Of a stretch of 64,000 bases of DNA, positions 1 to 64,000 are shown piece by piece. The stretch covers positions 32,798-96,797 of the forward strand of contig NZ_KK211417.1 in the NCBI RefSeq assembly GCF_000622245.1, read 5' to 3'. Position 1 is the stretch's first letter. Each line of letters starts with the position of its first letter. A program made the translations under genes and the position numbers. Below the pieces are notes generated by a model that saw only the letters and a list, made by a program, of their open reading frames with translations, made no database searches and was not told the origin of the DNA. Source of the stretch: Fusobacterium perfoetens ATCC 29250. Its GTDB lineage: Bacteria > Fusobacteriota > Fusobacteriia > Fusobacteriales > Fusobacteriaceae.

Positions 1-10
1 TAGAAAGTCA

Positions 11-48
11 AAAAAAGAAAAAACCCCACAAACACAAGGCTTGTGAGG
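11..48 (-). terminator. Rho-independent terminator of rplM-rpsI
   Basis: Read on the minus strand, an 8-bp GC-containing stem (arms 41-48 and 24-31, one G-U pair) with a 9-base loop is followed by a run of T broken by a single C (11-23). It lies about 30 bases past the rpsI stop codon, where the operon should end. Confidence 0.85.
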
Positions 49-77
49 TGTTGTATATAAAAATAAACTGTAAAAAA

Positions 78-476
78 TTATCTTTTTGAGAATTGAGGAC
101 TTCTTCTTGCTTTTCTTCTTCCGAATTTCTTTCTTTCAACCATTCTTGAGTCTCTAGTTAAGAATCCAGCTTCTTTTAAAGCTCCTCTTAAAGTTTCATC
201 AGCTAATAATAAAGCTCTTGCAACTCCGTGTCTAATTGCTCCAGCTTGTCCAGAGTTTCCTCCTCCATAAACATTAACTATAACTTGATATTTATCTAAA
301 GTTTCAGTTAAAACTAATGGTTGCTCAACTATTTTAGAAAGAATTTCTCTTCCTCCGAAGTATTCTTTCATTTCTTTACCGTTTATAACAATTCCTTTTT
401 CTCCAGGAATTAATCTTACTCTTGCTACAGAAGTTTTTCTTCTTCCAGTTCCTCTAAATTGATTCATTTCTGCCAC
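78..476 (-). CDS. rpsI: 30S ribosomal protein S9
   Basis: Small-subunit ribosomal protein S9, whose basic C-terminal tail reaches toward the P-site tRNA. The 132-residue length is normal for the family. The N-terminal GTGRRK motif, the central [13 protein letters not shown] block and the lysine/arginine-rich end finishing in SKR are all diagnostic. The start is GTG: a GGGGG-type ribosome binding site lies 8 bases upstream of it, whereas the next ATG three codons later would be too far away. It follows rplM by 13 bases, the usual rplM-rpsI operon, and is closed by the terminator at 11-48. Confidence 0.97.
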
Positions 477-489
477 TGTTAATACCCCC

Positions 490-924
490 TTACATTTCTA
501 CCTTTGTAGGTTTTTGTGCAACATGATCGTGCTCAGCACCAACAAATAATCTTAATCTTGTTAATTGTTCTCTTCCTAATTTATTTTTTGGAAGCATTCT
601 TTTTACAGCTAGCATTAAAGCGTCTTCTGGTTTTTTAGTCATAACTTCAGCAAAAGTTCTTTTGCTAATTCCTCCTGGGAATCCAGAGTGTCTATAATAT
701 AGTTTATCTGTCATTTTCTTTCCAGTAACTACTATTTTATCTATATTAGTAACTACTACATAATCTCCTCCATCAACATGAGGTGTGAAAGAAACTTTTT
801 CTTTTCCCATTAATTTTTTAGCGATTTCTACTGCTAATCTTCCTAAAACTACTCCTTCAGCGTCGTAGTGATACCAATCTCTAACAACATCTTCTTTTCT
901 TTGCATTACAGTGTATTTTTTCAC
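490..924 (-). CDS. rplM: 50S ribosomal protein L13
   Basis: Large-subunit ribosomal protein L13, an early assembly protein. It has 144 residues when started at the GTG at 924, matching the family length of about 142-145. Typical motifs are the VLGRLA segment, KLMGK, the KKMTDK-YYRHSG stretch and KRMLPKN. AGGAGG at 931-936 sits six bases before this GTG. A longer reading from an upstream ATG near 969 would add 15 residues of hydrophobic, non-conserved sequence and bypass the binding site, so it is rejected. It is the first gene of the rplM-rpsI operon. Confidence 0.96.
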
Positions 925-998
925 TTTTTTCCTCCTAAAAAATTCAGTTATATAATATATATAACGCAACGGTCCTTTGTGGGAAAGGTTAAATTACC
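925..998 (-). promoter_or_regulatory. rplM 5' leader with hairpin, possible r-protein autoregulatory RNA
   Basis: From the predicted transcription start near 997 to the GTG start there are about 73 bases. They contain a hairpin with stem CCTTT/AAAGG (974-988), and the ribosome binding site lies near the 3' end. L13 leaders that autoregulate rplM-rpsI are known in low-GC bacteria. The structure here is short and was not compared with a covariance model, so the autoregulatory role is a guess from position. Confidence 0.35.
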
Positions 999-1003
999 TT
1001 ATG

Positions 1004-1032
1004 ATTATACATGAATTAGCAAAAAAAGTCAA
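1004..1032 (-). promoter_or_regulatory. Sigma-70 promoter of rplM-rpsI
   Basis: On the minus strand TTGACT (1032-1027) and TATAAT (1009-1004) are separated by exactly 17 bases, a near-consensus housekeeping promoter suited to ribosomal protein genes. Confidence 0.88.
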
Positions 1033-1093
1033 GAAAATTTATTAATTTTTAAACTTTTTTGTTAAATTATACTTAAAATTTATTTTTATATAA

Positions 1094-1121
1094 AAATAGA
1101 GAGGAATAAACCTCTCTATTT
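1094..1121 (-). terminator. Terminator after the M18 aminopeptidase gene
   Basis: A perfect 11-bp inverted repeat (1094-1104 with 1111-1121) with a six-base loop sits just past the stop codon at 1132. On the minus strand it is followed by a T-rich stretch. Confidence 0.8.
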
Positions 1122-1131
1122 AATCGTTAAT

Positions 1132-2571
1132 TTATAAATATATTTTATTACTTTTTGGAATATATTTTTTCTCTTCTTGTTTTTGTCCTTTATAAAAAGC
1201 TTTATAAGCTCTATAAGTTTCAAATACATCCAATTTAGAAGAAATCTCAAATGGTGAATGCATAGCAAGTAAAGCTGGACCAATATCTATTGTATTAATT
1301 CCTTTTTTTGATAGATATTTAGCAACTGTTCCTCCTCCACCTTCATCAACTTTTCCTAACATTCCTGTTTGCCATAATATATTGTTATCATTTAACATTT
1401 TTCTAATTTCTCCAACATATTCAGCATCAGCATCATTAGTACTATATTTTCCACCAGAACCTGTATATTTTACTATAACAACTCCATATCCAAGTTGTGG
1501 AGCATTTTGAGAGTCGTGAACACTTTTAAATATTGGATCTATTCCAGCATTAACATCTGAAGATAGTGCTTTGGAATTCCAAAAAACTTCTTTTAAATAT
1601 AAATCTGAATAATTTCCTTTTACTTTATAAATCATATCACTTGTGAAATAATCTATAAATTCACTTTGAAGACCTGTTGCACCATCAGAACCTGTTTCTT
1701 CTTTATCAGCTAAGAAACATACTATTGTTCTCTCTGGTACTTCATGAATATCAAGAATAGCTCTTAAAGATGTATAAGCACAAATTCTATCATCTTGACC
1801 ATAAGCTCCAATCATAGACCTGTCTAATCCTACATCTTTAGCTTTTTGACTTGGAACTAATTCCAATTCAGCTGAAATAAAATCTTCTTCTGTCATTCCA
1901 TATATTTTATTAAGTTTTTCTAAAATATTATATTTTACTAAATCTTTTATTTCTTTGTCCTCTATAGTTGTTGGAATTGAACCTACAATTATTTGTAATT
2001 CTTCTCCTTTTATAACTTCTCTAGCAGTTCTATCTCCTTGAACTTTTCTATCTAGATGAGGTAAAATATCTGGAACTGTAAATACAGGGTCTCCCTCATG
2101 TTCTCCTATAGAAACTTTTACTTTTTCTCCATTAGAAAGAACTACTACTCCATGAAGAGCTAATGGGATTGAAGCCCATTGATATTTTTTTATTCCACCA
2201 TAATAATGTGTTTTCATATAAGCTAGTTCAAACTCTTCATATAATGGATTTTGTTTTAAATCAAGTCTAGGAGAATCTATATGAGAAACTATATAATTTA
2301 TTCCTTTTAAAATATCTTCTTTACCAATTACAGCAAGAACTATATTTTTATGTCTATTAAGGTAGTAAATTTTATCTCCAGGAACAAGATAAGTCTTTAA
2401 TCTAGCATCTACAAACCCACATTCTTTTGCAAAACTAGTAGCTAATTCAACAAACTCTCTTTCTGTTTTTCCAAGGTCTAAAACTTTTTTGTATTCCTCT
2501 CCCATGGCAAATATCTCTTCCATTTTTTCAGAAGAAATATTTTTCCAACCATTAGTTTTTTTGTATAACAT
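1132..2571 (-). CDS. M18 family zinc aminopeptidase
   Basis: Cytoplasmic dinuclear zinc aminopeptidase of the M18 (aspartyl aminopeptidase-like) family, which removes N-terminal, often acidic, residues from peptides. At 479 residues it has normal length. Visible metal and catalytic motifs are SHIDSPR (His97, Asp99), GAYGQDDR, LADKEETGSDGATG with its paired glutamates, a D-A-D-A-E segment and a late AMHSPFE histidine motif. AGGTGG precedes the ATG. It reads in the same direction as pgi with a 30-base gap, so the two may be co-transcribed. Peptide breakdown fits an amino-acid-fermenting anaerobe. The substrate preference cannot be fixed from sequence. Confidence 0.9.
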   Translation of the reverse strand: MLYKKTNGWKNISSEKMEEIFAMGEEYKKVLDLGKTEREFVELATSFAKECGFVDARLKTYLVPGDKIYYLNRHKNIVLAVIGKEDILKGINYIVSHIDSPRLDLKQNPLYEEFELAYMKTHYYGGIKKYQWASIPLALHGVVVLSNGEKVKVSIGEHEGDPVFTVPDILPHLDRKVQGDRTAREVIKGEELQIIVGSIPTTIEDKEIKDLVKYNILEKLNKIYGMTEEDFISAELELVPSQKAKDVGLDRSMIGAYGQDDRICAYTSLRAILDIHEVPERTIVCFLADKEETGSDGATGLQSEFIDYFTSDMIYKVKGNYSDLYLKEVFWNSKALSSDVNAGIDPIFKSVHDSQNAPQLGYGVVIVKYTGSGGKYSTNDADAEYVGEIRKMLNDNNILWQTGMLGKVDEGGGGTVAKYLSKKGINTIDIGPALLAMHSPFEISSKLDVFETYRAYKAFYKGQKQEEKKYIPKSNKIYL

Positions 2572-2601
2572 TTTCTACCACCTACTTTTTAGCTTTTATT
2601 T

Positions 2602-3942
2602 TTATTTAGCTAATCTTTTATTTAAAGCTTCAGCTTCTTTTTCATATCCTTTTTTACCTAATAATGCAAACATATTTTTCTTATAAGCTTCTACACCTGG
2701 TTGGTCAAATGGATTTACTTCTAATAAATATCCACTAATTCCACAAGCTTTTTCAAAGAAATAGAATAAATATCCTAAACTGAAAGCATCTACTTTAGGC
2801 ATACATACTCTTATATTAGGTACTCCACCATCAACATGAGCTAATTGAGTTCCTAACATAGCTTTTTCATTAACAAAGTTCATTCCTTTTCCTGCTATAT
2901 AGTTAAGTCCATCTAAATCATCTTTATCAAATGGAATTACTACATCTGTTTCTTTTTCTTCTATATCAATAAGAGTTTCGAATAATGTTCTTTGGCCATC
3001 TTGAATATATTGTCCCATAGAATGTAAATCAGTACTTAAATCTACTGATGCTGGGAATAATCCTTTTCCATCTTTTCCTTCTGATTCTCCATATAATTGT
3101 TTCCACCATTCAGCAACATAATGTAATTTAGGTTCATAATTTATTAAAAGTTCTATTGATTTTCCTTTTCTTAATAATAAATTTCTAGTTGCTGCATATT
3201 TATAACAATCATTTTCTTTATAAGGAGCTGTATAATCATTTTGAGCTTCTCTTGCTCCAGCCATTAAATCATCTATATTAATTCCAGCTGCTGCTATTGG
3301 TAGTAATCCAACTGGAGTTAAAACAGAAAATCTTCCTCCAACATTGTCTGGAATTGTGAATGTTTCATATCCCTCTTCTGTAGCTAATTTTTTTAGAGCT
3401 CCTTTTGCTGAATCTGTTGTAGCAAATATTCTTTCTCTAGCTCCCTCTATTCCATATTTTTTCTCTAACATTTCTTTAAAAATTCTAAAAGCAATAGCTG
3501 GTTCTGTTGTTGTTCCTGATTTAGAAATTACATTTACTGAAAAATCTCTATCTCCAATAGCTTCTATTAAATGAGCTAAATAAGTTCCAGAGATGCTATT
3601 TCCAGCAAAATATATTTCTGGATGTCCTTTAGTTACTTTATTATAGAATGTATGAGATAGAAAATCTATAGTTGCTCTTGCTCCTAAATATGAACCTCCA
3701 ATTCCTATAACAACTAAAACTTCTGAATTATTTTTAATCTTTTCAGCAGCTTTTTTTATTCTTTCAAATTCGTCCTTATCATAATCTGTAGGAAGAGTTA
3801 TCCAACCTAAAAAGTCATTTCCTTTTCCTGTTCCTTCCATAAGAACTTTTTCAGCTTCATTAACTTCAGTTTCCATTCCTAAAATTTCTTCTTCAGATAC
3901 AAAACTTGAAACTTTTGATAAATCCAATTTTAGTTTATTCAT
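2602..3942 (-). CDS. pgi: Glucose-6-phosphate isomerase
   Basis: Interconverts glucose 6-phosphate and fructose 6-phosphate in glycolysis. The 446-residue length matches the short bacterial form seen in low-GC bacteria. Recognisable elements are [11 protein letters not shown] near residue 80, the sugar-phosphate site SKSGTTTEP, the [11 protein letters not shown] signature and [13 protein letters not shown] lies nine bases before the ATG. It is followed by the M18 aminopeptidase and lies about 30 bases after the gene for the SLH protein, all on the minus strand. Confidence 0.96.
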
Positions 3943-3973
3943 TATACATCACTCCTATTTTAATTTATAATTT

Positions 3974-4414
3974 TTATCTTTTCTTTTCTAAAATTTTTAA
4001 TCTATCTTCAAGATTTTTTATTTTTATATTATTAATTTCAACCATTTTTTTTAAAGTATCTATATCTTCACTTGTTTGGGATAATTTTTCTTCAAATTCT
4101 TTATAATCAAATCCTATTTTATTAAGTTCAGCAGAAAAATTTGTTACAATTCCTCTTAAGACTTCTATTTCTTTTTTATCTATTTTTTCCATATCTAATT
4201 TATTAAATAATTTTGACAATTCATAAGCAAATTGATATCTTGTTAAAGGTGCATTTCCATTAAAATTTACTTCTTTCTCATCTATAATCTGATTATTTAC
4301 TAAATTGTTAATAGATTTATATGCCCAATGTTCTTTGGGAACATCTTTAAATGAAACCTCTCCATATACCATTATTGAAAAAATAAAAAGACTTCCTAAT
4401 AATTTTAATTTCAT
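3974..4414 (-). CDS. Small secreted SLH-domain protein with C-terminal coiled coil
   Basis: A 146-residue exported protein. Residues 1-18 form a signal peptide. Residues about 20-65 resemble a single S-layer homology domain (FKDVPKEHWAYKSI, then LTRYQFAYELSKLF), and residues about 90-146 are heptad-rich and probably coiled coil. In diderms such as Negativicutes, SLH domains on outer-membrane proteins bind modified peptidoglycan and tether the outer membrane. By analogy this small protein may be a periplasmic spacer or tether, but it lacks a beta-barrel and that role is inferred. The ATG has a good upstream binding site. It is not clearly linked to pgi by function. Confidence 0.7.
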   Translation of the reverse strand: MKLKLLGSLFIFSIMVYGEVSFKDVPKEHWAYKSINNLVNNQIIDEKEVNFNGNAPLTRYQFAYELSKLFNKLDMEKIDKKEIEVLRGIVTNFSAELNKIGFDYKEFEEKLSQTSEDIDTLKKMVEINNIKIKNLEDRLKILEKKR

Positions 4415-4477
4415 ATTTCCTCCTTCTCTTAGTATAGCATAAGATTATTCTATTATCAACAATACTTCTAATAAAAA

Positions 4478-5206
4478 TTATTTTAAAATAAACATCTCTT
4501 TAAAAGCTTTTATCCTATTTCTACTTAAAGGAATTTTTTTTGAAATATTCTCAAGTTTTATTAAATAACTTCCACTAAACCAAGCCTCAAGTTCTCTTAT
4601 TTTATCTACATTCACTAAATAAGCTCTATGACTTTTAAAAAATTTTTTATTTGATAAAACTTCTTCTAACTTAGAAATTTTTTGTTTAGTAGTATAAATT
4701 TTATTTTTTGTATAAACTAGACATTCTTTTTCATCAGCTTCTATATAATAGATATCTTCTAAAGACAAAATAATTATTTTTCCATCTTCTGATACAGCTA
4801 ATTTATTTATTAATTCATTTTTTAAAACCTTATTCTCTTCTTTTTGATTAACTTTTAATAATTCTTCTAAAGTTTTCTTTATTCTTTCTTCTGAATAGGG
4901 CTTTAAAATATAATCAAAAGCTTTGATATCAAAAGCTTCTACTCCATATTCTCTATAAGCAGTAATAAATATTATTTTCATATTAGGATTTAACTTATGA
5001 ATAATTTTTCCTAAATTTATCCCATCAATTCCAGGCATATTAATATCTAAAAATGCTATATCAACCTCATTATTTTCTAAAAATTTAAGAGCATCTATAG
5101 GATTATCAAATTCATTTTCTAAATAAAAATCTTTATAAAGATTTATAAAATATTTTAATTCTTCTCTTGCTGGGTATTCATCTTCTACTATTATATAACT
5201 TAACAT
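4478..5206 (-). CDS. LytTR-family response regulator (LytR/BtsR-like)
   Basis: Cytoplasmic transcription regulator of 242 residues. The receiver domain (1-120) has an acidic pair at 9-10, phospho-acceptor Asp54 in FLDINMPGIDG, and Lys in the LKPYS loop. The C-terminal LytTR domain (about 136-240) carries FFKSHRAYLVNVDKI and the ending IPLSRNR, typical of this beta-type DNA-binding fold. It lies nine bases after the LytS-type kinase gene, its likely partner. LytTR proteins bind direct repeats about 21 bp apart, and just such repeats lie at 6921-6975 before the divergent transporter, the probable target. Confidence 0.93.
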   Translation of the reverse strand: MLSYIIVEDEYPAREELKYFINLYKDFYLENEFDNPIDALKFLENNEVDIAFLDINMPGIDGINLGKIIHKLNPNMKIIFITAYREYGVEAFDIKAFDYILKPYSEERIKKTLEELLKVNQKEENKVLKNELINKLAVSEDGKIIILSLEDIYYIEADEKECLVYTKNKIYTTKQKISKLEEVLSNKKFFKSHRAYLVNVDKIRELEAWFSGSYLIKLENISKKIPLSRNRIKAFKEMFILK

Positions 5207-5215
5207 ACTTTCTCC

Positions 5216-6868
5216 TTATATCTCAAAAATTATAGATGTTCCTTCCTCTAATCTTCTTATATTAAGTCCTCTTCCATAAAGAAGTTTTAATCTTCTATGG
5301 ACATTTCTTAATCCTATACTTTTTTCTTCTTCATTTTCTAAAGAATTTATTACATCTTGAGATATTCCTACACCATTATCTTTTATCTCTATTAATAGAT
5401 GTGTTTCATTTCTTTTATTAATAATAATATCTACTATTCCTCCTTCTCTTTTTGGTAATATTCCATGTTTTATACTATTTTCTACTAAAGGTTGAATAAT
5501 GAGACTTGGAATTTGAAAATCTCCTACACCATCTTGAATTTTATAATTTACTTTTATTTTATTATTAAATCTAGCTTGTTCTATATTAACATAAGCTTTT
5601 ATCTGTTCTAATTCTCTTTCCACAGTCACTAATTTATTAAAATTTTCAAGATTAAATCTTAATATAGTAGATAAATCTATTATAATTTCTCTTGCTTTTT
5701 CAGGGTTTATTCTAATAAAAGAAGTTATAGTATTTAAAGCATTAAACAAAAAATGAGGATTTATTTGAGTTTGTAACATTTTTATATTTGCTTCTCTTGC
5801 CATAGCTTTAAAATTTTCAATTTTTGTAAGTTCTAATTGAGTAGAAATTAATTGAGCTAATCCTATAATAAGAATTTTTTTACTTTCAGTTATTTCACTC
5901 AATTTATCAAAATATATTTTTAAGGTACCTGATACATGTTTTTCTTTATATAATGGAACTATAATATATGATTTTATATTTCCATCAACACATTCAAAGG
6001 TAGTTTTATCTAATTTATTATTGGTAATAAAAATTTTTCCTGTTTTAATAACCTCTTTTGTAGCCTCACTTTTTATTTCAATATGATTTAATCTATATTC
6101 ATCACTATAAGAATATTTACCTATAATAAACTTTTCATTAGTTAAAACTACTGCTTTAGCTTCTAAAGACTCCATTATAATTTTACAAACTTCATCTAAT
6201 GACCCTCCATTTGAAAAATATGGTAAAGTTTTTTCAGCTATTTTAAGTGATAATTTCGCTTGTTTTCCAGCTATAATTTCTTTTTCTTCTATTATACTTT
6301 CTATAATTAATATAACTATTGGAACTCCCAAAGCATTGGCTAGTATCATTGGTATATATATATTATAAACTATTTCTATGGCAAGATTTCTATCCTCTCC
6401 CATTAAAATTATTAAAATCATACTTAAATTTTCTATTAAAAAACCAGCTAAAAAACCAAATAAATATTTATTTTTTTCATTTGTATATTTTGAAAGATAA
6501 GCTACAAAAAATCCACCTAAAATTGTAGATATTGTACAAGGAACAGCTGTAAATTGTCCTGATAATAAGAAATATCTATGTAAACCTGAAATTATTCCTG
6601 ATAAAATTCCCACATAAGGAGAAACTAAAAGTCCTCCTGTTATAACTCCTATATTTCTAGTATTAGCTATTGAACCTTTGTAGTCTATTCCTGAATAAGT
6701 TCCTATAATAGCTAATCCTCCAAAAAATAATGAAAGTAGTATAATATCTTTCACATTATATTCTTCTTTTATTAAAATATTTCTTGAATTTTTCATCCTA
6801 GTAAAGAAAAAAGCTATAATTATTATATGACCTAAATTATTTAAAAGAGCACTAACTAAATTAAACAT
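5216..6868 (-). CDS. LytS/BtsS-type sensor histidine kinase
   Basis: Membrane histidine kinase of 550 residues. Residues 1-195 form the 5TM-5TMR_LYT sensor (RNIGVITGGLL-PYVG, SGLHRYFL), about 215-345 look like a GAF domain, and then come the His_kinase box with His372 in QINPHFLFNALNTI and a HATPase domain (NSIKHGI, DNGVGIS). Arg71, Arg98, Cys111 and Ser114 line up well with residues I recall as implicated in pyruvate binding by E. coli BtsS (Arg72, Arg99, Cys110, Ser113), which supports a pyruvate-type ligand. It is co-transcribed with the LytTR regulator and divergent from a CstA/BtsT-like carrier, the same three parts as the E. coli BtsSR-BtsT system. Ligand assignment is inference. Confidence 0.92.
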   Translation of the reverse strand: MFNLVSALLNNLGHIIIIAFFFTRMKNSRNILIKEEYNVKDIILLSLFFGGLAIIGTYSGIDYKGSIANTRNIGVITGGLLVSPYVGILSGIISGLHRYFLLSGQFTAVPCTISTILGGFFVAYLSKYTNEKNKYLFGFLAGFLIENLSMILIILMGEDRNLAIEIVYNIYIPMILANALGVPIVILIIESIIEEKEIIAGKQAKLSLKIAEKTLPYFSNGGSLDEVCKIIMESLEAKAVVLTNEKFIIGKYSYSDEYRLNHIEIKSEATKEVIKTGKIFITNNKLDKTTFECVDGNIKSYIIVPLYKEKHVSGTLKIYFDKLSEITESKKILIIGLAQLISTQLELTKIENFKAMAREANIKMLQTQINPHFLFNALNTITSFIRINPEKAREIIIDLSTILRFNLENFNKLVTVERELEQIKAYVNIEQARFNNKIKVNYKIQDGVGDFQIPSLIIQPLVENSIKHGILPKREGGIVDIIINKRNETHLLIEIKDNGVGISQDVINSLENEEEKSIGLRNVHRRLKLLYGRGLNIRRLEEGTSIIFEI

Positions 6869-6920
6869 AATATCCTATCACCTCAGAAATATTTTATCAT
6901 ATATTAATAAATATTATAAG

Positions 6921-6975
6921 TACATTTCATACTCAATAAAATACATTTTAAGTACAAAAAAATACATATTAAGTA
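6921..6975. promoter_or_regulatory. Three LytTR-type direct repeats with 21-bp period
   Basis: TACATTTCA (6921), TACATTTTA (6942) and TACATATTA (6963) repeat with exactly 21 bp between starts. The second and third copies match over 13 bases apart from one change (TACATTTTAAGTA and TACATATTAAGTA). Two 9-bp boxes separated by about 12 bp is the known layout for LytTR regulators. They lie between the kinase and transporter genes, upstream of a weak promoter for the transporter that has no good -35 box, as expected for an activated gene. Confidence 0.72.
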
Positions 6976-7049
6976 TTAAAATGCTATTTTTTATTAAAAA
7001 AATAGTACAATTAATATAGAAAAAATATATTTTTTAGGAGGTTTAATAT

Positions 7050-8462
7050 ATGATAAGTTTTGTAGTTTCTGTAATTGCTTTAATTATAGGTTATTTTATT
7101 TATGGTAAGTTTGTTGAAAAAGTTTTTGGTCCAGATTCAGAATCTTTAACACCAGCAAAAAGATTAGAAGATGGTGTTGACTATGTGGAGATGGATATCA
7201 AAAAAACTTTCTTAATTCAATTTTTAAATATTGCAGGTACTGGTCCTATATTTGGAGCTGTGGCTGGAGCTATGTGGGGACCAGCAGCATTTATATGGAT
7301 AGTTTTTGGATGTATTTTTGCTGGAGCTGTTCATGATTATTTAATTGGTATGATGTCCTTAAGAAGAGATGGAGCTAGTGTTGCTGAATTAGTTGGAGAA
7401 AACTTAGGTAATGGAGCAAAACAATTAATGAGAGTATTCTCTGTTGTTTTATTAGTTCTTGTTGGAGTTGTTTTTGTAACAAGTCCTGCTGCTATATTAA
7501 ATGATTTAACAGGAATAGATAAATTAATTCTAATAGGAATTATAATTATTTATTATCTAATCGCTACTGTATTACCAATAGATAAAGTTATCGGTAAAAT
7601 TTATCCTATATTTGGTGTAGCTTTACTTATAATGGCTGTTGGTATTGGATTTGGTATTATAATTCAAGGATATGATATTCCTGAACTAGCTTTAAGAAAT
7701 TATCATCCAAAAGGACAATCAGTATTCCCTTATTTATGTATTTCAATAGCTTGTGGAGCAATTTCAGGATTCCATGCTACTCAATCTCCTATGATGGCTA
7801 GATGCTTAGGAAATGAAAATCAAGGAAGAAAAGTATTCTATGGAGCTATGATTGCTGAAGGTATTGTGGCCTTAATTTGGGCTGCTGCTGCCATGTCATT
7901 CTTTGGTGGAACAGAAGGTTTAGGAGTTGCTTTATCTAAAGGTGGAGCTGCTGTTGTTGTTAATAAAATTTCAGGTACTGTTTTAGGAAAAGTTGGAGGA
8001 GCTTTAGCTTTATTAGGAGTTGTTGCTTGTCCTATAACTTCAGGAGATACAGCTTTTAGAAGTGCTAGATTAACAATAGCTGATGCTATAAATTATAAAC
8101 AAGGTCCAATTATAAATAGATTTGTTGTTGCTATTCCTTTATTTGTAATAGGTGTTGCTCTATGTTTTATTGATTTCAATATTTTATGGAGATATTTTAG
8201 TTGGTCTAACCAAACTTTAGCAACAATAGCTTTATGGGCTGGAGCTGCCTATCTTGCTAAAAAAGGTAAATTCTTCTGGATGGCGGCTATACCAGCTACA
8301 TTTATGACTGTAGTTGTTACTTCTTATATATTAATAGCTCCAGAAGGATTTAGAATGTCTGAATCTATTGGAAACACTGTTGGACTAATAGTAGCTGCTG
8401 TTTCTATAATTGCTTTTATCAAAAAATTCTTACCTATTTATAAAGAAGCAGTTAATAAATAA
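7050..8462 (+). CDS. CstA/BtsT-family transporter, short form
   Basis: Inner-membrane carrier of the carbon starvation (CstA) family with about 13 hydrophobic helices. Family signatures are TGPIFGAVAGAMWGP, FAGAVHDYLIGMMSLRRDGASVAELVG, ACGAISGFHATQSP and CPITSGDTAFRSARL. E. coli CstA and BtsT (about 700 residues) carry peptides and pyruvate. This protein has 470 residues and lacks the extra C-terminal helices and domain of the long form. TTTAGGAGG precedes the ATG. With the divergent LytS/LytR pair and the repeats between them, the best inference is an inducible pyruvate (or peptide) importer. A terminator follows at 8483-8513. Confidence 0.92.
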   Translation: MISFVVSVIALIIGYFIYGKFVEKVFGPDSESLTPAKRLEDGVDYVEMDIKKTFLIQFLNIAGTGPIFGAVAGAMWGPAAFIWIVFGCIFAGAVHDYLIGMMSLRRDGASVAELVGENLGNGAKQLMRVFSVVLLVLVGVVFVTSPAAILNDLTGIDKLILIGIIIIYYLIATVLPIDKVIGKIYPIFGVALLIMAVGIGFGIIIQGYDIPELALRNYHPKGQSVFPYLCISIACGAISGFHATQSPMMARCLGNENQGRKVFYGAMIAEGIVALIWAAAAMSFFGGTEGLGVALSKGGAAVVVNKISGTVLGKVGGALALLGVVACPITSGDTAFRSARLTIADAINYKQGPIINRFVVAIPLFVIGVALCFIDFNILWRYFSWSNQTLATIALWAGAAYLAKKGKFFWMAAIPATFMTVVVTSYILIAPEGFRMSESIGNTVGLIVAAVSIIAFIKKFLPIYKEAVNK

Positions 8463-8482
8463 ATTTTTAAATAAAAATTTTT

Positions 8483-8513
8483 AAAATGGGACTCATATAA
8501 AGTCCCATTTTTT
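8483..8513 (+). terminator. Terminator after the CstA-family gene
   Basis: An 11-bp stem AAAATGGGACT/AGTCCCATTTT with a seven-base loop followed by T residues lies 20 bases past the transporter stop codon. Confidence 0.9.
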
Positions 8514-8578
8514 ATTTGCTTATTTTTAATAAATATGGTATTAAATTATTAAGAATCTTTTATTAAAGGAGGACATAA

Positions 8579-11500
8579 ATGAAAAAATTATTATATATTT
8601 TAATTCTTATTTTTATGTTTGGCTGTGGCAAAGAAAAAGAACCTAAAAAAAATAATATTACAGAAAATACTTCCACTAAAATTGAAACTACTGTTGAAGA
8701 AACTTCTGATAAAACAGAAAATCAAATAAATGAATCTTATCTTAAAATAAATGATGTCATTACTATTTCAGGGGAAAAATCAAGAATAAATATAGAATTT
8801 TCTGAAAATCTTGAAGAAAACAAAGATTTTTCTGCTTATATAAAAATTTCTCCAGAAGTTTCTCACAAAGTTTTAAAAGATAAAAATAAACTTATAATTA
8901 TTGGAGATTTTAATCTAAAAGATACCTATACAATAAAAATATTAAAAGAGATAAATTCTGTAACTAATAAAACTTTAAAAGAAAATATAGAAAAATCTAT
9001 CAATTTTAAAGAGCTAGAACCTAAAATTGTCTTTTCTAATGATGGGATAATTTTACCTAGTACAAATAATCAAAAAATTTCTTTTAAATCTATCAATGTA
9101 AAAAAAGTAAAAGTTCAAGTAAAAAAAGTATATGAAAATAACCTTACTCAATTTTTACAAGACTTTGTATTTGAGGGAAATGGTAGCGTTTTAGATTGGA
9201 GAACTCAAAGTGAATTTTATAAAGTAGGAGATTCTATATTTGAAAAAGAATTTGATATTGATTATAAGAAAAATATCTGGACTCAAAGTGAGATTGAGTT
9301 ATCTAACCTTATAAATAATAAAGGAATTTTTATACTTGAACTTTCTTTTGATAAAGATGGAATAGATTACACTTTCCCTGAAAATACCCCTGAATACAAA
9401 AAAAATAATTTAATTTATAACAATGGAAAGATTGGAAAAGCTTTATTATTGTCTGATATGGGTATAATAGCTCAAAAAGATAAAGATAATACTATTGTTA
9501 ATGTTGTAGATTTATTAACAAATTCTATTATAAAAAATGCTAAAATAAAAGTTATTTCTGAGAATAATCAAATATTATATGAAGGAGTAACTAATGAAAA
9601 TGGAGATTATATTTTTCCTAATAATGAAAAAGCCTTTTACATTATAGCTGAAAATAATAATCAAATTTCTATATTAAAGTTTAGAGATTCTAATTTATCT
9701 TTTGATGGATTTGCTGTAGAAGGAATTTACACTACTACAGGAATAAAAACTTTTATGTATACTGATAGAGGAATATATAGACCTGGTGATGAGGTTAATC
9801 TTTCTATTATAGCTAGAAATAATCATAAAACTTTCCCTGAAAATCATCCTGTTATAATAAATGTATACTCTCCTAGAGGTAAAAAAATAGTTGAAAACTA
9901 TACTATAAGTGATGGTAAAAATGGTTTTTATACTTATAATTTTAAAACCAATTTAGATGGAGAAACAGGAATTTATAGAATAGAAGCTTTAATTGGAAGT
10001 GAAAGCTTTGTAAGAGAAATTCCTATTGAAACTATTACTCCTAATAAGATAAAAGTAGAAACAAAAATTCCTAAAGAATTAAATCTAAAAAATAAAAGGG
10101 ATTTAGAATTTTCATTATCTTCTCAATATTTATTCGGAGCTGTAGCTGATAATTTAAAATTTACTAGTGATATTCAAATAAGAGAAGAAAATATTAATTT
10201 TGAAAAATTTAGAAACTTTACATTTGATGACCCAACTTCTTATGATTTCTACTATGGAGATTTTTTTGAAGGAAAATTAAATGAAAAAGGAATTGGAAAT
10301 GTAAAATTTAATCTAAATAATTTAAATCCTAAAAATAAAAATTTAATTGGGATAGTAACTACTAGAGTAATGGAAACTAATGGAAAACCTGTAATTTCTA
10401 AAGAATCTATCAAATTAAATAAATTTGATTCATACATTGGATTGGAAATACCTAAAGATACTTTTATAAAAAGTGGTGATAAATTAAATCTTCAAGTAAT
10501 AACTGTATCTAATGATGGAGAAAAATATATCCCTAATAAAAAACTTGTATATAGAATATATAAAAATGAATATTCTTGGTGGTGGGATTATGGTAGTTAT
10601 TACTCTTTTGTAAAATCAATAAAAACAGATAAAAATACTGTACTTTTATATGAAAAAGAATTTATATCAGAAGATAGACCTTATATAATAGATTATCCTA
10701 TAGATGGTACTGGAGAAATTTTTGTAGAAGTTGAAGATTTAGAAACTAAACAAACTGTTGGATTAAATTTATATGCTGATACTTGGCAAAATTCTAATAC
10801 AAATAAAAAAATAGATAAATTAAAAATAGAAAGTGATAAAAAAATATATAATATCGGCGACAAAGCTAAAGTTATATTTGAAGGAACTGAAAAATCTAAA
10901 GCACTTATTACAGTTGAAAAATCTGGAAAAATTATAAAAAGAGTTTGGAAAGATATAGACTCTTTAAAAAATGAGTTTGAATTAGAGATTACTGAGGATA
11001 TGTTCCCAAACTCTTATGTAGTTGTATCCCTTTTCCAAGATTATAACAAAGATAATGATAGACCTCTTAGACTTTATGGAGCTGTTCCTATTATAGTAGA
11101 AAATAATAACACAAAACTTAATATTTCTATAGATGTACCAACAGAATTAAAACCTAATGAAAAATTTACTGTAAAAGTTAAAAATCAAGAAAAAATACCT
11201 ATGGATTATACAATAGCAATAGTAGATGAAGGTATACTAAATATTACTAATTTCCAAACACCTAATCCTTGGAATTTCTTCTATCAAAAAGAAGCTTTAC
11301 TTCTTTCTTTCTATGACAATTATTCTGAAATAATAGAAAAAACTAAGGGAGAAATACATCAAGTATTACAAACTGGTGGAGATGGATTCGTAAATGAAAT
11401 GGCTGGCATACTTGCTAGTAAAAGAGATAAAAATCTTGGACTTGAAGATGTCCAAAGATTTAAGCCTCTAGCTATTTATAAAGGAATATTATCTACTGAT

Positions 11501-13441
11501 GAAAGTGGAGAAGGAAGTGTAGATTTTGTAATGCCTAATTATATGGGAGCTGTAAAAGTAATGGTTGTTGGTGCTAGTAAAGATAAATATGGTTCTATTG
11601 ATAAAGAAATAATTGTAAAAGCTCCTATTGTAGTCGAAGCCTCTCTTCCTCGTACTTTAAAAGTAGGAGATGAAATTATGATTCCAGTAACTGTATTTGG
11701 ACTTGAAGAAAATATTGGTGAGGTAGAAGTTAAATTTACTATTGATGGTAAAACTCAAAAAGAAATTATAACTTTACAAAATAAAGAAAATAAAAAAATA
11801 TTCTTTAAAGAAAATATTGGTAATAAAATTGGAAATAAAAATATAAAAATTTCTGTTTCTTCTAAGGTTTATAATTATGAAGAAGATATAAATATAAATA
11901 TTAATTCAGATTCTCCATATATTTATATAAATGACATAGAAGAATTATCAAAAGATAAAGAGATTTCATTTACAGAACCAAAAGAAGCAATAAAAGGAAG
12001 TGTAAATAAATTTATAACAATTTCTAATTCTCCAATACTTGCTCTTAATGAAAGAATAAATTATTTAACAAGATATCCTTATGGTTGGGCTGAACAAATA
12101 GCTTCTAATTTATTTGCTCAATTATATTTAGATTCTCTAACTATAAAAGGTGAATATGATGAAAAAGAAGTTGTTAAAAATATAAATAGTGGTATAACAA
12201 AACTTGTACATTATCAATTATATGATGGTTCTTTCTCTTATTGGATTGGAGGAAAAACTGATTTATGGCTTACAAATTATATTGGACATTTTTTAATAGA
12301 AGCTAAATCAAAAGGATATTATATCCCTGAACAAATGTATAATAAGTGGTTAGATTTTACTAAAAAATCTGTTAAAAGTTATGACTCTTTACCATTAGAT
12401 TGGAAAGTTTATTCTTTATATCTTTTAGCTCTTGCTGATTCTCCTGAAATTAGTGAAATGAATCTTATATATGAAAACTATTTCCAAAATAGTAATGAAT
12501 TAGATATCAGAAGTAAATGGTACTTAGCAAATGCTTATAAATTAGTAGGAGAAGATAATCTAGCAAAAGAAATGAGTTTAAATCTTAATAGAGATATAAA
12601 ACCAAGAGATGCTAGAGAATATATTGATTCTAATAGTTCTTATATAAAAGATATGAGTATAGTCCTTAAAGCTTATTACGATATTTATAATGAAATGGAT
12701 AGAAATCTTTATAATAAGATTCTTGGGGAATTACAATCTAATAAATGGTTATCTACTGAAAGTATTGGATATTCTTTGATGACTATTGCTAAAGTATCTG
12801 GAAAAGAAAAAACTGATGAAGTAAAAGGTATAATTTCTATTAATAATAAAGATATAGAATTTTCTACAGAAAATGGAATATTTAAATATGATATTCCTAA
12901 TGATGTTACAGATATAAAAGTTAAATCTCTAAGTGATAAGATATTTATTAATCACTATTGGGAAGGAATTCCAGTAAATTATCAAATGGAAGATATTTCT
13001 AAAAATATAAAATTAGAAAGAAAATATTTTGATGAAAAAGGACAAGAAATAAATCCAAATATTCTTACTTCTGGAGATAGTTTTTGGTTACAAATAAAAG
13101 TTTTACCAATAGATATAAAATCTTCTGTATATGTGGATGATGTTGTTCTTACTCAAATATTACCTACAGGTTGGGAAATTGAAAATCTAAGAGCAACTAA
13201 TACACCTCTTCCTCAATGGATTAATATTTTAAAAGGAGATACTACTTTTGAATATGAAGATATTAGAGATGATAGAGTTCTTTGGTTCTTTGATTTTTAT
13301 AGTGAGAGAGAAAATTCTTTCTTTATAAAAGTTAATGTTACTTCTTTAGGTAAATTTACTTTCCCTGGAACTACTGTAGAAGCTATAAATAATGAAAATT
13401 ATAAAGGATACTTAAAAGGATTTACTGTTGAGGTCAAATAA
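8579..13441 (+). CDS. Bacterial alpha-2-macroglobulin lipoprotein lacking the thioester cysteine
   Basis: A 1620-residue lipoprotein, expected in the periplasm; the signal peptide ends at lipobox Cys16 (FGC). It has the MG1/MG2 macroglobulin folds, TDRGIYRPGDEVN near residue 395, a poorly conserved bait region near 920-950, and the alpha-2-macroglobulin family domain (YKGILSTDESGEGSVDFVMPNYMG-type, near 970-1000). Such proteins trap foreign proteases and are paired with PBP1C as an envelope defence and repair module. The usual thioester motif CxEQ reads WAEQ (Trp1170), so covalent trapping should not work. Its stop codon overlaps the ATG of pbpC by one base (TAATG), indicating coupled translation. 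Confidence 0.93.
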   Translation: MKKLLYILILIFMFGCGKEKEPKKNNITENTSTKIETTVEETSDKTENQINESYLKINDVITISGEKSRINIEFSENLEENKDFSAYIKISPEVSHKVLKDKNKLIIIGDFNLKDTYTIKILKEINSVTNKTLKENIEKSINFKELEPKIVFSNDGIILPSTNNQKISFKSINVKKVKVQVKKVYENNLTQFLQDFVFEGNGSVLDWRTQSEFYKVGDSIFEKEFDIDYKKNIWTQSEIELSNLINNKGIFILELSFDKDGIDYTFPENTPEYKKNNLIYNNGKIGKALLLSDMGIIAQKDKDNTIVNVVDLLTNSIIKNAKIKVISENNQILYEGVTNENGDYIFPNNEKAFYIIAENNNQISILKFRDSNLSFDGFAVEGIYTTTGIKTFMYTDRGIYRPGDEVNLSIIARNNHKTFPENHPVIINVYSPRGKKIVENYTISDGKNGFYTYNFKTNLDGETGIYRIEALIGSESFVREIPIETITPNKIKVETKIPKELNLKNKRDLEFSLSSQYLFGAVADNLKFTSDIQIREENINFEKFRNFTFDDPTSYDFYYGDFFEGKLNEKGIGNVKFNLNNLNPKNKNLIGIVTTRVMETNGKPVISKESIKLNKFDSYIGLEIPKDTFIKSGDKLNLQVITVSNDGEKYIPNKKLVYRIYKNEYSWWWDYGSYYSFVKSIKTDKNTVLLYEKEFISEDRPYIIDYPIDGTGEIFVEVEDLETKQTVGLNLYADTWQNSNTNKKIDKLKIESDKKIYNIGDKAKVIFEGTEKSKALITVEKSGKIIKRVWKDIDSLKNEFELEITEDMFPNSYVVVSLFQDYNKDNDRPLRLYGAVPIIVENNNTKLNISIDVPTELKPNEKFTVKVKNQEKIPMDYTIAIVDEGILNITNFQTPNPWNFFYQKEALLLSFYDNYSEIIEKTKGEIHQVLQTGGDGFVNEMAGILASKRDKNLGLEDVQRFKPLAIYKGILSTDESGEGSVDFVMPNYMGAVKVMVVGASKDKYGSIDKEIIVKAPIVVEASLPRTLKVGDEIMIPVTVFGLEENIGEVEVKFTIDGKTQKEIITLQNKENKKIFFKENIGNKIGNKNIKISVSSKVYNYEEDINININSDSPYIYINDIEELSKDKEISFTEPKEAIKGSVNKFITISNSPILALNERINYLTRYPYGWAEQIASNLFAQLYLDSLTIKGEYDEKEVVKNINSGITKLVHYQLYDGSFSYWIGGKTDLWLTNYIGHFLIEAKSKGYYIPEQMYNKWLDFTKKSVKSYDSLPLDWKVYSLYLLALADSPEISEMNLIYENYFQNSNELDIRSKWYLANAYKLVGEDNLAKEMSLNLNRDIKPRDAREYIDSNSSYIKDMSIVLKAYYDIYNEMDRNLYNKILGELQSNKWLSTESIGYSLMTIAKVSGKEKTDEVKGIISINNKDIEFSTENGIFKYDIPNDVTDIKVKSLSDKIFINHYWEGIPVNYQMEDISKNIKLERKYFDEKGQEINPNILTSGDSFWLQIKVLPIDIKSSVYVDDVVLTQILPTGWEIENLRATNTPLPQWINILKGDTTFEYEDIRDDRVLWFFDFYSERENSFFIKVNVTSLGKFTFPGTTVEAINNENYKGYLKGFTVEVK

Positions 13442-15702
13442 TGAAAAAAATCTATAAATTATTTGGAATTTTTTCTCTAATTGTTATTGGTATATCCACA
13501 ATAATTTATATAAATTATGATGTTGCTAATCTAAATAATATTTTTGAGGACAGATACAGTGTATCTGTCCTTGATGATAAAGATGAAATTATTGGAGTAT
13601 ATCTTAATAAAGATGAACAATGGCATCTTAAAGGTACAGAAAATATTCCAGAAAAATTAAAAATTTCTGTTTTAAATTTTGAGGATAAAAATTTTTATTC
13701 TCACAATGGAGTTGATTTTTTAGCAATAATTAGGTCTTTAAAAAATAATATCATTTATAAAAAAAGAAATGGAGCTAGTACAATAACTATGCAAGTAGCT
13801 AAAATTTCAAATCCTAAAAAAAGAAGTTATCTAAATAAATATGTTGAAATTATTCAATCTTTTAAAATTGAAAATAATTTTTCAAAAGATGAAATTTTAC
13901 TTATGTATCTCAACAATGCTCCATATGGAGGAAATATTGTAGGATATAAAACTGCTTCTCATCTTTATTTTCAAAAGAAACCTGAAGAATTGACTTGGGC
14001 TGAAAGTTCTCTTTTAGCTGTACTTCCAAATTCTCCAAGTCTTATGAATATAGAAAAAAATAGAGATAAACTTATAGAAAAAAGAAATTTTTTATTAAAA
14101 AAATTATATGAGAAAAATTATATAAGTGAAACTCAATATAAATTATCTCTTAGAGAACCAATCCCAAATAAAAGATATAATTTTAAAAATTTAGCTCCTC
14201 ATCTTGTAAGAAGAGTTATTGACAATAATAAAGATATTATTATTCATTCAACTATAAATACTGAATTACAACAAAAATTGGAAAAAACTACAAAAGATTA
14301 TTCTGAATTTTTAAAAACTCAAGGGATAAAAAATCTTTCTGTTTTAGTTGTAGATAATAATACTTATGAAATTAAAGGATATATTGGTTCTCAAGATTTT
14401 TATGATTTTGAAAACAATGGTCAAGTTGATGGAGTTGTTGCAAAAAGGTCTCCTGGCTCTGTATTAAAACCTTTTTTATATGGAAAAGCTATTGATGAAG
14501 GATTAATTGTCCCTCAATCAAAAGTTCCTGATATTCCTATATATTTTTCAAATTTTAGTCCTCAAAATGCTAATAAAAAATATTATGGAATAATTGAAAT
14601 TCAAGATGCTCTTATAAAATCTTTAAATACACCTTTTGTACAACTTTTAAAAGAATATGGTGAAGATAAATTTTTCTATTTTTTAAAAGATGTATTAGGT
14701 TTTCAAGATAATGATTATTCCCGTTATGGATTATCTCTTATCTTAGGAACTAAAGAGTTGTCTGTTGAAGATATTGCTACTCTCTATTGTGGACTAGGTA
14801 ATTATGGAAATTTTAAAAGTTTAAAATATTTACAAAATGAAAAAAAGGAAAAAGGAAGACAATTATTAACTTCTGGGGCTTCTTATCTTACATTAAAAAC
14901 TATTAAAAATTTGGAAAGACCTGGATTACAAAATATATATAAATCCAAATATCCAATCTCTTGGAAAACAGGTACAAGTTATGGAAAAAGAGATGGTTGG
15001 GCAGCTGGAGTAAATCCTAATTGGACTGTTGTAGTTTGGGTTGGAAATTTTACAGGAGAGACTAATCCTAATCTAACAGGAGTTTTTAGTGCTGGTAATT
15101 TACTTTTCGATATTTTTAAATTTTTACCTAATAATCAAGAAAATTTTAAAATTCCTGAAAAAGATTTAATTAAAATAAAAATAGATGATGAAACAGGGTA
15201 TAGATTAAAATATGATTTACCATATAAAATAGTAGATTTTCCTAGAGATGCTAAACCACTAAAAGCATCTCCATATTATAAAAAAATCTTTGTTAATGAT
15301 AAAGGAGAGGAGATTGACTCCCGTAATGAAGATTTTATTTTTAGAAAAGAAAAAATAATACTTAATTATCCTATTGAAGTTATAAATTATTTTATAAGAG
15401 AAAATATTGATACTTCAAAAATCTTTAATTCTAAAATTGAAAAGAAATCTATAAAATTTATTTATCCTAATGAAAATTTAAAAATCACTATTCCAAAAGA
15501 TTTTGATGGAGAAAAAGAATTAATTATAAAAATTGCTAATATAAAAAATCAAAAAATTTATTGGTATTTTGATAAAAATTATATTGGATTGGATAACTCA
15601 AGAGAAAAAAGATTTAAAGTAAAAGTAGGAAAACATCAAATTGTAATTGTTAGTGAAAATGGAGAAATTGAAAAAGTTAATTTTGAAGTTATAAAAAAAT
15701 AA
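13441..15702 (+). CDS. pbpC: Penicillin-binding protein 1C
   Basis: Bifunctional peptidoglycan synthase of 753 residues, anchored by an N-terminal helix (about 5-26). The GT51 glycosyltransferase domain has catalytic Glu81 in FEDKNFYSHNG and the GASTITMQVAK motif. The transpeptidase has SVLK (Ser340, Lys343), a KTGTSYG motif near residue 510, and a C-terminal beta-sandwich of the PBP1C type (about 650-750). It is translationally coupled to the alpha-2-macroglobulin gene, the arrangement known in E. coli, where the macroglobulin is thought to protect cells while PBP1C repairs the wall. No separate promoter is seen. Confidence 0.95.
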   Translation: MKKIYKLFGIFSLIVIGISTIIYINYDVANLNNIFEDRYSVSVLDDKDEIIGVYLNKDEQWHLKGTENIPEKLKISVLNFEDKNFYSHNGVDFLAIIRSLKNNIIYKKRNGASTITMQVAKISNPKKRSYLNKYVEIIQSFKIENNFSKDEILLMYLNNAPYGGNIVGYKTASHLYFQKKPEELTWAESSLLAVLPNSPSLMNIEKNRDKLIEKRNFLLKKLYEKNYISETQYKLSLREPIPNKRYNFKNLAPHLVRRVIDNNKDIIIHSTINTELQQKLEKTTKDYSEFLKTQGIKNLSVLVVDNNTYEIKGYIGSQDFYDFENNGQVDGVVAKRSPGSVLKPFLYGKAIDEGLIVPQSKVPDIPIYFSNFSPQNANKKYYGIIEIQDALIKSLNTPFVQLLKEYGEDKFFYFLKDVLGFQDNDYSRYGLSLILGTKELSVEDIATLYCGLGNYGNFKSLKYLQNEKKEKGRQLLTSGASYLTLKTIKNLERPGLQNIYKSKYPISWKTGTSYGKRDGWAAGVNPNWTVVVWVGNFTGETNPNLTGVFSAGNLLFDIFKFLPNNQENFKIPEKDLIKIKIDDETGYRLKYDLPYKIVDFPRDAKPLKASPYYKKIFVNDKGEEIDSRNEDFIFRKEKIILNYPIEVINYFIRENIDTSKIFNSKIEKKSIKFIYPNENLKITIPKDFDGEKELIIKIANIKNQKIYWYFDKNYIGLDNSREKRFKVKVGKHQIVIVSENGEIEKVNFEVIKK

Positions 15703-15712
15703 ATTATCAATA

Positions 15713-15741
15713 TTGACAACCTAAATCCTTTATGATATTAT
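15713..15741 (+). promoter_or_regulatory. Sigma-70 promoter with extended -10, MATE gene
   Basis: A consensus TTGACA (15713-15718), a 17-base spacer and TATTAT (15736-15741), preceded by TG one base upstream (TGnTATTAT). Predicted transcription start is near 15748, just before the structured leader. Confidence 0.88.
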
Positions 15742-15747
15742 TCTAAT

Positions 15748-15838
15748 TGATTAAACCATCTTTTTAAGATGGATTGTGGATTTTAGGTACTGATACTTTT
15801 CGCCACAGAGTTATTTTTAATAATTCTGTGGTTTTTTT
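15748..15838 (+). ncRNA. Riboswitch-like transcription attenuator, possible guanidine-IV (mepA motif)
   Basis: The leader holds a hairpin CCATCTT/AAGATGG (15756-15772), then TTGTGG (15774-15779), then the terminator with 5' arm CCACAGA (15803-15809). TGTGG can pair with CCACA of that arm, which would block the terminator: two mutually exclusive folds. The gene behind it is a MepA-like MATE pump, and guanidine-IV riboswitches (mepA motif) are known as transcription-control elements before such genes. The fold and switching logic are seen in the sequence. The ligand class is inferred from gene context and has not been checked against a covariance model. Confidence 0.62.
15803..15838 (+). terminator. 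Intrinsic terminator of the MATE leader
   Basis: A 13-bp stem (15803-15815 with 15819-15831, one G-U pair) with a three-base loop and seven T residues lies inside the leader, 24 bases before the MATE start codon. Its position upstream of the gene makes it an attenuator rather than an end-of-gene terminator. Confidence 0.9.
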
Positions 15839-15862
15839 ATTAATTATTTTAAAGGAGTTTAT

Positions 15863-17194
15863 ATGAATCAAAATTTTATGAAAGAAAGGGCTATTCTCCC
15901 TTTAATATTATCTATGTCACTTCCTATGATGTTTTCTATGATGATGGCTTCTCTTTATAATATTGTAGACAGTTATTTCGTAGCCAAAATTAGTGAAAAT
16001 GCTATGACAGCTTTATCTCTAGTTTTTCCTATTCAAAATCTTGTAAATGCTATTACAATAGGTTTTGCTATTGGTATTAATGCTATTATTGCTTATCATT
16101 TAGGAGCAAAAGAGGAGAAAAAGGCTAATATTGGAGCTACACAAGGTTTATTTTTTAATGGAATTCATGGAATTTTATTAACAATTATTTGTATTTTAAT
16201 TATGCCATCTTTTTTAAAAATGTTTACTTCCGATTCTGAAACTATTAATCTTGGAATTAGATATTCTAATATTGTTTTTAGTTTTTCTTTAATAATCAGT
16301 CTTGGAATGACTTTTGAAAAAATTTTTCAATCAATGGGAAAAATGTTAATTACAATGATTTGTATGTTGAGTGGTTGTATAACAAATATTATTTTAGACC
16401 CTATAATGATATTTGGTTGGGGTATTTTTCCGAAAATGGGAATTGAGGGGGCTGCTCTTGCTACTGGTATTGGTCAAACTTTCAGTCTTCTTCTATATAT
16501 TCTTTTTTATTATACAAAACCTATCCAAGTAAAAATAAGCCCAAAATATTTAATTCTTAAAGATAAAACTTTTATAAAATTATATTCTATAGGTATTCCA
16601 GCTGGACTTAATATAGCTTTACCATCTCTTTTAATCTCTGTATTAAATGGAATTCTAGCTACTTATTCACAAATTTATGTAGTAATTCTTGGAGCTTATT
16701 ATAAATTACAAAGTTTTCTTTATCTTCCAGCTAATGGTATAGTTCAAGGTATGCGTCCTTTAATAGGATTTAACTATGGAGCCAGAGAATATGAAAGAGT
16801 TAAAAAAATATATAATTTTTCTTTGTATTTTGCAATTTTAATTATGGTTTTAGGAACTATTTTATGTTGGAGTATTCCTGAAATATTAATAGGAATGTTT
16901 ACTACAAATAATAATACTATTTTAGCTGGAACTATTGCTTTAAAAATAATAAGTATTGGTTTTATAATTTCAGCAGTTTCTGTAATTTCATCTGGAGCTT
17001 TAGAAGGAATAGGAATGGGAGGTCCATCACTTATAATTTCTCTTCTTAGATATGTTTTATTAATAATCCCAATAGCTTTTATATTAAGTCGTTTTATGGA
17101 AGCTATTGGAGTTTGGCATTCTTTCTGGATAACTGAATTTTTATCTGCCATAATTTCTCATATTTTATATGTAAAAATTATCTTAAAAAAATAA
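15863..17194 (+). CDS. MATE family efflux transporter (MepA-like)
   Basis: Inner-membrane multidrug and toxin extrusion protein of 443 residues with twelve predicted helices in two six-helix halves. The N-terminal PMMFSMMMASLYNIVDSYFV segment and the NPI-free GFAIGINAIIAYHLGA region are typical of the MepA branch, which uses an ion gradient to export cationic compounds. AAAGGAG lies before the ATG. It is transcribed alone from the promoter at 15713 through an attenuating leader. If that leader is a guanidine-IV riboswitch, the pump would export guanidine or related cations. Confidence 0.92.
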   Translation: MNQNFMKERAILPLILSMSLPMMFSMMMASLYNIVDSYFVAKISENAMTALSLVFPIQNLVNAITIGFAIGINAIIAYHLGAKEEKKANIGATQGLFFNGIHGILLTIICILIMPSFLKMFTSDSETINLGIRYSNIVFSFSLIISLGMTFEKIFQSMGKMLITMICMLSGCITNIILDPIMIFGWGIFPKMGIEGAALATGIGQTFSLLLYILFYYTKPIQVKISPKYLILKDKTFIKLYSIGIPAGLNIALPSLLISVLNGILATYSQIYVVILGAYYKLQSFLYLPANGIVQGMRPLIGFNYGAREYERVKKIYNFSLYFAILIMVLGTILCWSIPEILIGMFTTNNNTILAGTIALKIISIGFIISAVSVISSGALEGIGMGGPSLIISLLRYVLLIIPIAFILSRFMEAIGVWHSFWITEFLSAIISHILYVKIILKK

Positions 17195-17499
17195 TAATAA
17201 ATCTTTAAAAACTATTAATAATTATTTTGTTATAAAAATAAAACTTATTTCTACATATTTTTTATTAACAAATAAAATTAATAATTTTTATTTTGTTTTG
17301 TTTTAGTAAAAATTAAATATTTTTCGTTTATATAATATTTTTTTAAAACTTTTATAAATTATTTGTAGTCAAAAAGATAAAAAATTAAATGTGTTATTTT
17401 TTATAAATTTAGGGTGATTCCAATGAATATAAAAATTTCTTAAAGACAATTATTAATAAAAAATTATATTTTCTATAATGATATAAACGGAGGTTTATT
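17195..17499. other. Gene-free AT-rich region between the MATE and crotonase genes
   Basis: This 305-base stretch is almost entirely A and T. It has no open frame with a ribosome binding site, no convincing hairpin terminator for the MATE gene and no repeated motif. The only supported element is a -10 box (TATAAT, 17474-17479) near its right end. Confidence 0.6.
17474..17479 (+). promoter_or_regulatory. -10 box of the crotonase/CoA-transferase operon
   Basis: TATAAT lies 20 bases before the start codon, with GGAGG at 17489-17493. No good -35 hexamer stands at 16-18 bases, suggesting a weak or activated promoter. Confidence 0.5.
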
Positions 17500-18294
17500 A
17501 TGGAATTACAAAAATTAATTTATACAGTAGAAGATGGTATTGGAATAGTTACAATGAATTATTTAAAAAATCTTAATGCTATTGATGAACAAATGGCCGA
17601 TGAATTAATGTATGTTGTTGATGCAGCTGAAAAAGACCCAAATGTAAAAGTTCTTGTTATAAAAAGTGCTGGAAAAGCTTTTTCTGCTGGTGGAGATATT
17701 GGATATTTCTATAAATTAATCCAAGCTGGTGGAGAAGTAAATATGGATGGACTAATTGCCAAAGTTGGTGTTGTAGCTGATGGAATGAAAAAAATGAGTA
17801 AAATGGTAATTACATCTGTATCTGGAGCCGCTGCTGGAGCTGGAGTTAGTCTTGCTCTTGGTGGAGATTTTATGATTTGTGCTGATGATGCAAAATTTAT
17901 ACTAGCTTTCGTTAATTTAGGACTTGTTCCTGATACAGGAGCTACTTATCTATTATCTAAAGCTATTGGAACTTCTCGTACAATGGAGTTAGCAGCTACA
18001 GGAAGACCAGTATCAGCAACTGAAGCTAAAGAACTTGGATTAGCTTACAAAGTTACAACTGTTGAAGAACTAGAAGAAGTTACTATGAAATTTGCTAAAA
18101 AACTAGCTGCAGGTCCACTTATTTCTTATAAAAATATCAAAAAACAAATTTATGATGCTAGTTACTCTGATTATAAAAAATGGCTTGATGAAACAGAAAT
18201 TCCTACTCAAAGAGAATGTGCTGCTTCAATGGATTTCCAAGAAGGATGTAAGGCATTTATGGAAAAAAGAAAAGCTGTTTTTAAAGGAAAATAA
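17500..18294 (+). CDS. Crotonase-superfamily enzyme, PaaG/isomerase-like
   Basis: A 264-residue acyl-CoA enzyme of the crotonase fold. Oxyanion-hole segments FSAGGDIGYF (62-70) and SGAAAGAGVS (108-117) are present. Alignment by eye to rat enoyl-CoA hydratase puts Ser117 and Phe137 where catalytic Glu144 and Glu164 should be, so ordinary hydration is unlikely. Asp145 in LGLVPDTGATYLL matches the aspartate used by PaaG-type enoyl-CoA isomerases. It is first in an operon with both subunits of a CoA-transferase, so it probably isomerises an unsaturated acyl-CoA in a fermentation or acid-degradation route. The exact substrate is unknown. Confidence 0.8.
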   Translation: MELQKLIYTVEDGIGIVTMNYLKNLNAIDEQMADELMYVVDAAEKDPNVKVLVIKSAGKAFSAGGDIGYFYKLIQAGGEVNMDGLIAKVGVVADGMKKMSKMVITSVSGAAAGAGVSLALGGDFMICADDAKFILAFVNLGLVPDTGATYLLSKAIGTSRTMELAATGRPVSATEAKELGLAYKVTTVEELEEVTMKFAKKLAAGPLISYKNIKKQIYDASYSDYKKWLDETEIPTQRECAASMDFQEGCKAFMEKRKAVFKGK

Positions 18295-18326
18295 TCAAAT
18301 CTTATAAAAGAAAGGTGGGATAAAAA

Positions 18327-19046
18327 GTGTTATCGAAAATATTTTCAATGGAAGAAATTTTAAAAAAATTTCATGATGGTCAAACTATAATGTTTGGAGA
18401 TTGGCACGGAGAATTCGCAGCTGATGATATAATAGATGGAATGTTAGAAAAAGGTGTTAAAGATATACATGCTATTGCTGTTTCTGGAGGAATGCCAGAC
18501 CTTGGAGTTGGAAAATTAATAAATGCTAAACGTGTTAAAAGTCTTATTACAACTCACATCGGATTTAATCCAGTAGCTAGAGACCAAATGTTCGCTGGAG
18601 AATTAGATATAGAATTTAGTCCTCAAGGAACTTTTTCAGAAAGAATTCGTTGTGGTGGTTTTGGTTTAGGAGGATGTTTAACTCCTACAGGACTTGGAAC
18701 AGAAGTTGAAAAAGGAAAACAAAAATTAGAAATTAATGGTAAAGAATATTTATTAGAATTACCATTAAGAGCTGATATTACTTTAATAAAAGCTACTAAA
18801 GCTGATACTGCTGGAAATATTTCTTTTAGAATGAACTCAAGAGCTATTAGTACAGAAATGGCTTTTGCTGGAGATATTGTTATTGTTGAGGCTGAAGAGT
18901 TAGTTGAGTTTGGAGAATTAGGACCTAATGAAATCGATATACCTGCTCCATTAGTTGATATGGTTTATGTAAGAGAAGGTAATACTAGACATGTATGTCC
19001 TTATTGGCAAAGATTAAAACAAAAAGCTCAAGAAGGAGGTAAATAA
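18327..19046 (+). CDS. CoA-transferase subunit A (family I, AtoD/CtfA-like)
   Basis: Alpha subunit of a heterodimeric family I CoA-transferase, 239 residues. It contains GGFGLGGCLTPTGLGTEVE and DITLIKATKADTAGN, both standard for subunit A. The start is GTG with AGGTGG about eight bases upstream. It is three bases from the B subunit gene, as expected for a fixed-ratio complex. Such enzymes exchange CoA between acetyl-, acetoacetyl-, butyryl- or related acyl groups. The WHGEFAADDIIDGML N-terminus differs from textbook AtoD, so the acyl substrate should not be assumed to be acetoacetate. Confidence 0.88.
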   Translation: MLSKIFSMEEILKKFHDGQTIMFGDWHGEFAADDIIDGMLEKGVKDIHAIAVSGGMPDLGVGKLINAKRVKSLITTHIGFNPVARDQMFAGELDIEFSPQGTFSERIRCGGFGLGGCLTPTGLGTEVEKGKQKLEINGKEYLLELPLRADITLIKATKADTAGNISFRMNSRAISTEMAFAGDIVIVEAEELVEFGELGPNEIDIPAPLVDMVYVREGNTRHVCPYWQRLKQKAQEGGK

Positions 19047-19048
19047 TT

Positions 19049-19708
19049 ATGGCTGAATTAAAAGGACGTTCATTAATTGCTTCTCGTTGTGCTAAGTTTT
19101 TTAAAGACGGAGATTTTGTAAATCTAGGAATCGGAGTTCCTTTAATGTGTGTTAACTATCTACCTAAAGGTGTTGATATATGGCTTGAAGCTGAAATTGG
19201 TACTGTAGGTAGTGGACCTTCTCCTAGTTGGGATGAAGCTGATATAGATATTATTGATGCTGGTGGTATGCCTGCTTCTGTAATTCCTGGTGGAAGTATT
19301 TACGACCATACTACAGGATTTGGATTTATTCGTGGTGGACATATTGATATAGCTGTTCTTGGAACACTTCAAGTTGACCAAGAAGGAAATATAGCAAACT
19401 GGACAATTCCTGGAAAATTAGTTCCTGGTATGGGTGGAGCTATGGATTTATGCTCTGGTGTAAAACGTATAATTGTTGCTACAGAACATTGTGAAAAAAA
19501 TGGTTCCTCTAAGATTTTGAAAAAATGTACATTACCTTTAACAGGAAAAAATTGTGTAACTGATATTGTAACTGAAAGATGTTATTTTCAAGTTACACCA
19601 GAAGGATTAGTTCTTAAAGAGTTAGCTCCTGGATATACTGTTGAAGATATTCTAGCTTGTACTGAAGCAAAAGTTATAGTTCCTGATGAAATTGGAGTTA
19701 TGGAATAA
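19049..19708 (+). CDS. CoA-transferase subunit B (AtoA/CtfB-like)
   Basis: Beta subunit, 219 residues, carrying the catalytic glutamate that forms the enzyme-CoA thioester. In AtoA and CtfB this lies in a SENG motif. Here the same place reads LEAEIGTVGSGPSP, so the glutamate is kept but the surrounding residues differ. GGHIDIAVLGTLQVDQEGNIANW and PGKLVPGMGGAMDL are family hallmarks. It ends the operon before the strong terminator at 19732. With the crotonase-like gene it probably activates or releases a short-chain acid during fermentation. Confidence 0.9.
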   Translation: MAELKGRSLIASRCAKFFKDGDFVNLGIGVPLMCVNYLPKGVDIWLEAEIGTVGSGPSPSWDEADIDIIDAGGMPASVIPGGSIYDHTTGFGFIRGGHIDIAVLGTLQVDQEGNIANWTIPGKLVPGMGGAMDLCSGVKRIIVATEHCEKNGSSKILKKCTLPLTGKNCVTDIVTERCYFQVTPEGLVLKELAPGYTVEDILACTEAKVIVPDEIGVME

Positions 19709-19731
19709 TTAAATTATAAAATAAATTGAAA

Positions 19732-19771
19732 AAATAGAGGTGTTGTAAAATTAATTACAACATCTCTATTT
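19732..19771. terminator. Strong bidirectional terminator after the CoA-transferase genes
   Basis: A 17-bp stem (19732-19748 with 19755-19771, one G-U pair) and a six-base loop, with A residues on the left and T residues on the right, so it can work on both strands. It separates this operon from the convergent GNAT gene. Confidence 0.92.
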
Positions 19772-19829
19772 TTATATAGAAATTTATTTTAATAATCTTA
19801 AAATAAATTTCCAAAAATTTTGCTCTTTT

Positions 19830-20468
19830 CTACTCATCTAATTCAACACAAGCTTTTTCAAATTCTTTTTGGCTTTCTTGAAACTTTTTCTCTTTATATG
19901 GAAAATTTTTATCAAAATTTTCCATTTCTTCTTCTGTAGCTTCTAAATCTTTAGAAAATTTTGGATAACCTGATATATTTTTCAACGCATCTTCATAAAG
20001 TGGTAATACCAATAACCCTTTATAAAATTTTCCATCTTCCATATAAATATTATATTTTTTTCCTCCTAAAAATCCATATGTTTCATAGTGATATGGATAA
20101 CCTAAAGTTATAATTGCTCTATATCCCATTTCTTTTGCTTTCTCAATAGTATAAGTTATTAATTTTCTTCCTAAACCTTGTCTATGAAATTTTGGAGATA
20201 TAAATACAGGTCCAAAAGATATAACTTCATATTCTTCTTGATTTTTTCCTATGATTTTTGAGTTAGAATAAAAAATTCCTCCCTCTACTTGATTATCTAC
20301 TTCTATTACATAAGTTAAATCTTTTATAAAATCTTGTGATTTACGAATTTTATTTACTATAACATGTTCTTTAGCTCCTGGAAAATATAAATTCCAAAAT
20401 GCTTCTCTTGCTATTTCCTCTACTCTTCTATAATCTTTTTCTTCTTCTTTTCTTATAACTATATTCAT
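19830..20468 (-). CDS. GNAT family N-acetyltransferase
   Basis: A 212-residue acetyltransferase. The acetyl-CoA-binding motif is HRQGLGRKLITYTIEKA (R/Q-x-x-G-x-G/A) near residues 110-126, followed by GYPYHYETYGF, which is common in YhbS-like members. The C-terminal 60 residues are charged and not recognised. Its start lies right after the stop of the RsgA-like gene, with its binding site inside the end of that gene, so the two are co-transcribed. The acetyl acceptor is unknown. Confidence 0.85.
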   Translation of the reverse strand: MNIVIRKEEEKDYRRVEEIAREAFWNLYFPGAKEHVIVNKIRKSQDFIKDLTYVIEVDNQVEGGIFYSNSKIIGKNQEEYEVISFGPVFISPKFHRQGLGRKLITYTIEKAKEMGYRAIITLGYPYHYETYGFLGGKKYNIYMEDGKFYKGLLVLPLYEDALKNISGYPKFSKDLEATEEEMENFDKNFPYKEKKFQESQKEFEKACVELDE

Positions 20469-20469
20469 A

Positions 20470-21537
20470 CTAATAACCTCTTCTCTTTTGTTTATCTTTG
20501 ATAAAATTTCTAACTTTTTTCATTCCACCAATCTCTTTAAACATATGATCTAATTTTTGTTTTTCCAATTCTTTTCCTCTTAGACCATCATAGGAATTTT
20601 CTCTTTTTATTTTAAAATAATTTTCAACTCTTCTCTTATCTAAAGTTCCCAATTCAATAGCTTTTCTTACTTGACACCCTGGTTCATTAGTATGAGTACA
20701 ATCTGAAAAACGACATTTTTTTATCAATTCTTCTATATCATCATAATATTTATCCAAATTTATATCTCTTACTCCTATTTCTCTCATTCCTGGAGTATCA
20801 ATGATAACTCCACCATATAAGCTTATTACCATTTCTCTATTAGTTGTTGTATGTTTTCCTTTATCATTCTTTCCTATCTCTTGAGTTAATAAAATTTCTT
20901 CTCCAATTAATTCATTAATTAAAGTTGTTTTACCTACTCCTGAAGAACCTATAAAAGCAACTGTTTGATTTTTAGCTAAAAATTTTTTAAATTTCTCTTT
21001 ATTATTTTCTTTATTGCTTGTTAATATAATATCAGAAAAAGCTGAAATTGATTCTACCTCTTTTATTTTTTCTTGAATACTTTCACACAAATCAGATTTT
21101 GTTAAAACTATTACAGGGATTGCACCACTATCCCAAGCTATTGATAAATATCTTTCTAATCTATTCAAATTATAGTTTTCATTTAAGGACATACATATAA
21201 ATACAGTATCTATATTTGCTACTATCCCCTGTTTATCATCTTTTTTCTCATTTGAAGAACGAAAAAATACACTTTTTCTTGATAAAATTTTATTAATAAT
21301 AACATTCCCTTGATTTTTAGAAACTAAAACATAATCTCCTACTAAGGGCAATTTTAAACTCTCATCTATTTCATATCTTAATTTTCCAGATAATTCTGCT
21401 AATTTTTCTCCGTTCTCTAAACTAACTTTGTACATCCCTTTATATTGTGCAATTACTCTTCCTAGCTCAAATTCTGGAAAACTTTTAGCTTCTATAATAT
21501 AATTTTCTTTTACACCATAATCTTGTAATTTATTCAA
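20470..21537 (-). CDS. RsgA-like circularly permuted GTPase, second paralogue
   Basis: A 355-residue GTPase: an OB-fold (about 20-105), a GTPase domain in permuted order (TKSDL, then GSSGVGKTTL near 198, then DTPGMRE), and a zinc site C-x4-C-x-H-x6-C in CRFSDCTHTNEPGC. RsgA/YloQ proteins help mature the 30S subunit. The window has another, shorter RsgA at 40971-41864 in the standard rpe neighbourhood, so this longer one is probably the accessory paralogue. The start is TTG with AGAGG before it; no closer ATG is available. A small reading frame and an inverted repeat lie just upstream. Confidence 0.87.
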   Translation of the reverse strand: MNKLQDYGVKENYIIEAKSFPEFELGRVIAQYKGMYKVSLENGEKLAELSGKLRYEIDESLKLPLVGDYVLVSKNQGNVIINKILSRKSVFFRSSNEKKDDKQGIVANIDTVFICMSLNENYNLNRLERYLSIAWDSGAIPVIVLTKSDLCESIQEKIKEVESISAFSDIILTSNKENNKEKFKKFLAKNQTVAFIGSSGVGKTTLINELIGEEILLTQEIGKNDKGKHTTTNREMVISLYGGVIIDTPGMREIGVRDINLDKYYDDIEELIKKCRFSDCTHTNEPGCQVRKAIELGTLDKRRVENYFKIKRENSYDGLRGKELEKQKLDHMFKEIGGMKKVRNFIKDKQKRRGY

Positions 21538-21595
21538 TTTTTCCTCTTAAATTTTCAATTATTTTACTTTATTATAATAAGGAGGTTTTATTTTT

Positions 21596-21655
21596 TTAGT
21601 TATTTTCCACCTCCTTTTTTATTACACTCTCTAATACACCTTTATTTTTTAACAT
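21596..21655 (-). CDS. Possible 19-residue small ORF before the RsgA paralogue
   Basis: An ATG at 21655 opens a 19-codon frame (begins MLKNKGVLES, ends KEVENN) with AAGGAG ten bases upstream. Its last codons overlap the 5' arm of an inverted repeat AAGGAGGT...ACCTCCTT (21616-21609 with 21586-21579). It could be a leader peptide whose translation alters folding before the TTG start at 21537. It could equally be chance in AT-rich DNA. Confidence 0.3.
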   Translation of the reverse strand: MLKNKGVLESVIKKEVENN

Positions 21656-21732
21656 AATTCATCAACTCCTTTCATATTATTTTCATAATTTAATTAATTT
21701 TTTTATTCTTTTAAATATTTTAAAAGAAATTA

Positions 21733-22467
21733 TTATTTAAAATATATTATTCCTATATTTCTATCTTTAGATTTATCTCTTCTAAAAGAGTGAAATCTTT
21801 TATTTCCATAAGTACATTCTTCACAATAAATTAAATTTTCTTTTAATATTCCATTTTTTATAAGATTTTCTATATTAAAAAAAAGATTATCAAAATGCCA
21901 TTTTCCATTTATTTTTATAAAAGTTTTATTTACTAAATCTTCTGAAAATTTATTTTTAAAATTTTCATAAAATTCCTCTCCCACTTCATAATTTTTACAA
22001 CTTATACCTATTCCCACTCCCACTAAAACATCTTCTCTTTTAGAATTATAATTTTTTTCCATAAGTTCTAAAGCTCTTATTCCAATCTCTTGAAAAGTTC
22101 CCTTCCAACCTGAATGACATATACCAATTACAAAATTTTTAGTATCATAAAAATATATTGGTAAACAATCAGCATGTTTTGTTATAAGAATTATATTTTT
22201 TCTTTTAGTAATAAAACCATCTACATTTTCATAAAAATAATCTTTTGTATCTTCCTTTATATCTATTATTTTATCTGTATGACCTTGTTTTGCAAAAACT
22301 ACTATTTTATCTTTAACACCAAATTTTTCAAAAAAATTTTTTTTATTTTCTTCTGTATTACCTAAAAAATTTTTTATATCTCCTATTTCTTTAGTTGTAA
22401 AAAAAGCATCTACTTCATATTTCTCAAATTCTTCTATCTGAAAATATTTTCCTTTATCTTTAAACAT
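21733..22467 (-). CDS. pgeF: PgeF/YfiH family purine nucleoside phosphorylase (laccase-fold)
   Basis: A 244-residue protein of the multi-copper polyphenol oxidase (DUF152) fold. Members act as zinc-dependent purine nucleoside phosphorylase/adenosine deaminase (LACC1 in animals) and are also linked to peptidoglycan editing. The metal-site motifs are QGHTDKI, KHADCLPI and CHSGWKGT, followed by VGVGIGISCKNYEVGEEF. Length is normal. AAGGAG precedes the ATG. It lies downstream of ridA on the same strand but behind a terminator, so it may have its own promoter. Confidence 0.9.
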   Translation of the reverse strand: MFKDKGKYFQIEEFEKYEVDAFFTTKEIGDIKNFLGNTEENKKNFFEKFGVKDKIVVFAKQGHTDKIIDIKEDTKDYFYENVDGFITKRKNIILITKHADCLPIYFYDTKNFVIGICHSGWKGTFQEIGIRALELMEKNYNSKREDVLVGVGIGISCKNYEVGEEFYENFKNKFSEDLVNKTFIKINGKWHFDNLFFNIENLIKNGILKENLIYCEECTYGNKRFHSFRRDKSKDRNIGIIYFK

Positions 22468-22524
22468 ATTTTTCTCCTTAACTAAATTCTAATTTATTAT
22501 AACATTTTTCAAAAAATAAAAAAA

Positions 22525-22546
22525 GAAGTCTAATTTCTTAGACTTC
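22525..22546 (-). terminator. Terminator after ridA
   Basis: Nine-bp perfect stem GAAGTCTAA/TTAGACTTC with a four-base loop, followed on the minus strand by seven T residues. It separates ridA from pgeF. Confidence 0.88.
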
Positions 22547-22556
22547 AATTAATTTA

Positions 22557-22913
22557 TTATTCTACTGCTGCTGTCACAACTATTTCTACTAATAATTCTT
22601 TTTCAGCAAGTGCTGCTTCTACACAAGCTCTAGCTGGAGCAAATCCAGGTTCTACCCAATTATCCCAAACTTCATTCATCTCATCAAAATAACTAATATC
22701 TTTTAAATAAATAGTAGCCATAAGAATTTTTGTTTTATCAGAACCAATCTCTTTTAAAACTCTTTCAATATTTTCTAAAGCTTCTCTTGTTTGAGTCTGA
22801 ACATCCTTTTTTCCTTCATTTTCTTCAAAACAACATTGTCCACAAAGATAAGCTACTCCATTATAAATAACTGCTTCACTTAATCTTTTTCCAACATTAT
22901 ATCTTTTTATCAT
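22557..22913 (-). CDS. ridA: RidA family enamine/imine deaminase
   Basis: A 118-residue member of the YjgF/YER057c/UK114 family, which hydrolyses reactive 2-aminoacrylate-type enamines released by PLP enzymes. The C-terminal PARACVEA contains the conserved arginine that binds the carboxylate, and the VEIVVTAAV end is typical. The fold normally forms trimers in the cytosol. Two adjacent cysteines (GQCCF) in the first half are less usual. The gene is transcribed alone and closed by the terminator at 22525. Confidence 0.9.
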   Translation of the reverse strand: MIKRYNVGKRLSEAVIYNGVAYLCGQCCFEENEGKKDVQTQTREALENIERVLKEIGSDKTKILMATIYLKDISYFDEMNEVWDNWVEPGFAPARACVEAALAEKELLVEIVVTAAVE

Positions 22914-22969
22914 ATTTATTCCCTCCTTAGTTTTTCTTTTGCTTTAATAATATTTAATAAAATTTTTTA

Positions 22970-23152
22970 CTAGAAAAATTTAAAAATTCCAGCTCCTGCC
23001 CCTACATAAGGAGTTACTTTTACTGGATGTTTTTTATCAAAAGTAAGTCCTACATTTACTCCAGCCCCTGCTCCAGCTCTTACTGAAGTACAACTAATAA
23101 ATATCATAACCATTAATATTAAAAAAATAATTCTTTTTATATTTCTCATCAT
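22970..23152 (-). CDS. Tiny glycine-rich lipoprotein
   Basis: A 60-residue predicted lipoprotein. The N-terminus is basic and hydrophobic and ends in a lipobox-like FISC with Cys21. The mature part is about 40 residues with GAGAGVNVGLTF and YVGAGAGIF repeats, resembling two short transmembrane-type beta strands. GGAGG lies eight bases before the first of two ATG codons. It does not match a family I recognise. The mature part is too short for a full barrel, so a fragment or a small outer-membrane-associated peptide are both possible. Confidence 0.6.
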   Translation of the reverse strand: MMRNIKRIIFLILMVMIFISCTSVRAGAGAGVNVGLTFDKKHPVKVTPYVGAGAGIFKFF

Positions 23153-23268
23153 AGGAATTTCCTCCTAAAAATTTTCTAATCACTAATAAGTATACATTAT
23201 TCTATAAAATAAATAAAGAGATTTATTTTATTTTATAAAAAAATTTTGTTAGAATAAAGTCAAAATAA

Positions 23269-23299
23269 AAGAAGACTAGAAATTCTAGCCTTCTATTTT
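23269..23299 (-). terminator. Terminator after hcp
   Basis: Imperfect hairpin AGAAG-A-CTAGA / TCTAG-C-CTTCT with T residues following on the minus strand, directly next to the hcp stop codon. Confidence 0.65.
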
Positions 23300-23302
23300 T
23301 TA

Positions 23303-24982
23303 TTAGTTTTCAAAAAACTTTTTCATGTCCTCTTCTACTGTTGTGATTCCACCAATTCCAAAATTTTCAACTAAAACTTTTGTAACATTTGGTGATAAAA
23401 ATGCTGGTAATGTTGGCCCTAAATGAATATTTTTTACACCTAAATATAATAAAGCTAATAATACTATTACTGCCTTTTGTTCATACCAAGCAATATTATA
23501 TATGATAGGTAATTGATTTATATCTTCTAATCCAAAAACTTCTTTTAATTTCAGAGCTATTACTGCTAATGAATAAGAATCATTACATTGTCCAGCATCT
23601 AAAACTCTTGGAATTCCTCCAATATCTCCTAAATCTAATTTATTATATTTATATTTTGCACAACCAGCTGTTAAAATAACTGTATCTTTTGGTAAGGCTT
23701 TGGCAAATTCTGTATAATAATCCCTTGATTTCATTCTTCCATCACAACCAGCCATTACCACAAATTTCTTTATAGCTCCTGATTTTACAGCTTCAACAAC
23801 TTTATCAGCTAATGCCAATACTTGATTATGAGCAAACCCTCCAACAATTTCTCCTGTTTCTATCTCTGTTGGTGGTAAAGATTTTTTCGCTAACTCTATT
23901 ACTTCTGAAAAATCTTTTACTCCATTTTCATTTTCTTTTATTCTTTTCCATCCTGGATATCCAGCAGCATTTGTTGTAAATACTTTATCAACATATGAAG
24001 AATTTTGTGTTGGTGGTACAATACAATTTGTTGTAAATACTATTGGCCCATTAAATTTTTCAAATTCTTCTTTTTGTTTCCACCAAGCATTTCCATAATT
24101 TCCTACAAGATGAGAATATTTTTTTAATTCTGGATAATAATGTCCTGGTAACATTTCTGAGTGAGTATATATATCTATGCCACTATCTTTACTTTGTTCT
24201 AATAATTGTCTTAAATCATTTAAGTCATGTCCACTAATAAGTATCCCAGGTTTATTTCCAACTCCTATATTAACTTTTGTTATTTGAGGATTTCCAAAAG
24301 TAGAAGTATTTGCTTCATCTAATAAAGCCATTACTTTTACTCCATAATTTCCACATTCTAATACAAGATTTGTTAACTCCTCTACTGTTAAATTATCATC
24401 TATTGTAGATAATAAAGCTTTCTCTATAAATGAAAAGATTTCCTCATTTACTTTTCCTAAATTCATAGCATGTTCAGCATAAGCTCCCATTCCCTTTAGT
24501 CCATAAGTTAAAAGTTCTCTCAAAGATTTTATATCTTCATTTTCTGTTCTTAAAACTCCAACTTCTTTTCTTTTAGAATACTCTAATATTTCAGAAGTCA
24601 TTTCTAAATTCCAATTTGAAATTTCCTCTCCATATTTTTTTACACTTTCAATTTCTTCATCAGATAATAATTTTTTTAATTCTTCTCTTAATTTTATTCC
24701 TTTTTTTATCTCTTCAATAATAACTACATCATCAAAATTAGCATTAGTAATAGTTATAAATAAAGAATTTATTAAATATCTATTTACTATTTTTTCTAAT
24801 AATTCTTGTCCATTTTCTTTTTTTCTAACTATTGAACTAAAAATTGCCACACCTTTTACTGTATATATTAATAAATCTTGAAGATTTGCTGTTTCAGGTT
24901 TCTTTCCACAAACTCCTACCATTATACAACCTTTACATCCAGCTGTTTCTTGACATTGATAACAAAACATTTTATTTTCCAT
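23303..24982 (-). CDS. hcp: Hybrid cluster protein (hydroxylamine/NO reductase)
   Basis: Iron-sulfur enzyme of 559 residues. Hcp reduces nitric oxide or hydroxylamine and protects anaerobes from nitrosative stress. The N-terminal cluster has C-x2-C-x8-C-x5-C (Cys7, Cys10, Cys19, Cys25), the class I pattern of strict anaerobes, plus an extra Cys16. Hybrid-cluster ligands are visible in [26 protein letters not shown] and LDAGQCND. It is divergent from a CRP/FNR-type regulator, with a palindromic operator between them placed as a class II activator site. A ferredoxin-like gene with the same operator follows that regulator and is a likely electron donor. Confidence 0.96.
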
Positions 24983-25007
24983 CTACTCCTCCTCTAACTT
25001 TTTTTAT

Positions 25008-25013
25008 ATTATA
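25008..25013 (-). promoter_or_regulatory. -10 box of hcp
   Basis: TATAAT on the minus strand, predicted transcription start near 25001. The operator centre (25042.5) is then at about -41.5, with no independent -35 consensus, which is the class II activator geometry. Confidence 0.75.
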
Positions 25014-25033
25014 ACCTTTATATCTATTCTAGT

Positions 25034-25051
25034 ATGTTGCACAAGCAACAT
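25034..25051. promoter_or_regulatory. Palindromic operator between hcp and its regulator
   Basis: ATGTTGC-ACAA-GCAACAT is a perfect seven-base inverted repeat. The core TGTTGC-N4-GCAACA recurs before the ferredoxin gene at 25764-25779. Relative to hcp its centre lies 34.5 bases from the near edge of the -10 box. Relative to the regulator gene it overlaps the -35 region, so the same site could activate hcp and limit the regulator's own expression. Confidence 0.82.
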
Positions 25052-25061
25052 TTATTTATGA

Positions 25062-25067
25062 TATAAT
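25062..25067 (+). promoter_or_regulatory. -10 box of the hcp regulator gene
   Basis: TATAAT, 30 bases before the regulator ATG. The matching -35 region falls inside the palindrome at 25034-25051. Confidence 0.65.
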
Positions 25068-25096
25068 ATTTTTAAGAAAATTTATTAGGAGGATAT

Positions 25097-25759
25097 ATGA
25101 AAGAAAAAATAGAATTTTTAAAAAAATTACCTCTTTTTTTTAATCTAAATGATGAAGAAATATTAAAAGTTTTAAAATTTTTTAATGGTTATGAAAAAAA
25201 ATTTTCAAAAAACAATTTTGTTTTTGAAATTGGAAAACCTATTGATAAAATTGGAATTATTTTATCAGGTGAAATAAATATTATAAAAGAAGATTATTGG
25301 GGAAATAGAAATATTTTAAATAAATTTATCAAAGGAAATATTTTTGGAGAAGTTTTTGCTATTTCAAAATCTTTACCTTTAAATATTGCTGTGGAAACTT
25401 CTTGTGAAACTACAATTTTATTTTTAGATTTTTCTAATTTTTCTTTAAATTTAACTTGTATAGATATTGAAATAAATAAATTTCTATCAAATATTTTTGC
25501 AATTTCCCTTAAGAAAAATATTTTACTTACAGAAAAAATAGAACATATTACAAAAAAATCTATAAGAGAAAAAATATTATCTTATCTCTCTACTATGGCT
25601 CTCAAAAAAAATTCAAATAATTTTGATATACCTTTTGATAGACAAGAGTTAGCTGACTATCTTTCAGTTGAAAGAAGTGCTCTTTCGAGAGAACTTAGTT
25701 CTATGAAAAAAGATGGAATTATTGATTATAAGAAAAATAATTTTATTTTACATAAATAA
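25097..25759 (+). CDS. CRP/FNR-family regulator, HcpR-like
   Basis: A 220-residue transcription regulator. The cyclic-nucleotide-binding fold spans about 10-120 (GEINIIKEDYWGN, GNIFGEVFAI) and the Crp-type helix-turn-helix about 150-215 (DRQELADYLSVERSALSREL). It has no N-terminal cysteine cluster, so it is not an FNR-type iron-sulfur oxygen sensor. Position beside hcp and the shared palindromes point to an HcpR-like regulator responding to nitric oxide or nitrosative stress, possibly through heme; the signal is inferred. The recognition helix RSALSR differs from that of CRP and FNR, in keeping with a different operator (TGTTGC half-site). Confidence 0.87.
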   Translation: MKEKIEFLKKLPLFFNLNDEEILKVLKFFNGYEKKFSKNNFVFEIGKPIDKIGIILSGEINIIKEDYWGNRNILNKFIKGNIFGEVFAISKSLPLNIAVETSCETTILFLDFSNFSLNLTCIDIEINKFLSNIFAISLKKNILLTEKIEHITKKSIREKILSYLSTMALKKNSNNFDIPFDRQELADYLSVERSALSRELSSMKKDGIIDYKKNNFILHK

Positions 25760-25763
25760 AAAT

Positions 25764-25806
25764 TGTTGCAACAGCAACATATTTTTTAAAATTTTTATAT
25801 TATAAT
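25764..25806 (+). promoter_or_regulatory. Operator and -10 box of the ferredoxin gene
   Basis: TGTTGC-AACA-GCAACA (25764-25779) and TATAAT (25801-25806). The operator centre at 25771.5 is 34.5 bases from the end of the -10 box, exactly the geometry seen at hcp, placing it at -41.5 from a start near 25813. Confidence 0.8.
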
Positions 25807-25838
25807 TATAATGTAAAATATATTTAGGGAGGAAAAAT

Positions 25839-26588
25839 ATGATTCGTAAAATAATAAAAATAGATGAAAATAAATGTGATGGGTGTGGAGCTTGTGTCAA
25901 TGCTTGTCATGAGGGAGCTATTGGTTTAGTAAATGGAAAAGCTAAACTTTTAAGAGATGATTATTGTGATGGATTAGGAGATTGTTTACCATCTTGTCAT
26001 ACAGGAGCTATAACTTTTGAAGAAAGAGAGGCTCTTCCATATGATGAGGCTGCTGTTTTATCAAATATGGCTAAGAAAAATTCAAATAATTGTTCTAATG
26101 GTGGGTGTCCTGGAAGTCAAAGTAAAGTTATAAATCATCATATCGGTTGTCCTAGTTCAAATTCTAAAAAAATAGAAATAGAAACTGATAACAATCAAAA
26201 TTTTGAAGAAGGAGTTTTAAAAAGTAAATTACAACAATGGCCTGTTCAAATAAAATTAGTACCTATTAATGCTCCTTATTTTGAAAATTCTAATCTTCTT
26301 ATAGCTGCTGATTGTACAGCCTTTGCTTATGGAAATTTTCACAATGAATTTATTAAAAATCGTATAACTTTAATTGGTTGTCCAAAATTAGATTCTGGTG
26401 ATTATGAAGAAAAATTAACTGCTATAATAAAAAATAATAATATAAAATCTTTAACAATTGTTAGAATGGAAGTTCCTTGTTGTGGGGGTATTGAAAGAGC
26501 TGCTGTAAATGCTTTAAAAAATAGTGGTAAATTTATCCCTTGGCAAGTTATCACAATTTCTATTGATGGAAAAAAATTAGATATTTAA
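25839..26588 (+). CDS. Ferredoxin-type 4Fe-4S protein of the hcp regulon
   Basis: A 249-residue protein with an N-terminal pair of cluster motifs, CDGCGACVNACHEGA (about 13-27) and YCDGLGDCLPSCHTGA (about 47-62); the second motif has a changed first spacing. A linker (about 80-130) has more cysteines in GGCPG and GCPSS. The C-terminal half has CTAFAYGNFH, GCPKLD and VPCCGGIE, the pattern of a family often found beside hcp in anaerobes. Its promoter has the same operator and spacing as hcp. It probably passes electrons to Hcp, though this role is inferred from context. Confidence 0.85.
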   Translation: MIRKIIKIDENKCDGCGACVNACHEGAIGLVNGKAKLLRDDYCDGLGDCLPSCHTGAITFEEREALPYDEAAVLSNMAKKNSNNCSNGGCPGSQSKVINHHIGCPSSNSKKIEIETDNNQNFEEGVLKSKLQQWPVQIKLVPINAPYFENSNLLIAADCTAFAYGNFHNEFIKNRITLIGCPKLDSGDYEEKLTAIIKNNNIKSLTIVRMEVPCCGGIERAAVNALKNSGKFIPWQVITISIDGKKLDI

Positions 26589-26594
26589 AAATAA

Positions 26595-26630
26595 AAAAAT
26601 CAGGATAGAATTTAATCTAACCTGATTTTT
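26595..26630. terminator. Bidirectional terminator between the ferredoxin gene and pfkA
   Basis: Ten-bp stem AAAAATCAGG/CCTGATTTTT enclosing a smaller TAGA/TCTA pairing, A-rich on one side and T-rich on the other. It lies between two convergent genes. Confidence 0.85.
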
Positions 26631-26637
26631 ATTTTTA

Positions 26638-27603
26638 TTATCTAGAAAATATATCAGCAATACGATATAAATCTAAAATATTATTTCTTTTTGTTCCTTC
26701 CCAAGCATAAGAAATAGGGTGAGTAACTACATCTCCACGTTCAACTCCAACCATTACTCCACCTTCTCCAGCTTCTAATAATTCAACAGCTTTTACAGCC
26801 ATTTGAGTAGCTAACATTCTATCTCTTCCACTAGGAGTTCCTCCTCTTTGGATATGACCTAAAATAACTGTTCTTACTTCTGTTGTAACTTTTTCTTTTA
26901 ATTCTTTTTCTACATCAAATATATTTCCTACACCTTCAGCTACAAGAACTATATCATGTAATCTTCCAGTATTTCTTCTTTGTTTTATTTGGAAAGCAAG
27001 CATCTCAATAGAATTTTCTACTTCTGGTATTAAGATTCCATCTCCTCCACCACAAATACAAGAGTGAACAGCTAAGTCGCCAGCTCTTCTTCCCATAACT
27101 TCTACAAGAATTGTTCTTTCATGAGAAGTAGCTGTATCTCTTAATTTAGAAATTGCATCTAATATTGTATTTAAACAAGTATCAAATCCTATAGTATAAT
27201 CAGTTCCAATGATATCATTATCTATTGTTCCTGGAAGTCCAACTACTTTTATTCCATGTTCTTTACTTAAAAGATCTGCTCCTCTATAAGAACCATCTCC
27301 TCCTATTACTATAAGCCCCTCAATTCCTCTTCTTTTTAAATTTTCAGCTGCTATTGCTCTATATTTAGGGTCTTTAAATTCTGGACATCTTGCTGTTAAA
27401 AGAGCTGTTCCTCCTTTTTCAATTATTCCAGATAAGAAACGACTATCTATTAGGAAAATTTCATCCATTAACATTCCATGATATCCTCTTCTTATACCAT
27501 AAACTTCCATTCCTTTATATTGAGCCATTTTTACTGCAGCTCTAATAGCTGTATTCATACCAGGTGCGTCTCCACCACTTGTTAAAATAGCTATCCTTCT
27601 CAT
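26638..27603 (-). CDS. pfkA: ATP-dependent 6-phosphofructokinase
   Basis: Phosphorylates fructose 6-phosphate, the committed step of glycolysis. The 321-residue length is standard. It shows the ATP site TSGGDAPGMNTAIR, the GGDGSYRGA loop, catalytic PGTIDNDI, MGRRAGDLA and GHIQRGGTPS. The glycine in GGDGS marks the ATP type rather than the pyrophosphate type. It lies 29 bases after accA on the same strand, so glycolysis and malonyl-CoA supply appear to share one transcript. Confidence 0.97.
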   Translation of the reverse strand: MRRIAILTSGGDAPGMNTAIRAAVKMAQYKGMEVYGIRRGYHGMLMDEIFLIDSRFLSGIIEKGGTALLTARCPEFKDPKYRAIAAENLKRRGIEGLIVIGGDGSYRGADLLSKEHGIKVVGLPGTIDNDIIGTDYTIGFDTCLNTILDAISKLRDTATSHERTILVEVMGRRAGDLAVHSCICGGGDGILIPEVENSIEMLAFQIKQRRNTGRLHDIVLVAEGVGNIFDVEKELKEKVTTEVRTVILGHIQRGGTPSGRDRMLATQMAVKAVELLEAGEGGVMVGVERGDVVTHPISYAWEGTKRNNILDLYRIADIFSR

Positions 27604-27632
27604 TATTACCTCCCTAAAAAATTTATAATAAT

Positions 27633-28634
27633 TTAATTTTTTTCCTCATTATTTTCTATTTGTGATGTTTTTTCAGTAATTTCTTCATCTACTTCTTCTA
27701 AGAAAAAACCAATTTTTCTAAATTTATTATATCTATTTTTTAGTAAAGTATCTATATTTATTTTCTTTAATTCACTAATTGATGAGATAACAGCATTTTT
27801 TAGGTTAATTTGTGCGCATAAAATATCTCTATGAGCTCCACCTAATGGTTCTGGAATTATATCATCTATAATTCCTAATTTTTTTAGATTTTGAGCTGAT
27901 ATTTTTAAATTATTAGCTGCTTTTTCAGCTAAAGCTCCATTTTTAAATAATATTGCTGCACATCCTTCTGGAGAAATTACTGAATAAATAGAATGTTCCA
28001 ACATGAAAACTTTATCAGCTACTGCTAAGGCTAAAGCTCCTCCACTTCCTCCTTCTCCAATAATAACAGAAATAATAGGAACTCTAAATCCCATCATTTT
28101 CATAAGATTTCTTGCTATAGCTTCTCCTTGACCTCTTTCTTCTGCTTCAATTCCAGGAAAAGCTCCAGCTGTATCTACTAAAGTAAGAATTGGAATATTA
28201 AATCTTTGAGCTATTCTCATAAGTCTTAAAGCTTTTCTATAACCTTCTGGATTTGCCATTCCAAAATTTCTACGAATTTTTTCATTTATATCTTTACCTT
28301 TTTGATGACCAATAACAACAAATTTTTGTCCCTCAATTTTACAAAGTCCACCTATAATAGCAGGGTCATCTCCATAAAGTCTATCACCATGTAATTCAAC
28401 AAAATCTTCTGTTATTCCTCTAATATAATCTAAAGTATTTGGTCTATTTGGATGTCTTGCTATTGAAACCTTATCCCAATCCGTTAAATTAGAATAAATT
28501 TCTTTTATTTTTTCTCTATACAATTCTTTTTGTTTTTCAATTTCTTCTGTTAAATCTACTTCTTTATTCTTTGCAAATTCTTCAAGTTCTTTTATTTTTT
28601 CTTCTATCTCTAAAAGTTCTTTTTCAAAATCCAC
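27633..28634 (-). CDS. accA: Acetyl-CoA carboxylase carboxyltransferase subunit alpha
   Basis: Alpha subunit of the carboxyltransferase that moves CO2 from biotin to acetyl-CoA in fatty-acid synthesis. It has 333 residues with an N-terminal coiled segment (about 1-45) and signatures DTAGAFPGIEAEERGQGEAI, GEGGSGGALA and SVISPEGCA. The start is GTG with AGGAGGG five bases upstream. It follows accD by 17 bases. accB and accC are not in the window. Confidence 0.97.
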   Translation of the reverse strand: MDFEKELLEIEEKIKELEEFAKNKEVDLTEEIEKQKELYREKIKEIYSNLTDWDKVSIARHPNRPNTLDYIRGITEDFVELHGDRLYGDDPAIIGGLCKIEGQKFVVIGHQKGKDINEKIRRNFGMANPEGYRKALRLMRIAQRFNIPILTLVDTAGAFPGIEAEERGQGEAIARNLMKMMGFRVPIISVIIGEGGSGGALALAVADKVFMLEHSIYSVISPEGCAAILFKNGALAEKAANNLKISAQNLKKLGIIDDIIPEPLGGAHRDILCAQINLKNAVISSISELKKINIDTLLKNRYNKFRKIGFFLEEVDEEITEKTSQIENNEEKN

Positions 28635-28651
28635 TTTTACCCTCCTAAAAA

Positions 28652-29536
28652 TTAAACTAAGTTACTTAAAACTTTAGCTACAATATCTTTCATTTCTTCT
28701 CTTTTACTAATTATGTCTAACATTCCATGTTGAAGTAAAAACTCACTTGTTTGGAATCCTTTAGGAAGTTTTTGTTTGATAGTTTGCTCTATAACTCTTT
28801 GTCCAGCAAAACCAATTAAAGCTTTTGGCTCTGTTATTATTACATCACCTAACATAGCAAAAGAAGCTGTAACTCCTCCTGTTGTTGGATTTACTGGAAT
28901 AGAAATATATGGAATTCCAGCTTTTTTTAAACGATAAACAGCAGCTGATGTTTTGGCCATTTGCATTAATGAAACAATTCCTTCGTACATTCTAGCTCCT
29001 CCTGAACTAGAAACAACTATGGCTGGTATTCTCATTTCTAAAGCTCTTTCTAAAGCTCTAGTAATTTTTTCTCCAACAACAGAACCCATACTTCCACCTA
29101 AAAAGTCAAAATCCATAACAGCAATACTTACTTTTATTCCTTTAATTTCTCCAATACCAGAAACAACAGCCTCATTCATTCCTGTTTTTCCTTCAGCTTT
29201 TTCTACTTTTGATTTATAACCTTCAAATCCTAAAAAATCTTCTGTTTGTAAATTTGCATCTTCTTCTATAAAAGTTCCACCATCAATTAATAAGTTTATT
29301 CTTTCTCTAGCACTCATTCTATAATAATATCCACAACTAGGACATCTATAAAGATTTCTTCCTATATCTTTCTTAAGTACTATCTCACCACACTCAGGAC
29401 ATTTTTCCCAAAGTTCTGAAGCTTCTTCGGTGATACCACTTTTCTTTTTATCATTTTCAAGCATTTTACTTTCATCTATTTCGTCTTTTACTGTTAAAGT
29501 TGCATACTTTTTCTTTCTTAAAGAAAAAAATCTCAT
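28652..29536 (-). CDS. accD: Acetyl-CoA carboxylase carboxyltransferase subunit beta
   Basis: Beta subunit of the acetyl-CoA carboxyltransferase, 294 residues. The N-terminal zinc ribbon (CPECG...CPSCG, about 45-67) binds nucleic acid and zinc. The crotonase-like core has VVSSSGGARMYEG, PTTGGVTASFAMLGD and FAGQRVIEQT. AAGGAGG precedes the ATG. It is the first gene of accD-accA-pfkA and diverges from the lipoprotein genes at 29778. Confidence 0.97.
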   Translation of the reverse strand: MRFFSLRKKKYATLTVKDEIDESKMLENDKKKSGITEEASELWEKCPECGEIVLKKDIGRNLYRCPSCGYYYRMSARERINLLIDGGTFIEEDANLQTEDFLGFEGYKSKVEKAEGKTGMNEAVVSGIGEIKGIKVSIAVMDFDFLGGSMGSVVGEKITRALERALEMRIPAIVVSSSGGARMYEGIVSLMQMAKTSAAVYRLKKAGIPYISIPVNPTTGGVTASFAMLGDVIITEPKALIGFAGQRVIEQTIKQKLPKGFQTSEFLLQHGMLDIISKREEMKDIVAKVLSNLV

Positions 29537-29722
29537 TTTCTCCTCCTTATATTCAATAAAATATTATTTTTCACAAATAATTATAAAAGCCATTCTATTT
29601 ATTTTATAAAATTTTAAAAAAATTTTCAATAATTATTTGCATTAATCTTTGTTTTGATATAAAATGAATATAAAAAATGAATAAACTTAAATCTTATAAT
29701 TTAGATAAAATTTTTTACTTTT

Positions 29723-29752
29723 TTGTTTAGTGAAATATAAAAAAAATATAAT
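29723..29752 (+). promoter_or_regulatory. Probable promoter of the two lipoprotein genes
   Basis: TTGTTT (29723-29728) and TATAAT (29747-29752) with an 18-base spacer, followed by TAGGAGG and the ATG at 29778. Confidence 0.55.
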
Positions 29753-29777
29753 ATTACATATGTTAGGAGGAATTAAA

Positions 29778-30395
29778 ATGAAAAAAACTATGTTTATTCT
29801 ACTTGCAACTACTCTAATTGGATGTAGTGGATTACAAAATTTCTCTACAAATCCCAATAATTTATCTGTAATTTGTAAAGAAAAAATAGCTAATAATGTG
29901 GATATGTCTAGGGAGATTTATGGTATTGGAAAGGCTAAAATTTCATCATCAGGTCAATTTGTAGTTGAAGGAAAGGCTAGAGAAGCAGCTTTAAATCAAA
30001 TAAAAGCTAAAATTTCAGCTGAAGTAGAAAAAAGTTTCCAACAACAAATGAATTTAGTAGATAATTATTCTAAGAGAATTTATAACAATTCTATAAAAGA
30101 ATTAAAAGATTATACTACTAATGTATTAGTTGGAAATGTTGTTGAAAAAGAATCTTTTGTAGCTGATGGATACTTATACATAATAGTAACAACTTCTTTA
30201 GAGGATATTTTTAAACAATCAAAATTTACTTTTATTGAATTTACTAGTGATTTAATAAAAAGATTAGAAGCTATAAAATCTAATGTAACTAATATGGAAT
30301 ATGTTGCACCTTTAGAAACTTTAAATGTTACTCCAATAGAAAATGAAAAAGGAGAGGACACATTAAAATTAGATGAAGAACTTATCCTTAAATAA
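29778..30395 (+). CDS. LPP20-like lipoprotein
   Basis: A 205-residue lipoprotein with signal peptide and lipobox LIGC (Cys17). Residues about 45-150 (IYGIGKAKISSSGQF, then AREAALNQIKAKISAEVEKSF) resemble the LPP20 domain found in envelope lipoproteins of Helicobacter and others, whose role is poorly known. The ATG at 29778 follows TAGGAGG and is preferred over an upstream ATG that would bury the signal peptide. The stop lies 23 bases inside the next gene, which is in another frame, so the two are translationally linked. Confidence 0.7.
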   Translation: MKKTMFILLATTLIGCSGLQNFSTNPNNLSVICKEKIANNVDMSREIYGIGKAKISSSGQFVVEGKAREAALNQIKAKISAEVEKSFQQQMNLVDNYSKRIYNNSIKELKDYTTNVLVGNVVEKESFVADGYLYIIVTTSLEDIFKQSKFTFIEFTSDLIKRLEAIKSNVTNMEYVAPLETLNVTPIENEKGEDTLKLDEELILK

Positions 30396-31026
30396 TATAA
30401 AAAAATACTTTATCCTTTCACTTTTTCTTTTAACTGCTTGTACTAATACAGAAAAACTTTATAAGAATAATCAATATAGAATTTCTACAGTAAATGAAAA
30501 TGGAAATGGTTATGTATTAAACCTTTATTTTAATAAAACTAGCATAAAAGATATTTTTAAAGTTTCTTCTAATAATATAGATGGTGAATATAAAGAATTT
30601 TATCCTTCTGGAAAATTAAAATATTTAATAAATTACAAAGAAGGAAATCAGGAAGGAATTGCTAAAAAATATTATGAAAATGGAAAGTTAGCTTTAGAGG
30701 GATTTTTTATAGATGATTTACCTAATGGTAAATTTACTTATTATTTTGATAATGGGAATATTTCTAAAATTGAAAATTATCACAATGGATATTTAGATGG
30801 TGAATATATAGAATATTATGAAAATAATAAAATAAAAATAAAAGTTTCATATTCTGATGGTTATAAAATAGGTGATTATTTTTCTTACTATGAAAATGGA
30901 AAGTTAAAAGAAACTGGAAAATATGTAGCAGGAAAAAGAAATGGAATATGGAAATATTATAATGAAAATGGAAAATTAATCTCTAAAAATGATTATGCTG
31001 ATAAAGGTTATATTAGAATAGAATAA
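30373..31026 (+). CDS. MORN-like (YwqK-type) repeat lipoprotein
   Basis: A 217-residue predicted lipoprotein with lipobox LTAC (Cys23). From about residue 70 to the end it has six or so repeats of the form G-x-Y/F-x-x-Y-Y/F-x-N-G-K-L/I, the MORN variant common in Fusobacteria and in YwqK-family proteins. Such repeats form a beta-hairpin array for binding, with unknown ligand here. It overlaps the LPP20-like gene by 23 bases, so both are probably made together and may act at the same place in the envelope. A terminator follows directly. Confidence 0.78.
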   Translation: MKNLSLNNIKKYFILSLFLLTACTNTEKLYKNNQYRISTVNENGNGYVLNLYFNKTSIKDIFKVSSNNIDGEYKEFYPSGKLKYLINYKEGNQEGIAKKYYENGKLALEGFFIDDLPNGKFTYYFDNGNISKIENYHNGYLDGEYIEYYENNKIKIKVSYSDGYKIGDYFSYYENGKLKETGKYVAGKRNGIWKYYNENGKLISKNDYADKGYIRIE

Positions 31027-31027
31027 T

Positions 31028-31068
31028 AAAAAAGACTATTGTGAAAATTTAACACAGTAGTCTTTTTT
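31028..31068. terminator. Bidirectional terminator between lipoprotein and transporter genes
   Basis: Eleven-bp outer stem AAAAAAGACTA/TAGTCTTTTTT with a smaller inner TGTG/CACA pairing, between convergent genes. Confidence 0.88.
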
Positions 31069-31075
31069 ATTAAAT

Positions 31076-31981
31076 TTATTTTTGACTTTTTCCTATTGTT
31101 ATTATTGTAAACACTAAAATAACTGCACCTATAAATTGTTGTCCTGTTAGTAATCTTCCATTAAAAATATAATCAAACACAACTGATGATATTGGAAAAG
31201 CTAGTTCACAAATAGTGGCTACACTGGCATCTATATATCTAAGTCCTCTATAATAAATCATAATTGCCATACTACCACTTGTAAGCATTATAGTTATAAA
31301 AATCAACCATTGAAATGAAGTTACTCTTGTAAAATATACTAAATCTCCTTTAAATAAAGTTATTATAAAGGTAATTATACTTGTAAAAAGAAATCTTGTA
31401 TATAATGCTGTTCTAAAAGAAGAATTAGTTAAAATTCTCTTTCCAAAAGCAGTAGAACTTCCAAACGAAAAAGCAGCAAGTAAAGCCAATAAACTAGCTG
31501 ATAATATATTTCCACTTCCACTTGAATGAGGTAAAGCAAATTCAAATGTCATTATATATCCACCAATCATAGCTAAAAATGTTAAAAAGAAAAAGTTCTT
31601 ACTCAATTTTTCTTTTAAAATAATTCTAGCTAAAATTAAAGCAAATATAGGCTGAGTTTTTTGTAATAAAGTTACAACTGTTAAATGTTGAAAATTTACT
31701 AAAAATAGAGCCTTTACTATAGAAATTGTTCCTAAAGAACCCCCAAATAATCCTATACAAAAATAATAAAAAATATCTTTTTTAGGTAATTTTTTTATAT
31801 TTTTTATTTCCTCTTTTCCAAAAAAACAACTCATAAAAAGAAAAGGGATAAAATGTAGAATAAAAACTACAAAGGGAACACTTAATTGATGTAATCTAGG
31901 AGTTAAAACAATTCCATCAAATCCCCAAAGAGAAGCAGCAAAACATACTAATCCCGCTCCTAAATATTTTTTGTTTTTCAC
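31076..31981 (-). CDS. EamA/DMT family transporter
   Basis: Inner-membrane drug/metabolite transporter of 301 residues with ten predicted helices in two EamA repeats (about 7-145 and 155-297). It starts with GTG after a GAGAG site, 12 bases past the polC stop, so it is the last gene of the long hpt-polC transcript. This family exports or imports amino acids, nucleotides and other small molecules. The substrate cannot be told from sequence and the link to polC is probably just positional. Confidence 0.87.
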   Translation of the reverse strand: MKNKKYLGAGLVCFAASLWGFDGIVLTPRLHQLSVPFVVFILHFIPFLFMSCFFGKEEIKNIKKLPKKDIFYYFCIGLFGGSLGTISIVKALFLVNFQHLTVVTLLQKTQPIFALILARIILKEKLSKNFFFLTFLAMIGGYIMTFEFALPHSSGSGNILSASLLALLAAFSFGSSTAFGKRILTNSSFRTALYTRFLFTSIITFIITLFKGDLVYFTRVTSFQWLIFITIMLTSGSMAIMIYYRGLRYIDASVATICELAFPISSVVFDYIFNGRLLTGQQFIGAVILVFTIITIGKSQK

Positions 31982-31993
31982 TTTTCTCTCCTT

Positions 31994-34900
31994 CTAAAAT
32001 AAACTAATTTGATTTGTATCGCTTAGATTTTTTACTGCATTAAGAGTTTTTAATTTATCTAAAACAGTAGTTGACATTTTTGTTCTTCTTTTTAAATCTT
32101 CATAAGAAATAAATTTTTCAATATTTCTTTCAGCTATAATATTTTCTACTACACTTGCTCCTAATCCAGATATTCCCATTAATGGAACTCTTATTTTTCC
32201 ATCCTCTATTGTAAATCTAAATCCTTCTGATTTATATAAATCAATTCCTAAAAATTCAAACCCTCTAGCATACATCTCTAAAACAATTTCACATATAGCC
32301 ATCTGTGTTTTTTTCTTAACATCAAGTTTGGGCTCTTTATTAAGTTCTTCTAATTTTGCTTTTGCTAATTCCTTACTTCCCATCATTTCAAAATCAAAAT
32401 CCTCCATCTTACGAGTAAGATAAGCTGCATAAAAAGCCAATGGATAGTGAATTTTAAAATAAGCTATTCTCATAGCCATCATAACATAAGCCACAGCATG
32501 TCCTTTAGGGAACATATATTTTATTCTTTTACAAGATTCTATATACCACTCTTTTACATTTTTTTCTTTCATCATATTTGAGAATTTTTCCCAATTCTCA
32601 GGTTCTTTAGATGGTTTTCCTTTTCTTACAAACTCCATTATTTTGAAAGCTGTAACTTTTTCCATTCCACTATCTATTAAATAGTTCATAATGTCGTCTC
32701 TTACTGTAATAACTTCTGATAGGGTTGCTGTTCCCTCACGAATAAATTCTTGAGCATTATTAAGCCAAACATCTGTTCCATGAGAAAGTCCAGAAATTCT
32801 AACAAGTTCAGCAAAAGTTTTTGGTAAAGTATCTTCCAACATTTGTCTTACAAATCCTGTACCAAACTCTGGAACTCCATAAGTTCCTACAACAGAGCCA
32901 ATCTCTTCAGGAGTAACTCCTAAAACTTCTGTTCCTGAAAATATTTTTAAAGTTTCAGGGTCAGCAATAGGAATATCATAAACATTTACCCCTGTATATT
33001 CTTGTAACATTTTTATAGTTGTCGGGTCATCATGCCCTAGTATATCTAATTTTACTAATTGTTCATCCATAACATGGTAATCAAAATGAGTAGTAATAGA
33101 ATCATTTTGCATATCATTAGCTGGATGTTGTATTGGACAAAAATCAAAAACTTCTTTATATTTAGGAACTATAACCATTCCACCTGGATGTTGTCCTGTT
33201 GTTTTTTTAGCTCCCTCTACCTTTGAAGCTTTTCTAATAATTTCTGCTTTTGAAATATTCAAATGATGGTCTTCATAATATTTTTTTACATAACCAATGG
33301 CGTTTTTATCAGCTAAAGTTGATATTGTTCCAGCCTTAAAGACATTAGATTTTCCGAATAATTCTTCACAATATCTATGAATTTCTGATTGATATTCCCC
33401 TGAAAAGTTTAAGTCGATATCTGGAACCTTATCTCCATCAAATCCCATGAAAACTTCAAATGGAATTGAATGTCCATCTCTTTTTAAAGGTTTACCACAT
33501 TTTGGACAATTTTTTTCCGGTAAGTCAACTCCAGCTCCCTCTTTTTCAATAAATTCTGAATATTTACAATTTGGGTCTGTACAAATATAATGAGGATATA
33601 GAGCATTAACCTCTGTAATTCCCATCATAAAAGCAACTAACGAAGAACCAACTGAACCTCTTGACCCTACTAAATATCCATTATCCAAAGATTTTTTAAC
33701 CAATTTTTGAGCTGATAAATATAAAACTGAAAATCCATGTCCTATAATAGCTTTTAACTCTCTTTCAAGACGAGCTGAAACTATTTCTGGAAGAGGGTCT
33801 CCATAAATTCTATGAGCTTTTTCATAAGTCATTTCTCTAACTATATTTTCTGCATTATCAAGCTCTGGTGGATAAAATCCATCTGGTATAGGTTGAACTT
33901 TTTCTATTTCATTAGAAATTTTATTTGTATTTGTAATAACTATTTCATGAGCTATATCTTCTCCTAAATAAGAAAACTCTTTTAATAGCTCATCAGTAGT
34001 TCTGAAATAAAATCCATTATCAATAGTATATTGTCTTTCGTTAAATACATTTCCACTACCATATAATAAAATACTTCTTATATCTTTTTCTTCTCTTTCA
34101 AGATAATGAACATTAGAACTTCCTGTTACTAACTTATTATGTCTTTTAGCTAAATCATAAAGATATTTGTTCATTTCTTCTATAGCTTTATAAGACATTA
34201 TTCTATTAGTTCCATCTTCTTCTATAAATTCATTATAATTTTCTTTTGGAAGAAGTTCTACATAATCATAAAAATCAACAGCTTTCTCCATCTCTTTAAA
34301 ATTATAATCAAGATAGTTTATAGCAAGTTCTCCATTATTCATAAAATGAACTGTGTTACATGCACCTACAAATATTCCATCTCTATGAGCTAAAATTTCT
34401 GATTTCTTAACTCTTGGCTTTTTATTTCCAAAATTATCTTTATGAGCAAATGACACAAGTTTATAAATATTTTTTAATCCAACTAAATTTTTAGCAAGAA
34501 CTATAATATTTATAGTATCTTGTTTTTGAATATTTATAGGAAAAGTTCCATTTATTTCTGAAACTTTTTTTACACCTTTTTCATAATATTTTTCAAGGAA
34601 AATTTTAAACATTCCAGCAGTTGCTTGTGAGTCATCAACTGCTCTATGGTGACTTTCTAAAGCAACTCCTAATTTTTTTGTAAGATGACCTAATCCATAA
34701 CCTTTTAAATCTGGAAATATATCCCTTGCCATTTGAAGAGTATCTATAACACTCGGGTCATAATCAATATTTAGAATTTTTTTACAATCTCTTCTTATAA
34801 AACTCATATCAAATTTAGCATTATGAGCTACCATTGTAGAATTACCAACAAATTCCATAAATTCTGGTAATACTACTTCTATAGGTTCAGCACTTTCTAA

Positions 34901-36328
34901 CATTCCTTCTGTTATATTTGTTAAATTCTTAATTTTCTCAGGAACAGCTCGTTTAGGCTTTACAAATTTAGAAAACTTATCAACAATTCTTGTGCCTTCC
35001 ATTTTTATAGCACCAATTTCTATAATTTCATGTTCATGAGAATTAAGCCCTGTTGTTTCTAAGTCAAAAACTACAAAGTTTTCATTTTCTATAGGAATAT
35101 CTTTTGGGTTATTAATCATCTGTTTAGTATCATCTACCATATACATTTCACAACCTAAAATAACCTTAAAATTCTCATCTTTTTTAGTTTGCTTAAATGC
35201 AAAAGGGAAGGTATGAACTACAGAATAGTCTGTAATTGCCATACTTGTATGTCCATAAGATTTAGCTCTTTTTATTAAATCTCCTATCTCTGTAACTCCA
35301 ACCATCTCACTCATTTTACTATGAGTATGTAGCTCCACCATCTTTTCTTCAGAAGTATCTTCTTTTGAAGTTTTAGTTTTTTCCATTTTATTAAGTGAAG
35401 ATACTAATAATATTTCTTCATTTTCATTAAATGTATCTATTTGTTTTCTTCCACTTACTTTTATAAAATCTCCAACTTTAACTTCCAAATTTTCATCTGG
35501 TTTTACAAACATTTTTGTAGTAACAGAATTTTTATTGTCTGTTATTCTCATAACATAAAGAAGATTTCCTGTTTTTAATTCTTTTTTCTCAAAATTAAAA
35601 ACTTCCCCTTCTATAACACAAATATCATTATCAAAAATTTCTGAAAATTCATCTATAGATATAGATTTTCCTTTAATTTCCTTAGTTTTTCTAAAAGCTA
35701 CAGCATTAAATTTCTTTTCATTATTTTGATTATTATTTTCCTCTTTTGGAGCTTGAGAATTTTTTTCATTTTCACTATCTAATTTTTGGCTTAAAGTTAT
35801 AATTTTATTTTCTTTTTCTTTTTCAATTTCACTTATCTCTTTAGAAAAATCTCCAGGAACAAAAGATATTTTAAAATCATTTATTCCAAATTCAGATAAT
35901 AAAGTTTCTAATTTTAAATTTATTTTTGATTCATATAAAGTAGCTATTGCCATATCATTTTTTAATTCTATATAGATATTTTTTTCTTCTACTCTGACTC
36001 TATAAAGAAATAAAAAAGATTTTGAAACAGCATTTCTAAGTTTTAATTTTTCTATTGCTTTTTCTATAATTTCAGTTAAAATTTTTTGAGTAATTTGTAG
36101 ATTTTCATATTCTATATTAAATTCTACAGAAAGACTCTCTCCAAACTTTTTTTGTAAATCTGTTGTTACTATATCTGTTTCACCTAAAAAAGTTGGGTCT
36201 TTTAACTGGCAACTTATTTTTAATTTTTTATATAATTCTTCATATACAATTTCTTTTACCAGTAAATTTTTAGCTCCAACACTATGGAAAAAGTCTGGTC
36301 TAGATTTAATTAAAATCTTTCTACTCAT
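31994..36328 (-). CDS. polC: DNA polymerase III PolC-type alpha subunit
   Basis: Replicative polymerase of 1444 residues. Order: N-terminal domain (about 1-210), OB fold (about 225-330), PHP domain split around the exonuclease (VELHTHSKMSEM), DEDDh 3'-5' exonuclease near 418-590 (VFDLETTGL, HNAKFD, HHRAVDDS), zinc-binding CxxxxC...CPKCG, palm with PDIDLNFSGEYQ, fingers, and C-terminal helices. It ends in QISLF, a sliding-clamp-binding motif. One PHP metal motif usually TDH reads TDYSVV, so that site is degenerate. PolC, rather than DnaE alone, is typical of Firmicutes and Fusobacteria. It lies 17 bases after the SPOUT gene. Confidence 0.97.
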   Translation of the reverse strand: MSRKILIKSRPDFFHSVGAKNLLVKEIVYEELYKKLKISCQLKDPTFLGETDIVTTDLQKKFGESLSVEFNIEYENLQITQKILTEIIEKAIEKLKLRNAVSKSFLFLYRVRVEEKNIYIELKNDMAIATLYESKINLKLETLLSEFGINDFKISFVPGDFSKEISEIEKEKENKIITLSQKLDSENEKNSQAPKEENNNQNNEKKFNAVAFRKTKEIKGKSISIDEFSEIFDNDICVIEGEVFNFEKKELKTGNLLYVMRITDNKNSVTTKMFVKPDENLEVKVGDFIKVSGRKQIDTFNENEEILLVSSLNKMEKTKTSKEDTSEEKMVELHTHSKMSEMVGVTEIGDLIKRAKSYGHTSMAITDYSVVHTFPFAFKQTKKDENFKVILGCEMYMVDDTKQMINNPKDIPIENENFVVFDLETTGLNSHEHEIIEIGAIKMEGTRIVDKFSKFVKPKRAVPEKIKNLTNITEGMLESAEPIEVVLPEFMEFVGNSTMVAHNAKFDMSFIRRDCKKILNIDYDPSVIDTLQMARDIFPDLKGYGLGHLTKKLGVALESHHRAVDDSQATAGMFKIFLEKYYEKGVKKVSEINGTFPINIQKQDTINIIVLAKNLVGLKNIYKLVSFAHKDNFGNKKPRVKKSEILAHRDGIFVGACNTVHFMNNGELAINYLDYNFKEMEKAVDFYDYVELLPKENYNEFIEEDGTNRIMSYKAIEEMNKYLYDLAKRHNKLVTGSSNVHYLEREEKDIRSILLYGSGNVFNERQYTIDNGFYFRTTDELLKEFSYLGEDIAHEIVITNTNKISNEIEKVQPIPDGFYPPELDNAENIVREMTYEKAHRIYGDPLPEIVSARLERELKAIIGHGFSVLYLSAQKLVKKSLDNGYLVGSRGSVGSSLVAFMMGITEVNALYPHYICTDPNCKYSEFIEKEGAGVDLPEKNCPKCGKPLKRDGHSIPFEVFMGFDGDKVPDIDLNFSGEYQSEIHRYCEELFGKSNVFKAGTISTLADKNAIGYVKKYYEDHHLNISKAEIIRKASKVEGAKKTTGQHPGGMVIVPKYKEVFDFCPIQHPANDMQNDSITTHFDYHVMDEQLVKLDILGHDDPTTIKMLQEYTGVNVYDIPIADPETLKIFSGTEVLGVTPEEIGSVVGTYGVPEFGTGFVRQMLEDTLPKTFAELVRISGLSHGTDVWLNNAQEFIREGTATLSEVITVRDDIMNYLIDSGMEKVTAFKIMEFVRKGKPSKEPENWEKFSNMMKEKNVKEWYIESCKRIKYMFPKGHAVAYVMMAMRIAYFKIHYPLAFYAAYLTRKMEDFDFEMMGSKELAKAKLEELNKEPKLDVKKKTQMAICEIVLEMYARGFEFLGIDLYKSEGFRFTIEDGKIRVPLMGISGLGASVVENIIAERNIEKFISYEDLKRRTKMSTTVLDKLKTLNAVKNLSDTNQISLF

Positions 36329-36345
36329 TTATAAACCTCTTTAAA

Positions 36346-36909
36346 TTATTTCTCACCTAAAATTCTATCTAATATAATTGCCACTGCAGCACGAACAGAT
36401 AAATGATTGTATTTTGTAGTTCCTCTTATTGGTTCTAATATAAAATCAGACATATCCATAACTTCTTTTATTAATCCCCAACCTGTTCCAAATAAGAAAA
36501 GATATGGTTTATCGTCTGTAAATATTTTTTCAGATAAAGCTGGATAACTAATTGAATTTGGGAAAATATGAGCTGATGTTGTTATTATAATAGGTCTTTC
36601 CCCCTCTACTTCCTCTATATGTTTTATAGTTTCCTCTATTGATTCTCTAACTCTTGTATTTACAAAAGCTGATTCTCTATCTTTATTATATTCTCCACCA
36701 CTTCCATCTTGCCAATATCCTATAATTCTTTCAGTAAGTTGTTTTTGAGCATCTAATGGAACAATTAAATCATATTCTTTAACATTATAAGTTCTACAAG
36801 TTCTTGAAATATCATGTATATCAAAATTTGTAACTGAAGTACAAACAACAGATTTATTTTTATTGTAAACAGGATAATGAACTAATCCTAAATATATTTT
36901 ATCTCTCAT
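36346..36909 (-). CDS. SPOUT-class RNA methyltransferase (TM1570-like)
   Basis: A 187-residue protein of the RNA_Me_trans (PF09936) family. It starts with IYLGLVHYPVYNK, has TSVTNFDIHDISRTCRTY, and ends with the knot region LFLFGTGWGLIKEV and LEPIRGTTKYNHLSVRAAVAIILDRIL. It is thought to be a SAM-dependent methyltransferase with a trefoil knot like TrmD. It lies 11 bases downstream of trmD, a conserved pairing that suggests a related tRNA or rRNA target. The target base is not known. Confidence 0.85.
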   Translation of the reverse strand: MRDKIYLGLVHYPVYNKNKSVVCTSVTNFDIHDISRTCRTYNVKEYDLIVPLDAQKQLTERIIGYWQDGSGGEYNKDRESAFVNTRVRESIEETIKHIEEVEGERPIIITTSAHIFPNSISYPALSEKIFTDDKPYLFLFGTGWGLIKEVMDMSDFILEPIRGTTKYNHLSVRAAVAIILDRILGEK

Positions 36910-36920
36910 TTTTATATCTC

Positions 36921-37649
36921 CTAATTTTTATTTTCTTTTAATTCTTTTAACATTTCATTAAAAAGTTTTTTCTCTGTTTTATCCAGAATTTTTTTCTCTA
37001 ACAAATCAGGTCTTCTTAAATATGTTCTCTTTAAACTTTCTTTTATTCTCCACTCTCTTATTTTTTTATGATTTCCAGAAGTTAAAACTTCAGGAACTTT
37101 AAGTCCCATATATTCTGCTGGTCTAGTATATTGTGGATAATCTAAAAGTCCATTAAAAAAAGAATCATTTTCGTAAGAAGCTTTTGTAATAACTCCAGGA
37201 ATAAGTCTTGAAATAGCATCTACTATTACCATAGCTGGAAGCTCTCCACCTGTAAGTACAAAATCTCCAATAGAAATTTCCATATCTACTTTTTCTTCTA
37301 CAACTCTTTCATCTATTCCTTCATAGTGTCCTGCTATAATTGTTATTTCTTCTTCCTCTTTTAATTTAAGAGCTACTTCTTGATTAAAAACAACTCCTTG
37401 AGGTGATGTATAAATCACTTTTCCGCCTACAGTTTCTAAAGCGCGAAAAAGAGGTTCTGGTTTCATAACCATTCCCCCTTCTCCTCCAAATGGAATATCA
37501 TCAGCTTGTTTATGTTTGTCAAAACAAAAATCTCTTATATTCACTATATTAATTTCTATTAATTGATTTTTGATAGCTCTTCCTATTATACTTTGAGTTT
37601 TAAACCCTTGAAATAATTCTGGAAATAAAGTTAAAATATTTATTTTCAT
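36921..37649 (-). CDS. trmD: tRNA (guanine-N1)-methyltransferase
   Basis: Makes m1G37 next to the anticodon, preventing +1 frameshifts. It has 242 residues with the trefoil-knot SAM site (YEGIDERV, then [15 protein letters not shown]) and [24 protein letters not shown], all strongly conserved. It follows rimM by 35 bases in the classical khpA-rimM-trmD order. Confidence 0.97.
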   Translation of the reverse strand: [242 protein letters not shown]

Positions 37650-37684
37650 TTAAACCTCATAATTTATTTTTGATAATATACATA

Positions 37685-38206
37685 TTATTTTATTTGCTTT
37701 TCTTCTAACATTCCTTCCCAAAGCTCAACAATAATTTTTTTATTTTCAAAATCAATCTCTTTTATAAATGTATCTATATTTGGAATTAAAGCTTCAGTTT
37801 CATCACTTTCTACAACTAAAATTTCATGAGCTGCTGTATCAAAAACTTCTGTAACTTTTCCTATATTTTTATCCTCTAATGTGATAACTTCCATACCTAA
37901 TAAATCTTGTAAAAGATATTCATCTTCCTCAAGACCAAGTACCATTCTATTAACTTTTATTATAGAATTTTGCAGTAAATTTCCTTGAGTTTTATTTTCA
38001 ATCTCTTCAAATTCCAATATAAATTTATCTCCTACTAAAGGTGATATTTTTTTCACAGTAAAAATATTTTTTTCTCCATTTGGTTTTTCTACAAGAACTT
38101 TTTCTCCAATAAGGTCTTCTTCCTCACCAATATTTATATTAGCTTTTAAAGCTCCTTTTAAATGATGAGTTCCTGTTATTTTACCAATAATTACTAATTC
38201 TTCCAT
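37685..38206 (-). CDS. rimM: Ribosome maturation factor RimM
   Basis: A 173-residue 30S assembly factor acting on the 3' (head) domain of 16S rRNA. The N-terminal RimM barrel starts with VIIGKITGTHHLKGALKA and the C-terminal PRC barrel has DLLGMEVITLEDKNIG and EILVVESDETEALIPN. It is seven bases from khpA and is followed by trmD. Confidence 0.95.
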   Translation of the reverse strand: MEELVIIGKITGTHHLKGALKANINIGEEEDLIGEKVLVEKPNGEKNIFTVKKISPLVGDKFILEFEEIENKTQGNLLQNSIIKVNRMVLGLEEDEYLLQDLLGMEVITLEDKNIGKVTEVFDTAAHEILVVESDETEALIPNIDTFIKEIDFENKKIIVELWEGMLEEKQIK

Positions 38207-38213
38207 ATTTCAC

Positions 38214-38453
38214 CTAATCTAAAAATTCTACATTTACATTTAATTTATCTTTTACTCCAGCACCTTGCATAACTCCTCTTATTGCATTAGCTGTAAGTCC
38301 ATTTTTTCCAATAACTCTTCCCATTTCTCCTTGAGCAACATTAACTTTAAAAATAACTGTATCATCTATTACTTCATAAGTTATTCTAATTGCTTCTTCT
38401 GTTTCTACTAAATTTTTTAATATATATTTTAATAAATTTTCTAATTTTTCCAT
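38214..38453 (-). CDS. khpA: KH-domain RNA-binding protein KhpA
   Basis: A 79-residue single KH domain protein with the GxxG loop in GRVIGKNG followed by LTANAIRGVM. KhpA binds RNA, often together with KhpB/Jag, and affects cell envelope growth and translation. It is the standard neighbour of rimM-trmD. AGGAGG lies upstream of the ATG. No Jag partner is present in this window. Confidence 0.92.
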   Translation of the reverse strand: MEKLENLLKYILKNLVETEEAIRITYEVIDDTVIFKVNVAQGEMGRVIGKNGLTANAIRGVMQGAGVKDKLNVNVEFLD

Positions 38454-38470
38454 CTATACCTCCTAACTTT

Positions 38471-38710
38471 TTATAGTTGTCCTTTCCATTTTCCCTCTTC
38501 TAAAATTTCAGCAACAACATATTTATTTCCTAAATCTAAAATAATTTTTTTTAAATCATCTTTAAAATCATTAGTTGTTATAATAGTAAGTAATCCTTCT
38601 TTTGGACTAGTAGTTCTAACTACTCCAAGGCCTTCATAAGCTTCTATAATTTTATTTATAAAATCAATATCTTCTCTTCTACTTTTTACAATAAATTCAT
38701 AACTTTCCAT
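38471..38710 (-). CDS. DUF4911-like small protein
   Basis: A 79-residue protein starting at the ATG at 38710, which has AGGAG seven bases upstream. A longer reading from 38788 would overlap rsmA and lacks a binding site. The sequence ESYEFIVKSRREDIDFINKIIEAYEGLGVVRT, broken here into its features, shows an N-terminal strand, a helix and two later strands, consistent with the short DUF4911 family, which often sits next to translation genes. Its function is unknown. It lies between rsmA and khpA with short gaps, so a role around RNA is plausible. Confidence 0.65.
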   Translation of the reverse strand: MESYEFIVKSRREDIDFINKIIEAYEGLGVVRTTSPKEGLLTIITTNDFKDDLKKIILDLGNKYVVAEILEEGKWKGQL

Positions 38711-38720
38711 AAGTTTTCTC

Positions 38721-39515
38721 CTATTTATTTTCCAATAATTTAGCCAACGCAATAAATTCTTCAATAGTAATATTTTCAGCTCTTTCATTAAAAGGAATTC
38801 CTAAAATTTCTAGTTTTTCTTGAATAATATTTTTAGGAATACCTAAAGTTGATAAGTTATTAACAATATTTTTTCTCTTATTAGAAAAAGCAGCTTTCAC
38901 ATATTTAAAAAATAATTCTTCACTTATTTGTTTTTCATATTTCTTATCTTCATGAAATTTTATAGAAATAAATCCTGAATCAATTTTAGGAATAGGAGTA
39001 AAAAATTCTTTTGGAATAGTAAACAAATAAGACGCTTCTCCAAAATATTCAATAGCTAAAGTTAAAACACTTCTTTCTTTCCCAGAAATAGCAGATACTC
39101 TCTCTCCTACTTCTTTTTGTACCATAAGATATACTTCTTTAATTTTATCTCTATGTTCTATAAGTTTATTTATAATAGGAGAAGTTATATAATAAGGAAT
39201 ATTAGCAACAACTTTTGTATTTTCTCCTATAATTTTATCTAAATCTGTTTCTAAAATATCTCCCATATGAAGATTGAACTTTGGATTTGAATCAAATTTT
39301 TTTCTAAGTATTTTTTCAAGGTCTGTATCAATTTCTACACAATTAACTTTTTTAGATTTTTCAAGTAAAAGCTCTGTTAAAGCTCCTTCTCCAGGCCCAA
39401 TTTCTAAAATTTCATCTTCTGAATTTACATTAGAAACTTCCATTATTTTTTCTAATATTGTATTTTGGTCGTTTAAAAAGTTTTGTCCATATTTTTTCTT
39501 ATGTTTAAATGACAT
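38721..39515 (-). CDS. rsmA: 16S rRNA dimethyladenosine transferase
   Basis: Dimethylates two adjacent adenosines (A1518 and A1519) in the 3' hairpin of 16S rRNA. It has 264 residues, with QNFLND, the SAM motif EIGPGEGALTELL, and catalytic NIPYYITSPII (NxPY). The C-terminal helical domain is complete. It begins one base after hpt ends, so the two are co-translated. Also known as ksgA. Confidence 0.96.
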   Translation of the reverse strand: MSFKHKKKYGQNFLNDQNTILEKIMEVSNVNSEDEILEIGPGEGALTELLLEKSKKVNCVEIDTDLEKILRKKFDSNPKFNLHMGDILETDLDKIIGENTKVVANIPYYITSPIINKLIEHRDKIKEVYLMVQKEVGERVSAISGKERSVLTLAIEYFGEASYLFTIPKEFFTPIPKIDSGFISIKFHEDKKYEKQISEELFFKYVKAAFSNKRKNIVNNLSTLGIPKNIIQEKLEILGIPFNERAENITIEEFIALAKLLENK

Positions 39516-39516
39516 A

Positions 39517-40053
39517 TTATTTATTTTCCTTATCTAAAGTAAGTTTTCCTACATACGAAAGATTTCTATACTTTTCTGCATAGTCTAATCCAAATCCTAT
39601 AACAAATTCATCTGGAATTTCAAAACCTACATACTCAGCTTTTACATCTATTTTTCTTCTACTTGGTTTATCTAATAATGTACATACTTTTACAGAATTA
39701 GGTCTTTTCTTTGCCATAAATTCTTTTACATTTGCAATAGTTAAACCTGTATCAACAATATCTTCTACTAATAATACATCTTTTCCTGTAACTTCTTCAT
39801 CTACATCTTTTAAAATTTTTACAACTCCTGTAGAATCAGTTCCTTTTCCATAACTAGATACTTTCATAAAATCAATACTTAAATCCATATCTATAGCTCT
39901 TATTAAATCAGATATAAATACTACTGACCCCTTTAATAATCCAACACAAACTAATTCTTTTCCTTGATAATCTTCTTTTATTCTTTTTCCAAGTTCAATA
40001 ATACGATTTTCCAATTGCTCTTTAGAGATTAAAATATCTATTTTGTTACTCAT
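39517..40053 (-). CDS. hpt: Hypoxanthine phosphoribosyltransferase
   Basis: Salvages hypoxanthine and guanine to IMP and GMP using PRPP. It has 178 residues with the PRPP-binding motif VLLVEDIVDTGLT (about 96-108) and GLLKGSVVFISDL in the N-terminal half. It is the first gene of the nine-gene minus-strand operon running to 31076, with its promoter at 40089-40117. It may serve the same salvage network as udp, cdd and deoD further along. Confidence 0.95.
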   Translation of the reverse strand: MSNKIDILISKEQLENRIIELGKRIKEDYQGKELVCVGLLKGSVVFISDLIRAIDMDLSIDFMKVSSYGKGTDSTGVVKILKDVDEEVTGKDVLLVEDIVDTGLTIANVKEFMAKKRPNSVKVCTLLDKPSRRKIDVKAEYVGFEIPDEFVIGFGLDYAEKYRNLSYVGKLTLDKENK

Positions 40054-40088
40054 TATTCCTCCTAAAAATTATAAAATCAACATAAAAT

Positions 40089-40117
40089 ATTTTATCATTT
40101 TACCTATATTTTATCAA
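40089..40117 (-). promoter_or_regulatory. Promoter of the hpt-polC operon
   Basis: TTGATA (40117-40112) and TAAAAT (40094-40089) on the minus strand with a 17-base spacer and a TG one base before the -10 box. It drives hpt and probably all genes down to the EamA transporter. Confidence 0.72.
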
Positions 40118-40244
40118 GAATAAATTATTTTTATTTTATAAATATTTGTCAAATATTTCTTTTTTTTCTAGTTATTTATTGATATTTTATTTCGTTTATG
40201 TTATCATTTTATAATAAGTATTTTTTATTTTCTTAGGAGGATTA

Positions 40245-40952
40245 ATGAAAAAAAAAATAATAGTTGTAGCTAGTTGTGTAATTTCTATTATGGCTACAAT
40301 ATATTTCTTGGGATATTTAACTTTAGATTGGTATTTTAATAAAAATTTCTATTATACCCCTAATCTTATAGGACTTACACCAGAGGAAGTAAACGTCTTA
40401 GCTGATAAAGATATAATTGATATAAAAGTTGTTGGAAAAGATTTTTCTAAATTTCCAGAGGGACAAATTTTTATGCAAGATCCTGTTGAAAGACATATAA
40501 TAAAAAAGGGAAGAACTATAAAAGTTTGGGTTAGTATGGGAGAAAATTATTTTGAAGTTCCTGATTTTGAAGGACAACAACTTTTTACTGTAAAAAAATT
40601 ACTTGAAGAAAAAAGAATAAAAATTAATAGTATCGCTAGAACCGATTCTCCTTTATCATATAATTGTATTGTTGCTACTAATCCAGGAAAAGGAGAGTAT
40701 GTAAATGTTAAAGATGGAATTTCTTTATTAGTTAGTAGTCGTTCACTGAACAAAGTAGTAAAAGTTCCTGATATTTCTGGTTATACTCTTGTTGAAGCTG
40801 AAAAACTTTTAAAAGATAATTCTATTTTTATTGGAAAAATTGAAAAAATAAAAGTAGAAGGACTAGAACCAAATATAGTAGTTGATACAAGTATTGGGGC
40901 TAACAGTAGAATTTCAGCAGGTTCTACTATAAATATTACTGTTACTGAATAA
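40245..40952 (+). CDS. Membrane-anchored PASTA-domain protein without kinase
   Basis: A 235-residue protein with a short cytosolic start, one membrane helix (about 5-27) and three PASTA-like repeats outside (about 38-100, 103-168, 170-235), each with the P-x-L/F/I-x-G start and a G-x-x-I/V-x-V-x-V/I end. PASTA domains bind muropeptides. In Firmicutes they usually belong to a PknB/PrkC kinase or a PBP. Here there is no kinase domain, though the place next to rsgA and rpe matches that of prkC in Bacillus. TATAAT at 40210-40215 is a possible -10 box. It may be a wall-binding remnant or scaffold. Confidence 0.85.
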   Translation: MKKKIIVVASCVISIMATIYFLGYLTLDWYFNKNFYYTPNLIGLTPEEVNVLADKDIIDIKVVGKDFSKFPEGQIFMQDPVERHIIKKGRTIKVWVSMGENYFEVPDFEGQQLFTVKKLLEEKRIKINSIARTDSPLSYNCIVATNPGKGEYVNVKDGISLLVSSRSLNKVVKVPDISGYTLVEAEKLLKDNSIFIGKIEKIKVEGLEPNIVVDTSIGANSRISAGSTINITVTE

Positions 40953-40970
40953 ATTTTAGGAGATGATCTT

Positions 40971-41864
40971 ATCAAAGGGAAGGTTATAAATAAAATACAA
41001 GGATTTTATTATGTAAAATCTGAAGAAAATGTTTATGAATGTAAATTAAGAGGAATTTTAAAAAGAAAAGAAAAAAAAGAAAATTGTGTTGTAGGAGATA
41101 TTGTAGAAATTTCTGAAGATAATTCAATTATAGAAGTTTATCCTAGAAAAAATATGATAAATAGGCCCTTAGTTTCTAATATTGATTATCTTGTAATTCA
41201 ATTTGCAGGAAAAGACCCAGAAGTTGACTTAGATAGATTAAATACATTATTACTTAATAGCATTTACTACAAAATAAATCCAATTGTAATTATTAACAAA
41301 ATAGATTTACTTACAGAAGAAGAAATAGCAAACTTAAAAGAAAGATTAAAATTTTTAGACTCAGTAGACATTCCTATGTTTTTTGTTTCCACTTATAAAA
41401 ACATAGGAGTTGAAGAAGTTAAAAATTTTATAAAAGATAAAACTGTGGCATTTGGTGGTCCTAGTGGTGTTGGAAAATCTAGTATTCTAAATATGTTACA
41501 GAATGAAGAAAATTTAACAGTTGGAGAAACTAGTAAAAAATTAAAAGCTGGTAAACACACTACTAGAGATTCCAAATTGATTCCATCTAATTGTGGAGGG
41601 TATGTCATAGATACTCCGGGATTTTCATCTATAGATTTACCACCTATAAAAGATTTTACAGAACTTATCTCTCTTTTTAAAGAATTTGATTTTCAAGAGG
41701 GAGAATATTGTAAATTTTTAGATTGCCATCATATTAGTGAGCCTGGATGTCTAATAAAAGAAAAAGTAGAAAAGGGAAAAATTTTTAAAGAAAGATATAA
41801 TTTTTATAAAAAAGTCTATGAAAAATTAAAAAATGAAAGGTGGAATAATTATGAAAGATATTAA
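40971..41864 (+). CDS. rsgA: Small-subunit maturation GTPase RsgA with apparent ATC start
   Basis: A GTPase of about 297 residues that tests 30S maturation. It has an OB fold (first 70 residues, [11 protein letters not shown]), GTPase motifs [14 protein letters not shown] and DTPGFSS, and zinc site C-x4-C-x-H-x6-C. The OB fold is encoded upstream of the first in-frame ATG (41154), and no ATG, GTG or TTG exists in frame from the previous stop (40950) to there. AGGAG at 40958-40962 lies eight bases before ATC at 40971, which would give the expected M-K-G-K-V-I. The end overlaps rpe by 14 bases. Confidence 0.85.
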
Positions 41865-42483
41865 AATAGCACCATCTATTTTGTCAGCAGATTTTAGTAA
41901 ATTAGGTGAAGAAGTTATTAGTATAGATAAAGCTGGAGCTGATTGGGTTCATATAGATGTAATGGATGGTATTTTTGTACCAAATATTACTTTTGGACCT
42001 CCTGTAATAAAATCTATAAGAAATAAAACTAAGTTACCATTTGATGTACATTTAATGATAACACAACCAGAAAGATATATTGAAGATTTTGTAAAAGCTG
42101 GAGCTGATTTAATAGTAGTTCATGCTGAATCTACAATACATTTACATAGAGTTATTCAACAAATTAAATCTTATGGAGTCAAAGCTGGGGTTTCTCTAAA
42201 TCCATCTACATCTCCTGAAGTTTTAAAATATATTATAAATGATATTGATTTAGTTCTAGTTATGAGTGTAAATCCAGGATTTGGAGGACAAAGTTTTATA
42301 GAAAGTTCTATTGATAAAATAAAAGAAATTAGAAAAATGAGTGAAACTATTGATATTGAAGTTGATGGTGGAATAAATGATAAAACTATAAAAAAATGTA
42401 TTGAAGCAGGGGCTAATGTTTTTGTAGCTGGTTCTTATGTTTTTGGTGGAAATTATGAAGAAAGAATTAAAAGTTTAAAATAG
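41851..42483 (+). CDS. rpe: Ribulose-phosphate 3-epimerase
   Basis: Interconverts ribulose 5-phosphate and xylulose 5-phosphate in the pentose phosphate pathway. A TIM barrel of 210 residues with [30 protein letters not shown] (metal-binding His and Asp), [12 protein letters not shown] and EVDGGIN. The ATG at 41851 has AAGGTGG upstream, and an earlier ATG at 41833 adds six unneeded residues. It overlaps rsgA by 14 bases, the usual rsgA-rpe coupling. Confidence 0.96.
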
Positions 42484-42491
42484 GGGGGAAA

Positions 42492-43169
42492 ATGGCTAAA
42501 TATATTGAAGAATTAAATGATATTTTTGAAAAATTTTATAAGCTTTTTTATGAATCAGAAGATATGGCATTAAAAAATGGAATAAAATGTCTTACTCATA
42601 CTGAACTTCATATAATAGAAGCTATAGGTGAAGACTCTCTTACTATGAATGAACTTGCTGATAGACTTGCTATAACTATGGGAACTGCAACTGTTGCCAT
42701 AACAAAATTAGGTGAAAAAGGATTTGTTTCAAGAGTTCGTTCTAATACAGATAGAAGAAAAGTTTATGTTTCTCTATCTAAAAAAGGAATGCAAGCCTTA
42801 AATTATCACAATAATTATCACAAAACTATAGTTTCTTCTATAATTGAAAAATTAGATGAAGATGAAGTAAAAGTTTTCTTAGGAACTTTTAAAAAACTTC
42901 TTAAAAGCTTAAAAAATAAATCTGAATTATTAAAACCTTTACCTATAACAGATTTTCCTATAAATACTAAAGTTTCTGTTGTTGAAATAAAAGGAACACC
43001 TATTATTCAAGATTATTTTATGGATAGAGGTGTTGGACATTATTGTACATTAGAAGTTTTAGAGGGAAAAGATTCTAATAATGTGGCTCTTAAGAAAGAT
43101 GACGGAACTATCTTAGAAGTTAATATATTAGATGCTAAAAATATTATTGTTGTTAAGGTAGAAGATTAA
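42492..43169 (+). CDS. MarR-family regulator fused to a FeoA-like domain
   Basis: A 225-residue protein. Residues 1-145 are a MarR winged-helix protein (MNELADRLAITMGTATVAITKLGEKGFVSRVRSNTDRRKVYVSLS, read as helix, recognition helix and wing). Residues about 152-225 look like a FeoA/SH3-like barrel (PLPITDFPINTKVSV, then GVGHYCTLEVLEG, DGTILEVNI). FeoA-like barrels occur in iron and manganese regulators of the DtxR/MntR type. Its presence on a MarR protein suggests metal or protein-contact control. It is in one operon with rpe and rqcH and overlaps rqcH by one base. Target genes are unknown. Confidence 0.82.
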   Translation: MAKYIEELNDIFEKFYKLFYESEDMALKNGIKCLTHTELHIIEAIGEDSLTMNELADRLAITMGTATVAITKLGEKGFVSRVRSNTDRRKVYVSLSKKGMQALNYHNNYHKTIVSSIIEKLDEDEVKVFLGTFKKLLKSLKNKSELLKPLPITDFPINTKVSVVEIKGTPIIQDYFMDRGVGHYCTLEVLEGKDSNNVALKKDDGTILEVNILDAKNIIVVKVED

Positions 43170-44794
43170 TGTTTTATTTAGATGGGATATCCCTTTCTAA
43201 AATAAAAATAGAGCTAGAAGAAAATTTAACAAGTAAAAAAGTTGGGAAGATTTTTCAAAATTCTTCCCTTTCTTTAACATTACACTTTGGAAAAAAAGCT
43301 CTATTTTTCTCTTGTAATCCGTCATTACCTATTTGTTATATAAATGAAGACAAAGAAGAAAATTTTTTAGAAGAAAACTCTAGTTTTTTATTATTAATTA
43401 GAAAATATTTAATAAATTCAGCTCTAATTAAAATTGAACAACTAGGATTTGATAGAATATTAAAATTTTCATTTTCAAAAATAAATGAACTTGGAGAAAT
43501 ACAAAATAATTTCTTATATTTTGAAATAATGGGTAAATATTCTAATGTAATTTTGACTGATAAAGATAATAAGATAATCTCTATATTAAAGAAAAAATCT
43601 TTGGAAGAAAATTCTCTAAGAACTCTATTTAATGGAGAAGTTTACACACAACCTATTGTAACGAAAAAAATAAATCCTCTTTATATAACTGAAAAAGAAT
43701 TTGAAAAATACTTAGAAGAAAATAATATTGTTGAAAATATTGAAGGAATTGGAAAATTATTAAAGAATCAAATAAATTCTTTTGAAGATTTAACTAAATT
43801 TTTAAAGGATAATATTTCTCCTAAAATATATTTCAAAAACGATACTCCTATTTTAGCTACTGTATTAAATATTATTCCAAAAGATTTTGATAAGGAAATT
43901 CCATTTTCTACATATGGTGAAATGATTAATAATTATATTAAATTAAAATCATTATCAAACTCTTTTACTTTATTAAAAAATAAATTATTTTCAGTATTGG
44001 ATAAAGAAGAAAAAAAATCTGTAAAAATATTAAAAAATATAAAAAAAGATATTGAAATAATGGAAGAACATGAAAAATATAAAAATTTAGGGGATATTTT
44101 AGCTTCTGTACTATATTCTATAAAAAAAGGAGATACTAAGGTAAAAGCTTACGATTTCTATAATAATTGTGAAATTACTATTGATATAGACCCATTACTT
44201 TCTCCACAATCAAACCTTTCTAAAATTTATAAAAAATCTTCTAAAATGAAGAGAGGTTTAGAAATTTCTAAAGAAAGACTAATTGAGTTTTCAAATAAAT
44301 TAACATACATTGACAGTGTTAGAACTTTTATTGAAAAAAGTAAAAATATTGATGAATTAAAAAATATTGAAAAAGAATTAATAGAAGAAAAATATATTAT
44401 TGAAAAAAATAACAAGAAAAATAAAAAGAAAATTATTGATATTCCTTATGGTACTATTATTTTAGAAAATAAAACTTTATATTTTGGAAGAAATAATAAA
44501 GAAAATGATTATTTAACTTTTAAGTTTGCTAGAAAAGATGATATGTGGTTTCACATAAAAGATATGCCTGGCTCTCATTTTATAGTAAGAAAAGAAGATT
44601 TTGTCGATGATGAAGAGTTTATAAAAAAAGTTGCTGAATATTCAGCTTATTATTCAAAAGCTAATAGTGGAGAAAAAGTAGTAGTTGATTATACTGAAAA
44701 GAAAAATCTAAATAAACCTAAGGGTGCTCCATTAGGTTTTGTAACTTATAATATTTGGGATTCTATAACAGTAATCACTCCAGAAAAAATTTAA
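43169..44794 (+). CDS. rqcH: RqcH/Rqc2 homologue (NFACT family ribosome quality control)
   Basis: A 541-residue NFACT protein. It has the NFACT-N domain (about 1-200), a helix-hairpin-helix and long coiled coil (about 265-420) and the NFACT-R domain (FARKDDMWFHIKDMPGSHFIV). RqcH binds stalled 50S-peptidyl-tRNA complexes and adds alanine tails for degradation; older notes call such proteins fibronectin-binding. Translation is coupled to the MarR-FeoA gene by a one-base overlap (TAATG). smpB and rnr, other stalled-ribosome factors, lie only a few kb away. It ends with the terminator at 44793. Confidence 0.93.
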   Translation: MFYLDGISLSKIKIELEENLTSKKVGKIFQNSSLSLTLHFGKKALFFSCNPSLPICYINEDKEENFLEENSSFLLLIRKYLINSALIKIEQLGFDRILKFSFSKINELGEIQNNFLYFEIMGKYSNVILTDKDNKIISILKKKSLEENSLRTLFNGEVYTQPIVTKKINPLYITEKEFEKYLEENNIVENIEGIGKLLKNQINSFEDLTKFLKDNISPKIYFKNDTPILATVLNIIPKDFDKEIPFSTYGEMINNYIKLKSLSNSFTLLKNKLFSVLDKEEKKSVKILKNIKKDIEIMEEHEKYKNLGDILASVLYSIKKGDTKVKAYDFYNNCEITIDIDPLLSPQSNLSKIYKKSSKMKRGLEISKERLIEFSNKLTYIDSVRTFIEKSKNIDELKNIEKELIEEKYIIEKNNKKNKKKIIDIPYGTIILENKTLYFGRNNKENDYLTFKFARKDDMWFHIKDMPGSHFIVRKEDFVDDEEFIKKVAEYSAYYSKANSGEKVVVDYTEKKNLNKPKGAPLGFVTYNIWDSITVITPEKI

Positions 44795-44812
44795 GGTGGG
44801 ATAACCCACCTT
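44793..44812. terminator. Shared terminator between rqcH and deoD
   Basis: Perfect eight-bp stem AAGGTGGG/CCCACCTT with a four-base loop. It begins within the rqcH stop codon, and on each strand a T-rich stretch follows, so it serves the convergent rqcH and deoD transcripts. Confidence 0.88.
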
Positions 44813-44817
44813 ATTTT

Positions 44818-45531
44818 TTAATCACAAAATGTTTCCAAAGCTATTTTCATCATATTTGTAAAAGATAATTGTCTTTCTTCTGCTGTTGTAGCTTTTTTAG
44901 AAGTAAAACTATCTGATATTGTTAAAAGACAGGCAGCTTTTTTTCCTAAAACTTTTGCATTATGAAAAAGAGCAAAACTCTCCATCTCTACAGCTTCACA
45001 ACCTTTATCTTCAAATATTTTTTTATAATATCCCTCTTCAGCATCTCTATAAAAAACATCACTAGAATGAATTTTTGATAAATGAATAGGAATATTTAAT
45101 TTTTTAGCTGTTTCTTTTATTTTTTTGTTTAACTCTTCATCTGGATAAGTTTCATCTTTTTCATATCCATTTTGAGTTTTAGCAAAAGAAGATTCACTCC
45201 AAGCACTTTCTACCAATACAATATCAAAAATATTTAATGTATCTACATAAGCTCCAGCTGAGCCAATTCTTAAAATATTTTCAACACCATATTGAGAAAA
45301 AAGTTCATAAGAGTATATTCCTATTGATGGCATTCCCATTCCAGAACCCATAACAGTAATCTCTTTTCCTTTATATTTTCCTGTATAAGCAAACATATTT
45401 CTAACTGAATTTACTAATTTTACATCTTCCAAAAAAGTTTCAGCTATAAATTTAGCTCTTAAAGGGTCCCCAGGCATTAAAACATTTTTTGCAATTTCTC
45501 CAACATTAGCACTATTATGTGGTGTACTCAT
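44818..45531 (-). CDS. deoD: Purine nucleoside phosphorylase DeoD-type
   Basis: Splits purine (deoxy)nucleosides with phosphate. It has 237 residues, the size of the hexameric DeoD form. It shows STPHNSANVGEIA, MPGDPLRAKFIAETFL, GSGMGMPSIGIYSYEL and EAVEMESFALF. The SDSF segment near the end holds the catalytic Asp of the 6-oxo/6-amino purine type. It is the last gene of the udp-cdd-deoD operon, nine bases after cdd. Confidence 0.95.
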   Translation of the reverse strand: MSTPHNSANVGEIAKNVLMPGDPLRAKFIAETFLEDVKLVNSVRNMFAYTGKYKGKEITVMGSGMGMPSIGIYSYELFSQYGVENILRIGSAGAYVDTLNIFDIVLVESAWSESSFAKTQNGYEKDETYPDEELNKKIKETAKKLNIPIHLSKIHSSDVFYRDAEEGYYKKIFEDKGCEAVEMESFALFHNAKVLGKKAACLLTISDSFTSKKATTAEERQLSFTNMMKIALETFCD

Positions 45532-45540
45532 ATATCCTCC

Positions 45541-45939
45541 TTATAAACTTTCATCTGTAAATGAAAAAGGTAATAATTCTTCAATATTTGTTATTTTTAT
45601 TTTGTCTCCAGTAACTAATACTATAGGAGTATCTTTTTCTAATAATTCAACCATAACTTGTCTACAAGCTCCACAAGGAGTTATTAAATTTTTTCCACTT
45701 CCTACAATACAAATTGACTCTATATCTTTTTTTCTATATCCCATAGAATAAGCTTGAAATATAGCATTTCTTTCGGCACAGTTTGTTAAACCATAAGAGG
45801 CATTTTCTACATTAGCTCCTAAAAAATATTTATTGTCTTTTGTTTTTACACAAGCTCCTACAAAAAAATTTGAATATGGAGCATAGGCATTTTTTTGAAC
45901 TTCATAAGCTTTTTCTATAATATCCCTATATTTTTCCAT
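45541..45939 (-). CDS. cdd: Cytidine deaminase
   Basis: Zinc enzyme converting cytidine and deoxycytidine to uridine and deoxyuridine. It has 132 residues. The zinc site is N-C-A-E-R-N (Cys with catalytic Glu) and PCGACRQVM, and YAPYSNFFVGA and NVENASYGLT bind substrate. It sits between udp and deoD with short gaps, so cytidine can be turned to uridine and then split by Udp. Confidence 0.96.
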   Translation of the reverse strand: MEKYRDIIEKAYEVQKNAYAPYSNFFVGACVKTKDNKYFLGANVENASYGLTNCAERNAIFQAYSMGYRKKDIESICIVGSGKNLITPCGACRQVMVELLEKDTPIVLVTGDKIKITNIEELLPFSFTDESL

Positions 45940-45947
45940 ATAAACCT

Positions 45948-46721
45948 CTATTTCTTTTTATCTTCTTTTATTAAATTTCTTATAGCTTCTATAGTAATTT
46001 TCACAACTTCATTTGTATCATGAACAACAGGATTATCAAGTCCTAACTTTTCTCTTTCTTGATTTGCCATAACTAAAAAAGAAGCTCCCACTCTAACTTT
46101 TCTATAACTTCCTACTATAAAAAGAGAAGCTGATTCCATTTCAGAAGCAAGACAACCTAATCTTATCCAAGCTTCCCATTTATTATTTAATTCATAACTT
46201 ACTGGTTTTATATCTGGACTATGTTGTCCATAAAAAGAATCTTTAGATTGTACAACTCCCACATGATATTTTTTTCCTAAAGTTTCTGAAGCTTTTATTA
46301 GAGAATTAACTATATCTATATTAGCTACTGCTGGAAATTCTATTGGGGCATATTCTCTAGTTGTTCCCTCCATACGAATGGAAGCTGTAGCAATAACCAC
46401 ATCTCCTCCTACTATTTCTTTTTGCATTCCTCCACAAGTTCCAACTCTTAAAAAAGTATCAGCTCCACAATTTACTAATTCCTCTAAAGCTATAGAGGCT
46501 GATGGCCCACCAATTCCTGTAGAAGTTACACTTACTTTTTCTCCATCTAAATATCCTGTGTATGTTACAAATTCTCTTACATCTGCCATTAATTTGGGAT
46601 TATCTAAATATTTAGCAATTTTTTCACATCTTTTTGGGTCTCCTGGTAAAATTACATATTTACCAACATCTCCCTCTTTTAACCCTATATGATATTGTAA
46701 TCCATTTTCAGAATATTTCAT
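45948..46721 (-). CDS. udp: Uridine phosphorylase
   Basis: Splits uridine to uracil and ribose 1-phosphate. It has 257 residues from the ATG at 46721, which has GAGGTG six bases upstream; a GTG three codons earlier lies inside that binding site and is rejected. Motifs are [21 protein letters not shown] in part, [14 protein letters not shown] and [11 protein letters not shown]. It is the first gene of the pyrimidine/purine salvage operon udp-cdd-deoD. Confidence 0.94.
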
Positions 46722-46800
46722 ATAATTCACCTCTTTTTTATAGGAAATTTTCTTTGTTTATATTTATTTGACGAAAAAAATAAAAAAAAGATAATATAAA

Positions 46801-46835
46801 AAGAGGCTATTATAAATATTATATAATAACCTCTT
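46801..46835 (-). terminator. Terminator after smpB
   Basis: Long stem AAGAGGCTATTAT/ATAATAACCTCTT with one mismatch, followed on the minus strand by T-rich sequence, six bases past the smpB stop. Confidence 0.8.
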
Positions 46836-46841
46836 AAAAAA

Positions 46842-47285
46842 TTAATATCTTTCTTTCATTGCTCTATCAATATCTCTCTTTTGGTCTTTTTTAGCTATAC
46901 TTTCTCTCTTATCGTAAGTTTTCTTTCCTCTAGCAAGAGCAATATCTACTTTTACATATCCTTTTGAAAGATGTACATTCAATGGAACAATAGTATAACC
47001 CTTTTGACTTACTTTTTCATGTAATTTTTTTATCTCTTTTTTATGAAGAAGTAATTTTCTTACTCTTTTTTCTTCAGGATTATATACACTTCCATATTCC
47101 CAAGGAACAATAGACATTCCCATTATAAAAACTTCTCCATTAATAATTCTTACAAAAGATTCTTTTATACTAACTTTTCCAGCCTTAGCTGATTTTACTT
47201 CACTACCTACTAATTCAATACCAGCCTCTATTTTATCTTCTACAAAATAATCAAAATAGGCTTTTTTATTATTTGCAAGTATCAT
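46842..47285 (-). CDS. smpB: SsrA-binding protein SmpB
   Basis: Delivers tmRNA to stalled ribosomes in trans-translation. It has 147 residues, with NKKAYFDYFVEDKIEAGI, GSEVKSAKAGKVS, RKLLLHKKEI and the basic tail YDKRESIAKKDQKRDIDRAMKER split over the last 25 residues. It follows rnr by ten bases, a common pairing because RNase R degrades tmRNA-tagged transcripts. The tmRNA gene itself is not seen in the window. Confidence 0.96.
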   Translation of the reverse strand: MILANNKKAYFDYFVEDKIEAGIELVGSEVKSAKAGKVSIKESFVRIINGEVFIMGMSIVPWEYGSVYNPEEKRVRKLLLHKKEIKKLHEKVSQKGYTIVPLNVHLSKGYVKVDIALARGKKTYDKRESIAKKDQKRDIDRAMKERY

Positions 47286-47295
47286 TTTTCACCTC

Positions 47296-49428
47296 TTATT
47301 TTCTTTTTACAGAAAAATTCTCTTCATTATATGGAGCTACTTCTATCTCCAATTCTCCCATATCAACTCTTACAATTATGACTTCTAATTTATCTCCTAA
47401 GTTATATTTTTCTCCTGTATCCGTATCTATCATAATATAATTTTTTTCATCAAATTCATAATAATGAGGAGAATTTGTAACATCCCACATACATTCTACT
47501 AACTCTTCTGTTTCTATAAATACTTTTCTATTACTAATTCCAACAATAGTTCCTTTAAATACATCTCCTATTTTATCAAGCATATATTCTACTATTTTTA
47601 TTTTTTTACTTTCTTCTTCTACTTTCATTGCATCTCTTTCTGTTTTAGAAATTGCTGTACAAATAGTTGGAAGATTTTTTTCTAATTTTTCAATATATTT
47701 TTTCTTAGGATATCCAAATAAAGTTTCTCCCAAAATTCTGTGAATCATTAAATCTGCATATCTTCTAATAGGTGATGTAAAATGTGTATAATAACTTGAA
47801 GCTAATCCAAAATGACCAATATTTTCAGGAGTATATCTAGCTTGTTTTAAAGCCATCAATATCATTTTATGGACTATCATACTTATTCCTTTTACTTGAG
47901 AGTCCTCAATTATAGATTGAAACTTCTTAGGATGTACTCCTTCAGACCCAAACATAACTTTATACCCAAATTTTCCTAAAACATCATTTAATCCATGTAT
48001 TCTTTCTCCATCTGGTTTTTCATGAGTTCTATAAATACTTGGTACTTCTAACCAGAATAATTTTTCAGCAACAGCTTCATTTGCCTCTATCATAAAATCT
48101 TCTATAATTTTTTCAGCTTCTCCTCTATCTCTTTTTTCTAAATGGTCAACTGTTAAATTATCTTTTAATATTACTTTTATTTCTGGCAAATCAAAATCTA
48201 TACTTCCTCTATTATATTTTATATTTCTTATAATTTTAGAAAGCTCCAACATCATAAACAACATATCTTTTATAGAGGCATATTTTTTACAAAGTTCCTC
48301 ATCATTTTCTAAAATTTTATTTACATCAGTATAAGTCATACGATAAGCTGTTCTAATAACTGACTTATAAGTTTGAACATCTTTTACTTTTCCTAAAGAA
48401 TCAATTTCAAGTTCACAAGTAAAAGTTAGTTTATCTTCATTAGGATTTAATGAACAAATTCCATTTGAAAGTTCACGAGGAAGCATTGGTAAAACTCTAT
48501 CTACTAAATAAACTGAGTTCCCTCTTCTTAAAGCTTCTTTATCCATAGCTGAACCTTCTTTTACATAATAACTTACATCAGCTATACTAACAATTAATCT
48601 ATAATTTCCATTTTCTTTTTTCTCTACATATACAGCATCATCTAAATCTTTAGCATCAGCACCATCTATAGTAATTATTGATAAATTTCTTAAATCCTTT
48701 CTTGAAGCTATTTCATCTTTATGTACCTCTTGAGGAACAGCTTTAGCCTCTCTCATAACTTCTTCTGGAAAATCTTCTTTCAAATTTTCTCTTTTTAGTA
48801 AAGCTTCCATCATAACTTTACTATCTAAAGGATTTCCTAAAGCTTCTATTATTTTTCCTTCTGGCTTTCTATCTCTATCTCCAAAGAAATCTATCTTAAC
48901 AACAACTAATTCTCCATCTCTGGCCATACCTAAAAATCTTTTTGGAATATATATATCTTTACCAAAAGAGTGAGTAGGAGTTACAAAACCAAAACCTTTT
49001 TGTTTTTGTAAAATTCCAATAACTGTGTCATTAGTTCTTTTTATAATTTTATAAACTTCTCCCTCTTTTTTTTCTGTTCTAACACTATCTTTTGTAATTC
49101 TTACCAAAACTATATCTCCGTTTAATGCTCCATTAAATCCAGATTTTGGTATGAAAATCCCTTCTTTTTCAGTATCAACAAAGGCAAATTTATTTCTTAT
49201 AACACTAAATTCTCCACAAACCATTCCTATATTTTCAGGAATATTATATTTACCTTTATTATTTTTTACAAGTTCTCCTAGTTCTACCCAAGAATCTAAT
49301 ATCTCTCTATTTCTTTTTTTCATTTTTGAGGACCAAGATAAAAGTTTATATATTTCATCTATTCCTATGGATTTTTTATTTTCAGTTAAATATTTTTTTA
49401 GTATTTCTAAATCTCTTTTTATATCCAT
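47296..49428 (-). CDS. rnr: Ribonuclease R
   Basis: A 3'-5' exoribonuclease of 710 residues. It has an N-terminal winged-helix and cold-shock domains (about 1-200), the RNB catalytic domain (DGADAKDLDDAVYVE, with metal-binding aspartates, and TSPIRRYADLMIHR) and a C-terminal S1 domain (about 625-705). It degrades structured RNA and acts with SmpB-tmRNA. It lies 20 bases after yqeK. AAGGAGGAAAA precedes the ATG. Confidence 0.96.
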   Translation of the reverse strand: MDIKRDLEILKKYLTENKKSIGIDEIYKLLSWSSKMKKRNREILDSWVELGELVKNNKGKYNIPENIGMVCGEFSVIRNKFAFVDTEKEGIFIPKSGFNGALNGDIVLVRITKDSVRTEKKEGEVYKIIKRTNDTVIGILQKQKGFGFVTPTHSFGKDIYIPKRFLGMARDGELVVVKIDFFGDRDRKPEGKIIEALGNPLDSKVMMEALLKRENLKEDFPEEVMREAKAVPQEVHKDEIASRKDLRNLSIITIDGADAKDLDDAVYVEKKENGNYRLIVSIADVSYYVKEGSAMDKEALRRGNSVYLVDRVLPMLPRELSNGICSLNPNEDKLTFTCELEIDSLGKVKDVQTYKSVIRTAYRMTYTDVNKILENDEELCKKYASIKDMLFMMLELSKIIRNIKYNRGSIDFDLPEIKVILKDNLTVDHLEKRDRGEAEKIIEDFMIEANEAVAEKLFWLEVPSIYRTHEKPDGERIHGLNDVLGKFGYKVMFGSEGVHPKKFQSIIEDSQVKGISMIVHKMILMALKQARYTPENIGHFGLASSYYTHFTSPIRRYADLMIHRILGETLFGYPKKKYIEKLEKNLPTICTAISKTERDAMKVEEESKKIKIVEYMLDKIGDVFKGTIVGISNRKVFIETEELVECMWDVTNSPHYYEFDEKNYIMIDTDTGEKYNLGDKLEVIIVRVDMGELEIEVAPYNEENFSVKRK

Positions 49429-49448
49429 TTTTCCTCCTTAATCTACAA

Positions 49449-50006
49449 TTATTTTTTTGAAGTTAAATCTTCTAATGTTTCTATAGTATTTTTATGAATA
49501 ACTCCACCTTTTCCTTTTAAATATTCCAATTTTCTTGAAATTTCCATAATAATACCATCATCTAAATTTCTAAAAGTTTCTTTTCTTATCTCATCTACAT
49601 TTGGATAATCTCTTCCATATTCTATGGCATCTCCAATATAAATAATTTTTTCAAGTAATGACATATTCTTTCTTCCAATAGTGTGATATTTTATACTATT
49701 TAAAATATCTTCATCTTCAATTCCAAACTCTTTTTTTACAACAACAGATGCAGCTAATCCATGAAAAATTTCATTTAGATTTTCATATCCTTTAACTTCT
49801 TCCATATCTTTACAAATCTCTTTTAAAGTTTCTATATTTTCTTTTTTTAAATAATCATGTAAAATAGCAGCTATTCTAGTTTTTTCCTCATCACAACCAT
49901 ATTTTTTAGCAAGTTCTACACATATTTCTTCAACACCTAATGTATGTTCATATCTTTTAGATGGCAATTTTTCTTTTACTATTTCTCTTAGATTATTTAT
50001 ATCCAT
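49449..50006 (-). CDS. yqeK: YqeK-family HD phosphohydrolase
   Basis: A 185-residue HD-domain hydrolase. Members split diadenosine tetraphosphate symmetrically to ADP. Metal ligands appear in RYEHTLGVEEICVELA, AAILHDYLKKE (His-Asp), HGLAASVV and YHTIGRKNMS. It is followed by rnr and smpB in one operon. A short terminator lies between it and the GerMN gene upstream. Confidence 0.92.
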   Translation of the reverse strand: MDINNLREIVKEKLPSKRYEHTLGVEEICVELAKKYGCDEEKTRIAAILHDYLKKENIETLKEICKDMEEVKGYENLNEIFHGLAASVVVKKEFGIEDEDILNSIKYHTIGRKNMSLLEKIIYIGDAIEYGRDYPNVDEIRKETFRNLDDGIIMEISRKLEYLKGKGGVIHKNTIETLEDLTSKK

Positions 50007-50025
50007 TTTTATCTCCTTGATGAAA

Positions 50026-50046
50026 AAGGGAGTTTTTAGCTCCCTT
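50026..50046 (-). terminator. Intra-operon terminator between GerMN and yqeK genes
   Basis: Seven-bp stem AAGGGAG/CTCCCTT with a seven-base loop and five T residues on the minus strand. Its 5' arm reaches the GerMN stop codon, so it probably reduces, rather than ends, transcription into yqeK-rnr-smpB. Confidence 0.6.
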
Positions 50047-50842
50047 ATATATCTTTTCTATATTTAAATTTTCCTTTTAAATTAGAATATTTTACTTTAT
50101 CAGTATCTATTCCATTAATTAAAATTTTTATTTCTTCAACAGAGTCTAAATTAGTCAAAGTATTAACAAAAGAATAAATTAATAAAATCTCTTCCTTTGG
50201 ACTTTTTACATTTGAAAATATTTTTTCAGGTAAATCTAAATAAAGAGTACTGTCTACCTTATAATAAAACACTTCTGTTTTTTCATTTATATTAGGAATT
50301 AATTTTAAATTTTTTAATTTCTCTATAGTTTTATTTAATGTTTCTCTTATAATATCATTTTCCCCTGTAGATTTAATAGTTTCTATTTCCTCACTTACTA
50401 ACTGCCCATCATTAGGATAAAAAATATATAATTTTTGTTTTTCAATCATCCTTGTAATATCTCTTCTTTCAAAAACAGTTTTAGGAAGCCCCTTATTTAA
50501 TGAATTAAAATATAAATATCCTGATAAAATTGTAATTATCCATAAAATTCCAACTATTTTTATAGTTCCATTTTTTTCTTTAGAAAAGAATTTTTTTATA
50601 CTTCCAAAAATTAACTCTGTATATTCTTTTATTGCTTCTTTATTATTATTTTTTTCTTTTTTCTCTTTTTTTTCAAATTTATATTTCAGATTTTCTTTTT
50701 TAGAGTCTTCTACTTTTTTATTTGAATTTTTATCTTCCATAACTTCATCATACAATTTTATATTTTCATCATGCCCTGAAAAAACTCTTAAATTTACTTC
50801 TTTTTCTTCTGTTTCTTTATTATTCTTTACAAATTTTATCAT
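50045..50842 (-). CDS. Membrane-anchored GerMN-domain protein
   Basis: A 265-residue protein. Residues 1-95 are charged, lysine/glutamate-rich and likely disordered in the cytosol. A single membrane helix follows (about 100-118) and then a GerMN-like domain outside (about 135-260; KLYIFYPNDGQL, LNKTIEKLKNL, STLYLDLPEKIFSN). GerM in Bacillus is a sporulation protein, but similar domains occur in wall proteins of non-spore formers. The ATG at 50842 has AGGAG six bases upstream and is preferred over the TTG just before. Its gene lies nine bases after a wall amidase gene, suggesting it guides or tunes that enzyme. Confidence 0.78.
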   Translation of the reverse strand: MIKFVKNNKETEEKEVNLRVFSGHDENIKLYDEVMEDKNSNKKVEDSKKENLKYKFEKKEKKEKNNNKEAIKEYTELIFGSIKKFFSKEKNGTIKIVGILWIITILSGYLYFNSLNKGLPKTVFERRDITRMIEKQKLYIFYPNDGQLVSEEIETIKSTGENDIIRETLNKTIEKLKNLKLIPNINEKTEVFYYKVDSTLYLDLPEKIFSNVKSPKEEILLIYSFVNTLTNLDSVEEIKILINGIDTDKVKYSNLKGKFKYRKDI

Positions 50843-50851
50843 CAAACTCTC

Positions 50852-51871
50852 CTAATAAAAATAATCTCTAATATGTTCAGCAATTTTTTGAGCCATAATT
50901 TTTTGTTGCCCTTTAGAAGTTATGATTTTATGGTCCTTAGAACCTTTTATAAATCCAACTTCTATTAATATTCCTGGACAATTAATTCCTCTTAAAACAG
51001 CAAAATTTGCTCCATGAGTTTTTCTATCTCTCATTCCCATTCTTTTAGCAAGAGAAGTATTTAGTTTATCAGCAAAAGGGATAGTTTTCTCTTGATTTTT
51101 ATTATAGGCTATCTCTCCAGCAATTTGTACTATCGAACTTGTATTTTCACCATATTTTTCACCAAAACTATTTTCATATCTTGCTATACTTGCTGCATAG
51201 GGAGTAGATTTTTTAGAAAAATAAAATATTTCTATTCCATTAGCACTTGTATCACTAGAAGAATTAGCATGAAGGCTTATAAATAAATCTGCACCTATTC
51301 CATTAGCCACATTACTTCTATTTCTTAAAGAAATAAATTCATCACTATCTCTAGTCATAACTACATTAAAGTCTCGTTTTAATTCGTCTCTTAAATATTT
51401 TCCAATACTTAAAACAATATCTTTTTCTTTAATATTTTTATATCCAAGAGCTCCAGAATCTTTTCCACCATGTCCTGGGTCAATTACTACTGTGTATTGT
51501 TTATTTTGAGCACTATTAGATAAATCTACTACTACACGATTTGGATTTTTCCTTAAAGTTACTCTATGAAAAACATTCTTTTTTAATTTTAAGAAAAAGC
51601 CATGAGAATTTACATATTTATAATCTGATATACTTTCTAAATATTTTGACAGATTATTTCTTACTCCTTTATTATAAATAGGTACTTCATTTCCTATTTC
51701 TAAAAAAAGAAGTCTATTATAATCATCATATTCACTATGATAAACAGGGGTTGTTTCATCTAAATCAAAAACAACCTGTGGAGGATAAGTATTAAATCTT
51801 ACATTTTTTACAGTTGAAGAAAAACAAATTGAGAATAAAACCAAAAACATTAAAAATACTTTTTTTATCAT
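50852..51871 (-). CDS. N-acetylmuramoyl-L-alanine amidase with AMIN-like domain
   Basis: Secreted zinc amidase of 339 residues that cuts the amide bond between muramic acid and the stem peptide. Residues 1-18 are a signal peptide, about 20-125 an AMIN-like targeting region, and about 132-337 the Amidase_3 domain with VIDPGHGGKDSGALG, LSIGKYLRDEL, FISLHANSS and LIEVGFIKGSKDHK carrying the zinc and catalytic residues. In diderms such enzymes (AmiC-like) split septal wall. Start of the operon amidase-GerMN-yqeK-rnr-smpB. Confidence 0.94.
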   Translation of the reverse strand: MIKKVFLMFLVLFSICFSSTVKNVRFNTYPPQVVFDLDETTPVYHSEYDDYNRLLFLEIGNEVPIYNKGVRNNLSKYLESISDYKYVNSHGFFLKLKKNVFHRVTLRKNPNRVVVDLSNSAQNKQYTVVIDPGHGGKDSGALGYKNIKEKDIVLSIGKYLRDELKRDFNVVMTRDSDEFISLRNRSNVANGIGADLFISLHANSSSDTSANGIEIFYFSKKSTPYAASIARYENSFGEKYGENTSSIVQIAGEIAYNKNQEKTIPFADKLNTSLAKRMGMRDRKTHGANFAVLRGINCPGILIEVGFIKGSKDHKIITSKGQQKIMAQKIAEHIRDYFY

Positions 51872-51902
51872 TAAACCACCATAAGTAAGATTTTTTTAAC
51901 AA

Positions 51903-51935
51903 AAAAACGACAATTAACTTTTAATTGTCGTTTTT
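51903..51935 (-). terminator. Terminator after yajC
   Basis: Perfect 15-bp stem (51903-51917 with 51921-51935) with a three-base loop and five T residues in the 3' arm, between yajC and the amidase gene. Confidence 0.9.
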
Positions 51936-51943
51936 CATTCAAA

Positions 51944-52213
51944 TTACTCTAAAATTCCAGCAACAGCTGATTTTCTAATAGTCATATGAACACCTTTATC
52001 TATTCTTATTACGACAAAAGCTTCTTCTACGCTAGATATTACACCTTTTATTCCACCTACAGTAACTATAGTATCACCAGCTTTTAAATTATCTAACATT
52101 TGTTGTTGCTTCTTTTGTTTTTTCTTATTTGGTAAAACCATAAATACATAAATAATAACTATCCATAAAGCAATCATTATTAATGTACCATATTTAGCAA
52201 ATATTTCTTTCAT
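51944..52213 (-). CDS. yajC: Preprotein translocase subunit YajC
   Basis: An 89-residue single-pass membrane protein that joins SecDF in aiding protein export. It has a membrane helix at about 10-30 (LIMIALWIVIIYVFMVLP) and the YajC core after it (NKKKQKKQQQML, GDTIVTVGGIKGVISSV). It is transcribed alone from the promoter at 52251; secD and secF are not next to it here. Confidence 0.95.
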   Translation of the reverse strand: MKEIFAKYGTLIMIALWIVIIYVFMVLPNKKKQKKQQQMLDNLKAGDTIVTVGGIKGVISSVEEAFVVIRIDKGVHMTIRKSAVAGILE

Positions 52214-52250
52214 TTATTTCCCTCCATATTTTTATCAAATTTCTAATCTT

Positions 52251-52279
52251 AGTATATCATAGGAAATGATTTTTTTCAA
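52251..52279 (-). promoter_or_regulatory. Promoter of yajC
   Basis: TTGAAA (52279-52274) and TATACT (52256-52251) with a 17-base spacer and TG one base before the -10 box. The -35 box lies just past the dnaJ stop codon. Confidence 0.7.
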
Positions 52280-52293
52280 CAAACTCTTTTATA

Positions 52294-53436
52294 TTATTTA
52301 AATAAATCCTTAAATCTTTCTATAAAACTTTTGTTCATTTTATAATTTTTATCTTTTAAACTTTCGTCAAATTTTTTAAGAAGTTCAATTTGTGTATCAT
52401 TTAAGTTAGTTGGAACTTCAATCACAATTTTTACAATTTGGTCTCCTACATATGACCTAGGATTATTTATTCCTTCTCCTCTTAACTTAAATAATTTTCC
52501 ATTTTGTGTTCCAGCAGGAATTTTTATAGATTTTTTTCCATTTAATGTAGGAATTTCTACTTCTCCTCCTAAAGCTGCCTTAGCATAAGTTATCGGAACT
52601 TCACATATAATATTTTCTTCATCTCTTACAAAGAAATCATGTTCTTTAACATGGAAGAAAATATATAAATCTCCATTTTCTCCACCTTCAGAACTTGCAT
52701 CTCCCATTCCTTGTATCCTTAATCTTTGACCATCATGTATTCCTACAGGAATTTTTATAGTTTTTTTAATAGTTTCTCTTTCTAATCCTGTACCACCACA
52801 TTTTTTACATTTTGTTTCTGGAATTTGTCCTTTGCCTCTACATTTATCACATTCTTCAACACTTTTAAAACTTCCTAATAATGTTCTTTGGATTTTTTCT
52901 ATTCTACCTTTTCCACCACATTTATCACAAGTTTTCATTTTACTTCCAGGCTCAGCACCTGTTCCATTACAAGCAGAACATTTTCCTCTTCTTGTATATT
53001 TAATTTCTTTTTCTCCACCTTTGGCTACTTCTTCTAAAGTAATGGTTACATCTACTCTTAAATCTTCACCAGGTTCTGGTCCTCTTCTCTGAGTACTTCC
53101 ACCAAAACCACTTCCTCCAAAGAATGATGAGAAAATATCTTCAAATCCACTACCAGAGAATCCTTCAAATCCTCCATATCCTCCACCAGCTCCATTTTCA
53201 AAAGCTGCATGTCCAAATCTATCATACTTAGACCTTTTATCTGCATCTGATAAAACTTGATAAGCTTCATTAATCTCTTTAAATTTTTCTTCAGCTTCTT
53301 TTTTCTCTTTTTCACTTGCATTACTAAATCTATCAGGATGATATTTCATTGCTAATTTTCTATAAGCTTTTTTAATCTCAGCTTCAGAAGCAGTTTTTTC
53401 TACGCCTAAAAGATCATAATAATCTTTTTTTGCCAT
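52294..53436 (-). CDS. dnaJ: Chaperone DnaJ
   Basis: Hsp40 co-chaperone of DnaK, 380 residues. The J domain (1-70) has the KYHPDRF motif. A Gly/Phe-rich region follows (about 75-120), then four CxxCxGxG zinc repeats ([32 protein letters not shown], about 145-215) and the C-terminal substrate domains. It lies 15 bases after an aldose epimerase-like gene, which splits it from dnaK. Confidence 0.97.
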
Positions 53437-53451
53437 TTTATCCTCCCATTA

Positions 53452-54306
53452 TTAAATAACTTTTATTTTTATTCTTCTTTGATATACCTGTTCTTTTTCT
53501 AATTTTTCTATTCCAACTTTATCTTCTAATTTTCCATTAGAATTTACATAATCAGTTATTCCATCCCAAGGTTCAAAACAAATAAATCCTGAACCAGGAA
53601 CATTCCAAAATGCCATATACTTAAAACCTTCATAATTAAATTCTAATTGTTTATCACTATCTAAAGATTTTAAAAATACTTTACTTGAATTAGTATTTTC
53701 TAAAATAACAGCATCTTTTTCAAAAGTTTTTTCATCAAATTTAAAGATTTTTCCTTTAAATAAATCTTGTGTTTTTTCTCCTAAAAAACCATCTTCTATT
53801 ATTTTTGAAACACCAATTTCATCCTTTTCAAATTCTACAAAATTATTATTTTTTTCAAATAAATTAAGAGCAGGATGTGCTCCTAATGAAAAATACATAT
53901 CCCCATCTGTTAGATTTTCTACTTTATATTCTAATAATACCTCATTATCAACAATAGAATATCTTAAATATAAATTAAAATCAAAAGGATATATTTTTTT
54001 AGTTTCTTCATTTGACGAAAATAAAAATTCTATAAAATTTTCTCCTTTGACATTAACTATAAACTCATTATCTCGAGCAAACCCATGTCTTGTTTTTATT
54101 TGATATTTTTTTCCATTATAAAAATATTCTGAATTTTTTATTGTTCCTACAAAAGGAAATAATATTGGTGATGATTTAGCCCAAAATTTTGGATCTTTCT
54201 GCCAAATATATTCAAAATTATTTTTTTTGTTAAAAAGACTTGTAAGTTCAGCACCTTTACTATTAATAACAACCTTTAGATTGGAATTTTCTATTATATA
54301 ATCCAT
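53452..54306 (-). CDS. Aldose 1-epimerase family protein
   Basis: A 284-residue galactose mutarotase-like protein of the beta-sandwich fold, closest in pattern to the LacX/YeaD-type group. The catalytic-type residues are a histidine in LGAHPALNLF (about 142-151) and a glutamate in GFICFEPWDGITD (about 236-248). It probably interconverts anomers of a sugar or sugar phosphate; the substrate is unknown. It stands between dnaK and dnaJ, behind the dnaK terminator, and is probably co-transcribed with dnaJ. No functional tie to chaperones is evident. Confidence 0.85.
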   Translation of the reverse strand: MDYIIENSNLKVVINSKGAELTSLFNKKNNFEYIWQKDPKFWAKSSPILFPFVGTIKNSEYFYNGKKYQIKTRHGFARDNEFIVNVKGENFIEFLFSSNEETKKIYPFDFNLYLRYSIVDNEVLLEYKVENLTDGDMYFSLGAHPALNLFEKNNNFVEFEKDEIGVSKIIEDGFLGEKTQDLFKGKIFKFDEKTFEKDAVILENTNSSKVFLKSLDSDKQLEFNYEGFKYMAFWNVPGSGFICFEPWDGITDYVNSNGKLEDKVGIEKLEKEQVYQRRIKIKVI

Positions 54307-54331
54307 TTTTACTCACCTTATAATCTAAAAA

Positions 54332-54361
54332 CTGGGAATAGAGAACAAGCTCCATTCCCAG
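54332..54361 (-). terminator. Terminator after dnaK
   Basis: Twelve-bp stem CTGGGAATGGAG/CTCTATTCCCAG (one G-U pair) with a six-base loop and five T residues on the minus strand, 20 bases past the dnaK stop. Confidence 0.92.
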
Positions 54362-54381
54362 AGAAATGTAATCTATTTTAA

Positions 54382-56247
<1,866 letters not shown>

Positions 56248-56265
56248 TTATTTTATTTACTTTAA

Positions 56266-56868
56266 TTATTTTTTACATACCTTAACCATTGATGGTCTTA
56301 TAACTTTTCCTTTTAATTTATATCCTTTTTGGAATTCAGCTATAATGAAATTATCTTCAAAAGCTTCATTTGCTTCTACCATTACAGCCATGTGTTCTTC
56401 TGGATTGAATTCTTTTCCCTCAGTTTCTATTGCTTCTAATCCTTCAGATTTTAAAACTTCTTTAAATTGATTTAATGTTAATTCAACACCTTTAACTAGT
56501 CCTTCAAAATCATTTGTTTGTCTTGAAGTTTCTTCTGCTCTAGTTAAATTATCTATACCATCTAATAACTTTGTTATTATTTTTTCAGAAGCAAATTTTC
56601 TAAGTTCATCCATTTCTCTTTCTTTTCTTTTTGTAAAGTTTTGGAAATCAGCTTGTTTTCTTAAATAAGATTGCTTCCAATCTTCAACTTCTGCTTTTAA
56701 TTTTCCAATTTCTTCTTGAATAGCTTCTATTTCATTTATTTCTTCTCTTACTTCTTCCTCTTTTTCTTCTGAACATTGACAATTTTCTTTATCACATTCA
56801 CTTTGACAATTTTCATTTTTCTCTTTTTCTAATTCATCTATAGAATCTTTTTTTAATTCTTCTGACAT
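56266..56868 (-). CDS. grpE: Nucleotide exchange factor GrpE
   Basis: Releases ADP from DnaK. It has 200 residues with a charged, disordered N-terminus containing four cysteines (CQSECDKENCQC), long coiled-coil helices (about 40-140) and the C-terminal beta domain (GYKLKGKVIRPSMVKV). The cysteine-rich start is unusual for GrpE. It lies between hrcA and dnaK. Confidence 0.96.
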   Translation of the reverse strand: MSEELKKDSIDELEKEKNENCQSECDKENCQCSEEKEEEVREEINEIEAIQEEIGKLKAEVEDWKQSYLRKQADFQNFTKRKEREMDELRKFASEKIITKLLDGIDNLTRAEETSRQTNDFEGLVKGVELTLNQFKEVLKSEGLEAIETEGKEFNPEEHMAVMVEANEAFEDNFIIAEFQKGYKLKGKVIRPSMVKVCKK

Positions 56869-56879
56869 TACTATCTCCT

Positions 56880-57902
56880 TTATTTTTTCTTATTTCCAAT
56901 TAGTTTTTCTTTATTTATATTTTTTTCAACTTCTTTACTAATATAATCTATAAGTCCCATAGTTTTGGAATAAGGCATTCTTTTTGGACCAATAACTCCT
57001 ATAACTCCTTTTGAATCACCTTTTTTATATACAGAATATACAAAACTAAAGTCTTCTAAACCTTTTATTGGTAAATCATCTCCTAAAATAACATTTACTT
57101 TTCCTTCTATATATTCATTAGAATTTACAATACTTTCAAAAATATTTCTAACTTCTTGTTTTTCATTAAAGATTTCAAGCACATCTAATATCTCATTTAC
57201 ATTTTTATTTTTAAATATACTAGGAGAATTACTTAAATATAATTTTCCTTCTATATCTTTGTAAATTTCTTTTTCAATATCATTATAAGCTTCAAAATTT
57301 TCTTTAATTAAATCTACTATTTCATGACTTTTTATCTTATGAGTTTTAATATTTCTATTAATTCTATCTGATAAAATAGCTAACTTTTCTTGTGAAATTC
57401 CTGTTTGTAACTTAATTTTTTTAGTAGATACATTTAAATCTTCAGTAACAATTATAGCTAAGATAAGGTAATCATCAATATGAATTAATTCAACCTTTTT
57501 TATATTTTCTTTCCTATGATCTGGTTCTATAACTACTGAAGCATAAGAAGTTAATTTTGACAATAAAGAAGATGTTTCTTTTAAAATATTATCTAGGGCA
57601 TTCATCTTTTGGTCATATTCATTATTTATTCTTCTTTTTTCTTCAAGTGATAATTTTTCTACTTCTAAAAGTTCATTTAAATAATATTTATAACCTAAAT
57701 CTGTTGGAATCCTTCCTGATGAAGAATGCGTCTTTTCAATAAATCCAGCATCCTCCAAATCAGACATAACATTTCTGATTGTTGCTGAAGATAATTCTAT
57801 ATTATATTTTTTTACAAGAGTTCTTGACCCAATTGTTTCACCATACATAAGATAATAGTCTATAATTGCATTAAGAACTAATTTTTCTCTTTCACTCAGC
57901 AT
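56880..57902 (-). CDS. hrcA: Heat-inducible transcription repressor HrcA
   Basis: Repressor of the class I heat-shock genes, 340 residues. The N-terminal winged helix (LNAIIDYYLMYGETIGSRTL, SSATIRNVMSDLEDAGFI) binds CIRCE and the rest is the HrcA core (GVIGPKRMPYSK near the end). The HrcA protein needs GroEL to fold in other bacteria. It is the first gene of its own operon, preceded by a perfect CIRCE at 57922. Confidence 0.97.
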   Translation of the reverse strand: MLSEREKLVLNAIIDYYLMYGETIGSRTLVKKYNIELSSATIRNVMSDLEDAGFIEKTHSSSGRIPTDLGYKYYLNELLEVEKLSLEEKRRINNEYDQKMNALDNILKETSSLLSKLTSYASVVIEPDHRKENIKKVELIHIDDYLILAIIVTEDLNVSTKKIKLQTGISQEKLAILSDRINRNIKTHKIKSHEIVDLIKENFEAYNDIEKEIYKDIEGKLYLSNSPSIFKNKNVNEILDVLEIFNEKQEVRNIFESIVNSNEYIEGKVNVILGDDLPIKGLEDFSFVYSVYKKGDSKGVIGVIGPKRMPYSKTMGLIDYISKEVEKNINKEKLIGNKKK

Positions 57903-57921
57903 CTAATCACCTTCCCAAATA

Positions 57922-57948
57922 TTAGCACTCATTATTTAAGAGTGCTAA
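57922..57948. promoter_or_regulatory. CIRCE operator
   Basis: TTAGCACTC-N9-GAGTGCTAA, a perfect match to the HrcA-binding consensus. It covers the bases just after the predicted transcription start of hrcA-grpE-dnaK. Confidence 0.97.
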
Positions 57949-57959
57949 CTAACAAATTC

Positions 57960-57988
57960 ATGATATCATTTTTAAATATTTTTGTCAA
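57960..57988 (-). promoter_or_regulatory. Promoter of hrcA-grpE-dnaK
   Basis: TTGACA (57988-57983) and TATCAT (57965-57960) on the minus strand, 17-base spacer. The start is near 57953, next to CIRCE, so bound HrcA would block RNA polymerase. Confidence 0.88.
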
Positions 57989-58047
57989 TAGTTTTTAGAA
58001 TATTTTTTATTTTGAAAAATTTTATCAATTAGATTAACATAATAAAA

Positions 58048-58075
58048 AAACTACTACATAATAATGTAATAGTTT
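58048..58075 (-). terminator. Terminator after the MATE-HAD operon
   Basis: Twelve-base arms AAACTACTACAT/ATGTAATAGTTT with one mismatch and a four-base loop, followed on the minus strand by seven T residues. Confidence 0.83.
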
Positions 58076-58087
58076 CTTTTAATAAAA

Positions 58088-58888
58088 TTATTTTTCATTA
58101 AAATATTCTTCTAAAAATTTTGCAACTCCATCTTCATCATTAGAATTTTTTGTTACATAAGCACAAATTTCTTTTAACTCATCAATAGAATCTTTCATAG
58201 CTACATTTACTCCTACTGTTTCTAACATTTCTTTGTCATTTTCAGCATCACCAAAGGCCATACATTGTTTTATATCTATATTTTTTAGTTCTAATATTCT
58301 TTTTAAAGCTTTTCCTTTATTAATATCTTTATTTAAAACTTCTAGATAAGTTGGTTGTGTAAATGTTATATAAGCTTTTTTTCCTATTAAATCTTCTAAT
58401 TCTTTTTTATATTTTTCTAATACTTCCGTTTTATCTATTATAACACCTTTAGTTATATTCTTTTTAGAAAAATTTTTTAAATCTATTTTTATTGGAGTTA
58501 ATCCTGAATTTTTTTTATAAATTTTTGCACTTTCACTTTCTAAATCATTAGCATGCCATTTTTCATTCATAAAAATATTTATATTTAATTTTTTTACTTC
58601 TATATATTCAAATAATTTTTTTGCTACATCTTCAGGCAACAATTTATTTTCTAATATTTCTCCTGAAATTGTATCTATTATTTTTCCTCCATTATAACAA
58701 ATAGCTGTCATTGGTATTCCAAGTCTTTCTATTATTTTGGTAGTTGAAGAATAAGGTCTTCCTGTAACAATTAAAATTTCTATTCCTTTTTTATAAAGCT
58801 TTCTTAATATATTAACACTTCTATCTGTAACTTCTTTTTTATCATTTAACAATGTTCCATCTAAATCTAAAGCAATAGCTTTTATCAT
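58088..58888 (-). CDS. Cof-type HAD family phosphatase
   Basis: A 266-residue haloacid dehalogenase hydrolase with a type IIB cap. Motif I is ALDLDGTLLND, motif II TGRPYSS, motif III a lysine in KGKALKRI, and motif IV FGDAENDKEML. Such enzymes dephosphorylate sugar phosphates, flavin or pyridoxal phosphates with low specificity. Its ATG overlaps the stop region of the MATE gene by one base, so the two are made together, yet no common function is clear. Confidence 0.9.
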   Translation of the reverse strand: MIKAIALDLDGTLLNDKKEVTDRSVNILRKLYKKGIEILIVTGRPYSSTTKIIERLGIPMTAICYNGGKIIDTISGEILENKLLPEDVAKKLFEYIEVKKLNINIFMNEKWHANDLESESAKIYKKNSGLTPIKIDLKNFSKKNITKGVIIDKTEVLEKYKKELEDLIGKKAYITFTQPTYLEVLNKDINKGKALKRILELKNIDIKQCMAFGDAENDKEMLETVGVNVAMKDSIDELKEICAYVTKNSNDEDGVAKFLEEYFNEK

Positions 58889-60264
58889 TATTCCCCCTCA
58901 CACATATTATTCTTACATCTTTCTCTCATTTTTATAAGATTTTTTATTTTAAATTTATAACAAATAAATAATGTTATAGCTTCTAAATTCCATTGTAGTA
59001 CTGTTATCCACCAGAAATAAGTTATTGGTTTTTTGTTCAAATATAAGAAATAATACATAAGAGGTAATCTTATTAACCAGTTACAAACAAAACTTACTTT
59101 AAAAGGAGTTTTAGAATCTCCCATTCCTTTAAAAGCACCTGAAAAAGTCATTCCTAATGAAGTTCCAATTTGTTGAAAACAACCTATCTGTAAACAAATG
59201 GCTCCTAATTTTATTACCTCTATCTCATCTTTTTTTATAAATAATTTTATTATATCTTTTGAAAAAAAGAAAAATATAATTCCAAAAGTTCCCATTATAA
59301 TACCTGATAAAATTGCTGTAGTATTTATATATTTTTTAGCTTTTACAAAATCTCCATCTCCAACACAATATCCTGTTAAAGCTGTACAAGCTAAAGAAAA
59401 TCCCCAACCAGGCATAAAACTTATACTTTCTATTGTTACTGAAATTTGATTAGCTGAAAAAGCCAAACTACCTAAAGACATTACTATAACAACTCCCATT
59501 AATTTTCCAATACTAAATGAACCTTCTTGTAAAGAAGCTGGTATAGAAAATCTAAGAATCTCTTTTATTATATTTTTATCTATTTTTGAAAAGAATTTTA
59601 ATTTTATAGGAAGTTTTTTCAATCTAAAAAATAAAAAAATAAAACATGATATCCCAGCTGTGGAAGTAGCTAAAGCCGCCCCTTTTACTCCTAATTCTGG
59701 TAAACCAAATTTTCCAAAAATTAATAAATAATCTAAAACTAAATTAACACAATTTACTATCATGGCTCCATAAAGTGGAGTTCTTGTATCTTTACATCCT
59801 CTAAACATTCCACTAAACAAATTTCCTAACATAGTAAAAAACATTCCAACAGAACAAATTCTTATGTAAGAACTTGCCATTCCTATTATTTCTTTTTCAG
59901 CTCCCAAAAAATTCAAAATATTTTTTGCAAAAATAAAATATGTAGAAGAAACTGTTAAAGCAATAACAAATCCTATATTAAATCCTTGATTAGCAAATTT
60001 TAAAGTTTTTTTCTCATCTTTAGCTCCAAGACCTCTAGCTATAATAGAAGTCATTGATACAGATAATCCCATTCCTATAAGCGTATTCATAACAGTATAC
60101 ATAATCTCTGATGAAAATCCTACAGCTGCTACTGAATATTTTCCCCCATAATGACCTACCATCATAGTATCAAATACCCAAACTAACATATAGAGTATCA
60201 TTTCTCCAACAGCTGGAAGAGCCAATTTTAAAATTTCTTTTACATATTTTAAGTAATCTTTCAC
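58888..60264 (-). CDS. MATE family efflux transporter (second)
   Basis: Inner-membrane MATE protein of 458 residues from the GTG at 60264, with twelve predicted helices. Conserved parts are LALPAVGEMILYMLVWVFDTM, GMGLSVSMTSIIARGLGA and GMTFSGAFKGMGDSKTP. This belongs to the NorM/DinF-like side rather than the MepA type at 15863. An ATG at 60297 has no binding site and would fall at the start of the transcript, whereas GAGGGG stands nine bases before the GTG. Followed by a HAD phosphatase. Confidence 0.88.
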   Translation of the reverse strand: MKDYLKYVKEILKLALPAVGEMILYMLVWVFDTMMVGHYGGKYSVAAVGFSSEIMYTVMNTLIGMGLSVSMTSIIARGLGAKDEKKTLKFANQGFNIGFVIALTVSSTYFIFAKNILNFLGAEKEIIGMASSYIRICSVGMFFTMLGNLFSGMFRGCKDTRTPLYGAMIVNCVNLVLDYLLIFGKFGLPELGVKGAALATSTAGISCFIFLFFRLKKLPIKLKFFSKIDKNIIKEILRFSIPASLQEGSFSIGKLMGVVIVMSLGSLAFSANQISVTIESISFMPGWGFSLACTALTGYCVGDGDFVKAKKYINTTAILSGIIMGTFGIIFFFFSKDIIKLFIKKDEIEVIKLGAICLQIGCFQQIGTSLGMTFSGAFKGMGDSKTPFKVSFVCNWLIRLPLMYYFLYLNKKPITYFWWITVLQWNLEAITLFICYKFKIKNLIKMRERCKNNMCEGE

Positions 60265-60300
60265 TTTTCTTTTCCCCTCTATAAAGTTTTTTATCATAAA

Positions 60301-60306
60301 ATTATA
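60301..60306 (-). promoter_or_regulatory. -10 box of the MATE-HAD operon
   Basis: TATAAT preceded by TG one base upstream (TGTTATAAT), an extended -10 promoter with a poor -35 box. Start near 60294. Confidence 0.6.
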
Positions 60307-60360
60307 ACATGAAAAAATAAATAAATCTATAAGTTATAAATTTATTTTCTGTAATTTTTA

Positions 60361-60369
60361 TGTTATAAT
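60361..60369 (+). promoter_or_regulatory. Extended -10 box of the methyltransferase gene
   Basis: The same TGTTATAAT sequence read on the plus strand, with no good -35 box. It stands 30 bases before the ATG at 60400, with AGGAGG at 60390-60395. Confidence 0.6.
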
Positions 60370-60399
60370 ATTTTGAAATTATATATTGTAGGAGGAAAA

Positions 60400-61149
60400 A
60401 TGTTATTACATGAAAATGAAGTTATTAATAATCTTCTAAATAAAAATTTAAAAATTATTCAAAGAAATGACTATTTTAATTTTTCTTTAGATTCTCTTTT
60501 AATCTCAAATTTTATTTCTCTTGGAAAAGGAGTTAATAAAATTGTTGATTTAGGTACAGGAAATGGAGCTATCCCTCTTTTTCTTTCTGAAAGAACTAAA
60601 GCAAAAATAAAAGGATTTGAACTTCAAGAAGTTTCAGCAAATCTTGCTAAAAGAAATATTCAATTAAATAATTTAGAAGAACAAATAGAAATTATTAATG
60701 ATGATATGAAAAATTGGAAAAAATATTTTAATCATGGTTCTCAAGATGCTGTTATAACAAATCCTCCATTTTTTAAATTTAATGGAAATCCTGATTTTTT
60801 AAATGACCTTGACCAACTTACTTTTGCTCGTCATGAAATAACTATAACTTTAGAAGAAATTATACAGATTGCTTCTTGTCTACTTAAGGATAAAGGATAT
60901 TTTGCTATGGTCCACAGACCAGATAGAATGTTAGAAATTTTAGATTTAATGAGAAAATACGGAATTTCTCCAAAAAAACTTAGATTCTGCCATACTAAAT
61001 TAGATAAACAAGCTAAAATTTTATTAATCGAAGGAATAAAATTTGGAAAAGATTCTATGAAAATATTACCTCCTTTAGTTGCACATGATGAAGATGGGAA
61101 ATATTCTCAAGAAGTTTTAAAAATGTTTGAACCTATTATTAACAAATAA
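60400..61149 (+). CDS. TrmN6-like tRNA1(Val) adenine-N6 methyltransferase
   Basis: A 249-residue class I SAM methyltransferase of the TrmN6/YfiC group, which makes m6A37 in tRNA-Val1. SAM binding is VDLGTGNGAIPLFLSE (about 54-69) and the catalytic NPPF motif is in ITNPPFFKFNG. The segment NDDMKNW before it fits motif III. The ATG at 60400 has AGGAGG upstream; an ATG at 60373 lies in the promoter region and is rejected. Transcribed alone and divergent from the MATE gene. Confidence 0.87.
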   Translation: MLLHENEVINNLLNKNLKIIQRNDYFNFSLDSLLISNFISLGKGVNKIVDLGTGNGAIPLFLSERTKAKIKGFELQEVSANLAKRNIQLNNLEEQIEIINDDMKNWKKYFNHGSQDAVITNPPFFKFNGNPDFLNDLDQLTFARHEITITLEEIIQIASCLLKDKGYFAMVHRPDRMLEILDLMRKYGISPKKLRFCHTKLDKQAKILLIEGIKFGKDSMKILPPLVAHDEDGKYSQEVLKMFEPIINK

Positions 61150-61179
61150 TAAATTTTTACTATTTTACAAAAAAATTAA

Positions 61180-61215
61180 AAACTGTTGTAACTTATTTTT
61201 AGGTTACAACAGTTT
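61180..61215. terminator. Bidirectional terminator between methyltransferase and PHP genes
   Basis: Thirteen-bp perfect stem AAACTGTTGTAAC/GTTACAACAGTTT with a ten-base loop, flanked by A and T runs, between convergent genes. Confidence 0.9.
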
Positions 61216-61220
61216 ATTTT

Positions 61221-62027
61221 TTATCTTATTTTTATAAAATTAGGTTTCATTTTTTCAAATGATGTTATATATTTTATATCTAATTTTTCTAATATTTCAT
61301 AGGCTGTTTTAAAATATTTCGTGATATATTCTTTTTGATGTGAGTCAGAACCTATCGTTAATATTTCCCCTCCTAGTTCAAAATATCTTTTTAAAATTGG
61401 AAAATCTGGATAAACTCTATTTTCCCCATACCTAAATCCTGAAGTATTAATCTCTATTCCTTTTCCACTATGAATAATTTCTTTTAATATTTCATCTATA
61501 ACTTCCATATGTTTCTCTATGTCCATTCCTCTAAATTTAGTTCCACCATATCTAGTTACAAAATCTATATGTCCATAAACACAATAATTTTTAAATTTTT
61601 TTACATTTTCTAAAACAGTTTTAAAATAAAAATCTTGCATTTCATCTCTAGTTTTTCCCTCTTGTAATATTCCAAAAGCTAAATCAATACTGTTTATTCC
61701 ATGTGTTGAAGCTATCACAAAATCAAAAGGATATTTAGATATTTTTTCATTATAATAATTCAAAGTATGAGGTTGTACTCCTGCTTCTACTCCCAATTTT
61801 ATTTTTATTTTATTTTTATATATCTCTTTTAATCTTAAAATTTCTTTTACATATTCATCTAAATTAATATCCCAAGCACTACTTAAATCTTTCATTCCAT
61901 ATTCTAAATGGTCTGTTATTGCTATTTCTTTTAATCCTAATTCTATAGATTTTTCTATAATTTTTATTAAATCCTCATTAGAATCTCCTGAAAATCTACT
62001 ATGAATATGATAATCACTATAAAACAT
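61221..62027 (-). CDS. PHP-domain phosphatase, HisJ-like histidinol-phosphatase family
   Basis: A 268-residue metal-dependent PHP phosphoesterase. Metal ligands appear in YHIHSRFSGD, AITDHLEYG, GVEAGVQP, STHGIN, GHIDFVTR and GSDSHQKEY. The size fits HisJ/HisK histidinol-phosphatases, but no other his gene is present, so a different phosphate ester cannot be ruled out. It follows the DUF1846 gene on the minus strand with a gap of 30 bases. Confidence 0.85.
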   Translation of the reverse strand: MFYSDYHIHSRFSGDSNEDLIKIIEKSIELGLKEIAITDHLEYGMKDLSSAWDINLDEYVKEILRLKEIYKNKIKIKLGVEAGVQPHTLNYYNEKISKYPFDFVIASTHGINSIDLAFGILQEGKTRDEMQDFYFKTVLENVKKFKNYCVYGHIDFVTRYGGTKFRGMDIEKHMEVIDEILKEIIHSGKGIEINTSGFRYGENRVYPDFPILKRYFELGGEILTIGSDSHQKEYITKYFKTAYEILEKLDIKYITSFEKMKPNFIKIR

Positions 62028-62057
62028 TTTTTCTCCTAATTTTACTTTTATATTTTT

Positions 62058-63566
62058 TTATAATTCATTATAATATAAATTTTCTGTTGGGAAAATCATA
62101 TCACAAGTAACATCAATACCTAATTTTCTTAAAAGTTGTTCATCTACTTTTCCTAAGATTATTGTAGAATGAGCCTGAGAACCTTTTAAGTTATTTAATT
62201 GATCTATTGCTTTTTTAGCTCTTTCGTCTGTTACAGCACAAATACTTAAAGCTATTAATACTTCTTCACAGTTAAGAGTTGGTTTTTTACTTCCAAAATT
62301 CTTAATTTTTAAATTCATTATAGGTTCTAAAGTTTCTTGAGCTAATAAATGAACCTCATCATCTAATCCAGCTAAATGTTTTATAGAATTTAATAGAGCT
62401 GAAGCTGCTGCACACATAGTTGTAGAACCTTTTCCTGTAATTATTGTACCATCATCTAATTGGATAGCCACAGCTGAAGAACTAGCTTCTTTATCCACTT
62501 TTTTAATTTTTTCAAGACGTTTTCTTGCTGCTACTAAAACTTCTCTATCTTCTTCTTTTAATTGTAATCCTTCCATTATCATTCTAGCTCTTTGGAAAGT
62601 TTCTTGGTCAATATATCCTTTTTTATATTCACAACCAGCATTTAAATATCTTCTTATAATTTCTTGTTCAGAAGCTTTTCTTACTACTTCATCATCTATT
62701 ATTCCATAACCCACTCTATTAACTCCCATATCTGTTGGAGATTTATACTCAGATGGATTTCCTGTTATTCTTTCAATTATTCTTTTTAGAACAGGAAAAG
62801 CTTCAATATCTCTATTATAGTTTACAGCTGTAAGACCATAATTTTCTAAATGGAATGGGTCTATCATATTCACATCTTTTAAATCAACAGTTGCTGCTTC
62901 ATAAGCTATATTTAAAGGATGTTTTAAAGGTACATTCCAAACAGGGAAAGTTTCAAATTTGGAATATCCTGCTTTTATTCCTTTTTTTCCTTCATGATAT
63001 AATTGATTTAAACAAGTTGCTAATTTTCCGCTTCCTGGACCAGGAGCTGTAACAACTACTATTGGCTTAGTTGTTTCAATATAAGGATTTTTTCCATAAC
63101 CTTCTTCACTAACTATTGTATCCACATCTGTAGGATAACCTTTTGTAGTTCTATGCTTGTAAACTTTTATTCCTCTGTGCTCTAATTTATTTATAAAGAC
63201 TTTTGTAGCTGGTTGGTCTTCAAATCTTGTAATGACAACACTATTAACCTTTAATTCATAATCTCTAAGGTCATCTATTAACTTTAATACATCCATATCA
63301 TATGTAATACCAAAGTCTCCTCTTATTTTATTTCTTTCAATATCACCAGCATAAACACATATAATAACTTCTACTTTTTCCTTTAATTTATGTAACAATT
63401 TAATTTTAGCATTTTCATCAAACCCAGGTAAAACTCTTTTTGCATGTAAATCAAAGAAAAGTTTTCCTCCAAATTCTAAATATAACTTATCATAATTATT
63501 AACTCTTTCTAATATAAATTTAGATTGTTCCTCAAGGTATTTATTATGATCAAATCCTATTTTCAT
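62058..63566 (-). CDS. DUF1846 family protein
   Basis: A 502-residue cytosolic protein of the DUF1846 (PF08903) family, found in Firmicutes and Fusobacteria, with no settled function. It begins [13 protein letters not shown] and contains [22 protein letters not shown], which includes a P-loop-like GPGSGK, and later [16 protein letters not shown]. The length matches the family. It is transcribed from the promoter at 63604 and followed by the PHP phosphatase. Nucleotide binding is suggested by the glycine-rich loop but is not proved. Confidence 0.93.
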
Positions 63567-63603
63567 AAATGCCTCCTAATTAATAAATTTTTAACAACTA
63601 TCT

Positions 63604-63632
63604 ATTCTACCATATTTTCAAAAAAATTCCAA
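63604..63632 (-). promoter_or_regulatory. Promoter of the DUF1846 gene
   Basis: TTGGAA (63632-63627) and TAGAAT (63609-63604) on the minus strand with a 17-base spacer; TAGGAGG follows before the ATG at 63566. Confidence 0.68.
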
Positions 63633-63708
63633 AATATATTTTTATTTTATTAAAATTTTATTTTTGTTTTTCTATAAAAAATAAAATATCTTTATATTTA
63701 ATCAAAAA

Positions 63709-64000
63709 TTATTTATTTAAAGCATTTTTCTTTTTCATTCTATTTCCATATTTTCTTTTTTTTGTTTTTTCTTCGATTTTATTGGATTTTGAAATAGAAG
63801 TTTCTTTTTTAATATTTAATCCCTTTTTTATTTTTGTTTTTTCCTTCATTACAGAAAAACCAAAAGTCCCTAAAGCCTTTTTAGACATTGGAAAATATTC
63901 CCCATGACAATAATTTATAAGCTCAGCATTTTCAAAATGAATCTTTCCATTCTCATCTAATAAATTTTCATTCACATGTGAACCAACTACTTCTGCTAAA
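63709..64000 (-). CDS. Flavin reductase-like protein, 3' part, with basic tail
   Basis: The frame is open to the window edge, so the N-terminus is missing and the GTG at 63975 is not the true start. The visible part LAEVVGSHVNENLLDENG, then INYCHGEYFPMSKKALGTFG, matches the C-terminal end of the flavin reductase-like (FMN-binding split barrel, flavoredoxin) family. About 45 further residues are very rich in lysine (KEKTKIKKG, EEKTKKRKYGNRMKKK), an extension that ordinary members lack as far as I know. The tail could bind nucleic acid or membrane, but this is a guess. Confidence 0.68.
   Translation of the reverse strand, partial: LAEVVGSHVNENLLDENGKIHFENAELINYCHGEYFPMSKKALGTFGFSVMKEKTKIKKGLNIKKETSISKSNKIEEKTKKRKYGNRMKKKNALNK

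Follow-up and report, generated by a model that had tools for sequence, protein, structure and literature searches.

A promoter-locked array of candidate LytR boxes probably connects a PyrSR-like sensory system with a CstA-family transporter gene in Fusobacterium perfoetens

Introduction

A short intergenic region of Fusobacterium perfoetens ATCC 29250 carries three similar words in a row, which raises the question of whether they constitute an operator and, if so, for which regulator, for which gene, and with how many functional sites. The region occupies positions 6869-7049 of the 64,000-nucleotide stretch of DNA that was analysed (hereafter, the window), with a lytS-lytR operon running leftward from it, a CstA-family gene running rightward, and all three words located in between.

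Results

The flanking genes are as the initial annotation described them, since the expected Pfam domains are found in a LytS/LytR pair beside a CstA-family gene. The minus-strand gene at 4478-5206 encodes a 242-aa LytR-type response regulator (PF00072 plus PF04397, the LytTR DNA-binding domain) that is closest to PyrR/YpdB, and the minus-strand gene at 5216-6868 encodes a 550-aa LytS-type sensor histidine kinase (PF07694, PF06580 and HATPase_c) that is closest to PyrS/YpdA. On the plus strand, the gene at 7050-8462 encodes a 470-aa CstA-family transporter (PF02554; 215 bits against a cut-off of 27), which its likeness to BtsT and CstA marks as a probable pyruvate symporter, and a ribosome-binding site, AGGAGG, lies ahead of it at 7036-7041 on the same strand. 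A second, longer CstA-family gene (577-aa frame) is found elsewhere in the genome (G000 C2:118462-119982; L003, L184).

The kinase is 41% identical to E. coli PyrS (YpdA) and 32% identical to BtsS, and the regulator is 38% identical to PyrR (YpdB) and 30% identical to BtsR, which places both proteins nearer to PyrS/PyrR than to BtsS/BtsR among the systems compared. Against the BtsR equivalog NF008677 (NCBIfam), the regulator scores 158.7 bits, below the curated cut-off of 246. The architecture of PyrS/PyrR, namely a sensor with 5TMR-LYT, GAF-like and His_kinase regions together with a receiver-LytTR regulator, is likewise present, with the GAF_2 and GAF_3 matches falling below the Pfam cut-off. 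The target of PyrS/PyrR is the MFS transporter YhjX, whereas the boxed neighbor in the window belongs to the CstA family, and for this reason we refer to the system as PyrSR-like rather than as a PyrSR-YhjX system.

Within the intergenic region, TACAT words start at 6921, 6942 and 6963 on the plus strand, giving the period of exactly 21 bp that had originally been noted, and each extends to a full 9-mer. The resulting candidate LytR boxes are P3, the distal one (TACATTTCA, 6921-6929, family-matrix score 11.7), P2 in the middle (TACATTTTA, 6942-6950, score 12.1), and the promoter-proximal P1 (TACATATTA, 6963-6971), whose score of 5.8 is the lowest of the three and about half that of either of the others. 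The strong pair is accordingly the distal one (P3 and P2), with the weakest box closest to the promoter. An exact TACAT-N16-TACAT-N16-TACAT series occurs once in the window and is unique to 6921-6975 in a scan of the whole 2.1-Mb genome, and no series of this kind with up to one mismatch arose in 100 dinucleotide shuffles of the window. The triple 9-mer form, TRCATWTYA, also occurs once in the window and in none of 100 shuffles. When the pair of 9-mers is sought genome-wide at one mismatch or fewer, it is encountered at two places, both within 6869-7049, and the lack of any other such pair suggests that LytR probably has a single strong target. As is typical of LytTR-type operators, the array is built of 9-bp direct repeats spaced by about two turns of the helix, and its position relative to the predicted -10 puts it immediately ahead of the -35 region of the gene to be activated, which is equally typical. 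Two further candidates were set aside: a fourth box at 6900 (TATAT, one mismatch to TACAT) scored -8.4 with the family matrix, and a wider LytR regulon in the genome was not evident from pair matches with two to three mismatches (75 + 81, compared with 99 + 100 for a reversed-pattern control).

The matrix behind these scores was trained solely on Fusobacteriaceae promoters. Applied to 228 bp of E. coli yhjX DNA, which had no part in the training, it gives its two highest scores among all positions, 16.1 and 11.2, to the YpdB sites; these sites are given as the direct repeat GGCATTTCAT in PMC4847170. Based upon this ranking, and upon the fact that the kinase and the regulator are both nearest to PyrS/PyrR, it is very probable that LytR, as a regulator of the PyrR kind, recognizes the window boxes as its sites.

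It is also evident that the boxes are retained wherever the kinase is retained. LytS was sought in 61 genomes (its own plus 60 relatives), and a protein of about 50% identity or more was found in 28 of them, all from the same family, with the cstA gene traced in each. The gene order varies considerably among these genomes, as 12 are divergent like the window, eight have a tandem lytS-lytR-cstA arrangement, and eight have cstA elsewhere, including three in which it is convergent beside lytR. Whatever the gene order, a phased pair that exceeds the 97.5th percentile of the locus's own shuffles is located upstream of cstA in 28/28 of these LytS-bearing fusobacterial genomes, a count to be read in light of the relatedness of the loci, which are not independent. 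Loss of the repeats from relatives that keep all three genes, which the initial annotation had named in advance as the outcome that would count against it, is therefore not seen, and its attribution of the boxes to the adjacent LytS/LytR pair, as LytTR-type sites working with the CstA gene, gains support. The training pairs of the matrix came from these very loci, a weakness lessened by genus-wise hold-out and by sets outside the training: with the genus of each locus removed from training, the pair is recovered in 27/28 loci at p <= 0.02. Among eight controls, comprising the cstA-like genes of four genomes without this LytS plus four paralogues, one has a pair and none has a third box.

Of 80 cstA loci sampled, 22 from outside the fusobacteria have a LytR homologue directly upstream, and 14 of these 22 have a pair (12/19 once the near-duplicates L079, L092 and L122 are removed) and nine have a third box, as judged from 100 shuffles. 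By comparison, a pair is found in 2/53 non-adjacent control loci, and a third box in 2/53. An earlier pair count of 22/25, made with 40 shuffles, included the fusobacterial loci L072, L073 and L075, which the count of 14/22 leaves out (L073 and L075 are indicated as the same loci as L054 and L056). The later upstream sets begin exactly at the ATG, and L071 and L118, with less than 150 bp of upstream DNA, are absent from all upstream counts.

These distributions bear directly upon the objection that the repeats are sites of some other regulator or a chance product of AT-rich DNA. The region is indeed AT-rich, and loose two-box patterns are common at three mismatches (156 matches versus 199 for the reversed control). 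Against this, the boxes track the presence of LytS and not gene order, they match the YpdB sites, and they are absent from shuffles, while the genome encodes just one further LytTR protein, on a different contig beside a different 21-bp repeat. We consider such an origin highly improbable.

That other LytTR locus has features of its own. The protein consists of 226 aa with no receiver match and is encoded beside a 532-aa protein without a Pfam match (G000 contig C3), divergently from a subtilase autotransporter (S8 + PATR); the three genes are at L185 1158-1838, 1840-3438 and 3605-5101. In their shared promoter region (L034 1503-1534), GTATAAAATTT is present twice at exactly 21 bp, and this repeat is likely a second LytTR operator of the genome.

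The position of the array relative to the cstA promoter is similarly informative. P1 starts 43 bp ahead of the predicted -10 hexamer, TACAAT, which lies at 7006-7011 on the plus strand; a good -35 at the usual spacing from that hexamer is lacking in the cstA promoter sequence. In 23 of the 28 fusobacterial loci, a hexamer with at least 5/6 matches to a -10 is separated by 41-43 or 62-64 bp from the best pair's downstream box, compared with at most 11 loci for any of 35 alternative placements of the hexamer; the boxes used here were picked without promoter information. A scheme that scored the boxes together with weak -10 hexamers chose a poor TATTTT for L038/L039 and gave way to a promoter-blind histogram and to counts demanding 5/6 matches. 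The nearest box of the fusobacterial array starts 42-43 bp ahead of the -10. In 14 loci, the window included, the best pair is the distal one at 63-64 bp from the -10, and the slot at about 42 bp holds a weaker box. The functional -10 distance in these loci fits only if P1 is a site, and the fact that relatives keep their sites in register with the promoter argues that the row of boxes is real.

A further role for the array is suggested by its other flank, where a possible lytSR -10, TATAAT, abuts P3 on the minus strand (6913-6918). Judged by its sequence, this weak element could conceivably permit lytSR autoregulation. LytR bound to P3 might then block or tune the lytS promoter in a negative feedback, which would explain why a third box exists, and a TAAGT adjoining P3 is invariant in four relatives within the genus. 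However, the element has no -35, the promoter scan did not return this lytS promoter, and third boxes are also found at loci with other arrangements of cstA and lytS than the divergent one (e.g. L058, L059, L062 and L155). We regard this role as unlikely.

At 20-22 bp outside of the best pair, 21/28 fusobacterial loci carry a third box whose score exceeds the 95th percentile of an equal number of off-phase positions. It persists with genus-wise hold-out in 20/28 loci and 10/13 genera, and with one locus per genus in 8/13. Third-box scores above 2 bits are obtained in 17/28 loci, compared with 4/168 off-phase values. A motif-free test, for which the upstream segments overran some genes by a few bases, places the best repeated triple at a lag of 21 in 8/12 divergent fusobacterial loci, and in 12/25 lytSR-adjacent loci (three of them fusobacterial) versus 9/53 non-adjacent ones. 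Consequently, the initial view of the third box as exceptional was too strong: it recurs in phase in most fusobacterial loci as well as in the nine other lytSR-adjacent loci mentioned above, and LytTR regulators with three direct repeats, RcoM and CoxC, are already on record in PMC11347149.

The opposite view, that only two boxes function as in E. coli yhjX and that the remaining one is a degenerated or accidental copy without any role, is the less probable one. Seven of the 28 loci have no third box over the threshold, which indicates that it is not obligatory and that two boxes suffice in some genomes. YpdB operates through two sites (PMC4847170), the two boxes of B. subtilis pftAB are each described as essential in PMC5626966, and P1 of the window has only half the score of its neighbors. 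Arguing for a role of the third box are its enrichment over off-phase positions, the fit of the -10 distance only with P1 as a site, and the observation that P1 exceeds the off-phase 95th percentile in 13 of the 14 loci whose best pair is P2 and P3.

Some relatives may carry longer arrays. In L156, L161 and L163, which belong to one genus (G009, G022 and G032), the words upstream of cstA drift to GTCGTTTTA or ATCGTTTTA, and by eye these loci may hold four phased slots, with partial matrix support. A lytSR-adjacent cstA of [Clostridium] citroniae is preceded by four CCGTTTGTGCA-like repeats with a spacing of about 21 bp (L145, ~3345-3417), and these are perhaps a four-slot array with an altered word.

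With regard to the signal, BtsS is reported to bind pyruvate via Arg72, Arg99, Cys110 and Ser113 (PMC10653868), and all four residues are kept in the window LytS, where R71, R98, C111 and S114 align with them. In an alignment of 53 LytS rows, neither the first Arg nor the Cys varies and 52 rows keep the second Arg, whereas at the Ser position 27 rows have Ser, 24 have Ala and two have Thr; given the change to Ala, the affinity or specificity for pyruvate may differ among relatives. The transporter shares only 29% identity with E. coli BtsT across 346 aa and, at 470 versus 716 aa, is much shorter. Pyruvate is our best guess for both the signal of LytS and the substrate of the CstA-family transporter. 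Pyruvate had also been put forward initially as the probable nutrient, and the homology to PyrS/BtsS together with the four pocket residues makes this a well-founded suggestion.

Discussion

Taken together, the three 9-mers would constitute the operator of the adjacent PyrS/PyrR-like (YpdA/YpdB-like) LytS/LytR, through which the divergent CstA-family gene is activated, a reading to which we assign a probability of roughly 0.78. Presumably, LytS senses extracellular pyruvate and then phosphorylates LytR, molecules of which would fill successive boxes at intervals of two helical turns, all on the same face of the DNA. Loading would begin at the strong distal pair, P3 and P2, and the weak P1, which ends just upstream of the would-be -35, would be filled by cooperativity, putting an activator beside RNA polymerase at a promoter whose -10 is fair and which has no good -35. 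Cooperative or graded control through the third box is plausible. YpdB is described in PMC4847170 as binding its two sites sequentially and cooperatively ('AB-BA'), and with an additional, weaker slot the response would become steeper or more graded.

Such a model offers a concrete operator for nutrient sensing in Fusobacterium and suggests that three phased slots, the weak one on the polymerase side, can serve LytTR activators. Furthermore, it would carry the YpdB box word into a different phylum and a different transporter family, which should be useful for predicting pyruvate regulons. Among the literature on LytTR proteins with "three direct repeats", only PMC11347149 was found, and among the papers listed for LytTR with Fusobacterium, YpdB, or CstA/Clostridia, in a collection with few subscription journals, none describes this promoter in its title or the start of its abstract.

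Among known systems, E. coli PyrS/PyrR with yhjX shares both the box word (GGCATTTCAT versus TRCATTTYA) and the 21-bp period, and its upstream region (L187) has a TATGGT at 43 bp from where the proximal YpdB site starts. It differs in its target, an MFS protein with two described sites, whereas the window has an adjacent CstA-family gene and three boxes. The distal yhjX site is also preceded, at a distance of exactly 21 bp, by a degenerate CGTCATTCA whose score of 0.7 is the fourth best of the region. E. coli BtsS/BtsR with btsT is similar in pairing a LytS/LytTR system with a CstA-family target, in that case a pyruvate-sensing system and a pyruvate symporter, but the proteins share only 32%, 30% and 29% identity with those of the window, the box word is different, and the genes are scattered in E. 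coli. Upstream of btsT (NC_000913, L070), the BtsR-like words GCCGCTCA, ACCGCTTA and ACCACTCA are located at -184, -164 and -143 from the start codon, in phase at 20 and 21 bp; in this one genome, they are the only words with at least 7/8 matches in 377 bp, and the extra in-phase word has a chance probability of about 0.012, calculated post hoc. It is tempting to speculate that pyruvate LytS/LytTR promoters share an ancestral and overlooked three-slot operator locked to the -10, with slots about 43, 64 and 85 bp upstream, a best pair that is often distal, and a weak polymerase-side slot that acts as a cooperative, dose-setting gate, in which case even btsT, for which two BtsR sites have been described, may carry an additional one (GCCGCTCA-20-ACCGCTTA-21-ACCACTCA). 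We offer this generalization tentatively and rate it as less likely than not.

The pyruvate-induced LytS/LytT system of B. subtilis also serves a single target, pftAB, and in PMC5626966 the LytT site is said to resemble that of YpdB; the system differs from the window in its transporter, PftAB rather than CstA, and in having two boxes. RcoM and CoxC, as presented in PMC11347149, are one-component LytTR regulators of CO whose operators have three direct repeats at LytTR spacing, all three of which are reported as necessary for efficient binding by CoxC. Three phased repeats are likewise found in the window, where the regulator is of the receiver-LytTR type rather than a one-component gas sensor; RcoM and CoxC further differ in their heme or MHYT sensors, in their words, and in that CoxC is a repressor. 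Lastly, the lytS-lytR-cstA clusters of Clostridia and relatives encode the same three families, many with phased boxes, in tandem order as opposed to the divergent order of the window. In light of these parallels, the locus is mostly explained by a kind of switch that is already known, and what is new here is a PyrSR-like system apparently wired to a CstA transporter via a promoter-locked array of two or three boxes.

What the first reader, a model, noticed from the sequence alone, without database searches (positions are those of the whole stretch)
25008..25806. One operator, three promoters: an Hcp regulon with fixed class II geometry
TGTTGC-N4-GCAACA lies before hcp and before the ferredoxin gene, in both cases 34.5 bp from the -10 box (-41.5 from the predicted start). 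The copy at hcp also covers the -35 region of the regulator. This predicts activation of hcp and the ferredoxin gene together with self-limitation of the regulator.
Basis: partly seen in the sequence, partly recalled or inferred. Interest (0 to 1): 0.6.

Follow-up and report, generated by a model that had tools for sequence, protein, structure and literature searches.

The report
Nitric-oxide defence operator in a fusobacterium
Two copies of one 16-base DNA palindrome sit at an identical, evolutionarily fixed distance in front of the genes for the nitric-oxide defence enzyme Hcp and its partner ferredoxin, and one copy also overlaps the promoter of the regulator that very probably binds them; this is a known kind of circuit (HcpR) with a new operator sequence.

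Summary
TGTTGC-N4-GCAACA occurs exactly at 25035-25050 (between divergent hcp and hcpR) and 25764-25779 (between hcpR and frdX). In both, 21 bp separate it from the -10 hexamer, which implies a centre at -41.5. The first copy also overlaps the -35 region of hcpR, whose own promoter is an extended -10 (TGATATAAT). Genome-wide, about 0.02 exact copies are expected. Three exist, and only these two are intergenic. Operator + 22 bp + TATAAT, with either half-site letter, gives three perfect hits: hcp, frdX and a paralogous regulator's thioredoxin locus. In relatives the 21-bp gap holds in 23 of 23 promoters, and in 82 of 109 regulator loci across several phyla, although the spacers of hcp and frdX are unlike each other. 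The regulator's recognition helix co-varies with the operator: Arg185 goes with TGTTGC; Asn, Ser, Tyr, His, Lys or Ala there with ...T half-sites; Pro181 with GGTAAC/GGTAGC. That ties this regulator to this palindrome. Repression of hcpR is plausible but rests on geometry alone, and the layout is absent in two genus members. It is an HcpR regulon, known in other anaerobes, with an operator variant I found in no paper held, and with frdX included.

The parts
23303..24982 (-). hcp, hybrid-cluster protein / prismane (559 aa)
   Evidence: Pfam Prismane 2.6e-182; NCBIfam PRK05290 and TIGR01703 above cut-off
25008..25013 (-). -10 box of hcp (TATAAT)
   Evidence: 21 bp from operator edge; TATAAT or 5/6 at that exact position in all 9 hcp promoters compared
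25035..25050 (.). operator 1, TGTTGCACAAGCAACA, shared by hcp and hcpR
   Evidence: exact palindrome; intergenic; conserved with at most 1 mismatch in relatives
25059..25067 (+). extended -10 of hcpR (TG-A-TATAAT)
   Evidence: TATGATATAAT conserved in 6 of 7 hcpR promoters of the genus and G030 with an upstream operator; expected -35 lies inside operator 1
25097..25759 (+). hcpR, Crp/Fnr-family regulator (220 aa), recognition helix ERSALSRELS (R180 S181 R185 in CRP numbering)
   Evidence: Pfam cNMP_binding 6.6e-10 and HTH_Crp_2 1.7e-10; helix aligned to E. coli CRP
25764..25779 (.). operator 2, TGTTGCAACAGCAACA, for frdX
   Evidence: exact palindrome; begins 5 bp after the hcpR stop codon; conserved in all 8 tandem hcpR-frdX loci
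25801..25806 (+). -10 box of frdX (TATAAT)
   Evidence: 21 bp from operator 2; TATAAT or 5/6 at that exact position in 10 of 10 frdX promoters compared
25839..26588 (+). frdX, ferredoxin-like protein (249 aa) with N-terminal 4Fe-4S dicluster
   Evidence: Pfam Fer4_6 1.7e-9, Fer4_7 4e-7; homologues lie next to hcpR in a Bacillota and several Endomicrobia genomes
26595..26630 (+). intrinsic terminator after frdX
   Evidence: stem-loop -14.6 kcal/mol, z -4.3, followed by a T tract

Best explanation
This is an HcpR regulon in a Fusobacteriaceae genome. HcpR, when activated (by analogy with characterised HcpRs, by nitric oxide or related nitrogen species), binds as a dimer to TGTTGC-N4-GCAACA. It stands at -41.5 in front of hcp and frdX and contacts RNA polymerase as a class II activator at two promoters that lack a -35 element, so Hcp and its ferredoxin partner rise together. 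The same dimer at the hcp side covers the -35 region of the divergent hcpR promoter, an extended -10 promoter, and most likely limits hcpR expression. Shown here: the sites, their uniqueness in the genome, the invariant geometry, conservation, and co-variation of regulator and operator. Inferred: binding itself, the direction of regulation, the inducing signal, and auto-repression.
For: Exact sites; only two intergenic copies in the genome; operator + 22 bp + TATAAT matches perfectly only at hcp, frdX and the paralogue's thioredoxin locus. The -10 stands at exactly 21 bp in 23 of 23 activated promoters of relatives, 21 of them perfect TATAAT, against about 5% chance each; the hcp and frdX spacers within one genome are only 33-43% alike, so the distance is kept while the sequence is not. 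The same 21-bp gap occurs in 82 of 109 regulator-operator loci overall and 66 of 92 outside Fusobacteriota. Arg185 goes with half-sites ending in C in 71 of 74 scored loci, and non-Arg185 with other letters in 25 of 25. NO induction of hcp and frdX that needs HcpR is published for C. difficile (PMC12915319).
Against: No start sites, binding or expression data exist for this organism. Met68, the heme-linked residue of P. gingivalis HcpR, is a Lys here, and no His or Cys is conserved across the close HcpR homologues, so the sensing step is unproven. The operator is absent before hcpR in G031 and G034, where hcp is not divergent from hcpR, so auto-repression is not universal. Rows of relatives share ancestry, so the product of chance probabilities overstates independence.
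Confidence: 0.87

Rival explanations
1. HcpR activates hcp and frdX as described, but the hcp-side operator has no repressive effect on hcpR; the extended -10 lets hcpR fire independently of the -35 region.
For: The hcpR promoter carries a conserved extended -10 (TATGATATAAT), which can work without a -35. In G033 and G036 the -10 lies 15 bp, not 10-11 bp, from the operator, and G031/G034 have no operator there.
Against: In G030, G032, G035 and the window the operator centre would sit near -31, and in G033/G036 near -35.5, positions where a bound Crp/Fnr dimer would usually clash with RNA polymerase (established knowledge). In G047, G048 and the paralogues the operator lies directly before the regulator's start codon, also a repressive position.
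Confidence: 0.25
2. The frdX-side palindrome is also, or mainly, the intrinsic terminator of hcpR: a 6-bp hairpin followed by a T run.
For: The RNA folds with -5.3 to -11 kcal/mol and a T run follows in all 8 tandem hcpR-frdX loci; a pattern scan lists it as terminator-like.
Against: The same T run follows the operator at all four thioredoxin promoters, which have no co-directional gene upstream, and similar T-rich spacers occur in divergent promoters of other phyla. The hairpin is weak next to the real terminator after frdX, -14.6 kcal/mol. A terminator would not explain the fixed 21-bp gap.
Confidence: 0.12
3. A different regulator, for example the paralogue on contig 5 of this genome, binds these sites.
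For: The paralogue is 43-45% identical and its own operator differs by one base pair per half-site, TGTTGT-N4-ACAACA.
Against: Its residue 185 is Ser, and residue 185 tracks the operator letter across the family; it sits at its own T-type operator before a CoA-binding/thioredoxin operon.
Confidence: 0.05

Closest known systems
HcpR2 regulon of Rodionov et al. 2005 (PMC1274295), including Fusobacterium nucleatum
   Same: Crp/Fnr regulator next to hcp, palindromic operator upstream of hcp; frdX is a core member of HcpR regulons elsewhere. The hcp promoter of a sampled relative carrying the published-type site (GGTAACATAGGTTACC, L191) also shows the 21-bp gap to a TATTAT box.
   Different: The published consensus for most members is GTAACnnnnGTTAC with Pro181, and the F. 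nucleatum regulon was given as hcp alone. Here Ser181/Arg185 go with TGTTGC-N4-GCAACA, and frdX is included.
HcpR of Clostridioides difficile (PMC12915319)
   Same: Controls frdX and hcp; NO induces both about 200-fold only if hcpR is intact; hcpR co-localises with them.
   Different: There frdX-hcp share one upstream site; here hcp and frdX have separate promoters on opposite strands. The paper gives no operator-to-promoter geometry in the passages read.
HcpR of Porphyromonas gingivalis (PDB 9DAY, PMC12750200)
   Same: Crp/Fnr fold by sequence (E 5.7e-20), activator of hcp.
   Different: The heme-linked Met68 aligns with Lys in the window protein.
Class II CRP/FNR-dependent promoters of E. 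coli
   Same: Activator centred at -41.5, no recognisable -35 element at hcp and frdX.
   Different: Operator sequence; recognition helix with Ser instead of Glu at position 181.

Membership tests
HcpR regulon | Crp/Fnr-family regulator encoded next to hcp | tested here: met
   hcpR divergent from hcp, 114 bp apart; Pfam cNMP_binding and HTH_Crp_2 above cut-off
HcpR regulon | palindromic Crp/Fnr-type operator upstream of hcp and frdX | tested here: met
   exact sites before both genes and nowhere else intergenic in the genome
HcpR regulon | published HcpR2 consensus GTAACnnnnGTTAC with Pro181 | tested here: not met
   operator is GTTGCnnnnGCAAC with Ser181; the 2005 paper itself reports Ser181 members with deviating motifs, so this marks a variant, not exclusion
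HcpR regulon | no FNR-type cysteine set | tested here: met
   the close HcpR homologues have 0-6 Cys, none conserved; one has none
HcpR regulon | response to NO through heme, Met68 in P. gingivalis | tested here: inconclusive
   Met68 position is Lys; heme binding itself cannot be tested here
Class II Crp/Fnr-activated promoter | operator centre at -41.5 | tested here: met
   inferred from the -10 position, 21-bp gap in 23 of 23 promoters; true start sites not mapped
Class II Crp/Fnr-activated promoter | activation through contact with RNA polymerase | not testable with these tools
   needs in vitro transcription

The most novel reading that the evidence does not exclude
Two residues of the HcpR recognition helix form a simple operator code: residue 181 sets base 5 of the half-site (Pro gives A; Ser/Thr/Ala mostly T) and residue 185 sets base 7 (Arg gives C; Asn, Ser, Tyr, His, Lys, Ala give T; Val gives G). 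In this genome the code keeps two paralogous regulators apart, HcpR on TGTTGC (hcp, frdX) and its paralogue on TGTTGT (thioredoxin operon), by one base pair per half-site. All of them share one fixed -41.5 promoter architecture across phyla.
Probability: 0.6. Interest if true: 0.6.

Novelty: new variant of a known kind. Interest (0 to 1): 0.45.

Why it matters
The regulon is a compact and fully enumerated nitrosative-stress circuit: three genes, two operators, three promoters, nothing else found in the genome. Its fixed geometry turns a motif guess into a testable promoter model. The regulator-operator co-variation offers direct single-residue specificity swaps between two paralogues that live in one cell, which could make the evolution of Crp/Fnr specificity testable. 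It also extends the published fusobacterial HcpR regulon from hcp alone to hcp plus frdX.

Tried and rejected
Extra regulon members: every other exact or 1-mismatch C-type site lies in an ORF. Two exact T-type sites in this genome (contig 3:1736, contig 5:58215) lie between convergent genes and look like terminator stems. Operator 2 as the hcpR terminator: weak hairpin, and the T run also occurs at promoters with no upstream gene. The second TATAAT before frdX as the true -10: not conserved. FNR-type Fe-S sensing: no conserved cysteines. Independence of the operator code: six changes each of residue 185 and of base 7 on the tree, but only one independent pair on well-supported branches, so no formal significance. 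Three R185 loci scored as exceptions (L272, L289, L294) are low-quality palindromes, probably chance. A scan of viral contigs found no relative. Literature searches for TGTTGC/GCAACA with HcpR found no published match.

Full report
Observation. The window (26% G+C) belongs to a 2.10-Mb genome held as G000; its relatives and gene content place it in Fusobacteriaceae (inference; organism names are withheld). hcp (23303-24982, minus) and a Crp/Fnr regulator (25097-25759, plus) are divergent, and a ferredoxin-like gene (25839-26588, plus) follows the regulator. TGTTGC-N4-GCAACA is exact at 25035-25050 and 25764-25779.

Chance and completeness. A first-order model of the window expects 0.016 exact copies per genome. 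There are three, one of them inside the rpsE-like ORF, and all eight single-mismatch copies are inside ORFs too. Searching the genome for GTTGY-N4-RCAAC + 22 bp + TATAAT gives three perfect hits, hcp, frdX and the divergent side of a paralogous regulator, and then falls off to chance-like sites.

Fixed geometry. In relatives the -10 stands at exactly 21 bp from the operator in 23 of 23 promoters: 9 of hcp, 10 of frdX and 4 of a thioredoxin operon. It is a perfect TATAAT in 21 of them, and chance is about 5% per promoter. Within one genome the hcp and frdX spacers are only 33-43% identical, close to background for such A+T-rich DNA, so selection has kept the distance, not the sequence. Using Bacillota genomes and named Endomicrobia loci as a wider sample, 82 of 109 regulator-operator loci, and 66 of 92 outside Fusobacteriota, have a -10-like hexamer at that same 21-bp gap on the side away from the regulator; the next highest count (41 at a gap of 16) looks like overlapping A/T runs such as TATTATAAT. 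An hcp gene in a different fusobacterial genus carries the published-type site GGTAAC-N4-GTTACC, again 21 bp from a TATTAT box (reading of the printed sequence). The -41.5 class II layout thus looks like a family-wide property of HcpR-type regulators.

The regulator's own promoter. hcpR has an extended -10, TGATATAAT at 25059-25067, conserved as TATGATATAAT in most relatives. Its expected -35 lies within operator 1. This fits steric self-limitation, but the distance varies (10, 11 or 15 bp), and in G031 and G034, where hcp is not divergent from hcpR, no operator precedes hcpR. Auto-repression is therefore an inference from layout, weaker than the activation claim.

Does this regulator bind this palindrome? 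The strongest indirect evidence is co-variation. Aligning recognition helices to E. coli CRP and reading the palindrome before each regulator: Ser/Thr181 + Arg185 goes with NGTTGC; Ser181 + Asn/Ser/Tyr with NGTTGT; His/Lys/Ala185 with NGTTGT or NGTGGT; Val185 with TGTTGG or TGTTTG; Pro181 + Arg185 with GGTAAC, or GGTAGC where position 183 is usually Met. Arg185 versus C at base 7: 71 against 3, and 25 of 25 for non-Arg without C. Pro181 versus A at base 5: 51 against 1, and 55 of 55 for the rest. Relatedness limits the inference: the tree needs six changes of each trait, but only one independent pair rests on well-supported branches. The rule seems confined to helices without Glu181, since CRP and FNR keep an arginine at 185 with other bases at that place (own knowledge). 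Rodionov et al. 2005 reported correlations for residues 180 and 181 only; I found no report on 185 in the papers searched, though most subscription journals are not covered.

Two circuits in one cell. The same genome has a second regulator, 43-45% identical, with Ser185 and the operator TGTTGTTTTTACAACA. It stands divergent from a CoA-binding protein and thioredoxin operon with the same 21-bp geometry. The two regulons would be separated by one base pair per half-site.

Gene history. The window's Hcp, with its sister species G032, does not group with the HcpR-linked Hcp of the other genus members but with Hcp of two other genera in the family (main split 100), whereas HcpR groups with the genus members and FrdX is most like theirs. 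The coding sequence of hcp was probably replaced, or a different ancient copy kept, while operator and spacing persisted. This is a further sign that the operator geometry, not the gene, is the conserved unit.

Sensing. By analogy with C. difficile, where NO induces hcp and frdX about 200-fold in an HcpR-dependent way (PMC12915319), and with P. gingivalis, where HcpR uses heme with Met68 (PMC12750200), the signal is probably NO. But Met68 aligns with Lys here and neither Cys nor His is conserved in the close HcpR homologues, so how this HcpR senses is open.

Verdict. It is a known kind of circuit with a new operator variant, and the operator code is the most interesting by-product.

Noticed in passing
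G000 contig 5:89080-89730 (L083 about 4078-4743): Paralogous Crp/Fnr regulator (Ser185) with operator TGTTGTTTTTACAACA, divergent from a CoA-binding protein and thioredoxin operon; same 21-bp gap to TATAAT. Conserved in three other genus members.
   Followed up: partly
loci L083-L102, L156-L160, L199-L308: Recognition-helix residues 181 and 185 (CRP numbering) co-vary with half-site bases 5 and 7 across HcpR-like regulators.
   Followed up: yes
window 23303-24982: Hcp of this genome and its sister species belongs to a different Hcp clade from the HcpR-linked Hcp of other genus members, suggesting replacement of the coding sequence under a kept operator.
   Followed up: partly
L086 and L087 (G030): One genome carries two hcpR copies on different contigs, one beside frdX and one beside hcp, each with operators.
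   Followed up: no
L101 4829-4844, L102 5832-5847: Distant Crp/Fnr regulators (about 27% identical) in another genus also have Arg185 and a TGTTGC-N4-GCAACA palindrome upstream; their targets were not examined.
   Followed up: no
window 22557-22913; L089 6024-6383; L090 2349-2708: A RidA-family gene lies downstream of hcp here and directly downstream in two relatives; in the window a terminator-like hairpin (23294-23270) separates them.
   Followed up: no
window 25780-25800 and relatives: A T run follows the operator at frdX and thioredoxin promoters but not at hcp promoters; reason unknown.
   Followed up: partly
G031, G034 genomes: A second hcp copy lies far from hcpR; its upstream region was not examined.
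   Followed up: no
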